Shown here in pieces: positions 1-38,910 of a stretch of 38,910 nt of DNA (the first letter of the stretch is position 1; each line of letters starts with the position of its first letter). Below the pieces are notes generated by a model. The model did no database searches. It was not told the origin of the DNA and saw only the letters and a program-made list of their open reading frames with translations. A program made the translations under genes and the position numbers. Source of the DNA: Gemmataceae bacterium (GTDB lineage Bacteria > Planctomycetota > Planctomycetia > Gemmatales > Gemmataceae); NCBI GenBank assembly GCA_009692005.1, contig SHZZ01000035.1, positions 1 to 38,910 of the forward strand, read 5' to 3'.

Positions 1-2025
1 GACGGTTATACTGCCCGAGGCGACAGTGCCCGACTTGACCGTGGTAAAGTCGGCGGGATCAACCCCGGTGACCGATTCGCTAAAGGTGACAGTGAAAACC
101 GCGCTGGTGGCTGCCGTGGCGCCGCCAACGCGATTGATGGAAACCACAAGCGGGTTCAGATAATTATTTAGCGTGAAAGTGGGCGGGTTGAGGACGGTAT
201 TGCCAACGATGCTGGCCGTGACATTAAACTGTCCAGAGGTGGAATTGGCGGTCAGGGGGGGAGAATAAATTGAGGCGTTATTGCCGCTGCTGGTAATGGT
301 GGCGGAAAGACTTTGGCCAAAGAAAACGGCGCCGGCCCCGGGGCCGGCGGCGTTGGCCAAAACCTGATACAAGATGCCGAGGCCGGGGACGGGATCGCCC
401 CGGCTATCTCGAACCTCCACGGCCAGGGGGGCCGGAAAATTTTGCACCACGGTGGCAGCTTGATTGTTGCCCAAGACCAGGTTTAAAATGGCTGGCGGGC
501 CGCCGGAAAATGCCGAGGTGCCAGCCTGGCCCGTGCCAGCCTGGCCCGTTCCTCTAGATAGTAGGGAAGTTACCACGAAGTCTTTGCCTACCAGGGTGGT
601 GTTGAAGACCGGGGCGAAATTGGAGATGGTGGCGGCGCCGTTGTCGTTAGTTCTGACTTGGGTGGCGCCGAGGGAATTGGCCCCCCCGCCCTGTGTATCG
701 CCAATCAAGGAAGAATAAAACTGCACGGTATACTCGGTGTTGGGCAAGCCGCCTGAAATAGTGGCGTCGAATTTAAAAAATTTGCCCGTGGTCCCCGTGG
801 TCTCGGATTGCTGGACGATCACCGCCGGCTTGATGCCGCTGTTGGCTCCATTTTGAAGAGAAATGGCTGGGTTGATGTTGTTGCGGATGGAATTTGCGCC
901 AACGCCCACATTGTTGACATCGGCTCCATCGAGAGATATGCCAAAAGTATTAAAGGAAATGTTGTTATTCTTGGGTCCGGGAATGGCGGCAGGGTCGCCG
1001 CCGATGAAAATACTGGAAGACTTTCCCTTGACCAGGATGCCTGAGCCGCTGTTGCCGAGATTGATTGTGCCATCTGGCTTGTCGGTGCCAATGAAGTTGG
1101 AAAGGATGTCGATGTTGGTGACAGTGGCGTCGCCCGTGGTGGAAATTCCAATGCCATCGATATTTTTGCCAATCACATTAGATAAAATTTTAACATTAAT
1201 AACACTGCCATTGGCATCGGAAGCGTTCAAATCTATGCCGGTGTTATTGGCGCCGAAGGAAGTATTATCCCTCCCCACGCCAATGCGGTTTCGCTGAATC
1301 TGAACCTGGTCAGCGCTGGCGATGTCGATGGCGCTCTTTAACTTGAGGAAAAGGTTTTGGTTTCCAGGATTGCCAGGATTTCCAGGATCGCCAGGATCGC
1401 CAAGATCGCCAATCAGGACAAGGTTGCCGCCTTTAATGAAAACGCCGGACTTGGTTTGAGAGTTTTGCAGGGTGCCATTGGGTAGAAGGCCAAAATAATT
1501 TCCCTGAATTGCAAAGTCTTTCGTATCAGCAAGGGCAATAGCTTGATTGTTAAAATTGACAAAGGAAATGCCCTGAACAAAGGACCCGGCTGCGCCGACG
1601 GCAAACTGAAAGCCCGTTCCCGCCCCGGCCTGCCCATCCAGAATAATTTGCAAGCTGGCGTCGTTTCCCACTTCCACGGCCAGGGTGTTCCGGGTCGCGG
1701 CGGGTTGCGAGTACCCATCAATGGTCACCGGCTTGTTAATACTGGGGTAACCGGTGGAAGAGGAGATGGTAAAAGGGCCCACACTTACAATGTTAAAGTT
1801 GATGTTGTTGCCGGTGTCGTTGGAGGCATTAACATCGTTAATAGCCTGTCGAAGTGAGCCAAACCCAGCATCCCCAACATTAGTAACAGTAAAGATGGCG
1901 GGGGTTTCGCGAAGTTCGAGTTGTTCTAAAATGGGTCGAGACAAAATGGGCAAAAAGCCAGTCCGGAAGGGGAAGGGCTTTCGCAATCCTTTGAACCAGG
2001 TTTTAAGCCAAGGCAACCTCGTCAC
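1..2025 (-). CDS. Partial (C-terminus off left edge): planctomycete surface protein with parallel beta-helix region and Ig/Calx-like domain
   Basis: The minus strand is open from about 2220 to the left edge, so the gene is incomplete at its 3' end. Its N-terminal part reads '..RPILEQLELRETPA' and then 'IFTVTNVGDAGFGSLRQAI', the classic start of large planctomycete exported proteins (a basic leader, an LE-x-R-x-TPA motif, then a GSLRQAI repeat). A long Asn/Gly/Ile-rich stretch with many 'N-x-I-G' turns follows, as in right-handed parallel beta-helix proteins. The last visible residues ('AVFTVTFSESVTGVDPADF') look like a bacterial Ig-like/Calx-beta-type domain. The start is uncertain: GTG at 2025 has GGGAG four bases upstream and gives the short leader usual for the family, while ATG at 2091 would add 22 residues. 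A possible -10 (TATTAT, 2053-2058) lies just upstream of the GTG. It is probably an adhesin-like or structural surface protein; the function is unknown. Confidence 0.8.
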   Translation of the reverse strand, partial: MTRLPWLKTWFKGLRKPFPFRTGFLPILSRPILEQLELRETPAIFTVTNVGDAGFGSLRQAINDVNASNDTGNNINFNIVSVGPFTISSSTGYPSINKPVTIDGYSQPAATRNTLAVEVGNDASLQIILDGQAGAGTGFQFAVGAAGSFVQGISFVNFNNQAIALADTKDFAIQGNYFGLLPNGTLQNSQTKSGVFIKGGNLVLIGDLGDPGDPGNPGNPGNQNLFLKLKSAIDIASADQVQIQRNRIGVGRDNTSFGANNTGIDLNASDANGSVINVKILSNVIGKNIDGIGISTTGDATVTNIDILSNFIGTDKPDGTINLGNSGSGILVKGKSSSIFIGGDPAAIPGPKNNNISFNTFGISLDGADVNNVGVGANSIRNNINPAISLQNGANSGIKPAVIVQQSETTGTTGKFFKFDATISGGLPNTEYTVQFYSSLIGDTQGGGANSLGATQVRTNDNGAATISNFAPVFNTTLVGKDFVVTSLLSRGTGQAGTGQAGTSAFSGGPPAILNLVLGNNQAATVVQNFPAPLAVEVRDSRGDPVPGLGILYQVLANAAGPGAGAVFFGQSLSATITSSGNNASIYSPPLTANSTSGQFNVTASIVGNTVLNPPTFTLNNYLNPLVVSINRVGGATAATSAVFTVTFSESVTGVDPADFTTVKSGTVASGSITV
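518..547. repeat. 15-bp unit repeated twice in tandem
   Basis: The unit GTGCCAGCCTGGCCC occurs twice back to back without mismatch, inside the minus-strand surface-protein gene. On the coding strand it inserts Gly-Thr-Gly-Gln-Ala repeats in frame. The unit shares the core GTGCCAG with repeats at 8841-8871 and 17362-17377. Confidence 0.8.
1364..1408. repeat. Five 9-bp tandem units encoding collagen-like Gly-Asp/Asn-Pro triplets
   Basis: The plus strand shows CCAGGATTG, CCAGGATTT, CCAGGATCG twice and CCAAGATCG in a row. On the minus (coding) strand this reads as Gly-Asp-Leu, Gly-Asp-Pro twice and Gly-Asn-Pro twice, that is Gly-X-Pro triplets inside the beta-helix region of the surface protein. 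The in-frame 9-bp period suggests slippage-driven length variation. Confidence 0.8.
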
Positions 2026-2182
2026 AAAACTCCCAGTCTCTCTATTTGCCAAATAATAAGTGAAACTCAGGGAACCAAGAACCCAATCCATGGTCCCAAT
2101 AATTGGACAACGATGGAAGTAACATCGGTTAATTTTAACAGCCCGTTGATTATTCCCGCAAGCTAATTGCTTGATTTTCTGC

Positions 2183-2208
2183 TTCCCACCATCAGGTAAA
2201 GGTGGGAA
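2183..2208. other. Hairpin in the divergent spacer upstream of the kinase gene
   Basis: TTCCCACC and GGTGGGAA form an 8-bp perfect stem around a 10-base loop. It lies in the spacer between the divergent surface-protein and kinase genes (about 2092-2408), which otherwise shows no clear promoter or gene. It could be an operator or a leader structure. There is no T tract in either direction, so it is not a typical intrinsic terminator. Confidence 0.4.
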
Positions 2209-2408
2209 AATGCCCACATTGTGGCCTTAGTTAACTGCTCAATGGATAATTGAAAGGATGAGAAATGGCTGGCAACCAGGCGGTCAATTTCATTCCGAGC
2301 CCGGAATTCCCCTCGGTGCGCAAGCGACGGATTTTTGCTGGCATTACCATCTCTTTCAGCCCAGTCCTAAATACCGGTTCAGTGGCCTCAAACCACGAGT
2401 GTTAAACG

Positions 2409-5400
2409 ATGTCTCCACCATGCACCTGCTCCCGCGGCCACACCTGGATGCCCAAAAAAACCAGGGGTGAAATTTTGTGCCCATTTTGCGGTGAGAAGGC
2501 GGTCATGAACCCTGCCCAGGGAAGCCGACCCGCCAGCACAGGTCCCGAGGCCTTAATGCCAACTCTGGATGCCGAGGGAATAGAAACCCCGCCACAATCC
2601 GTGACTCATGCCGATTCAGAAAAATCCTTCAGCCCGCCCGGCCCCAGGGTTCCCACGGATCATCCAGCTCAAACTTTTGAGGAAATCCTTCCTGGCAAAA
2701 TGGGCCAGGGGTCGATAACCACCCCAACCCTATCCGATCTGGCCATCAAGGCCTATCAGCAGGAGGGCGGGGAAAAGTCTTCCGGGGCAACCCTTTCGCC
2801 TACATTGGCGGACCCCGAGGAATCCGGGCCAGCGGGTTCTCTCTCGGTACAAAAGCATAAAACAGATCAAACAAGTGAACAAATGGCTCCGGGAACCAAT
2901 CCCACTCTTTCCGAAGTTGGATTGTGGGAAAAAACCGAGGCGGGGGCCAGCCAGGCGAATGAAAAAACCGCACCGCCTTCGCCAACTGTCGATCTGCCCG
3001 GGGGATCAAGCCCTTTGGGTTCAAACCTGGAAACTGCAACGCTTGGAAGCGAGTATCAAAATCCCTTTTCCCCCATCCTTTCCCATGGGGAAGGCAAAAA
3101 AGAGGGCCCTGGCAATCCGGGGGAAACGCTGGACAAGGAAACCAGCCCGTTTCAAAGCGCGCAGCAGACCGGCCCTTCCTCCCAAGAGATGACCGCCACC
3201 CATGCCGCGGGCGCAGACCTGCAAAACCCCAACGCGGCGACCCTGGATTTCCCCTCCGGCGCAGTGACCAACCCGGTGCTGGGGAATACCACGGCGGGCG
3301 TATCCGGCCGCGGGTCGAACCCCAGGCTGGAAAAAACCATCTTTAAAGACCCCATCGGGGGGACTTCCCCTTCGTCGCAAACGCTTCACCTGCCGCCAGT
3401 AGGGAAAAAGCAGGCCAAGGCGATTCCATCACCGCCCGGTTATGAAATCCTTGGAGAATTGGGCCGTGGCGCCATGGGTGTGGTGTACAAGGCCAGGCAA
3501 ATGGGTTTGAAGCGGTTGGTGGCCTTGAAAATGATTTTGACGGCCACGCGTACCACGCCAACCAAGCTGGCGCGGTTTCAAGCGGAGGCGGAGGCGGTGG
3601 CGAAGCTCGACCACCCCAACATTGTCCGCATCTACGAGATCGGCAATATAGACAATCTGCCCTTCTTCTCGTTGGAGTTCGTCACCGGCGGCACGCTAGG
3701 CGACCGGGTTAAAAAGACCACGCCCACCGCCAGGCAGGCTGCAATTATCATCCGCGGCCTGGCCGAGGCCATGGACCTTTCCCACCGCAGAGGCATTGTT
3801 CACAGGGATTTGAAGCCTGCCAACATCTTGCTGGCGCCACCCGACCAGGGAGGGGAAATCACCGATCTCAACACCCTCCCCCTGGACGCTTTTATTCCCA
3901 AGGTCACCGATTTTGGCCTGGTAAAGACCCTGGAAGGTGATTCCTTGGAAACCAAGGAAGGCGCTATTATGGGCACGCCGAGCTACATGGCGCCGGAACA
4001 AGCCCAGGGAAAAGTGACGCAAATCGGCCCGCCCGCCGACATTTACGGCCTGGGCGCCATCCTCTATGACCTGGTCACCGGCATTCCGCCCTTCCGCGGC
4101 GAAACCGTCATGGACACCATCTCTCAGGTGATCAACCGCGAGCCGGTTCCGCCCACGCGCTTGAACACCGGGCTGCCCAGGGACCTGGGCACCATTTGTT
4201 TGAAGTGCCTGGAGAAGGAGCCGAAAAAGCGCTATGCTACCGCCGCCGCCCTGGCCGAGGACCTGCGCCGTTACCTGGTCGGCGAGCCGATTCTGGCCCG
4301 CCCGACTCCCTGGTTCGAACAAGCCTGGAAGTGGGCCAAAAGGAAACCTGCCGTCGCCTCTCTGGCCGCCACCATTTCCCTGGTCCTCCTGGCAACCGCG
4401 GTTGGCGGGTATGTGCTGGCGCGACACGAAAAGAATCGCGCCGATGAAAACTTCCGCCTGCGCCAGGAAGCGGTCAAGGAACGAAACATTGCACAAGAGC
4501 AGCGGGCCTTTGCCGATAGAAACTTCCGCGAAGCGCTTAATACGGTGAACCAGTTGCTGACCCGTGTGGGCACCGACCGGCTGGCCCACGAACCGCGCAT
4601 GGAAAAAGTCCGCCGCGCCTTGCTCCTCGACGCCCGGACGGCGATGCAGCGACTTTTAAAAGACCGTTCCGGGGATTTTCAAGCCCGCAGGCAAACCGGC
4701 CTGACCTTGCGCCATGTCGGCGCCATCGAAGCGCTGCTGGGAAACCATGCCGACGCCGATAAATACCTCGATGAATCGATTCAAATCCTCGGGGCGCTGC
4801 AATTGGAAGATCCCAAAAACGAGGATATCCTTTCCGATCTGGCCGACAGCCACCAGACCCTGGCCCAGTCCCTGTTCAAGCAGAAAAAAGAAGCCGGGTC
4901 GCAAAAGCATTTTCAAGACGCTTTCGATCTCATTGCCAGGGTGGGGCCAAACAGTTCACGGGATATATTGATGGCGGCGGCAGTGATTAACATGGCCCAG
5001 ATCAAAATTGGACAAGGCAAAGCCGCCGAGGCCAGGGCTATTCAGGAAGAGGCGGTGGCTCGGCTAGAAAAAAACCTGGCCAGCGCCGGCGATGAAGGCA
5101 AGTATTCCCTGGCCCAAAGTTTCCAGGTCCTCGGGCAAACCTACGACAAGCTCAAACTCAACGCCCAGGCCGAGGCCGCCTTGCAATCGGCGCTGGCGGT
5201 TTTCCAGAGCCTGGCCAAAGCCAACCCCGACAATCCCGATTACCGACTCGATCAATGCCGCGTGTGGAACGACATCGGCCTACTGCTCCGGGATGCCAAC
5301 CCGGCGGAGGCGGAGAAAAACTACCGCAAGTCGATTGTCGAAAGCCAGAAACTGGCCAAGGAATTTCCCTCCACCCCTGTTTACCGGCAGGAAGTGGCCA

Positions 5401-6980
5401 ACTCGCTAAACAATCTGGGGATTCTTTTGGAATCGGGGGGGAAATCCGAGGAAGCGCAAAAGGTGTTCGAGGAGTCCAGCGGCATCAGCGGGCAATTGGC
5501 GCAGGAGATTCAAAATGTGCCGGATTACCGCGGGAAATTCGCCGGCAGTTTAGCCAGCAGGGCCTTGCAGTTGCAAAATAACGGCCGTTTCAAGGAAGCC
5601 GCCCCCCTGTACCAGCAAGCGCTAAAAGATTTCCGCGCCCTGACTTTGCAATTCCCCGCTGCCGCCGATTTTCAAACCGATTTTGCCGCCACACTACTCA
5701 ACGAGGGAATTCTTCAAATCAGCCTGGGCAAACCCCAGGCCGCTTTGACCACCATTACCCAGGCCCGGGATGAATGGGGGAAAATCCTGGCCCAAGCCCA
5801 GGACATTCCCGAATACCGCAAACATTATTGCCTGGCTTTAAACGCCCTGGCGGAACTGTCCATGGCTTCCGGCAACGCCCCTGAAGGGGAAAGACTCTTT
5901 GACCAATCCATCAAGGATTTAACCTTGCTGGCTTCTCAGTTTCCCAAGGAACCCGATTACCTCTACTTGAAAGCCATTGCTTTAACCACCCTGGGAGACT
6001 ATTTGAAAGCGGCCAAGCAAGGGGACTTGGCCAGCCCGCGCTGGAAAGAAGGCCGAGAGGCCTTCCAGCAATTGGTTTCCTCCTACCCACAGACCCCGTT
6101 GTACAAACAAAAGCTGGCGGAGCATTTGAATAAATGGGCCACTGGCCTTTATCAAACCGCCAAGGTTCAGGAAGCCGCTAAAGCCTGGGAAGAAGCCGCC
6201 TCTCTGCAGCAGCAATTGGTTAATCAGCATCCCACTCTGGAAAATTACCGGGCCGAACTTTCAAAGACCCTTTTTAACCAGGGGCTGTCGGCGCTGGGGC
6301 AAAACGCAATCAACGCCGCCAACGACCTTTTCCTCGCCTCGCTCGAGGTCGTGCGCAAGGGGAATCAACCCGCGTCCTTGACCCTGCTGGCGCCGCAATC
6401 CGCCCCGCTGGCTAAACTTGTCGAGGTTTCCCGGGCCAGTGGCAAATTCCCCGAGGCCGAAAAGTACTTCAAGGAACTGATCGCTCTCTGGCGCAACCTG
6501 GTCCAGCTCGATCCCATGAACACCCTGGCCTCGTTGGAATTGTCCGGGACAATGGCCGGGTTCGCGCAGTTCCTCAGCGGCCGCAACCGCCCGGCCGAGG
6601 GCCTTCCTTTTGCTCTGGAAGCGGTGCAACTGACCAGGGCCGGCGGACCCGCGGCCGCCGACTTCCGCAAGCAAATCCTGTTGCTTGCCTGCGACATTCA
6701 TTCCCTGGCGGGCAAGCCCGCGGACTGCTTAAAATTGCTGGAGGAATTGGCCAAGGCCGGGCCGCTGCGGGGGGAACAATATTTGGAGGCTGCGCAAATA
6801 GCCTCGAAGAGTGTTCAAGGGGCGGAAAAAATGCCCGGTCTTTCCGCTGCGGAAAAAAAGAAACTCGTCGACGGCTGCGCCATGGTGGGCAATGCCTTTT
6901 TGGAGAAAGCCCTGGCCGCTGGGGCCATCACGGTGGAACAGGCCAAGAAGGATGGTTCTTTGGAAGGTCTGCGCAGATAA
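2409..6980 (+). CDS. Membrane Ser/Thr protein kinase with N-terminal zinc ribbon and C-terminal TPR-like region
   Basis: This is a 1523-residue PknB/Hanks-type kinase. The N-terminus has a zinc-ribbon-like pair (CTCSRGH then CPFCG, residues 5-30), followed by about 300 residues of Pro/Thr/Gly-rich linker. The kinase domain begins near residue 345 with a GRGAMGVVYKA glycine loop. It has the ATP-binding lysine at 374 (VALK), the catalytic HRDLKPAN at 465-472, DFG at 501-503 and an APE motif soon after, so it should be active. A single membrane helix (about 648-668) separates the cytoplasmic kinase from an Ala/Leu-rich helical region of some 800 residues with tetratricopeptide-like periodicity. 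That region probably lies outside the membrane and senses or binds partners. An in-frame TAA at 2403 fixes ATG 2409 as the earliest start; no strong ribosome site is seen. Its target is unknown. Confidence 0.93.
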   Translation: MSPPCTCSRGHTWMPKKTRGEILCPFCGEKAVMNPAQGSRPASTGPEALMPTLDAEGIETPPQSVTHADSEKSFSPPGPRVPTDHPAQTFEEILPGKMGQGSITTPTLSDLAIKAYQQEGGEKSSGATLSPTLADPEESGPAGSLSVQKHKTDQTSEQMAPGTNPTLSEVGLWEKTEAGASQANEKTAPPSPTVDLPGGSSPLGSNLETATLGSEYQNPFSPILSHGEGKKEGPGNPGETLDKETSPFQSAQQTGPSSQEMTATHAAGADLQNPNAATLDFPSGAVTNPVLGNTTAGVSGRGSNPRLEKTIFKDPIGGTSPSSQTLHLPPVGKKQAKAIPSPPGYEILGELGRGAMGVVYKARQMGLKRLVALKMILTATRTTPTKLARFQAEAEAVAKLDHPNIVRIYEIGNIDNLPFFSLEFVTGGTLGDRVKKTTPTARQAAIIIRGLAEAMDLSHRRGIVHRDLKPANILLAPPDQGGEITDLNTLPLDAFIPKVTDFGLVKTLEGDSLETKEGAIMGTPSYMAPEQAQGKVTQIGPPADIYGLGAILYDLVTGIPPFRGETVMDTISQVINREPVPPTRLNTGLPRDLGTICLKCLEKEPKKRYATAAALAEDLRRYLVGEPILARPTPWFEQAWKWAKRKPAVASLAATISLVLLATAVGGYVLARHEKNRADENFRLRQEAVKERNIAQEQRAFADRNFREALNTVNQLLTRVGTDRLAHEPRMEKVRRALLLDARTAMQRLLKDRSGDFQARRQTGLTLRHVGAIEALLGNHADADKYLDESIQILGALQLEDPKNEDILSDLADSHQTLAQSLFKQKKEAGSQKHFQDAFDLIARVGPNSSRDILMAAAVINMAQIKIGQGKAAEARAIQEEAVARLEKNLASAGDEGKYSLAQSFQVLGQTYDKLKLNAQAEAALQSALAVFQSLAKANPDNPDYRLDQCRVWNDIGLLLRDANPAEAEKNYRKSIVESQKLAKEFPSTPVYRQEVANSLNNLGILLESGGKSEEAQKVFEESSGISGQLAQEIQNVPDYRGKFAGSLASRALQLQNNGRFKEAAPLYQQALKDFRALTLQFPAAADFQTDFAATLLNEGILQISLGKPQAALTTITQARDEWGKILAQAQDIPEYRKHYCLALNALAELSMASGNAPEGERLFDQSIKDLTLLASQFPKEPDYLYLKAIALTTLGDYLKAAKQGDLASPRWKEGREAFQQLVSSYPQTPLYKQKLAEHLNKWATGLYQTAKVQEAAKAWEEAASLQQQLVNQHPTLENYRAELSKTLFNQGLSALGQNAINAANDLFLASLEVVRKGNQPASLTLLAPQSAPLAKLVEVSRASGKFPEAEKYFKELIALWRNLVQLDPMNTLASLELSGTMAGFAQFLSGRNRPAEGLPFALEAVQLTRAGGPAAADFRKQILLLACDIHSLAGKPADCLKLLEELAKAGPLRGEQYLEAAQIASKSVQGAEKMPGLSAAEKKKLVDGCAMVGNAFLEKALAAGAITVEQAKKDGSLEGLRR

Positions 6981-7052
6981 ATGGTGTCAGCTCATTTTTG
7001 CGTTGCTGGCCGCGCAAGGCGGAGCAGTTATAAATGAACGGACACCATTTAT
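6977..7052. repeat. 76-bp inverted repeat (REP/MITE-like) at convergent gene ends, carrying both stop codons
   Basis: The arms 6977-6997 and 7032-7052 match at 18 of 21 positions as inverted repeats, and the outer 12 bases (ATAAATGGTGTC) match perfectly. The loop contains a second short stem (TTGCG 6998-7002 with CGCAA 7013-7017). The TAA stop of the kinase gene (6978-6980) lies in the left arm. The TAA stop of the opposing gene (7049-7051) lies at the same place in the right arm. It may act as a two-way terminator, but the symmetry and the shared stop codons also suggest a small non-autonomous palindromic element. Confidence 0.7.
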
Positions 7053-8410
7053 TCCATGTTTCCCGTGGCGCTGCCGCTCGCTTTGGGCAACCGCAGCGCC
7101 CCACCGCTCCCCTCGGCCAAGAAGTTATTCGTGATCAAAAGGTTTTTGCAGGCCGCATCGGCCTCTATCGAACACTCGAACCCCTGCAGGCCTTTTCCCG
7201 CCGAGATCAGCGAGGAAGACACGCTGGAGGAATGGCAATTTTTGAAAAGGATGCCTCGCGTTCTCGGCTGGTGAATCTGGGAGGATGCCACCTGGACGAA
7301 GGCGCAGCGGTCGAAGCTGATGGAGGCGTCGATTAACTTCGCTGTCGGCCGCGTGTGCTGCAGCACCAGGCCGGTAAGTTGCACCCGCGAGCAGTTGTCA
7401 AAACGCAAGCAGTCGGTGGAAGGCCCCTGGTATTCCGGGTTGTGGTCGAAACTGTTGGATCCAAGAACAATATGTTCGGAATCCTGGGCCCACAGGGCGT
7501 GGTCGTAACCGCTGTAAATGCAGTTGCCGGCTATGGTCACCCCGCGCGCCGCAATTAAATGAATGGCGGTCTCCTGGCTGCCGATCAGGTTGCCTGTGAT
7601 GGCCAGCAAGCCAACGGCATTGGCATCGCCCCCGCCCTTGCCCACCAGGCGGATGTTGGCTCCGCCCGGGCTGCCCTTGGCCTGAATGGTATTCCCGACA
7701 ATGGTCCCCTCGCGGACGGTTCCCTTGGAGCAATCGAAAAAGATGTCGGCGGAAGACTTCGCCATGGGGTCGAAGTTGTACTCGATGTCGTTGCCGGTGA
7801 TCTGAATGTTGCGCACTTCGCTTTGCTCGATGACGATGCCGCCCTTTTTGCAATAGCTAATGTGCGACCCGGTGATATTAATCTGATGCAAATTGACCTG
7901 GTCAAGGAATACGCCGATGCCGGAAAGATCGTAAAGTTGGCAATCACTGATGAGGACATTGCGGTTTTTCTGTTTGAGCTGAATGCCATGCAGGCACTTG
8001 CGAATGAGTACCGAGCGGATGAGGGGCTGCATGCAGCCTTCAAGGAGAATGCCAACGGCTTCGGGGTGCGCGCCTGCGATCTCCAGGTTTTGAAAAAGCG
8101 GCATCCGTTCCTTTTCCCACACCAGGGGTAAAACGCTTTCGGGCTGCGCGGTCTGCCCTGGCTTGGAATGGGAGGCGAAGGCGTGAAAGGCCGGGCCGCG
8201 TCCCTTCATGAGGACCCTGGATGCCCCGCCTTCCCCAGTGATGGCGTGCGGGCCAGATTTGCCCAGCGCCAGGCGCACCGACTGCGTCAAAACATAAGTG
8301 CCGCGGGGAAAATAGATTTCTCCCTGCCCTTGTTCCACAGCGTGTTGAATGGCCTGGGTGTCGTCGGTGAGTCCATCGCCCTTGGCGCCAAAATCCCGAA
8401 CGGAAGTCAT
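7049..8410 (-). CDS. Right-handed parallel beta-helix protein of the pectate lyase/glycosyl hydrolase 28-like superfamily
   Basis: This is a 453-residue protein starting MTSVRDFGAKGDGLTDDTQ, the typical first turn of Pectate_lyase_3/pectin-lyase-fold proteins. Repeated coils rich in 'ITGN', 'NNFL' and 'GI-V/I' follow to the end. The family includes polysaccharide lyases, hydrolases and phage-tail-like depolymerases; no catalytic residues can be assigned by eye. There is no signal peptide at this start, so it is either cytoplasmic or exported by another route. ATG 8410 is preceded by AAGGGG, a good ribosome site. The gene is divergent from the giant secreted-protein operon and converges on the kinase gene. 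Confidence 0.85.
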   Translation of the reverse strand: MTSVRDFGAKGDGLTDDTQAIQHAVEQGQGEIYFPRGTYVLTQSVRLALGKSGPHAITGEGGASRVLMKGRGPAFHAFASHSKPGQTAQPESVLPLVWEKERMPLFQNLEIAGAHPEAVGILLEGCMQPLIRSVLIRKCLHGIQLKQKNRNVLISDCQLYDLSGIGVFLDQVNLHQINITGSHISYCKKGGIVIEQSEVRNIQITGNDIEYNFDPMAKSSADIFFDCSKGTVREGTIVGNTIQAKGSPGGANIRLVGKGGGDANAVGLLAITGNLIGSQETAIHLIAARGVTIAGNCIYSGYDHALWAQDSEHIVLGSNSFDHNPEYQGPSTDCLRFDNCSRVQLTGLVLQHTRPTAKLIDASISFDRCAFVQVASSQIHQPRTRGILFKNCHSSSVSSSLISAGKGLQGFECSIEADAACKNLLITNNFLAEGSGGALRLPKASGSATGNME

Positions 8411-8747
8411 CGGTATCCCCTTGAACTGGCGGTTGCTTAAGCCCGGATGCGGAGTCTTTGCCCCGGCGCGATTGTCTTGATTAATTTAAGAAAATGCAAG
8501 CGTCCAAGGTGTGCCCTGAGCCGGATTCATGGCGCCAAGGTCCTGCCGGAAAGGCGGGATGGGGAAACCCTCAAGGACGGAATTAAAGGATTAATCCGAA
8601 TGTTAAGGGCGCTGAGGGTAGGGATTGAGAAAGGTCGGCGGTGGCAAACGAGGGAGAAGGAAGTGATTACCGTATTTCCCCGAACCCCAGCGAGAAAAAA
8701 TGGGTTAGAATATCTAAAGTTCCCGTCCCTAACTGCCGGGGGGAGAT
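8411..8747. promoter_or_regulatory. Divergent spacer with palindromes and a possible -10 element
   Basis: This 337-base spacer separates the minus-strand beta-helix gene from the plus-strand operon of giant proteins, and no gene is supported in it. It holds a perfect 10-base palindrome GGATTAATCC (8588-8597) and an imperfect one around CTTGATTAATTTAAG (8474-8488), either of which could be an operator. TAGAAT at 8706-8711 is a candidate -10 for the plus-strand operon, leaving a leader of about 30 bases before the TTG start. No convincing -35 is seen. Confidence 0.35.
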
Positions 8748-11700
8748 TTGCTCCGTTTTTTCTTTTCTCTTCTGTGCTGGCTGATAGCCGTGCTGGCCTG
8801 GTCCCAGGCCCAAGCGCCTGTACAGGCCCAAGCGCCAATTCCAGGTGCCAGCACCTTGCCAGGTGCCAGCAAGGAGAGTCCGCAACCAGGCAAGGATAAA
8901 CCGGCCGAGTTGTCTGCCCCGCCGGGCGCCATTCTTATCCTTTGCGAAAAAGCCGCCGACACCCTGCGACTGCTGCCCAAGATGGTCCTCTTGCCCCCGG
9001 AAAAATACCAGGAACTCCTGGATGAACTGGCGCGCCTTCGCGAGTCCAAGGCGGCCAAGCCGTTGCCCCCGAGTTTCCTGCGGCTCGATGGGCGGGTCGA
9101 GTCCGGCCAGGTAAAGTGGAAAGCTCAAATCAGTTTTGTCACGGAAAAACCGGGGCAGCAAGTTGCCCTGGGCTTCGCTTCCTCGCCAGCGCTCAGCGCC
9201 TTGCTGCATGGTGAAATCCCCTTGATGAAAAAGACAGCGGAAGGGTTTTTTCTACAGGTGGAAAACCCCGGACGCCACGAACTGGTCATGGAACTGGCCT
9301 CGGGGATCACGCGCAATGGCGAACGCCAGGTTGTGGAACTGGACCTTCCCGGAGCGGCCATCACCCAGTTTACCCTGGCTTTGCCCAAGGATTCCATCGA
9401 TCCCCAGGTGATGGGGAAACCGGGTCCGGATCCTTTGGTTTCCTTCCGGGAAGGAGTTTTGACCGCTGGGGCTGGCGCGACAACGAAAGTGGAAATTCAA
9501 TGGCGCTCGGGCTTGAAGGAAAGCCAGCCGCGGGCCCTGGCGAGCGAGTCGGCGGTGCTGGCAAGGGTGTCCGGCAAGGAACTGCAAATTCGCGCCGAGG
9601 TTCGCGTCATCCCCCTGGGCGGCCCCATGAGTTCCGCCGAGTTAAAGGTTCCATTGGGCGCCACGGTTCGCGGCGCCACCCCGGCGGATGAAGCAAAAAT
9701 CAAGGCCATTGAAAATGCCGAGTCACCCTTTTTCTCAACCCGAAAAATCCTGCTCAAGGAACCCCTGACCGCGCCCCTGCGCTTGCTGGTGGAAAAACAG
9801 CATCCCCTTGGCTCGGGGGGAACATTTCCCATTGGCCCGTTAAACTTGTCCGGCGCCATCCGCCAGACCGGCACGATTCTCCTGGCGAATTCCGGCGAAA
9901 CGGTGCGTTTGCTTCCTCAATTGAGAAACGAGGCGCTACAACAGGAAATAACCCCGGCCGACCGCGCTCTGTCGCCGGAGGCTGTGGCGTCCTTCCGCTA
10001 TTGGAATCCGCCCCAGGTTGAAAAACCGACAGGGCTAACCGGCGCCGGGTCGCTGGCGATTTTTGACCTGCAAGTCTCCCTTGTCAGCGGTTTGCTGGAA
10101 GTGCGCGTCGACCACCTGGGGAAAATCGTTCGCGAAGAGTCGGGCATTCCGCAATGGCGGATCACCGCTACTTTCGATTGCAATCCGGTTCGCACGGGCG
10201 CCAGTCAAATAGAGATCCAGGTTCCGGCGGGATTGCGTTTCGATGCCAGCCGCGGGCCCATCCCCGCTGCTCTGATCCGCGATATTCAAGAAACCGCCAA
10301 CGGAAAGATGACGCTCTTTTTTGCCCAGGACCTTTTGCGCCCCTTTCAATTCTCTTTAGAGTTCACGGCGGATGTGGCTCTCGACCACCTTTCTTCCATC
10401 CCCTTGCCGGTGCCGGTGAATGTGCGGGAAAGGGGCGGCCAGGTGACGCTGACCACGCCCGCCGATTTTGAACTGTTCGCTTCGGAAAAAGCCAACCCGG
10501 CCTTGGAAACCATCAGTCTGGAACCGCATAAGCAAGCCTGGAGTTGGGATAAGTTCCCTCTGCGGGTGGAGGCGCAGTTGCGGCAAATTCAAAAGCAGCC
10601 CGACCTTGTGCAAACCGTCGACTTCTTCCTCGAAGGGCAGGAGTTTCTGGTTAAACAGCGGATTCGCTTTCTCTTCCCTGGCAAGGTGATCCCAGCGGCC
10701 ACGCTCACGATTCCCCCGAGCCTGAACGGGCTGGTCAAAGTGACCAAGGGCGGGCGAGGTTTGCCCGTGGCTGGAATGGAAGGGGTTTTGGAAGTCTCCT
10801 TCATCAACCCGGGTCAACGCGAGCATGAAATCGAGCTGGAATATTCCCTGGCTGTCGGCCTGGACATGGCAGCGGACCTGGCGTTGGTGCAACCTGCTGT
10901 CGGAGCTGGCGAAATCACGGCCAGGGTTTGGGCCGAACCCGGGATGGAATTCACCTCCAGAACTTCTCCATGGCGGCTGGCAACCCTGGACGATCTTGCC
11001 GGTTTCGACCGTTTTCCCAACGCGGTATTCAAGGCCAAAGTCCCCGGCGCCCTGGCGCTGCACTGGGAAAGAAAGTCCGCCCCTTTAGAAAAAGTGGCCC
11101 GCGCCCTTGCTCGCGTGTGGATCTCCCCAACTTCGGTGCAATATCGCGTCGGCTTTTCTTTCAACTCCCTGAGCAGCGGCTTTGTCGATTTGCAGCTCCC
11201 CAAGGAAGCGCGCGGCTTCCGCGCCTTCCACGACAATCGCGAGGTCAACTGGAGGCAACTGGAAGGCGAACGCCTGGTGCGCGTCACTTTGCCACGCGGG
11301 TCATCCCCGGGAAAACCCCTGGAGGTGGAATATTCGCGCCCGGCCGGGACCGCCTTTTCCTTCTCGGGGCAAACCTTGGCCATCCCGGTGATGGACGGGG
11401 AGTCATTCCCCGTCAAATGGTGGGTCCGTTATTCACCCAAGGAGATTCCCCTTTCGCCCGAGCCCGCCCCGGGTCAGGATTTTTCCTGGGTTCGCAGCGG
11501 AGTGTTCTTCACCCGCCTGGCACGGGTTCAAGAAAATCAAGTGGAACAATGGCTGGCCCAGGGAAGTGAAGATCCTTCGGCGGCATCGGCGCGCTTGGCC
11601 GGGCTGGGCCCGCTGGGAGCTGCGGGCGAAACCCTGATTTTCCGCGATACCCCGGAACCACTCGCTTTGCATTTGGTATCCCGAGGCCTGCTGCAAGTGG

Positions 11701-12152
11701 CGCTTTCCGGCCTTCTCCTGGTCGGTGGCTTCTGGCTGAAATCGCGGCCGGGTCTGTGGCAACTGGCCAGCGGTCAGACCGCCTGGCTGGCGCTGGGAAT
11801 GCTTTTTGGCTGGGGTGTTCTCGCCACGCTCCGACCTTCGCTGACGGCGACCTTGCTTATGGGTCTGCAACCAGCGCTGGCGATTTTCTTGGTCTTCCTG
11901 ATGGCCGCGGGCTTGCAGCGCGCCTTGGCCTGGAACCAGTCCCGCAGGTACTCCACTTTTTCTTCCAGCGTGGCTGCAGCCGATTCCGTTTCCATCTCTC
12001 GCGTGGGCAGGAAAGAAGGGTCGAAAGTCTCGCAGGCCCCGGCCCAGGCTTCCACAGGCTATTGGACACAACAAGATGGTTCCACTCCTCCCAAGCCGGT
12101 AATTGTCGGCCGCTCGACTTCCACCCATCCCCCGGACAATCTTCCAGACTAG
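8748..12152 (+). CDS. Giant secreted, membrane-anchored protein of unknown function (module A)
   Basis: The product is 1134 residues long. The start is TTG 8748: an in-frame TAA at 8715 excludes longer forms, a G-rich ribosome-like stretch lies just upstream, and the product begins with a clear signal peptide (LRFFFSLLCWLIAVLAW..A). Residues about 24-46 hold a Pro/Ala/Gln linker made of 18-bp DNA repeats. A first conserved block follows with a helix (PPEKYQELLDELARL) and a beta domain starting 'LRLDGRVESG-V-W'. The body is mostly beta-strand-like sequence with 'P-G-L-F' turns, resembling stacked beta-sandwiches. About 975-1060 holds three hydrophobic segments, and a tail of about 75 residues follows. 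I do not recognise the family. The layout matches each half of the next gene, which starts 10 bases after this stop, so the two are surely co-transcribed. Confidence 0.85.
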   Translation: MLRFFFSLLCWLIAVLAWSQAQAPVQAQAPIPGASTLPGASKESPQPGKDKPAELSAPPGAILILCEKAADTLRLLPKMVLLPPEKYQELLDELARLRESKAAKPLPPSFLRLDGRVESGQVKWKAQISFVTEKPGQQVALGFASSPALSALLHGEIPLMKKTAEGFFLQVENPGRHELVMELASGITRNGERQVVELDLPGAAITQFTLALPKDSIDPQVMGKPGPDPLVSFREGVLTAGAGATTKVEIQWRSGLKESQPRALASESAVLARVSGKELQIRAEVRVIPLGGPMSSAELKVPLGATVRGATPADEAKIKAIENAESPFFSTRKILLKEPLTAPLRLLVEKQHPLGSGGTFPIGPLNLSGAIRQTGTILLANSGETVRLLPQLRNEALQQEITPADRALSPEAVASFRYWNPPQVEKPTGLTGAGSLAIFDLQVSLVSGLLEVRVDHLGKIVREESGIPQWRITATFDCNPVRTGASQIEIQVPAGLRFDASRGPIPAALIRDIQETANGKMTLFFAQDLLRPFQFSLEFTADVALDHLSSIPLPVPVNVRERGGQVTLTTPADFELFASEKANPALETISLEPHKQAWSWDKFPLRVEAQLRQIQKQPDLVQTVDFFLEGQEFLVKQRIRFLFPGKVIPAATLTIPPSLNGLVKVTKGGRGLPVAGMEGVLEVSFINPGQREHEIELEYSLAVGLDMAADLALVQPAVGAGEITARVWAEPGMEFTSRTSPWRLATLDDLAGFDRFPNAVFKAKVPGALALHWERKSAPLEKVARALARVWISPTSVQYRVGFSFNSLSSGFVDLQLPKEARGFRAFHDNREVNWRQLEGERLVRVTLPRGSSPGKPLEVEYSRPAGTAFSFSGQTLAIPVMDGESFPVKWWVRYSPKEIPLSPEPAPGQDFSWVRSGVFFTRLARVQENQVEQWLAQGSEDPSAASARLAGLGPLGAAGETLIFRDTPEPLALHLVSRGLLQVALSGLLLVGGFWLKSRPGLWQLASGQTAWLALGMLFGWGVLATLRPSLTATLLMGLQPALAIFLVFLMAAGLQRALAWNQSRRYSTFSSSVAAADSVSISRVGRKEGSKVSQAPAQASTGYWTQQDGSTPPKPVIVGRSTSTHPPDNLPD
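8805..8876. repeat. Two pairs of 18-bp tandem repeats at the 5' end of the module A gene
   Basis: CAGGCCCAAGCGCC recurs at 8805 and 8823, and CCAGGTGCCAGCA recurs at 8841 and 8859, both with an 18-base period. Each unit encodes six residues, giving two QAQAP-type and two PGAS-type repeats directly after the signal peptide. They form a flexible linker between the export signal and the first folded domain. Confidence 0.75.
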
Positions 12153-12162
12153 GGGGCCGAGG

Positions 12163-15100
12163 ATGGCGCCTGGAGCTTGGATTCTAAGATTAATAGCCTC
12201 CCTTATGTGTGCATCGGCCACATCCCTTTTGGTTTGCAGCCAGGATGTCAGGCCAGCCTCCAGGGCTATTCCCCCCTTTCAATTAATTTCCGTCAATGAG
12301 GACCAACTGGCCAAATTGCTCGACGGCAAGGCAAAGACGGCTTTTGTCCGAATGGAAAAAAAAGAGTTCGATGCGCTTATGGCCAAGGCCAAGGGGCCCG
12401 GCAAAACTCCCCTGGCGGCCTTAACCCAAGCCCATTACCAGGCCCGCTTCACCGATGGCGCACTCGTGGGCAAAGGGCAATGGACCCTGCTGGCGAATAG
12501 CAAGGAGAGCCTCCTGCCAATCCCAGCGCTGGGGCTGGCCATTAAAAAGCTGACCTTTAAAGGTATGGAAGCGCGCCTGGGGGAGTTTTCCAAGGGGCAG
12601 TGGTCCCTCCTGACCCCAGCGGGCAAAGAAGAGAAACTGGATTTTGAATTCTCGGCGCGGTTGACACCCAGGCCCGATGGTTACCATGCGGATTTGAAAC
12701 TGCCGACCAGCGGCATCGGCGTGTTTGAAATCTCGCTTCCCGCCGGGTGGAATCTTGCCAGCCTGGGCGGAGGCATGCGCGAAGGCCCCTTGCCCGGGGA
12801 AGCGGGAGAGAAGCTTTGGCGCATTCGCGCCAGCGGAGAAACTCGGCTGGAAATTTTACTGCAAGACCCGGACCGCCATGCCTTCGCTGGCGGTCTGACT
12901 GCTTTGAGGAATTTTTCCCTGCACCGGCTGGAGCCCGAAGGCGTGGCCAGTGAATTCCAAATCGAGGTGGGGGAAACTAGCCTGGGCCAGAAAGAATTAC
13001 TCTTCGATCTTCCCCCTGGCCTGCGTTTTCTGCAAGTAGAAATGGAAGGCCTGAAATCATGGGAGATCCGTTCGCCTGTGGGGAAAACCGCGGTGTTGGC
13101 GGTGCAGCGGGCGGGCCTCGGCCAGGCGGGCGGGGTTTTGAAAGCCCGGGCCATGGGGCCCTTGCAACTGGCGGAGTTTTGGCAGGCCCCGCGGATGCGG
13201 CCGACCGGCGCCCCTCCCTCACGGGAGGAGATTCGCCTGGAAATCTCTCCCGCCCTGGAATTGCTGGCGGTGGAGCCGGGCAGCTTCCTGGTCCTCGATG
13301 CCGGCCAGAACCGCGATGGAGTGAAAATCGCCGGCCTGGTGGGGGGCGGGCTTGGCGATGCCTCAGGAAAGACCATCCCGCCTAAATTCCTGATGAAACT
13401 CTTGCGAGCGGAATTCCTTACCAGGCAACTCACTCTCATCGACCTTACTCCAACCGGCATCACCCTTTCCTCGCAATTCACCTACCAGATTCTGCAAGGA
13501 AAATGCCCATTCCTCCTGGTGGAATTCCCCGCCGACTTTGAAGTGGAAGAGGTTTCCCTGGAGAACGGGCCTGGAATCAAGGATTGGCTGGTGCGCAAGG
13601 ATGGGGTGAAGCAGGAACTGCGCATTGAATTGGAGGCTGCTCTGGGGCCGCCTGACCCTGGGGAAAAAACGAAAAAAGGGCTTCCGGTTTTGCAGGTGGT
13701 TCTCTCGGCCAAGGGCTTCGGCCCTGCCAAGACAAAAGAATGGAATTTTCCCGCCCTTGGCCCGCGGGGACAACGGGCCAACGAGGGCTTTTTGAGCATC
13801 GCCTATGATCGCGCCACTTTCCAGGTGGAGGTTGCAACCAAAGCCAGGGAAATCCTTCCCCCCTTCGAGAACCCAGGATTCAAATCGACGCCCAACCGCC
13901 TGTTCTCCTTCCTCGACCGCCCCCCTGAAGGCAAAGTCAAAGTGACTGCGGCTTCTCCCCGATTCAAAGCACAGACGCAAACCCGCCTGGCCCTGCGAGG
14001 CAATGCCCTTGAAGCCTCTTTCTTGGTGAGTGTCCATCCGCAAGAAGGTTTGGTCGATACCTTTGACATCGATATCAGCGGGCTGGCGCTCGGGGAGAAA
14101 ATCACCTGGAAGGAAACGCCTGGGAAAAGGGGAATCCGCAAGGTGGAAGGGCTGGGATCGCAAGCTGCTGCCAATGCCGTGGCCTGGCTGGCCGTCCGTC
14201 ACCCGTGGGATTTATCCTGGGCGGCGCTGAACCCCGGGCCGGTGCAGCGCTACCGCGTGTTCCTTTCGCAACCGCTGTCGCGCAATCAATCGATCAAGTT
14301 GGAATCCTTGCCTTCGTTGAAATTGAACGGCCCGGTTTTTGTTGCCCCTCTTCCCAGGGTTCCTTTTGCCATCCCCAGCGAGGGAGAGGCCCGGTTGGAA
14401 TTGCCTCCGGGTTGGAACCCTGAAATCAAGGCGCAGGGCTGGAAGCAAGTGTTTGGATACCCCGCCGGGACATATGTGTATCAACAGGACAACCCCTGGA
14501 ATTCCTTGTCGCTGCAGTTTCCCCGCGGGCAGGAACTGACCCTGGAAGGCGCTGTGGCCAGCGCGGTCCTGCGCTGTTCCATGCGGGAAAACGGTGAAGT
14601 CTTCAACCACTTTTCTTTTACTGTCCCGCCCAGCATGGCCGGCGAGTTTCCTCTTGGGTTGCCCAGCCATTCTTCTCTTCTGAAAGTTCTGGTGCATGGC
14701 AAACCTTTGCCGCTTCTCTCCATCCTGGACGGCAACCAGGTGGCTATTCCTGTCCCAGTGAACTGGGTCATAGGCGAGGCGCAGGTGGATGTCTTTTACC
14801 AAAGCCGAAAGTCGTACGGGTTCTTTCTGCGGAATATCGCCGGAGACTTTCCCAAGCTGCCCTTTCCTGTCAAAACGCAACGGGTGGTTTATTCGCTGCC
14901 TACCGATTGGGAACCCCTGAGCCTGGGAAGCAAGCCGTTGGAAAGAACTGGCGCAAGTCTCGCCAAGGGCAGCCCCGCTTTCCTTGACCGCATCCTAGCG
15001 CTGGGTCTCGGTTCCCCAAAGGACTGGATCAGCGCCTGGAAGGAAATGAAATTGGAAACGGATCCCTTTCGCGCCTTGCAGATTAAAGCTGTCGCTGGAG

Positions 15101-18100
15101 AAAACCGAAATCTCGGAGCGCTGACCCGGGCGCTGCATGAAGCCTGCCAGCTTGCGGATTTGGAATTCCTCCTCGACTTGGAGGGTTTGGAAGCAAAAAA
15201 GTATTCACGAAAAACACCGCTTCCCGACCCCGCCGCCAGCGTGGGTGAGAACCTCGATGCTCTGGGATTGGCCCTTGCGTCCTGGGGAAAAAAGTTGATC
15301 CTAACCAGCGCGGGGGGAAGCCTGCGGCCTTTCCGGGAAGAGGCGGACCAATTGTTGCCCGCCTGGCGCTGGCTCTATCCGCCCGAAAATCTGCCTTTGG
15401 TTGCACCCAAGGGAAAATCTCCCGCCGCTTACTCTGAAAGTCAGGCGACTTGGGAGATCCAGGAATTCAAGCAAGGCCAGCCCCTGTGGATCGCCAACAA
15501 AAACCATTTGCTGGCCATTGGTTTTTTTCTGGCCTTGTTGACTTTGTTGCTCCCTGGGTTACGGCGCTGGAGCCGGTGGCCGCGAATCAACTGGCCTTTG
15601 TGGTTGATCCTGGGAACGCTGATATTGCTTTTGCCTGGCAGTTTTATCCACTTGGCCCTTTGGCCTTTCCTGGCCTTGAGCCTTTCCCTGCTCTGTCAAT
15701 ATGCGGGGCGCTTGGCTGCGGTTGCCCAGCCTGTGAAAACTCTTACCGCGGCAGGTTTGCTTCTCGTCTCTATTTCAGCTTTCACTTCCGGCCAAGCGGA
15801 AGAAAACGAACCTTTCGCAGTTTACCTTCTTTTAGCGAAAGACCGCGCCCTCGAAACGGCAGTGTTTATTCCGCAAAAAATGTTGGAGGAAGTCCAACGG
15901 TTGGCCCAACCAATTAAAGAGGAAATTCGCCCGGCCATTACCCAGGCCACTTGCCTCGGTAGGATTGACGACCAATTCTTGCACTTGAAATGCCAATGGC
16001 AGGTTGTCGCCAAGGAAGCGGGAGTATTGGAACTTCCCGTGTCGGCGGCTTCCGTGGAGGGAGATATCCTGGTCGATGGGGAAAAAGCCTTTCCGCGCTC
16101 GGGCCCCCAGGGACAGATACTGGTGCCCATTCTTTCCGCGGGTCTACGGGGCTTATCCCTGGAAATGCGCTTTCCTATCCGCGTTGAGGGAGGGAAGGAA
16201 ACGGTTTCGTTTCACCCGCCTCAAGTGGTGGAGAGTTTCTTTCAAGGAGAATTCACGGCTGGAATTGAGGAAATAACACTTCAAGGGGCGTTGGGCTCCA
16301 GTGAAATCCGCAAAGAGGGGAATAAAACTCTGGTCCGCGCCGATCTCGGCCGTGTCGGCGGCCCCGTGGTCCTGGCCTGGAAAAAAGGCTTGCCTGCGCC
16401 CCGGGCCCTGCCGCAAATTCACGAAGCTTATTGCTGGGATATCCGCGCCGATTCCTCGCTCCTTAACGCTTTCTTTTCCTGCCAAATTCCCCAGGCCGGG
16501 ACTGATGTGTTGAATCTGCATGTCCCGGCCGGCTTGACCGTGGTGAGTTGCGGCACCGTGGGCGGCCCGGGAGAAACACCGCCACGCATCGTTCAATGGT
16601 CGCGGGCCGTAACGGCGCGCGGCGCCCGCTGGGGATTTCATTTCCCCTCTCGGGTCCAGGGCGAAGTGCTGCTGCTGGTGCAATTGGCGCCGTTATCTCC
16701 ACTGGCCAGCCCATGGAAAATGCCGGTCCCCGAACCCGAAGGGCTGGTTTCCCCTGGCGGGAGTTTCCTGGCTTACCGGGTCCAGGGCTGCCAGGCCTTG
16801 CGAAATACTTTGCCCCTGGGTGTGACGGGGATTCCCAACGCCGCTTTTGCGCCCTTTTGGAAAGGCGCCGGAAAACCCGAGCCCGAATCTCTGGCCTATG
16901 CCTGTTCTTTCCGCAGAGTGCAAGGCAATCTCCCCGAACTGGTCCTTGACCTCGCCCCTTCCCGCCCTTCCTTCACCGTCCGCCAGGAAATACTGATCAC
17001 TCCGACGGAGCAGGACCAATCGCAGTGGGTTAAGATCTCGGCGCGAGGCGAGTCGGCCGCCGGACCGATTCCCTACTTGAACTGGCAGCTCGATCACCCG
17101 GGACGGGTGTTGATCCGCAATATTCGCGGAGAAGAAGTGGCGTCGTGGACGCAAAATGGCAGGGACCTTCTTATCTGGTTCAAGGACAGCTCGCGAAACT
17201 TCTCCCTGGAAATAGAAGCCCAGGTGTTCCCTGTTGGTTCTGGAGAAAGCCGGGAAATCCGGGCCCCGGTCTCGCGCTTTGAACAGTCGGAAAAGACTTT
17301 TACCACCGTCGAGCTGCCCCCCGCCAAGGCAATCAACTACAAGGTGGTGAAATTAACCGGCCTGGCACAGGTGCCAGCCTTGGGCGAAATGCGTTTTCAA
17401 GGCGAAGAGAAAAATTATCTGGTGCGGCTCCTGCCAACGCCCGTCACCCAGCCTGCCATGACCCCGTCATGCCTGATAGTTGAACCTGGTGAAAAAGGGA
17501 TCACCCTGCGGTTGGAAGCGCTCTTTCCCGCAGGCCGGCCGGGCATGCCAAACCCAATGCAATTGGAAGTGAGGAACTGGCCGACGGGGCCAGCGCGCTT
17601 GCAGGTCCCCGAAGGAATGAAAAAAGATGAAAAGCTTCTGGGCAACGCGGAAAGGATCTGGACCCTTTATCCTCTGCCAGGTGGACCCGCCTGGCGGTTA
17701 ACCCTGGAAGGTGTGTTGCCCTTGAGCGAAGGAAAAAAAGAGATAGTCCTGCCGCAGTGGGCTTTCGCTGGGGTAGCCGGGGCGGCAAACTATTATTCCT
17801 TGCCTTTGGCAGGCCCCAAAGTTTTGGCCACCCGTTCCTGCCAGGAAGTGTCGTTCCGGGAATTACCGAAGGAACTGACCGCGCTGGGCTTCTCCGGAGC
17901 CGATTATTCAACCCGGGTTTACCGGGCCACTGGACCTCAACCTGTGGTGATTCTCGAAACTAACGATGAGCGAATTCCCAGCGCAGAGCCTCTTCGCTTG
18001 GTGCATGTGGAAAGGGAAGTGGTCCTTGGCCCACCGGCCATGCACCGGGTGCAATGGTGGATCATTAAAAAAGACCAGTCGGGGATCCCCGTCGGCCTGC

Positions 18101-19080
18101 CCGCCGGTTCGGAAAACCCCCGTTTTTGGATTGACCAGGAGGCGGTGCAACCTCTGGCTTTTCACGAGCATCGGCACATCCTACCGTCGCTGAATCGCGA
18201 AGGGCTGGTGCGGGTGCGGGCGGAGTGGAACCAGCCGGGGAAACAGGACGAGTCAGAAAGCCGGAGAATCCCAACCGCTCTGCCGTTGTTAGGAATTGGC
18301 GATGCCGTGCAGGCAACTTGGACTTTGCGCTTGCCCCGGGGAATGGAAATCACCCCTTCCCCTAATAAGGAAACGGTTGGGCTAACCCCGGCGTTGCGCG
18401 CTCGAGCCCAGGCCTTGCTCCTGGGAACCCAATCCCTTTTGCAAAACTTCAGCGACAAGAATCCAAATCCCTTGGCCAGCCTGCAATTGCAGTTTTACTA
18501 CACGCTCTTGCGGGCGGAAATATTGGCCCGATTGCTAGCGGAAAAAATCGGCGAATCCAACCCCTGGTGGCAAGAACTGGACGAGGTGAATAAAAGCCTG
18601 CTGGAAAAAGCTGGGCTGGAAAACCTGCGCGCCACGGCCCGAGCCACCGCCAAGGAACGCCTTCCCCTCGACCTCGAAGCCCCCCTTTATTTCCAAATCC
18701 ATCCTTTTGAAAGCGATCCGCTTCCAGCCGGGGAACTTCTGGTTACGCTTCCCTTGGGCAGCTTGCCCGCTTGGGAGTTGACGACAAACCGGGCCAGTCC
18801 GGCCACCCTGACTATCTGGGCTTGGCCAGGTTGGTTGCTCATGGTGGTTTTTTCCCTGGCCGTAAAATTCTTTCCCCATTCTGCCGCTTTCATGCGAAAA
18901 TCGTGGCCCGAGCAAATCCTCCTTTTGGCCTTGGCCCTCTGGCTAATTTTGGGTTTGGTCGGCATTGTTGCCTTGCTGGCGGGCTTGGGTTTGCTGATTC
19001 GAATGGCGTTGCTGGCCAGGCGTTTTTATTTCTGGCGCCGTTCGCCTGAACTCGCTTCAGACCCTGAAAGCCTTACCTGA
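12163..19080 (+). CDS. Giant secreted membrane protein, apparent fusion of two related modules (B1 + B2)
   Basis: The product is 2305 residues from ATG 12163, which has AGGGGG at 12151-12156. A TTG at 12103 would overlap the upstream gene and spoil the signal peptide (MAPGAWILRLIASLMCASA). Half B1 (to about 1190) opens with 'FVRMEKKEFDALMAKAK' and then a beta block 'YQARFTDGALVGKGQW', carries long beta-rich domains, and ends in several membrane helices (about 1115-1180). A second signal-like helix (LTAAGLLLVSISAFTSGQA, from residue 1194) begins half B2. B2 repeats the opening pattern ('VFIPQKMLEEVQRLAQ', 'CLGRIDDQFLHLKCQW') and ends in membrane helices at about 2216-2238 and 2248-2285. The same order (export helix, short helical motif, beta body, C-terminal helices) is seen in module A upstream. 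The function is unknown; an envelope or surface-structure role is inference only. Confidence 0.87.
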   Translation: MAPGAWILRLIASLMCASATSLLVCSQDVRPASRAIPPFQLISVNEDQLAKLLDGKAKTAFVRMEKKEFDALMAKAKGPGKTPLAALTQAHYQARFTDGALVGKGQWTLLANSKESLLPIPALGLAIKKLTFKGMEARLGEFSKGQWSLLTPAGKEEKLDFEFSARLTPRPDGYHADLKLPTSGIGVFEISLPAGWNLASLGGGMREGPLPGEAGEKLWRIRASGETRLEILLQDPDRHAFAGGLTALRNFSLHRLEPEGVASEFQIEVGETSLGQKELLFDLPPGLRFLQVEMEGLKSWEIRSPVGKTAVLAVQRAGLGQAGGVLKARAMGPLQLAEFWQAPRMRPTGAPPSREEIRLEISPALELLAVEPGSFLVLDAGQNRDGVKIAGLVGGGLGDASGKTIPPKFLMKLLRAEFLTRQLTLIDLTPTGITLSSQFTYQILQGKCPFLLVEFPADFEVEEVSLENGPGIKDWLVRKDGVKQELRIELEAALGPPDPGEKTKKGLPVLQVVLSAKGFGPAKTKEWNFPALGPRGQRANEGFLSIAYDRATFQVEVATKAREILPPFENPGFKSTPNRLFSFLDRPPEGKVKVTAASPRFKAQTQTRLALRGNALEASFLVSVHPQEGLVDTFDIDISGLALGEKITWKETPGKRGIRKVEGLGSQAAANAVAWLAVRHPWDLSWAALNPGPVQRYRVFLSQPLSRNQSIKLESLPSLKLNGPVFVAPLPRVPFAIPSEGEARLELPPGWNPEIKAQGWKQVFGYPAGTYVYQQDNPWNSLSLQFPRGQELTLEGAVASAVLRCSMRENGEVFNHFSFTVPPSMAGEFPLGLPSHSSLLKVLVHGKPLPLLSILDGNQVAIPVPVNWVIGEAQVDVFYQSRKSYGFFLRNIAGDFPKLPFPVKTQRVVYSLPTDWEPLSLGSKPLERTGASLAKGSPAFLDRILALGLGSPKDWISAWKEMKLETDPFRALQIKAVAGENRNLGALTRALHEACQLADLEFLLDLEGLEAKKYSRKTPLPDPAASVGENLDALGLALASWGKKLILTSAGGSLRPFREEADQLLPAWRWLYPPENLPLVAPKGKSPAAYSESQATWEIQEFKQGQPLWIANKNHLLAIGFFLALLTLLLPGLRRWSRWPRINWPLWLILGTLILLLPGSFIHLALWPFLALSLSLLCQYAGRLAAVAQPVKTLTAAGLLLVSISAFTSGQAEENEPFAVYLLLAKDRALETAVFIPQKMLEEVQRLAQPIKEEIRPAITQATCLGRIDDQFLHLKCQWQVVAKEAGVLELPVSAASVEGDILVDGEKAFPRSGPQGQILVPILSAGLRGLSLEMRFPIRVEGGKETVSFHPPQVVESFFQGEFTAGIEEITLQGALGSSEIRKEGNKTLVRADLGRVGGPVVLAWKKGLPAPRALPQIHEAYCWDIRADSSLLNAFFSCQIPQAGTDVLNLHVPAGLTVVSCGTVGGPGETPPRIVQWSRAVTARGARWGFHFPSRVQGEVLLLVQLAPLSPLASPWKMPVPEPEGLVSPGGSFLAYRVQGCQALRNTLPLGVTGIPNAAFAPFWKGAGKPEPESLAYACSFRRVQGNLPELVLDLAPSRPSFTVRQEILITPTEQDQSQWVKISARGESAAGPIPYLNWQLDHPGRVLIRNIRGEEVASWTQNGRDLLIWFKDSSRNFSLEIEAQVFPVGSGESREIRAPVSRFEQSEKTFTTVELPPAKAINYKVVKLTGLAQVPALGEMRFQGEEKNYLVRLLPTPVTQPAMTPSCLIVEPGEKGITLRLEALFPAGRPGMPNPMQLEVRNWPTGPARLQVPEGMKKDEKLLGNAERIWTLYPLPGGPAWRLTLEGVLPLSEGKKEIVLPQWAFAGVAGAANYYSLPLAGPKVLATRSCQEVSFRELPKELTALGFSGADYSTRVYRATGPQPVVILETNDERIPSAEPLRLVHVEREVVLGPPAMHRVQWWIIKKDQSGIPVGLPAGSENPRFWIDQEAVQPLAFHEHRHILPSLNREGLVRVRAEWNQPGKQDESESRRIPTALPLLGIGDAVQATWTLRLPRGMEITPSPNKETVGLTPALRARAQALLLGTQSLLQNFSDKNPNPLASLQLQFYYTLLRAEILARLLAEKIGESNPWWQELDEVNKSLLEKAGLENLRATARATAKERLPLDLEAPLYFQIHPFESDPLPAGELLVTLPLGSLPAWELTTNRASPATLTIWAWPGWLLMVVFSLAVKFFPHSAAFMRKSWPEQILLLALALWLILGLVGIVALLAGLGLLIRMALLARRFYFWRRSPELASDPESLT

Positions 19081-19102
19081 TTTTTTCCTGGAGCTTGTGG
19101 TT

Positions 19103-21244
19103 ATGGCCCAGATATCCGAAATTATCGCTGCGGGCCAATGTCTGCAATTGGGCATTCTCGATGGCAATATCGCCCTGCTCACCTTTGGCCGACTCGATTC
19201 CCGGGTCAACGCCGCGCATTCCCTCCTTTTTTCCGAGTTGAAAAAACACCTGGCAGTGTTGCGCACGCGGCCGTTATTGAAAGGGCTGATCTTTCAAAGT
19301 AATCTGCCGGGGTTTTTTATCTCCGGCGCTGACCTGAAAGAATTATCCCGCAAAAGAGACCAGCCAGGCAAAGTGGCCGAGGTTATTCATCTCGCCCTCG
19401 AGGGAATTTCCGAGTTGGAGAATCTGCCCTTTCCCACCCTGGCCTTGATCGATGGCGTCTGCCTGGGGGGCGGGTTGGAAATTGCCATGGGGTTGGATTT
19501 TCGCTATGCCAGCGCCGGAAAAAAAACCGAACTGGGCATGCCCGAAACCAAGCTTGGGCTGATCCCCGGGTGGGGAGGCACGCAACGCCTCACACGCTTC
19601 CTTGGCTTCGACCTGAGCATGAATCTTGTGCTAACTGGCAGATCGCTTTCGGGACGCGAAGCCCTGGAACAAGGGCTGGTAGATGCCTTGGTTCCACCGG
19701 AAAACCTAATGGAAATGGGTGTCAAAAAAATCCTGGAAACGCACCACGATGGGACCTGGGCTTCTTCCAGAGCCAAAAAATCCCGGGTCCTGGCTTGGAC
19801 CACCGGGGAATTATCCTTGGCCCTGCAGTCTTGGCGAAAAAATACTTCCTGCCACCCCTTGCAGGTTTCGCTTTTGTGCGACTTGATGGAAAAAACGGTC
19901 CGCTTGCCCCTGGGCGAGGCCTTGAAGCTCGAAACCGCCTCATTCTTGAAAGCCTGGGAAGGCCCGTTGGGGAAAAACCTGGTGGCGCTTTTCTTTCTCA
20001 AGCAGGGAATATCAAAAAAGTCCTCGCCTTCCCTCGGCCTGGCAAAAATCGATTCCGTCGGCGTGGTCGGCTCGGGCGTGTTCGGACCAAAAATCGCCGA
20101 GTGGTTTGCCCGCGCTGGGTTCAACACCATGCTGGTCGACCGAGTTCCGGTCAACCTTGGCCGCGGCACTACCTTGATTATTGAGGAAATGCACCGCAAC
20201 CTGCAGGCCGGCGGGATTCCACAAAAGGAGCTGCTGGAAATCCTCGGCCGCCTCAGCACCTCCACCGTGTCGCAATCGCTGATCGATCGGCAATTCGTCC
20301 TGGAATCCGCCGTCGAAAACGAGGTGGTCAAGGCCGCCATCTTCCGCGAACTTGATGCTTTCCTTCCTCCCACCGCCCTGCTGGCCAGCAACACCAACAC
20401 CCTTTCCATCACCCGCCTTGGGCGGGAATTGAAAAACCCGGGCAATTTTGCCGGCTTCCATTTTGTCTCTCGTGTCTTTCCTAACGATTTGGTCGAGATC
20501 GTCCGCGGGGAAAAAACTTCCGATGAATGCCTCACAGCTTTTAAAGGAATCGCTCGCCGTTTGGGGAAAATCCCTTTGCTGGTAAATGACAGCCCAGGCT
20601 TCCTGGTTTGCCGCCTGCTGGTTCCCATGATTCAAGAAGCGCAACACTTGGTGGCAGACGGCGCCACTCCCGCCTTGGTCGACGAAGCGCTGGAGGAATT
20701 TGGTTTTCCCTTGGGCTTTTTTAAATATGTCGATCTCCTGGGTCTGGACGCTTTTCAGTTCCTTGCTGATTCCATTAACCAAAAAACGGGCAGCCCGGAT
20801 GCTCCGCCAGGTTTGGTCCAAGAATTGGTGAGGCGCGGTCGAAGCGGCCACAACTCTGGCCTGGGATTTTGGAGTTACTCCAAATCGGGGGAAAAAAAAC
20901 CTGATCCCGATCTGGACCTGATCCTGGAAAAATTCCGCGGCCCTGCCCGCCCTTTACCCAGGGAAGAAATCCTCGAGCGAATCCTTCTCGCGGAGTTGGT
21001 CGAAGCCAGCAGAGTTTTGGAAGAAAAGGTCGTTGCCACTCCTGCCGAAGCCGACCTTGGCCTGGTCCTGGGGATCCATTTCCCCATGTGCCACGGAGGA
21101 ATCTTTCACTGGGCCGATGCCCAAGGCTGGCCCCGGTTGGATCAGCTTTTCGCGAAATTGGGTCCCAAGGGGAAACGGTTCCAAATGCCCCCCTGGCTGC
21201 AGGAGAAAAGGGCCAAAAACGCCACCTGTTTGCCAAAGGAATAA
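19103..21244 (+). CDS. Multifunctional fatty acid oxidation protein, enoyl-CoA hydratase + 3-hydroxyacyl-CoA dehydrogenase (FadB/FadJ/TFP-alpha-like)
   Basis: This is a 713-residue protein with an N-terminal crotonase domain and a C-terminal NAD-dependent dehydrogenase. Both hydratase glutamates are present: E126 (GGGLEIAMG) and E148 (MPETKLG), with the 22-residue spacing of mitochondrial TFP-alpha. The Rossmann motif is VGVVGSGVFG. Of the dehydrogenase residues known from human HADH, His (H453, GFHFV) and Glu (E465, LVEIVRG) are kept. The Ser of 'SNTS' is Asn (N432), the Asn of 'GFxVNR' is Cys (C503), and the NP after the His is SR. The hydratase is therefore likely active while dehydrogenase activity is doubtful or altered. 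The start may instead be GTG 19097; GGAG at 19089-19092 suits either. The gene lies 22 bases after the giant protein gene, which suggests co-transcription, although no shared pathway is obvious. Confidence 0.9.
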   Translation: MAQISEIIAAGQCLQLGILDGNIALLTFGRLDSRVNAAHSLLFSELKKHLAVLRTRPLLKGLIFQSNLPGFFISGADLKELSRKRDQPGKVAEVIHLALEGISELENLPFPTLALIDGVCLGGGLEIAMGLDFRYASAGKKTELGMPETKLGLIPGWGGTQRLTRFLGFDLSMNLVLTGRSLSGREALEQGLVDALVPPENLMEMGVKKILETHHDGTWASSRAKKSRVLAWTTGELSLALQSWRKNTSCHPLQVSLLCDLMEKTVRLPLGEALKLETASFLKAWEGPLGKNLVALFFLKQGISKKSSPSLGLAKIDSVGVVGSGVFGPKIAEWFARAGFNTMLVDRVPVNLGRGTTLIIEEMHRNLQAGGIPQKELLEILGRLSTSTVSQSLIDRQFVLESAVENEVVKAAIFRELDAFLPPTALLASNTNTLSITRLGRELKNPGNFAGFHFVSRVFPNDLVEIVRGEKTSDECLTAFKGIARRLGKIPLLVNDSPGFLVCRLLVPMIQEAQHLVADGATPALVDEALEEFGFPLGFFKYVDLLGLDAFQFLADSINQKTGSPDAPPGLVQELVRRGRSGHNSGLGFWSYSKSGEKKPDPDLDLILEKFRGPARPLPREEILERILLAELVEASRVLEEKVVATPAEADLGLVLGIHFPMCHGGIFHWADAQGWPRLDQLFAKLGPKGKRFQMPPWLQEKRAKNATCLPKE

Positions 21245-21259
21245 TTCCCTCTATTTCTT

Positions 21260-21287
21260 TTGCCTGGAATGGCCCTTGGGGTATGAT
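21260..21287 (+). promoter_or_regulatory. Possible sigma-70-type promoter
   Basis: TTGCCT (21260-21265) and TATGAT (21282-21287) are 16 bases apart in the 160-base gap after the FadB-like gene. They could drive the secreted-protein gene starting at 21405. The match is by eye only, and planctomycete promoters are not well defined. Confidence 0.35.
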
Positions 21288-21404
21288 CCAAGGGTTCTTT
21301 TACCACTGCCCCGTGAGGATTCTGCGGGGAAAAAATGTTCAACCTGGCAGGCCGCTCGTGTTTCTTCCCGACTAGAAAAAATTTCTTTTCAAAAGGAGTT
21401 ACAT

Positions 21405-22319
21405 ATGTTCCGCTCCCTTGGCCTTTTCATCGCCTCGGTTACATTGCTCGGTTGCTTGTTCGGTTGGAGGTACCTCCTGGCTCAGGAGAAAGGAAAAGGT
21501 CAAAAGGAAATAACCGTCAGGACTGAAGGGGCTGGCCAGGAACGAATCCGCCTGCTACAGCCCGGTAAGGACGGCGAAATCCGTTTGTTGCTGGCACAGG
21601 AGCAGCCCAAGATAAAAGCGCTGAAACCCGATAGCGACCTGGATGCCTGGCTGAAAACCCTGGCGCCAAAAATTGCCGACCGCCATGACAAAATCCGTGA
21701 AAGCGCCCGCCAGGCCATTCTTGCCGCAGGCCCTTATGCCATCGATATGCTGAACGACCTTGCCAAAAGCAATGACAATGCCACCGCCATTGCCGCCAAG
21801 GGATTGCTGGAAAGGATAGATCAACCGGTATTGGCCTATGCCACCGCCGCGCCCGGGGTCAATTACCGACTGATCACTCCCCCCTATGAAAAAAAGAATG
21901 AGGATGTGAAAAAAGACGAGGGCAGAAAAGAGGAAAGGAAAAAGGCCAACACGCCGGACCGCCCGGACTTTTTCAAAAAGGATGGCAAGAAGGCCGACGC
22001 CCGCCCCTTCGGCCCTGAGGCCAGGGAAAAATTATTCCGCGACCTTGACCTGACCCCGGATGTGAAAGCCAAGGTCCAGGATGTGCTTTCCTCGCAGCAG
22101 CAGGCCATGCGAGCCTTGATGGAAAAAGCCCGCGCCGAGGGCGCCGACCAGGCCAAGGTCATGGAAGAAACGCGCGAGATCCGCGAGGCCTTTGTGAAAA
22201 CCATGCGGGAAATCCTCGGCCCGGACAAATTTCAAAAGTTCATGGATCTGGCGCCCGGCCCAGGCCAATTCGAAAAAAAATCCAAGAGCTCTCCCAGGCC
22301 CGAACGGCCCAAGGGTTAA
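21405..22319 (+). CDS. Secreted hypothetical protein with Spy/CpxP-like (LTxxQ-type) C-terminal helix region
   Basis: ATG 21405 is preceded by AAAAGGAG at 21391-21398 and begins a 304-residue product with a signal peptide (MFRSLGLFIASVTLLGCLFG). Residues about 60-125 are helical with HEAT-like character (the IRESARQAILAAGPYAIDML type). A very charged Lys/Glu/Asp-rich linker follows. The C-terminus has a helical block with 'LDLTPDVKAKVQDVL', resembling the metal/stress-sensing Spy/CpxP family and other planctomycete proteins ending in a 'PEQ-x-K/F' type block. The role is probably periplasmic; no catalytic motif is seen. An in-frame upstream extension to 21033 overlaps the FadB-like gene and lacks a signal peptide, so it was rejected. 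Confidence 0.8.
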   Translation: MFRSLGLFIASVTLLGCLFGWRYLLAQEKGKGQKEITVRTEGAGQERIRLLQPGKDGEIRLLLAQEQPKIKALKPDSDLDAWLKTLAPKIADRHDKIRESARQAILAAGPYAIDMLNDLAKSNDNATAIAAKGLLERIDQPVLAYATAAPGVNYRLITPPYEKKNEDVKKDEGRKEERKKANTPDRPDFFKKDGKKADARPFGPEAREKLFRDLDLTPDVKAKVQDVLSSQQQAMRALMEKARAEGADQAKVMEETREIREAFVKTMREILGPDKFQKFMDLAPGPGQFEKKSKSSPRPERPKG

Positions 22320-22396
22320 TATTCGACCAGCCCATTAAGGGCGACATAATAGTCTCAGGCCGGTAAACGAGCAAAAACTGTACGGAGGGTTATGCC

Positions 22397-22936
22397 ATGG
22401 CGGTAGAATCCCAGGCGGCCGTACTTCCGGAACTGGTGTTACTCCTGAGGGAACCGCTGGTCTTCGAGAAAAGTTTTCTCCAGGGCGCGGTGGTGGCGGC
22501 CTTCCGCAGGGTGCTACCCACCGATGAGCCCGATGCCGAGGAATTTGTCATCGGCGATTACCCCATCTTCTTCGTTGGCTTGCAGGGAAACCTGCTGCAA
22601 GTCAAATCGATGCCGGTCCCGTACAACGCGCAATCGGCTCTTCCCTTTGTCCAGGGAGATCCTAACGATCTGTTAAGTGGCATTGCTGATCCGGAATTTC
22701 GCAAACTGGTTGCCAGGCACAAGGGTTGGGTTTCCGCCGCACTGATGAAACCCGGACCGGAGGTTCATGCCAAACCGTTTAAGTTGGTTTCCAAAATGCT
22801 CTCCGCCTTCGGCTTCGAGGATGTCTGCGCCATTATCTGCCCTGGCCGCCAGCAAATCCTCCCCTGGGATTTTGCCATGCATGAGAAACTGTCCCATGGC
22901 AGGGGCTTAAATCTTTTCCACGGGCAATCCTCATGA
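22397..22936 (+). CDS. Hypothetical protein, possibly DUF4261-like
   Basis: The product is 179 residues from ATG 22397, with GGAGG at 22384-22388 (8 bases away). It has no signal peptide or membrane helix. An N-terminal hydrophobic strand (ELVLLLREPLVF) leads to an alpha/beta body with 'FFVGLQGNLLQVKSMPVPY', 'RHKGWVSAALMKPG' and 'AFGFEDVCAIICPGRQQI'. This is loosely reminiscent of DUF4261-type proteins, but I cannot confirm it. Its stop overlaps the next start by four bases (ATGA, 22933), so the two are translationally coupled. Confidence 0.8.
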   Translation: MAVESQAAVLPELVLLLREPLVFEKSFLQGAVVAAFRRVLPTDEPDAEEFVIGDYPIFFVGLQGNLLQVKSMPVPYNAQSALPFVQGDPNDLLSGIADPEFRKLVARHKGWVSAALMKPGPEVHAKPFKLVSKMLSAFGFEDVCAIICPGRQQILPWDFAMHEKLSHGRGLNLFHGQSS

Positions 22937-23394
22937 GCGATCCCCTGGTGGAAACCTGGGAAATCCACAACCGCATTAATTTCTACCTCCTCGACGCCGT
23001 GTCCGAGGAAGCCCTCTCTTTATCCATGAGTCCCAAACACCGAAACATCTTCAAGCTTTTCGCGCATATGCACAATGTGCGGCGGATGTGGGTCGAGGCG
23101 GCCGGTCCCGAATTCATGAAAGGCATCGAGAAAATCGCCGACGAAACCGGCAAGAAAAACCAATTGAAAAAGGCTCTGACTCTTTCCGGGAAAGCCATGG
23201 CCAGGGTGCTGGAAAAAGCCCTGCTCAATGGGGGAAAAGTTCCAAGTTTCAAACCCCACGCCACCGCCTTTTTAGCCTACGCCATCTCGCACGAATCGCA
23301 CCACCGCGGACAGATCGGTTGGACATTGAAATTCACCGGGCACCCACTCCCGCAAAAAATCGGTTATGGCTTGTGGGAATGGGGGGTAAGATAG
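22933..23394 (+). CDS. DinB-like (four-helix bundle) putative metal-dependent protein
   Basis: The 153-residue product has the DinB/YfiT-like pattern: an N-terminal helix, a His on the second helix ('FAHMHNVRRMW') and a C-terminal HxxxH-like cluster ('SHESHHRGQI') that normally completes a three-His metal site. Members include thiol transferases and many uncharacterised stress proteins, so the reaction is unknown. The start overlaps the stop of the preceding gene as ATGA, which implies coupled translation and a possible joint role. Confidence 0.85.
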   Translation: MSDPLVETWEIHNRINFYLLDAVSEEALSLSMSPKHRNIFKLFAHMHNVRRMWVEAAGPEFMKGIEKIADETGKKNQLKKALTLSGKAMARVLEKALLNGGKVPSFKPHATAFLAYAISHESHHRGQIGWTLKFTGHPLPQKIGYGLWEWGVR

Positions 23395-23499
23395 TTGGCC
23401 ACCGCCTTAGGAATATGGGAAAGTTTTTGGGAGTGAAAAAGGGTTTTTTCTTTCCGTGTTGGAGCGCCCTTGAACGGTTGTTTTTTGGAAGGAGTTTCC

Positions 23500-24108
23500 A
23501 TGCGTTTTGCCAGGGTTGCATTAGCATTTTTATGCCTTGGTTCCTGGAACCTGGCTTTCGCGCAAAAACCTGAAATCCAAAAAGGCGGCCTCAATTTTTA
23601 CCCCCTGCAAAAGGGCAACCAGTGGCACTACCAAGTGAGCGCCAATGGAGGGAAAGGCGAACTGACTTTTCAAATTGCAGACATTGATACGATCAAAGGA
23701 AAAAAGGCATCCCGGTTGGAAACCCTGAGTAATAAAGTAGCCACCGCCAACGAACATTTGATCCTGGAAAAGAATGGCCTCTTCCGTCACAAGTATAATG
23801 GCCTGGCATTGGATCCCCCTGTTTGTGTGTTGAAACTCCCCTTTAAGGAAGGCGAGACCTGGAAGAACCAAATAAAAGTCCCCGGTGCCGAGGTGGAAAT
23901 GAATTGTAAAGCCACCGAGAAAAAAATCGAGGTCCCTGCCGGAAAATTCAAAACAATCCATGTGCAAATCGATTTTCAGGTGAATGGCGCTCCCTGCAAA
24001 ACCGGCTATTGGTTCGCCGACGGCGTGGGCATGGTGAAACAAACTATCGATTTCGGGCAGGGAGAAATCACCCTGGAAATGAAAGAGTTTATTCCTGCCA
24101 AACCCTGA
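23500..24108 (+). CDS. Secreted hypothetical protein
   Basis: ATG 23500 has GGAAGGAG at 23487-23494 and starts a 202-residue product with a signal peptide (MRFARVALAFLCLGSWNLAFA). A start at 23470 would precede this ribosome site and was rejected. The mature part begins 'LNFYPLQKGNQWHYQV', runs as beta-strand-rich sequence through 'PPVCVLKLPFKEGETWKNQ' and 'EVPAGKFKTIHV', and ends near 'YWFADGVGMVKQ'. I know this pattern from single-domain secreted proteins in planctomycetes and relatives, where it has no assigned function. It is probably a periplasmic beta-barrel- or lipocalin-like domain. Confidence 0.82.
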   Translation: MRFARVALAFLCLGSWNLAFAQKPEIQKGGLNFYPLQKGNQWHYQVSANGGKGELTFQIADIDTIKGKKASRLETLSNKVATANEHLILEKNGLFRHKYNGLALDPPVCVLKLPFKEGETWKNQIKVPGAEVEMNCKATEKKIEVPAGKFKTIHVQIDFQVNGAPCKTGYWFADGVGMVKQTIDFGQGEITLEMKEFIPAKP

Positions 24109-24128
24109 CCCTCCTTGAGGAATTTCGC

Positions 24129-24596
24129 ATGACAGTAAAACCTATTCCCGATGGCTATGCCACCCTGACACCGTACCTGATCATTAAAGGGGCGGCCAAG
24201 GCCATGGATTTTTACAAACAGGCTTTGGGCGCCAGTGAAATCTTTCGCCTGACAGGGGACGATGGCCGGGTGGGCCATGCCGAGATGCAAATCGGCTCTT
24301 CCAAGTTCATGCTGGCGGATGAGTTTCCCGAAATGGGCATGCTTGCGCCGGAACCTTCCGGCAAAACCCCGGTGTCCTTCCTTGTTTATGTCGAGGATGT
24401 GGACAAGGCCTTTGCCAAGGCGCTGGCCGAGGGCGGGACTTTGGAACGCCCCTTGGCCAACCAGTTTTATGGCGACCGCTCGGGAACTTTCCTTGACCCC
24501 TTCAACCATCGGTGGAACTTGGCCACGCATATCGAAGATGTTTCGCCCGAAGAAATTGACCGACGCTGCCAGCAAATGAGCCCCGAGAAAAAATAA
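24129..24596 (+). CDS. VOC (glyoxalase/bleomycin-resistance) family protein, PhnB-like
   Basis: The 155-residue product starts at ATG 24129, with GAGG at 24117-24120. The sequence follows the PhnB-like subgroup: 'TPYLIIKGAAKAMDFYKQAL' at the N-terminus, 'VGHAEMQIGSSKFMLADE' in the middle and 'YGDRSGTFLDPFNHRWNLAT' near the end. The fold is two beta-alpha-beta-beta-beta units that bind a metal. Known members are demethylubiquinone-methyltransferase-like or resistance proteins, so the substrate cannot be deduced. It lies 19 bases before a second VOC gene. Confidence 0.9.
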   Translation: MTVKPIPDGYATLTPYLIIKGAAKAMDFYKQALGASEIFRLTGDDGRVGHAEMQIGSSKFMLADEFPEMGMLAPEPSGKTPVSFLVYVEDVDKAFAKALAEGGTLERPLANQFYGDRSGTFLDPFNHRWNLATHIEDVSPEEIDRRCQQMSPEKK

Positions 24597-24615
24597 TACT
24601 TCACAAGGGAATCTC

Positions 24616-24975
24616 TTGATCACTGGCGTTCACAATATGTTCTACAGCTCGGAGGCGGAAAAACTTCGAGAGTTTTTCCGTGACAAGATTGGCTTCCCCT
24701 GTTTTGACGCTGGTGGCGGCTGGCTCATCTTTAACCTGCCCAAGGGGGAACTCGGCTGCCATCCTGCTGAAATCACGGATGGCCAACCTTCCGGAACGGC
24801 GCACATTTCCTTTTCCTGCGACAATTTGGAAAAAACCATTTCGGAGTTGCGCTCTCGGGGCGTGGAGTTTTCCGGTCCGGTTCATCAAGAGGAATATGGC
24901 CTGGTGACTTTTTTCCAGGCCCCGGGCGGCTTCTTAATCCAACTCTACCAGCCCTCTTACCAACCGGGATCCTAG
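24616..24975 (+). CDS. VOC (glyoxalase-like) family protein
   Basis: The 119-residue product begins at TTG 24616, supported by AAGGGA at 24604-24609 (six bases away) and by the family-typical opening 'ITGVHNMFYSSEAEKLREFF'. A start at ATG 24637 would remove the first strand. It contains 'GGGWLIFNLPKGELGCHP', 'HISFSCDNLEKTISELRSRG' and 'YGLVTFFQAPGGFLIQLYQP', a single VOC domain that should work as a dimer. It is in the same operon as the PhnB-like gene; the substrate is unknown. Confidence 0.9.
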   Translation: MITGVHNMFYSSEAEKLREFFRDKIGFPCFDAGGGWLIFNLPKGELGCHPAEITDGQPSGTAHISFSCDNLEKTISELRSRGVEFSGPVHQEEYGLVTFFQAPGGFLIQLYQPSYQPGS

Positions 24976-24999
24976 GTCAAGGAGTTTAGGACAAATCGC

Positions 25000-26610
25000 A
25001 TGAGCGTAAAAGAAATCGTGGGGCTGATGCAAGTGGCGGAGTCGGAGGAAATTCGCCGCAGCGCCGCCGTGATCTTGGGAGAAATGGGTTCAACCGATGG
25101 CGCCACCGGCAAGGCCCTGCTTTCCGCCTGTAAAGACTCAGACGGTTCCGTCCGGTTGGCGGCCATCCGTTCTCTGGGGAAATTGAAAGTGGAAAGCGCC
25201 CTGGACTTCCTGTTAGAGAAATTCCAGTCGGGTGGGGAAGAGGGAGAAGCCGCCGCTCACGCCGCGACTCGCCTGGGCGCTCGTGGCGTGAAGGGGTTGC
25301 ACAACCTCCTGGGCAAAGTGTCCCCCGGCTTGCGCCGGTACATCGCCGCCGCCTTGGCCGCCGCCGCTACCGCTCCCGCCGATGTGGCTGCTTTAAAGCT
25401 TCTTTCCGACACCGATCCCGGCGTGGTGGAAACTACCGTCAGCGCCATGATTCATTCCCTATCGCGGCGTTCCCCTGCTTTGCTAAAAAACCTGGCCCAT
25501 GCCGTGCAAGCGCTGGCAGGCGACAAGGGCATCTCCCAGGCGACCGACCAGGCAGTCACGCGCCTTTTAAGTTCTCTCGATGATCCCTCGGGGAACAAGG
25601 TGCTGTGGGACCGCATCCAACCTGATCACCCGGTGGAAGTGCGCGCCGCCGCATTGCAATCCCTGGGCAGGCACGCCTTGAAGCCCAACCCTGATCAGTT
25701 AAGGCAACTGGTGCAATGCGCCTGCTCCCGCGATTTCCCCGTTGCCGCTCCCGCACTGATTCTCTTGCAAAAATTGCCAGCCAGCCGACAATCCCTGCTC
25801 GCATGGTTTCCCTTGTTCAAAGGCCATGATCCTGCCGCCCGGCTTTTGGCCATTGAAAAACTCGGGCCCCTGGATCAGGGTGAAATTGCCCAGGCCCTGG
25901 CCAGCCAAGTTCGCCATCCGGACAAGCGGGTGCGCGAAGCCGCCATGCAGGAGGCGGCAAAAACCAAGTCCGGCCAGAAAGCCATTCTCGATTCACTCCT
26001 CATTGAAACCAACTACGATTACGCCTGGAACTTATCGCGCCTTGTCGCCGGGGTCATCAGCCTTTTCTCCCCCTTCTGGTATGGCTCGGTGTTACTCCAG
26101 GCTTTTCTCCACCTCGATAAGCAAGATCGCATGGCTGACCCGCTTTTGTTCTTGTTGCGCGAGTTCGCACCGGACCGCTTCAAGGAGGAATTGGAAGCGC
26201 GGGCCCAGGAACTTCGCAAGAAAAAGAAGTTCGAGCCGGCCGTTTCCTGCCTGCGCCACCTGGCACGCGACCCCGCCTGTTCCCTGGAGACACGACTCGA
26301 TCTAGCCTGCTGCCTGCTCAAGCTTTCCCACAAGGAGTTGGCCCTCGAAGCGCGCAACGCCGATGCTTCCTTGTTGCAGTTCCTGGCCTTGGCCCATAGA
26401 GAAGACTTTCCCCTCTTCGAGAAATTGAAGAAAAACTCCTGGGTTGACTCGGAGGACCTCTTCTTCGTGGGGTTCCACCTGGCGGAGCAGGACAACCGCG
26501 CCCGCCGTGCCGCCTTTCTGATCTTGAATTATGTGGTGAAAAAGGGTGGCAAGGGGAAAACTGCCCAGGCCGCCAGGCAAAAAATCAAGGCCTGCATGCT
26601 GGACGAATGA
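25000..26610 (+). CDS. HEAT-repeat protein
   Basis: The 536-residue product starts at ATG 25000, 24 bases after the VOC gene. Residues about 1-340 are HEAT/PBS-lyase-like repeats: 'IRRSAAVILGEMGSTDGA', 'SVRLAAIRSLGKLKVESA', 'EVRAAALQSLGRHALKP' and 'RVREAAMQEAAKTKSGQ'. A middle hydrophobic stretch near 345-365 ('RLVAGVISLFSPFWYGSVLL') may pack internally or touch the membrane. The C-terminal part is helical with TPR-like character ('FEPAVSCLRHLARDPACS'). There is no signal peptide, so it is a cytoplasmic scaffold. It is the last gene of the small-protein run and is followed by a terminator-like hairpin. Confidence 0.88.
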   Translation: MSVKEIVGLMQVAESEEIRRSAAVILGEMGSTDGATGKALLSACKDSDGSVRLAAIRSLGKLKVESALDFLLEKFQSGGEEGEAAAHAATRLGARGVKGLHNLLGKVSPGLRRYIAAALAAAATAPADVAALKLLSDTDPGVVETTVSAMIHSLSRRSPALLKNLAHAVQALAGDKGISQATDQAVTRLLSSLDDPSGNKVLWDRIQPDHPVEVRAAALQSLGRHALKPNPDQLRQLVQCACSRDFPVAAPALILLQKLPASRQSLLAWFPLFKGHDPAARLLAIEKLGPLDQGEIAQALASQVRHPDKRVREAAMQEAAKTKSGQKAILDSLLIETNYDYAWNLSRLVAGVISLFSPFWYGSVLLQAFLHLDKQDRMADPLLFLLREFAPDRFKEELEARAQELRKKKKFEPAVSCLRHLARDPACSLETRLDLACCLLKLSHKELALEARNADASLLQFLALAHREDFPLFEKLKKNSWVDSEDLFFVGFHLAEQDNRARRAAFLILNYVVKKGGKGKTAQAARQKIKACMLDE

Positions 26611-26683
26611 GGGTTACAAAATGGGTCCAATCAAGGACGAACGATAAAACAGGCAATGAGCAACCAATAATTCCTTTGAAACA

Positions 26684-26711
26684 GCGCCAGCGGTGGGCGT
26701 TTTTCCTTTTC
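26684..26711 (+). terminator. Likely intrinsic terminator after the HEAT-repeat gene
   Basis: GCGCC (26684-26688) pairs with GGCGT (26696-26700, last pair G-U) around a seven-base loop, followed by TTTTCCTTTT. It lies 74 bases after the stop of the HEAT gene and before the next operon. The rest of the 260-base gap (26611-26870) holds no gene; TAGAAT at 26818-26823 is a possible -10 for the next operon. Confidence 0.5.
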
Positions 26712-26870
26712 GGTTAAAGAACCGTCCCCTTAACCAATAAGGTCGGACCACCTACCCCGGTCAAGGCACTTAATAAAAATCCCCGCCTTTCCCCTGGCTA
26801 GACTTCATTTCAGGTGTTAGAATTCCCCCTACCTACCTGGAACGATTTTCCCACCTGGCGGTTTGACCTC

Positions 26871-28481
26871 ATGATTTCCAAGTCCTTGACCAAAATAGCT
26901 TTCTCATTGGTTTGCGCCTCCTGGGTGGTTTTCCCGGCCTTGCCCCAGGAAAAACTGCTCTCCCCCGGCAGACCGATGGAAAAGGCCATCGACCACTACA
27001 TTTCTCAGGGATGGAAAGAAAAGAAAATCCAGCCGGCCCAGCCCGCCAGCGCTGAAACCTGGCTCCGCCGCATTACCCTCGACCTCGAAGGGCGCATCTC
27101 CACTCCCGAGGAAGTTCAGGCATTCATCAACGATCCTTCCGCCGATAAGAAAATGAAGGTTATCGAAAACTTGATGAAGTCTCCCGCCTACCTGCGCCAC
27201 CAAACTCGCGAATTTGAAAACCTGTTGATGAACGGTTCGCGGGGCGCTTTGCAAACCTACCTGACCAAGGCCCTGGGGGAGAACCGCCCCTGGGATCGCA
27301 TCTTCAAAGAGTTGATGGTCGCTGACGAGTCGGTCGAACAGACCAAGGGTTCTTCCGAATATCTCAAGGCCCGGATCAAGGATCTCGATCGTTTGACCAC
27401 CGATGTTAGCGTGGCGTTTTTCGGCGTTAATGTCTCCTGCGCTCAATGCCACAACCATCCCTTGGTTCATGATTGGACCCAGGACCATTTTTACGGAATG
27501 AAATCGTTCTTCTCGCGCACTTTCGAAGCCGGCAATTACCTCGGCGAACGGGAATTTGGCGTGGTGAAATTCCTGCCCAACAAGGGCAAGGAGAAACAAG
27601 CCGAGTTTATGTTCCTCACCGGAAAAAAAGTCACTCCCCCCGGCATGACCGAGCCCAGCAAGGAAGAACAGAAAAAAGAAAAAGAGCTTTTGGAAAAATT
27701 GAAAAAGGACAAGACCCCTCCGCCTCCGGCCAAAGTCTCCACTCGGGCCATGCTCGTCGATATTGCCCTTGGCGCCAATGACAGAGGTTTCTTTTCCAAG
27801 GCGATTGTGAACAACTTGTGGCACCGCTTTTACGGCCATGGGCTGGTAATGCCTTTGGACCAGATGCATTCGGAAAACCCGTCCAGCCACCCGGAACTTT
27901 TGGAATGGCTGGCCCGCGACTTCGCTGCCCACGGGTACGATCTCAATCGCCTGGTAAAGGGCCTGGTGGCCAGCGAGGCCTATGGCCTTTCCAGCAGGTT
28001 TGTAGGCGAGAGTTCTCCTTTGGCCAAGGATTTCGCAGTTGCCCGCTTGCGCCCGCTGACGCCTATGCAAATGGCTGTTTCACTGCGCTTGGCCGGCCAG
28101 CAAATCCCTTTGAAAGAAACTGCCAAGCGGGTGGAGGAAGCCGACCGCGGGGCGCGCGGACTGGCCGACCAGTTCCAGCAGCCGGGTGATGATTTTCAGA
28201 TCGGCGTCACCGAGGCGCTCTTCCTGGCCAACAGCCCGCGGTTTATTTCCGAATGCCTGCCCGAAGGCGCAGACAAACTGGTTACCGCCATGGCAAAATT
28301 ACCGTCGTCTCAAGAGCAGGCGGCACGGGCCGTGCTTTCGGTTCTTTCGCGAACCGCCAGCGACAATGAAAAAGCCGTCATCGCCTCTTACCTCACCCAG
28401 CATGCATCCAACCCGCTGGAGGGGTGCAAACAAGTTGTCTGGTCGCTGATGACGAGTCCGGAATTCCGTTTCAATCATTAA
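26871..28481 (+). CDS. DUF1549/DUF1553 domain protein (planctomycete PSD1-type relative)
   Basis: The 536-residue product starts at ATG 26871 with a signal peptide (ISKSLTKIAFSLVCASW). A GTG at 26814 would put extra residues before it and overlaps a -10-like TAGAAT. The N-terminal half shows DUF1549 ('WLRRITLDLEGRISTPEEV'), ending in the conserved CAQCH cysteine pair at 190-194 ('SCAQCHNHPLVHDW'), which resembles a heme- or metal-binding CxxCH. A Lys/Glu/Pro-rich insert (about 262-287) leads into DUF1553 from about residue 290 ('RAMLVDIALGANDRGFF', 'NNLWHRFYGHGLV'). These proteins are abundant in planctomycetes, almost always next to DUF1501 genes as here, and are thought to act outside the cytoplasm; the reaction is unknown. 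It lacks the N-terminal cytochrome domain seen in longer relatives. Confidence 0.92.
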   Translation: MISKSLTKIAFSLVCASWVVFPALPQEKLLSPGRPMEKAIDHYISQGWKEKKIQPAQPASAETWLRRITLDLEGRISTPEEVQAFINDPSADKKMKVIENLMKSPAYLRHQTREFENLLMNGSRGALQTYLTKALGENRPWDRIFKELMVADESVEQTKGSSEYLKARIKDLDRLTTDVSVAFFGVNVSCAQCHNHPLVHDWTQDHFYGMKSFFSRTFEAGNYLGEREFGVVKFLPNKGKEKQAEFMFLTGKKVTPPGMTEPSKEEQKKEKELLEKLKKDKTPPPPAKVSTRAMLVDIALGANDRGFFSKAIVNNLWHRFYGHGLVMPLDQMHSENPSSHPELLEWLARDFAAHGYDLNRLVKGLVASEAYGLSSRFVGESSPLAKDFAVARLRPLTPMQMAVSLRLAGQQIPLKETAKRVEEADRGARGLADQFQQPGDDFQIGVTEALFLANSPRFISECLPEGADKLVTAMAKLPSSQEQAARAVLSVLSRTASDNEKAVIASYLTQHASNPLEGCKQVVWSLMTSPEFRFNH

Positions 28482-28497
28482 GGGGAAGGGCAGCCTT

Positions 28498-29775
28498 ATG
28501 AAGAATCAAAACTGGTGCGGGTCGGAGGAACACGGATTCTCGCGACGCGGATTTATCCAGGCGGCGCCAGCCGCCATGGCCGCCTTCCCTTGCCTGGCCC
28601 AGCAGTCTCTGGCTGCCGAACTTAAAAAACAGGGCAAGAGCGTCATCCTCTTGTGGCTGGCTGGTGGCGCCAGCCAACTCGAAACTTTTGATCCCAAGCC
28701 AGGCGCCATTACCGGCGGCCCTTTCCGGGCCATTCAGACTTCTACCCCTGGAATTGTCATCTCCGAACTCATGCCCAAAATGGCCAAACGCTTCAAGGAT
28801 ACTTGCGTCATCCGTTCTTTGAACACCCGCAACGGCGATCACGGCTCGGGTGCCCAGTTGATGATGCGCGGCCGCAAGGACGAAGCGGCTTTAAAGTACC
28901 CGGATCTTGGCGCCGTTCTGGCCAAGGAACTCGGCAACCCCGCCAGCCAGGTGCCCGACTATGTTTCCTTCTTTTTGCAATCCGAGGGGAGAAACTTCTC
29001 CGGGCCGGGTTTTCTCGGCGCGCGCTACGGCCCCGTTGAGCTTTCCAAGGATGTCATGCCTGACAACCTCAATGCTCCAACCCACATTACTGAAGCCGCA
29101 TTTGTCGACCGCATGGCCCTGCGCGAGTTGTGGAATGCCAGCTTTGAAAAGGGCCGCTCTTCCGCCGTGCTGGCCAGCCAGCATCAGGCCTTCGGCCGCG
29201 TGAAGGGGATGATGGAAAGCAAGAAGCTCTTCGATGTGTCGAAAGAGCCGCAAAAAGTCCGTGATCGCTACGGGCCGACCCAATTTGCCGAGCAGGTGCT
29301 CATCGCACGCAGGCTGGTGGAAGCCGGCACGCCCTTTGTCCGCGTGGCCCGGGCCTGGTGGGACAGCCATGGCCAGAATTTTGAAACACACCAGGAACTG
29401 GTGCCGGAACTCGACCATGTCATGGCCACTTTGCTCGATGACCTCGAAGAACGCGGCTTGTTGAAATCCACTTTGGTTATCACGCTGGCGGAGTTCGGCC
29501 GCACCCCAGGCATCAACTCCAGCCTGGGGCGCGATCACTTTGCCAACGCCTGGAGCGCCTCGCTTTCCGGCTGCGGCATCAAGGGCGGGTCGGTCTATGG
29601 CAAGACCGATGCCCGCGGCGACAAAGTTATCGAGGGAGAAACCGGCGCCGCCCGACTTTTCGCCACCATTTACCGCGCACTCGGAATCAACCATCAGAAG
29701 AACTATTATGTCGGTTCGCGCCCTGTGCCGTTAACCGATCCCGGCACCGAACCCCTCAAGGAAGTCCTCGCTTGA
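28498..29775 (+). CDS. DUF1501 family protein (sulfatase-like fold, Tat-exported)
   Basis: The 425-residue product starts 16 bases after the DUF1549/1553 gene. The N-terminus has a twin-arginine signal (SRRGFIQAAPAAMAAFP, Arg16-Arg17), so it is folded before export. The conserved DUF1501 core is present: 'LLWLAGGASQLETFDPKPG', 'RSLNTRNGDHGSGAQLMMRG', 'FVRVARAWWDSHGQNF' and 'ITLAEFGRTPGINSSLGRDH'. These supply the Asp/His residues thought to bind metal in this alkaline-phosphatase/sulfatase-like family. The partner genes on both sides (DUF1549/1553 and WD40) make it part of the common planctomycete operon. The substrate is unknown. Confidence 0.93.
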   Translation: MKNQNWCGSEEHGFSRRGFIQAAPAAMAAFPCLAQQSLAAELKKQGKSVILLWLAGGASQLETFDPKPGAITGGPFRAIQTSTPGIVISELMPKMAKRFKDTCVIRSLNTRNGDHGSGAQLMMRGRKDEAALKYPDLGAVLAKELGNPASQVPDYVSFFLQSEGRNFSGPGFLGARYGPVELSKDVMPDNLNAPTHITEAAFVDRMALRELWNASFEKGRSSAVLASQHQAFGRVKGMMESKKLFDVSKEPQKVRDRYGPTQFAEQVLIARRLVEAGTPFVRVARAWWDSHGQNFETHQELVPELDHVMATLLDDLEERGLLKSTLVITLAEFGRTPGINSSLGRDHFANAWSASLSGCGIKGGSVYGKTDARGDKVIEGETGAARLFATIYRALGINHQKNYYVGSRPVPLTDPGTEPLKEVLA

Positions 29776-29788
29776 AAAGGAGCGCCTC

Positions 29789-30784
29789 ATGAAAGTATCT
29801 TCGATCAAGCAGGTCAAAAACCATTCCCGCCAGGATATTTTGTTTGGCATCGCCAGGATTCCTGGCGCGAACAAGGCCTATGTGGCAGGCAGCGATTTCA
29901 AAATCCACGAAGTCGATTTCGACAATGCCAAGCCGGAAATCCGCGAGTTCGGCACGCACGCCAGTTATGTCACCAGCCTGAAATTGGCCGGCGAGGTTTT
30001 GATATCAGGCGGGTACGATGGCAAGCTTTATTGGTGGAAAGCCGCCGCTGGCGAGAAGGTCCGCGTTGTCGACGCCCACAAAAAGTGGATCCGCCAACTG
30101 GCCGTGTCCCCGAACGGAAAAATCCTGGCCAGCGTTGCCGACGACATGGTGCCCAGGCTGTGGAACAGCCAGGACGGCAAGCTGATTCAGGAGTTAAAAG
30201 GGGAACATCAGCCCCTGACTCCTCACCATTTTCAATCGATGTTGTATGCTTGCGCGTTTTCACCGGATGGCAAGGTGATCGCCACCGCTGACAAATCCGG
30301 CCACATCGTGACCTGGGAAGTCAAGACGGGCAAAAAAATCAACAGCATGGAAGCGCCGGTCATGTACACCTGGGACCCAACGGCCCGCAGGCACTCCATC
30401 GGCGGCGTTCGTTCCCTCGCTTTCTCCCCGGATGGGAAATTCCTGGCTGCCGGAGGTACGGGAAAGATTGGCAACATCGACCATTTGGAAGCCAACGCTC
30501 GCATCGAAATCTTTTCCTGGGAGAAAACCGAAAAAACTCAGGAACTGGTTTCCGACAAGCATAAGGGCCTGGTGGAGTACCTCGAATATCATGCCGATGG
30601 CATGCTCTTGGGCGCCGGGGGCGCTGGTGAAGGCTTTCTTCTTTTCATTGATCCGGCTGAAAAGAAAATCGTTTTCCAGGAAAAGTCCCCCATGAACATT
30701 CATGGCCTGGCATCCGCCGAGGGCATGAAATCCCTGATGGCAGTCGGCCACCACCGCATGGTCCTGTTTCAACTGGAAAGCTGA
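29789..30784 (+). CDS. WD40-repeat beta-propeller protein
   Basis: The 331-residue product starts at ATG 29789 with AAGGAG in front, 13 bases after the DUF1501 gene. WD40-type blades are clear: 'SLKLAGEVLISGGYDGKLYWW', 'QLAVSPNGKILASVADD', 'ACAFSPDGKVIATADKSG' and 'SLAFSPDGKFLAAGGTG'. The number of blades is about seven. There is no signal peptide, unlike its two operon partners, so it is probably cytoplasmic unless a non-classical route is used. It likely acts as a binding scaffold; partners are unknown. Confidence 0.9.
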   Translation: MKVSSIKQVKNHSRQDILFGIARIPGANKAYVAGSDFKIHEVDFDNAKPEIREFGTHASYVTSLKLAGEVLISGGYDGKLYWWKAAAGEKVRVVDAHKKWIRQLAVSPNGKILASVADDMVPRLWNSQDGKLIQELKGEHQPLTPHHFQSMLYACAFSPDGKVIATADKSGHIVTWEVKTGKKINSMEAPVMYTWDPTARRHSIGGVRSLAFSPDGKFLAAGGTGKIGNIDHLEANARIEIFSWEKTEKTQELVSDKHKGLVEYLEYHADGMLLGAGGAGEGFLLFIDPAEKKIVFQEKSPMNIHGLASAEGMKSLMAVGHHRMVLFQLES

Positions 30785-30799
30785 ACTGGGGATTCATCT

Positions 30800-30834
30800 C
30801 GCCGGGGGAGGTGAGTTTAAAAAAACCTCCGGCG
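30800..30834. terminator. GC-rich hairpin between convergent genes
   Basis: CGCCGG-GGG-AGGT (30800-30812) pairs with ACCTCCGGCG (30825-30834), with a three-G bulge and a loop of about 12 bases containing an A run. It lies between the WD40 gene and the opposing flavodoxin gene. There is no T tract after the stem in either direction, so it may work with Rho or by structure alone. Confidence 0.45.
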
Positions 30835-30853
30835 GGGTAATTGGAATACCCGG

Positions 30854-31411
30854 CTACCCTGGGCCGAGCCGTTCATCGGATTTGCTCAAGGGGTGCTGTT
30901 CCTGACGGCCGTCGGCGAAGACTGCGACCCACTCGGCCAGGCGTTTGCCCAATTTTTTACATGCCGCCTGACTTTCCTCCGACCTGGGTTCACGGGCGGT
31001 TACCGCCCCGTAATGCGCCGTCATTAACTTGCTGGCATAGTCGGTCAGGCCAAAAACCAGAAAACCAAAGTTCATGAGCAGCGTGAGGATGGATTGGCAA
31101 GCCAGCTCGCTGCCCCCGCCCCATCCACCTGAAGAGGAAAAGGCGCAGGCGATTTTCCCGTCCACCTTCATCCACTGCCCGGCCAGGGTTTCATCCCAAA
31201 ATTTCTTCATGCGCCAGGAAAGCAACCCCATGTTGGTCGGGCTGCCCACGGCAATTCCCTGGCACCAAAGCACATCTTCGGGGGTGGCTTCAGTGATATT
31301 CTTCAGGCGCACCTCGGTGCCAGGAATCTGGCGGGCGCCCTCGGCCACCAGGGCCGCCATTTTGCCGGTATTTCCGCTCAAGGAATCAAAAAGAACCAGG
31401 ACTTTTCCCAT
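30854..31411 (-). CDS. Flavodoxin-like / NAD(P)H-dependent (quinone) oxidoreductase, WrbA-like
   Basis: The 185-residue product starts MGKVLVLFDSLSGNTGKMA, a flavodoxin FMN-phosphate loop (SLSGNTGKM, residues 10-18). Further flavin-binding segments are 'GIAVGSPTNMGLLSWRMK' and 'CAFSSSGGWGGGSE'. The fold and length fit WrbA/flavodoxin-family proteins that use FMN to reduce quinones or carry electrons. No redox partner lies next to it. ATG 31411 has GGGGA about eight bases upstream. It is divergent from the phosphatase gene; the 138-base spacer (31412-31549) shows only a short GGCCT/AGGCC hairpin (31465-31477) and no clear promoter. Confidence 0.88.
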   Translation of the reverse strand: MGKVLVLFDSLSGNTGKMAALVAEGARQIPGTEVRLKNITEATPEDVLWCQGIAVGSPTNMGLLSWRMKKFWDETLAGQWMKVDGKIACAFSSSGGWGGGSELACQSILTLLMNFGFLVFGLTDYASKLMTAHYGAVTAREPRSEESQAACKKLGKRLAEWVAVFADGRQEQHPLSKSDERLGPG

Positions 31412-31549
31412 GGCTAGTTCCCCAATCGTGCCAAAGTCTGATATCGTTGGGTTTTAGGGAATTGGGCCTGCGAGGCCATGGGCAATAAAATCATTGGTTG
31501 AAAGAATTGGCCCCATGATGGAGTTTCCAGGCACAAGGGTTTTACACGC

Positions 31550-33127
31550 ATGAACGGCGCAATCACTTTTATTTTCTTTTCCGCCTTGGTTCCCGCGCAA
31601 ACGGGTATCACGGAAATCAAGGATGTCCTGTTGAAACCGAAACCCCGGCTGACCCCGGCGGAGTTTCATAAACCCGGGCCCTACCCAGACCGTATCATCC
31701 TGACTTTTGCCGGCGATCCCTCAACGACACAGGCTGTCACCTGGCGCACCGATACGAAAACCGCGGAATCTTTCGTGGAGGTTTCACCCATCGATTCCAG
31801 CGCCGCCTTCTCCGGGTACGGGAAAGTTGTAGGCAAAAAAACGATCCGCAAAGTGGCTGCCAAGAAGGAGATTTTGAAAACCGATCTCGGCGAGGCGGCC
31901 TATCACAGCGCCCTCATCGACTCTTTGCAGCCCGGGAGAAAGTATTTGTACAGGGTGGGTGAGGGCGCGCACTTTAGCGAGTGGCAGGAATTTAAAGCTG
32001 CCGCCAGCGGCCCCGAGCCTTTCCGCTTTGTTTATTTTGGCGACGCACAGAACGCACTGCGCGACCACTGGTCGCGGGTAATCCGCCGGGCCTTTGCCGA
32101 CGCTCCGGATGCCCGCTTTCTGCTGCACGCAGGGGATTTGATCAACAGCGCCAACAGCGACGCCGAGTGGGGTGAATGGTTTGCCGCCGGCGGCTGGGCC
32201 AACGGCATGGTGCCTTCCATCCCCGTGGCAGGCAATCATGAATGGTACGACACGGCGGCAGTGAAGGCTGCCGCTATTACTCCAGACAAAGAGGCGAAAA
32301 AAGACCCGAGCCAACCCAAGACCAAGGAGGATTTGGAAAAGGAAAAGAAGGAAAAGGAACTGGCGGCGGCCAGGTACCGAGGCGGCATTTCCCGCCATTG
32401 GCGCCCGCAGTTCACTCTTCCTCAAAACGGTCCGCCCGGCCAGGAAGAACTCACCTACTATCTCGATTACCAGGGCGTGCGCCTGGTGGTTCTCAATTCC
32501 AACGAACCCCGGCGGGGAAGCGTGCACCAGGGGAAATTGGACCAGGCCCAATGGCTGGAAAAAGTCCTGGGGGAAAACCCCAACCCCTGGACTATCGTTT
32601 GCTTCCATCACCCGGTGTATTCCACGGCCGGCACCCGCGACAATCCCGAACTGCGCAAGATCTGGAAGCCGGTGTTCGACAAGTACAAAGTGGACCTGGT
32701 CCTTCAGGGGCACGATCACAGTTACGGCCGTTCGGGCATGGCCGGGCCGGGGACGGCCAGGGAGGTCGAGCGTCTTTCTGTCAACGGCACGGTTTATGTT
32801 GTTTCCGTCAGCGGGCCGAAAATGTACACCCTCAACAAGTTGCCCTGGATGGCCTCGTCGGCACAAGACACGCAGCTCTATCAGATCATCCAGGTGGATG
32901 GGAAAACGCTGCGCTACGAGGCCCGCACCGCGGCGGGCAACCTGTACGACCGCTTTGAAATCCGCAAGGATGCCAGGGGGGACCGAAGGTTAGTCGAAGG
33001 GTCTGTCCTGACCAGCGAGTTGCAGCAACAGCAGGTTCCCTCGGGGCAATCTTGGCTGGCCGTCAGTTTGATTGGGCTGGCGGCGCTCTTGGTTTTTCTG
33101 CCCAGGTTGCGCAATTGCAGAAGCTAA
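31550..33127 (+). CDS. Purple-acid-phosphatase-like metallophosphoesterase, secreted and C-terminally anchored
   Basis: The 525-residue product has a short signal peptide (MNGAITFIFFSALVPAQ), an N-terminal fibronectin-like domain of purple acid phosphatases ('DRIILTFAGDPSTTQAVTW') and the calcineurin-like catalytic core. Metal ligands are visible in the right order: GD (D165), GDLINS (D196), GNHE (N229, H230), FHHP (H353, H354) and GHDH (H388, H390). A charged Lys/Glu insert (about 245-275) follows the GNHE motif. A final hydrophobic helix ('WLAVSLIGLAALLVFLPRL') then a basic tail suggests anchoring at the membrane. It likely hydrolyses phosphomonoesters or related esters outside the cytoplasm; the substrate is unknown. 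AAGGG lies about 15 bases before ATG 31550. Confidence 0.9.
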   Translation: MNGAITFIFFSALVPAQTGITEIKDVLLKPKPRLTPAEFHKPGPYPDRIILTFAGDPSTTQAVTWRTDTKTAESFVEVSPIDSSAAFSGYGKVVGKKTIRKVAAKKEILKTDLGEAAYHSALIDSLQPGRKYLYRVGEGAHFSEWQEFKAAASGPEPFRFVYFGDAQNALRDHWSRVIRRAFADAPDARFLLHAGDLINSANSDAEWGEWFAAGGWANGMVPSIPVAGNHEWYDTAAVKAAAITPDKEAKKDPSQPKTKEDLEKEKKEKELAAARYRGGISRHWRPQFTLPQNGPPGQEELTYYLDYQGVRLVVLNSNEPRRGSVHQGKLDQAQWLEKVLGENPNPWTIVCFHHPVYSTAGTRDNPELRKIWKPVFDKYKVDLVLQGHDHSYGRSGMAGPGTAREVERLSVNGTVYVVSVSGPKMYTLNKLPWMASSAQDTQLYQIIQVDGKTLRYEARTAAGNLYDRFEIRKDARGDRRLVEGSVLTSELQQQQVPSGQSWLAVSLIGLAALLVFLPRLRNCRS

Positions 33128-33228
33128 TTTTCTCCATGCTTTTCCCGTGATTTCCTTAATAATTGATAAACTAACTTGCCGGAGTAGCCCCGCCTGTAGG
33201 ACCTGCCTTTTTTTACCAGGAGCGATTT

Positions 33229-34521
33229 ATGCGTTTAGTTCCAACCGGGTTTTGGGCATCCTTGGCCCTGACCCTTTCCCCGGTGATATTGCTGGCTGGC
33301 CCCTTTGACTGGCCGCAATGGCGCGGCGATGCCCGCGACGGCATTTGCAAGGAAACCGGACTCCTGTCCTCTTGGCCCAAAGAAGGGCCTCCCCTGGTTT
33401 GGAAAACGGCGGGGTTGGGCGGCGGCTATACCACCCCGGCCATCGCCGATGGCAGAATTCTCGGCATGAGTTACCAGGGGGAGGAGGAAGTCCTTTGGGC
33501 CAGGGAAGAAAAAACCGGCAAAGAACTGTGGAAGACGAAAATCGCCTCCAAGGGCAAAGTCGGCCACAACGAGGGATCGCGCTGCACTCCTACAGTCGAT
33601 GGCGGGGTGCTGTACGCCGTGGGGTTGTCGGGCGACCTGGTCTGCCTGAATGTGCAGGATGGAAAAACCGTCTGGACGAAAAACTATGCCAAAGATTTCA
33701 AAGGCAGGATGATGTCAGGTTGGGGATTTAGCGAATCTCCCCTGGTGGACGGCGACAAACTGATTTGCACCCCGGGCGGAGATGACGCTGCTGTCGTGGC
33801 GCTCGATAAAAAAACCGGAAACCTGCTTTGGTCGGCCAAGGTGCCTCAGGGTGGCGGCGCGGGGTACGCCTCTCTTGTGATTTCCGAAGCTGGCGGCATC
33901 CGACAATACATCACCTGGCTGGGGAAAAACATTATTGGCGTTTCTGCAAAAGAGGGCAAACTCCTGTGGCGCTACGCCGGCAACGCCAATTCCACTGCCA
34001 ACATTCCCACGGCCATTGTCAAAAATGACCTTGTGCTGAGTTCCACTGGCTATGGCGGCGGGGCCACATCACTTTTGCGCCTGCAAGCCGATGGCAAAGG
34101 CGGCATCGAGGCCAAGGAAGTTTACAAAGTTACCGGTGAAGATCCGCGAAACAAAATCCAGAACCACCATGGCGGCATGGTCCTGCTGGGGGATTATGCC
34201 TTTTTTGGCATGGGGCACAACAACGGCATTCCCTGCTGTTTGGAACTGCTCACGGGGAAACTGGTTTGGAAAGAGGAAAAAAGGCCGGGCAGCGGCTCTG
34301 CCGCCATGCTCTACGCCGACGGCAAACTTTATTTCCGCAACCAGGACGGCACCATGAACCTGCTGGAAGCTTCCCCCAAGGGATACAACCTTATCAGCTC
34401 GTTCAAGCTGCCCGAACCGAGCGGCAAACCGAGTTGGCCTCACCCGGTGATTGCCAACGGACGGTTGTACATACGCGACCAGGACAAGCTTTTCTGCTTC
34501 TCGGTCAAAGCGGCGCAGTAG
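33229..34521 (+). CDS. Exported PQQ-type (quinoprotein-like) beta-propeller protein
   Basis: The 430-residue product has a signal peptide (RLVPTGFWASLALTLSPVILLAG) and then 'DWPQWRGDARDGICKETGLL', the opening typical of planctomycete PQQ-like propeller proteins. Blades show the 'D--TGK-LW' signature: 'EEKTGKELWKTKI', 'QDGKTVWTKNY', 'DKKTGNLLWSAKV', 'AKEGKLLWRYAG' and 'ELLTGKLVWKEE'. PQQ-binding catalytic residues cannot be assigned, and most such planctomycete proteins are thought to be structural or ligand-binding. ATG 33229 is preceded by AGGAG at 33219-33223. It converges on the xylose-isomerase-like gene. Confidence 0.9.
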   Translation: MRLVPTGFWASLALTLSPVILLAGPFDWPQWRGDARDGICKETGLLSSWPKEGPPLVWKTAGLGGGYTTPAIADGRILGMSYQGEEEVLWAREEKTGKELWKTKIASKGKVGHNEGSRCTPTVDGGVLYAVGLSGDLVCLNVQDGKTVWTKNYAKDFKGRMMSGWGFSESPLVDGDKLICTPGGDDAAVVALDKKTGNLLWSAKVPQGGGAGYASLVISEAGGIRQYITWLGKNIIGVSAKEGKLLWRYAGNANSTANIPTAIVKNDLVLSSTGYGGGATSLLRLQADGKGGIEAKEVYKVTGEDPRNKIQNHHGGMVLLGDYAFFGMGHNNGIPCCLELLTGKLVWKEEKRPGSGSAAMLYADGKLYFRNQDGTMNLLEASPKGYNLISSFKLPEPSGKPSWPHPVIANGRLYIRDQDKLFCFSVKAAQ

Positions 34522-34804
34522 GCAAGGATAAAAAACCCCGGTCTTTTGCCCCCCTCCCCGCTGCCAACCAGTGGGGGAAATGGGTATGGGTGATTGCCAA
34601 AAGGAAAGAACCCGCCGGTAACGCTTGGCAACAACCGAGCCCTTTGCACCCCGGAGATTAATTTGTTCTTCGCTGGGATCGCCGCGCAGAGAGCGCGGCC
34701 AATCCATCTGCCAGGCTGGAGCCTGGCGTTACCAGGGAGAAACAAACCTTGGCCCCTAGGGGCCAAGGCCCCTTGCACCCGTGGGGTTGCTCCGGGTTTG
34801 GAAT
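34522..34804. repeat. Hairpin-rich convergent spacer
   Basis: The 283-base gap between converging genes contains no gene but three strong inverted repeats: GCCGCGC/GCGCGGC (34681-34699), GCCAGGCT/AGCCTGGC (34710-34727) and a perfect 22-base palindrome centred at 34757/34758 (34747-34768, CCTTGGCCCC/GGGGCCAAGG around TA). A similar phrase, CCCTTTGCACCC / CCCCTTGCACCC, appears near 34640 and 34770. This looks like a patchwork of dispersed palindromic repeats that may also stop transcription from both sides. Confidence 0.6.
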
Positions 34805-35833
34805 TCATTTCCCCATCAGCTTTTTCATGATGTAAAGCTCCAGGCCTTCATAATCCCTTTCGGCACGGAAGCTTTCCACCACTTTGTCATCCACCGACCG
34901 AACCACATCCAAAACCTTTAGAAAGATTTCTCGGCTGTTGGCCAGGTGCCTGGTTTGGTCGGCTTGCTTGGTGGTGCGCATGGCTTTCACATCCAGGCCG
35001 ACGCAACCCTGGTAGCCGGCACGCTCCAAGACCCACACAGTATTAAACGCCCGGCGCAAATCGACCGAGCCGAAACTCTTGTCCTGGTCGTACTTCAAAC
35101 CATTTTGATCGTTGAGGTGCACGCTCCAAAGTTTCTTATGCCAAAGAGCGTAGGCCATGTCGTCGGAGGGATCGAGGCCGGCAAGAATGGAATGGGCGGA
35201 CTCAATCAAAACGCCGCTGCGCGAGGGGTCTACCGTCTTGTAGCAGAGAGCGAGAAAATGCCCGGGGGTTGGCATGTAAGCCATATCCATCGGTTCGTTC
35301 GGTTTCATCTCCCCGAGGATGAGAATGTTCTTGTCATACTCTAGCATCATGTTGATGGCATCGAGCAGGCGCTGCGTGGCGGTGAGAGGGCACTTGGCTT
35401 CGCGGATGTAGGTGCCTTCCCGGGCCAGCCAAAGGACGATATTCTTGCAGCCGATTTGGTTGGCGATATCGATGGTGCGACGGGTCCGGTCGAGGGCATA
35501 CTTGCGGTCCGCGGCGCTGTTGGAGGTGTAACCGCCATCGATGGTTCTGGGATGCTCCCACAGGCGCGGGGCGACGATTTCGGGAAACAGCCCTTCACCG
35601 TCGAGCATTTTCTTGACCTTGGCCACGGCCTTGGGCAATTCCAACGGGCCGACCTCGGTGGAAATGATGTCGTCATCGTGAAACTGCACGCCGTCGAAAC
35701 CGAGCTTTTTGTATTCGCGAATCTTGGCGGCAAAGGCCACTTCCTTGCGCACGGGCGGGCCAAACGGGTCAGCGCCCATGCTGATGTTCCAGGGCCCGAA
35801 GGAAAATTGATACTGCTTTTTAGATCCTGCCAT
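34805..35833 (-). CDS. Xylose isomerase-like TIM-barrel protein (XylA family)
   Basis: The 342-residue product starts at ATG 35833, with AAGGAG eight bases upstream. An ATG at 35875 has no such site and would add 14 residues unlike the family. It follows actinobacterial XylA closely: 'FSFGPWNI..GADPFG', 'GFDGVQFHDDD' (catalytic H52, D55), 'GEMKPNEP' (E175, K177), 'IESAHS' (E211, H214), 'KYDQD' (D249, D251) and 'GLDVK' (D281), at the same spacing as the Streptomyces metal and acid-base residues. The one change is His239 in 'SVHLNDQ', where the Asp of 'IDLNGQ' normally binds metal. It is shorter than XylA (about 390). It likely isomerises an aldose; the sugar is uncertain, and no sugar-uptake or kinase gene is near. 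Confidence 0.88.
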   Translation of the reverse strand: MAGSKKQYQFSFGPWNISMGADPFGPPVRKEVAFAAKIREYKKLGFDGVQFHDDDIISTEVGPLELPKAVAKVKKMLDGEGLFPEIVAPRLWEHPRTIDGGYTSNSAADRKYALDRTRRTIDIANQIGCKNIVLWLAREGTYIREAKCPLTATQRLLDAINMMLEYDKNILILGEMKPNEPMDMAYMPTPGHFLALCYKTVDPSRSGVLIESAHSILAGLDPSDDMAYALWHKKLWSVHLNDQNGLKYDQDKSFGSVDLRRAFNTVWVLERAGYQGCVGLDVKAMRTTKQADQTRHLANSREIFLKVLDVVRSVDDKVVESFRAERDYEGLELYIMKKLMGK

Positions 35834-35964
35834 CCGTCCTGCTCCTTGAGTGAAAGAACCGTTGAATCGCCCCATGCTAACACAGAAGGAGGGCTGGGGA
35901 ATGAGAAAACAGCAGGGCAGGAATGGTCATGGGCCTACTGCGCGAACTTTCAGGAATTCTCTAC

Positions 35965-36190
35965 AAAGCCCGCATCATCACCCCACCAATTGAATCCGTG
36001 CAAGTCGCTTCCTTGGCTTTGAATCGCCTCGGCTAACATGAGGGTGTTGGAAGCGCCGTCGTGAATATCGACAAGTTTGGCGCCGAGATTTTCCGCAGAG
36101 GGGCGTTTGAAGGGCGCGCCACTCGGGGGGGTGGCCCGGATATCCCGATTGCCGAAGTTCGCTGCCTAGTTGTGATTCGTTAATCCCCCG
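35965..36190 (-). pseudogene. Decayed fragment of the DUF1559 prepilin-like gene
   Basis: This 226-base stretch aligns without gaps to 37492-37717 inside the intact DUF1559 gene, with about 22 mismatches by eye (near 90% identity) and in the same orientation. Translated in the parental frame it reads GGLTNHN, then TAG in place of the Tyr codon, then AANFG..., so it is non-functional. It has no start or prepilin leader. It begins eight bases after the stop of the antitoxin gene. The remaining bases from 35834 to 35964 show nothing recognisable. Confidence 0.85.
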
Positions 36191-36197
36191 GTCAGCT

Positions 36198-36473
36198 TCA
36201 GCGTTTGGTTGTGCGGGTGTTGTTTTGGCGAGCGAGTTTTTGCACCACCCATGTGCGGATTAGCTCTTCCCGCGAAACACCTTTGGCTTGGGCCAGTTGC
36301 TCGACCGCTTTGACTTCGGGGGATTCGAGAGGCACCTTGATGGCGGTGCCACGCACGAAGACCGGCTCGGCTACCCCTTCTAGTTCGTCTTCAAAATCGG
36401 TCAAGTCATGGGCGTCCCAAAACTCAGCCAATTTCTCGATGGAGTCGGTTTTTGGAAGTTTGGACTTCTTCAT
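36198..36473 (-). CDS. CopG/BrnA-type antitoxin
   Basis: The 91-residue product follows the CopG_antitoxin pattern: 'DSIEKLAEFWDAHDLTDFED' at the N-terminus, a basic/beta strand 'TAIKVPLESPEVKAVEQLA' and a helix 'REELIRTWVVQKLA', i.e. a ribbon-helix-helix-like DNA-binding end. ATG 36473 overlaps the toxin stop as ATGA and has GGAAAG just upstream; an ATG at 36485 is also in frame. It should neutralise the BrnT-like toxin encoded upstream and repress the pair's promoter. Confidence 0.85.
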   Translation of the reverse strand: MKKSKLPKTDSIEKLAEFWDAHDLTDFEDELEGVAEPVFVRGTAIKVPLESPEVKAVEQLAQAKGVSREELIRTWVVQKLARQNNTRTTKR

Positions 36474-36754
36474 CGGTCTTTCCATTTTCGATATCGATGT
36501 TTCTCTTTGCCGGTCATCTCCCGCGCGGTCACCGGGTATCCATTGCCATCCGGAAATTGAATTACCACGCAGAGCAGGAAGCGACCCGCTTTGGTTTGCC
36601 CCTGTACATAGTATACCGGATTCTCTCCCTCGGATTTCCCCCTACGCACTAGCGACTTCCCGAAACAGACATCTTCCACCTCGTCAGGCGTCACACCGTG
36701 CCGCGCGATGTGCTCGATTCTTTCGGCGGGCCAGATGAACTCGTCAATTTGCAT
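36470..36754 (-). CDS. BrnT-type ribonuclease toxin
   Basis: The 94-residue product matches BrnT: 'FIWPAERIEHIARHGVTPDE' at the N-terminus, 'GRFLLCVVIQFPDGNGYPV' in the core and 'TAREMTGKEKHRYRKWK' at the C-terminus. BrnT is a RelE-like mRNA/RNA-cleaving toxin, and the toxin-first order is normal for the family. No ribosome site is visible; TAGAAT (36761-36766, minus strand) lies six bases before ATG 36754, so the message may start at or very near the ATG. The pair sits between a decayed membrane-protein gene and the DUF1559 fragment. Confidence 0.88.
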   Translation of the reverse strand: MQIDEFIWPAERIEHIARHGVTPDEVEDVCFGKSLVRRGKSEGENPVYYVQGQTKAGRFLLCVVIQFPDGNGYPVTAREMTGKEKHRYRKWKDR

Positions 36755-36755
36755 G

Positions 36756-37175
36756 TCAGGATTCTACACCAAATTGGCTTGTGCCCCACCACGCGACCCA
36801 ACCGGAAACCAACCAGGCATCCGTGCGTTCGGGACCCGGCGTTCCCCGGATGTGCCGCAAGATGGTGACGAATGAAAGCGCCGTGGTGAACTCCAGGATA
36901 AGGTTGGTCTCAACAGCCGTAAGGCGGCCGATGAACAAGCATGACCCAGAGGCTTCGATGCATGCCAGTCAACCTGTCGCGGGCAAAATACACTTGGGCC
37001 AATCCGCCGTCATCTCCGCATACGGCAACCAACCGAGCAATGCGCTGAACGCCCAAATTCTCCAAGAAGCCGTTTTCAATTGAATCCGCCGATTCAGCAT
37101 ATGACGGAGGTAAAGCCCATATCCAGCAAGCTGGATGATGCCGGCGCCGGTGCCAAGAATGGCCCCGACTTCAAA
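36756..37175 (-). pseudogene. Decayed membrane protein gene
   Basis: One minus-strand frame reads as a small membrane protein: 'FEVGAILGTGAGIIQLAGYG', 'SWRIWAFSALLGWLP', 'YAEMTADWPKCILPATG', then an in-frame TGA (36969-36971), then 'LACIEASGSCLFIG' and 'NLILEFTTALSFVTILRHI' to a stop at 36756. There is no plausible start codon before the first helix, which abuts the terminator of the DUF1559 gene. The hydrophobic pattern recalls PQ-loop-like integral membrane proteins, but the family is unsure. The missing start, internal stop and short middle part indicate decay. Confidence 0.55.
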
Positions 37176-37202
37176 AAGAAATGGCAAGCCTTGCGGCTTG
37201 CC
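37172..37202 (-). terminator. Intrinsic terminator of the DUF1559 gene
   Basis: On the minus strand GGCAAGCC-GCAA-GGCTTGCC (37202-37183) is an 8-bp perfect stem with a GCAA tetraloop, followed by ATTTCTTTTTG. It starts 28 bases after the DUF1559 stop codon and is a textbook Rho-independent terminator. Confidence 0.85.
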
Positions 37203-37230
37203 AGGGAAGGTTTTGCTCTTCGATACCCAA

Positions 37231-38118
37231 CTAAAACGGGCCGGGAACTTCGCCCCCGCGGGCGCTGCCCAAGGCTCGCCAAGTGACAATATCAACACTG
37301 TCGCTGATTAAACGCACGCTGCCATCGCACATGGATACAATCACCCCGCCGGAATGCCTGCTGCGGGCGAAGAAATTGGTCGGGGCGGCGGTTGTCGAAA
37401 CCGCGCAAGGCGGGTTTGGCGTTTGGTTCTGGCAGTACCCCGCCGTGTAAATGCGGTCGGGTGTGGTGGTGTTCGGCAACGATTGCGTGGTAAAGCCCGC
37501 GGCATCACCCCACCAAACGAATCCGCGCAGGTCGCTTCCTTGGCCCTGAATCACCTCGGCTAACATGAGGGTGTTGGAAGTGCCATCGTGAATATCGACA
37601 AGTTTGGCGCCGAGATTGTCCGCCCCGGCGCGTTTGAAGGGCGCGCCACTGGGGGGGTTGGCCCAGATATCCAGGTTGCCGAAGTTCGCTGCATAGTTGT
37701 GATTCGTTAATCCCCCGAACGGGGTGCTATTAAGGTCTGAAGGGCAAGACAGAACCTTGAACCTCTTGTTGGAAACATTGGTGGTATTGGGTGCGCCGCT
37801 GTAGCGGGGTCCGGTGGCGTCGGTGCCTCCCCAGTTCTGATAAAGTTTCGAAACATTTTCCTGTTCGATGTACGGCAGGACCAGCATTTGCCAGGTGCCC
37901 CAGCAGCACCCGCCTTGGCCGGTGCCGGCCGGAAGCGTTCCCTTGCCATCGTGATGATTGTGCATGGCCAGGGAGATCTGCTTTAAGTTGTTGGAGCAAC
38001 TCATGCGAGCGGCAGCTTCACGCACTTTTTGCACTGCTGGCAGCAGCAAGCCAATAAGTATGGCAATAATGGCAATGACGACGAGCAATTCGATCAGGGT
38101 GAAACCTATCTTGCGCAT
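37231..38118 (-). CDS. DUF1559 prepilin-like (type II pseudopilin-type) protein
   Basis: The 295-residue product begins [20 protein letters not shown], a type IV prepilin leader: short basic peptide, cleavage after Gly5, Phe6 to be methylated and Glu10 (E5 of the mature form). A hydrophobic helix and '[20 protein letters not shown]' follow, as in planctomycete DUF1559 proteins. The C-terminus carries the family H-x9-DG motif ('[16 protein letters not shown]'). These proteins are numerous in planctomycetes and are thought to be surface or secretion-system pseudopilins, processed by a prepilin peptidase. It follows a lipoprotein gene by 35 bases and ends at a clear terminator. Part of it (37492-37717) is duplicated in decayed form at 35965-36190. 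Confidence 0.93.
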
Positions 38119-38153
38119 GGCAAACCCTTTCTGAAAAGAAGGAAGGAAAGAGG

Positions 38154-38549
38154 TCAGTCGAGTTTGAAATCCACCTGATTATCCTTGCCGGCCTCGACAG
38201 TGGCTTTCAGCGTGGTTTCCAAATTGTATTTGCGGGGCAGCAGTTCTTTGGCAATCGGGCCGGTGCCAGGGGCCTCGTCCTTGCCAGCCTTTTGCTTGGG
38301 ATCGGCCATGTTGATTTGCACTTTGTAATTGCCTGGGAGAAGCCCTTTGTCCTTGGGGATGACAAAAGCCCCATTTTCTATGTTGGCCCCCCCTTCGCTT
38401 CCCTTGCCATCCGCTTCAAAGCGAATGGTGGCATTGGAAATTGCTTGGCCTTTGTAGGTGACATTGCCTTTGACCCCGACCCGCTGATCGGAAGAGCAGG
38501 AACATATCAAAAGGCATAATGTGAAAAGGGAAGGCATAAAGAAGCGCAT
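38154..38549 (-). CDS. Small lipoprotein with carboxypeptidase-regulatory-like (transthyretin-like) domain
   Basis: The 131-residue product starts at ATG 38549 (AGGA about eight bases upstream) with a lipoprotein signal '[18 protein letters not shown]', where Cys18 is the likely lipid-modified residue. The body '[19 protein letters not shown]' and '[20 protein letters not shown]' is the beta-sandwich seen in planctomycete lipoproteins that accompany DUF1559 genes. A start at 38585 would remove the signal. It is the first gene of a two-gene unit with the prepilin-like gene and probably assists that protein at the outer face of a membrane. Confidence 0.87.
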
Positions 38550-38571
38550 GAGATGATCCTGGTAGAAGGGT

Positions 38572-38577
38572 ATAATA
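38572..38577 (-). promoter_or_regulatory. Possible -10 element of the lipoprotein/prepilin unit
   Basis: TATTAT on the minus strand lies 22 bases upstream of the lipoprotein start in an AT-rich stretch. No good -35 is seen 16-18 bases further upstream, so the call is weak. Confidence 0.3.
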
Positions 38578-38693
38578 CTACTCAATTCATATTAAAGAAC
38601 GATACTTCAAAATGCAACTTAAAACTCACAAGTTGTCTTCCACATTTAGAAATGTCCCCATCCTTCCACAGATAGAAATGGCCCCTTTTCCGG

Positions 38694-38756
38694 GGTGGTG
38701 TAGGGGTGAAGCGGAGGCCGAGCGTAGCGAGGCCGCAGCGCAGCCCCTACACCACC
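38694..38756. repeat. 13-bp inverted repeat inside the IS end
   Basis: GGTGGTGTAGGGG (38694-38706) and CCCCTACACCACC (38744-38756) are perfect inverted repeats around a GC-rich 37-base loop. It starts nine bases after the transposase stop and may terminate transcription of the transposase or be a separate palindromic repeat inserted there. Confidence 0.7.
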
Positions 38757-38764
38757 GGGCCCCG

Positions 38765-38910
38765 CTAACGCCAGGGGTGGTCTGCCCTCGGCTTCCACGC
38801 TGGCTTCGACTTCCCCACCTGCTGCGGTTCCACCGCCCTCATTCGCACCGGACGCTCCGGCAACTCCTTCCACTTTAGCTCATGGCCCTGATACTGCAAT
38901 TGCATCGTGC
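38765..38910 (-). CDS. Partial transposase (rve integrase type), C-terminal 48 residues
   Basis: Reading from the right edge, the minus strand is open for 48 codons to a TAG at 38765-38767. The visible end has 'QLQYQGHELKWKELPERPV' and finishes 'WKPRADHPWR'. The 'WKP..DHPWR' tail is typical of integrase-core transposases of IS481/ISNCY-type elements common in planctomycetes. The catalytic DDE part lies outside the window. The stop is directly followed by the IS-end structures. Confidence 0.6.
   Translation of the reverse strand, partial: TMQLQYQGHELKWKELPERPVRMRAVEPQQVGKSKPAWKPRADHPWR

Follow-up and report, generated by a model that had tools for sequence, protein, structure and literature searches.

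Two adjacent genes of a Gemmataceae genome, A and B, encode three modules (A itself, and B1 and B2 fused in B) that are homologous along their length, as judged from profile alignments, and that, on the predicted structures of A and B1, set a known fold in a new arrangement. Roughly four fifths of the family's genomes carry the A–B pair, a share that rises to nine tenths among well-assembled genomes, and the pair occurs in about 27 families across the phylum. This widely kept pair has neither a Pfam or NCBIfam entry nor a sequence relative of solved structure. The best explanation that we can offer, at a probability of roughly 0.4, is that A, B1 and B2 form a non-enzymatic, periplasm-facing scaffold complex of the inner membrane, for which B is cleaved, and which tethers or holds clients or polymers.

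Three homologous modules in two genes

The window, i.e., the whole stretch of DNA analysed (38,910 nucleotides), is one whole contig of a 4.19 Mb genome in 99 contigs, in which A and B are each present in single copy. Both reading frames are open at the positions given in an earlier, sequence-only reading of this DNA, and their parts are as follows.

8748..12152, + strand: gene A, 1134 aa, a single module (uninterrupted reading frame; AlphaFold2 model; homologues in 82 of 102 genomes of the order)
8748..8816, + strand: export leader of A, MLRFFFSLLCWLIAVLAWSQAQA, with a hydrophobic peak at residues 1–19 and an AxA motif
8925..9050, + strand: N-terminal strand-helix motif of A, GAI...VLLPPEKYQELLDELARL, conserved among homologues; helix 84–101 in the model
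9057..9515, + strand: domain D1 of A (residues 104–256), M1-NTD-like beta-sandwich (VIA match to 1z1w; D1 profile matches B1 and B2)
9525..11081, + strand: domains D2–D4 of A (residues 260–778), tandem beta-sandwiches on the plan of D1 (model DSSP; hhalign)
11082..11681, + strand: domain D5 of A (residues 779–978), membrane-proximal, M1-NTD-like (VIA to M1/M61 peptidase N-domains)
11682..11948, + strand: three-helix membrane anchor of A (residues 979–1067), model helices 979–999, 1011–1028 and 1030–1067
11949..12149, + strand: C-terminal tail of A, presumed cytoplasmic, with an RR...LPxFxR-type juxtamembrane motif in aligned homologues
12103..19080, + strand: gene B, 2325 aa, an uninterrupted reading frame of two fused modules, B1 and B2
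12418..14949, + strand: B1 body (B residues 106–949), five tandem beta-sandwich domains (AlphaFold2 model)
15112..15309, + strand: alpha/beta insertion of B1 (B residues 1004–1069; AlphaFold2 model), a weak STN-like candidate
15499..15711, + strand: three-helix membrane anchor of B1 (B residues 1133–1203; model helices, hydrophobic peaks)
15733..15798, + strand: internal signal-peptide-like leader of B, predicted cut after B residue 1232, between AFTSGQA and EENE
15853..18345, + strand: strand-helix motif and beta-rich body of B2 (B residues 1251–2081; hhalign to A over 774 columns, 99.8%)
18808..19002, + strand: C-terminal membrane helices of B2 (B residues ~2236–2300), hydrophobic peaks 2236–2254 and 2272–2290

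The TTG start codon of A is preceded by GGGGAG upstream. For B, the sequence favours the ATG at 12163, ten bases past the stop codon of A, over the TTG at 12103 as the start, and this choice abolishes the A/B overlap. B is shorter, at 1169–1953 aa, in several members of the family to which the window belongs.

The order of parts in A is a leader, a strand-helix, five beta-sandwich domains, three membrane helices and a short tail. Three membrane helices follow the body in both A and B1, the anchor of A showing three hydrophobic peaks in most homologues; B2 has two clear helices, and some B2 homologues have three. The shared plan proposed in the sequence-only reading holds for the short helical motifs, which were located at A83 (PPEKYQELLDELARL), at B86 in B1 (KKEFDALMAKAK) and at B1257 in B2 (PQKMLEEVQRLAQ). 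It holds only partly for the 'GR-x-...W' block, which is exact in A (GRVESGQVKW at A115) and in B2 (GRIDDQFLHLKCQW at B1286) and is kept only loosely in B1 (ARFTDGALVGKGQW at B114).

The homology of the modules was examined using profiles built from 19–30 homologues, those of A and B being taken from the same family, with B divided at residue 1204. Alignment by hhalign gave 99.7% probability over 790 columns for A–B1 (P 7e-27), 99.8% over 774 columns for A–B2 (P 2e-28) and 99.6% over 716 columns for B1–B2 (P 5e-25). All three alignments are colinear, and reversed-profile controls reached at most 9% probability and at most 26 columns. The comparison on which the claim of common descent had been staked is thus significant for every pair. 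At the level of single domains, the D1 profile of A matches D1 of B2 (98.3%) and D1 of B1 (95.2%), and no other domains. Domains D2–D5 are alike within A (D2–D4 87.5%, D2–D3 72%, D3–D4 68%), and off-register self matches are consistent with an internal repeat.

A tree of 48 modules resolves A, B1 and B2 into three clades (SH-aLRT 99/96/99), which bears out the proposal of an old duplication. In a distant genome (locus L123), the modules are encoded by three consecutive genes (1128, 1237 and 1138 aa), one of which falls inside each clade, showing that the modules had triplicated before these lineages diverged. A second distant genome (locus L194) likewise has three separate module genes (1202, 1419 and 1470 aa), and a fourth module lies downstream of B at one locus (L192). 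A further candidate module, picked for its length (L079 2163–5549, 1128 aa), has the composition of a likely spurious translation and was rejected.

The stretch that links the final B1 helix to the B2 strand-helix contains KTLTAAGLLLVSISAFTSGQA, followed by EENE. A signal-peptidase-type motif follows the helix of this internal leader in 17 of 21 homologues, vs. 68 of 193 other membrane helices (p 8e-5) and, for comparison, 23 of 29 for the true leader of A; this is a crude motif count, made with no trained predictor and designed after the sequences had been seen. As a sequence feature, the internal leader suggests cleavage of B into its two modules; together with A, the products would then equal the three proteins of the unfused lineages. 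Such a cleaved polyprotein has a precedent in FbcH of Bradyrhizobium (cytochrome b/c1).

Predicted fold and nearest known systems

The AlphaFold2 model of A (m59dd20ea73fe; mean pLDDT 78, pTM 0.35) shows a leader helix, a strand-helix, five consecutive beta-sandwiches (104–978), three hydrophobic helices (979–1067) and a disordered tail, with domain borders drawn by eye from the secondary structure of the model. The model of B1 (mf9591d96acbd; pLDDT 71, pTM 0.35), made from B1's own alignment, repeats this plan and adds an alpha/beta insertion near B 1004–1069. The modest pTM of 0.35 leaves the arrangement of the domains uncertain in both models. The insertion aligns in register with STN (PF07660) segments by hhalign, although weakly (20% probability) and with no Pfam match, and is possibly STN-like. 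The two models have the same predicted fold, so that the second refuting condition, folds without relation, does not apply to A and B1; B2 was compared by profile.

A Foldseek search of the PDB returned human ribophorin I as the best match for both models (E 3e-8 and 3e-9). In VIA superpositions, D1 of A matches 1z1w with Z 12.5 and rmsd 3.2 over 106–255, and D5 of A matches the N-domains of M1/M61 peptidases with Z 12–13 and rmsd 2.2–3.6 over ~140–160 residues. Overall, single domains align to these N-domains with Z 12–13.5 and rmsd 2.2–3.6, and B1 matches M1 N-domains with Z ~13. Two-domain stretches align to Ost1/ribophorin I with Z 12.7 over 336 residues for A and Z 13.2–14.8 over ~295–325 residues for B1. 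The rmsd of these two-domain alignments is 13–22, as expected if the domains are hinged, and the single-domain values are therefore the safer measure. These matches suggest that A and B1 share the kind of fold seen in M1 N-domains and ribophorin I. The claim is limited to similarity of fold, because no link by sequence, Pfam, NCBIfam or PDB was found: neither Pfam nor NCBIfam gave a match for the modules, or one consistent among their homologues, and the same is true of sequence relatives in the PDB. The modules were earlier said to belong to no known family, which stands as far as sequence goes; their fold, however, is a known one by Foldseek and VIA. Literature searches found no description of the A/B family and no tie between Ost1 and the aminopeptidase fold, so that this tie rests on the structural matches of the present analysis.

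Ost1 carries a pair of similar lumenal domains, mainly beta in structure (PMC7226087), and ribophorin I has been described from eukaryotes and Asgard archaea (PMC11417166). Like this non-catalytic oligosaccharyltransferase subunit, the modules have tandem beta-sandwiches outside the membrane, with a membrane helix next in the chain, a feature seen in the models of both A and B1. However, we note several differences. First, ribophorin I/Ost1 has two domains and one helix, whereas an A/B module has five domains and two to three helices. Second, identity is 7–12%, with no profile match, and the ribophorin I Pfam match is absent in A, B1, B2 and their homologues. Third, A/B comprises three paralogous modules, and the genome that carries it has no STT3-family protein; across the family, just 4 of 61 genomes have one that passes the curated cut-off. 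Membership of the ribophorin I family (PF04597) was rejected, with 0 of 119 phylum genomes above the cut-off and an unrelated gene as the best weak match. Shared ancestry with eukaryotic and Asgard ribophorin I, by which a phylum-wide planctomycete envelope complex would consist of three Ost1-like domain strings, two of which signal peptidase would free from a polyprotein, is a long shot. If true, it would give ribophorin I a bacterial relative.

A family link to the M1 N-domain (PF17900) was likewise rejected: the modules have no Pfam match to it, and hhalign against a profile built from 34 planctomycete sequences gave at most 1%, equal to the reversed control. The single domains superpose well on the M1/M61 aminopeptidase N-domain, but A/B differs from these enzymes in lacking a catalytic domain, in repeating the domain five times and in being membrane-anchored.

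Distribution, co-occurrence and gene order

Searches with family profiles detect B in 75 of 95 family genomes, which represent 33 of 39 genera and include 59 of the 66 good genomes. A turns up in 82 of 102 genomes across the order, among them 61 of the 71 good genomes. The co-occurrence check that had been suggested was carried out in the 95 family genomes, where 73 have both genes, 17 have neither and five have one (A only in three, B only in two; Fisher p 7e-14, from a hand tally and a test that ignores kinship between genomes). The five single-gene genomes are drafts of 480–1420 contigs. About one fifth of the family genomes lack both genes, and some of these are well assembled, indicating that the system is not strictly essential. 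In 43 of 43 loci with both genes mapped, A immediately precedes B in the same orientation, commonly with a 4-base overlap. This fixed order and the co-occurrence lend indirect support to the idea of a dedicated multi-part assembly.

Across the phylum, the A profile matches 55 of 294 sampled genomes from about 27 families, a lower bound since the profile derives from one family. The named relatives recovered with A are all planctomycete MAGs. One MAG titled 'Candidatus Kuenenia stuttgartiensis' (L096, CAMDHK010000059.1) has an A–B pair and flanks that resemble those of Planctomycetaceae-titled MAGs, which probably reflects an error in the MAG or in its label. In another assembly (G376:C81, 1147–9418 and 19931–28202), the A–B locus occurs twice in opposite orientation with identical scores, resembling a palindromic assembly artefact. 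In a third (G378:C1 5598835–5602234), A lies in four overlapping pieces, as if frameshifted by sequencing error or as a pseudogene.

Possible function and gene neighbours

Were A, B1 and B2 a scaffold as proposed above, each module would be exported by its own leader, its five tandem beta-sandwiches would form a periplasmic arm, and its two or three helices would anchor it in the inner membrane. Signal peptidase would cut polyprotein B at the internal leader (about B residue 1232), and the single-module proteins A, B1 and B2 would assemble into one complex, in which the N-terminal strand-helix could dock the modules together. The complex, having no enzyme activity of its own, would be a long multi-domain periplasmic clamp or tether that holds clients or envelope polymers. 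The proposal starts from the homology of the modules, the conservation of the gene pair and the triplication, adds the predicted fold of A and B1, and supposes the cleavage, the complex and the holding role.

The leaders, the several membrane helices and the Arg-rich tail past the last helix suggest that the body is periplasmic and the tail cytoplasmic. The leaders and multi-helix anchor agree with the envelope location first put forward, whereas the alternative of a surface structure fits poorly, since the hydrophobic helices and the Arg-rich C-terminal tail would fix a module in the inner membrane, with its body on the periplasmic side. The invariant residues of the modules are mostly Gly, Pro, Trp, Leu and Ala, which, together with an HExxH motif that is not conserved, argues against an enzyme. 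A conserved periplasm-facing scaffold would be a natural candidate to test for the planctomycete periplasm. Planctomycetes have an enlarged, invaginated periplasmic space, and peptidoglycan genes have been lost in most members of this group (PMC8567305).

The main rivals to the scaffold are a sensor and an Ost1-like holder of substrate. As an envelope sensor, the periplasmic strings would detect the state of the envelope and signal through the helices to a regulator, for example a Ser/Thr kinase or an ECF sigma/anti-sigma pair. In one genome (G124:C96; L188 1887–2435, L125 11197–16890), four genes overlap in a row, those for an ECF sigma factor and for a 1897-aa VWA/YfbK-type protein with one membrane helix, followed by A and B, and in another (G064, L195) a VWA gene lies upstream of a B-like gene. 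ECF-like genes occur near A at two more loci (L065 and L131), and a large Ser/Thr kinase gene occurs near A at two, one of them in the window. However, the VWA gene is found at only two of about 50 loci and is absent from the other mapped ones, and YfbK-type VWA proteins, known with ECF sigma, have no homology to A/B. These bacteria are rich in ECF and kinase genes, such that single neighbours of these kinds may be due to chance, and A and B have no signalling domain. A sensor is unlikely, although it fares best among the rivals.

Somewhat less likely still is that the modules are substrate-holding subunits of a membrane enzyme, as Ost1 is beside its glycosyltransferase. The top structural match of both models and their tandem domains adjoining a membrane helix speak for this role, and the scarcity of STT3 described above, the missing ribophorin I profile link and the lack of a conserved neighbouring enzyme speak against it. 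An adhesin for cell–cell or surface contact, on the pattern of an integrin leg, appears improbable. The Foldseek matches include integrin alpha chains, and the calf/thigh domains of their leg are likewise serial beta-sandwiches on a membrane anchor, but the superpositions are poor (TM about 0.1–0.15) and could suit any beta-sandwich chain. Moreover, no common domain order is shown, and the multi-helix anchor indicates the bacterial inner membrane, beneath the outer membrane. A degenerate or active M1-kind peptidase, for which the M1/M61 N-domain fold would be the argument, is very improbable given the lack of a catalytic domain and of an M1 N-domain profile match, and the sole HExxH (B 2021, in B2), rejected as an active site, is unique to this sequence (0 of 20 homologues).

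Among the mapped loci, there are no conserved operon partners beyond A–B; the neighbours vary between lineages and point to no partner or substrate. An S9 prolyl oligopeptidase-family gene lies immediately or almost immediately downstream of B, on the same strand, at loci L066, L074, L075, L076, L078, L080, L087 and L092 (Pfam assignment checked in four), and was rejected as a general partner since it is confined to several loci. A membrane protein upstream of the locus (a glycosyltransferase by eye) was rejected as a partner because it is confined to close relatives. HtrA-like (trypsin/PDZ) protease genes occur near A–B at four loci, with Pfam confirmation for one (L191 4988–7009) and assignment by similarity cluster and by eye for the other three (L117, L124 and L128). 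In the window, a Ser/Thr protein kinase with TPR repeats (2409..6980, + strand, 1523 aa) is encoded two genes upstream of A, and a kinase gene is also near A at locus L064. Just upstream of A, the window encodes a right-handed beta-helix protein (7049..8410, − strand), whose position is kept in seven close relatives.
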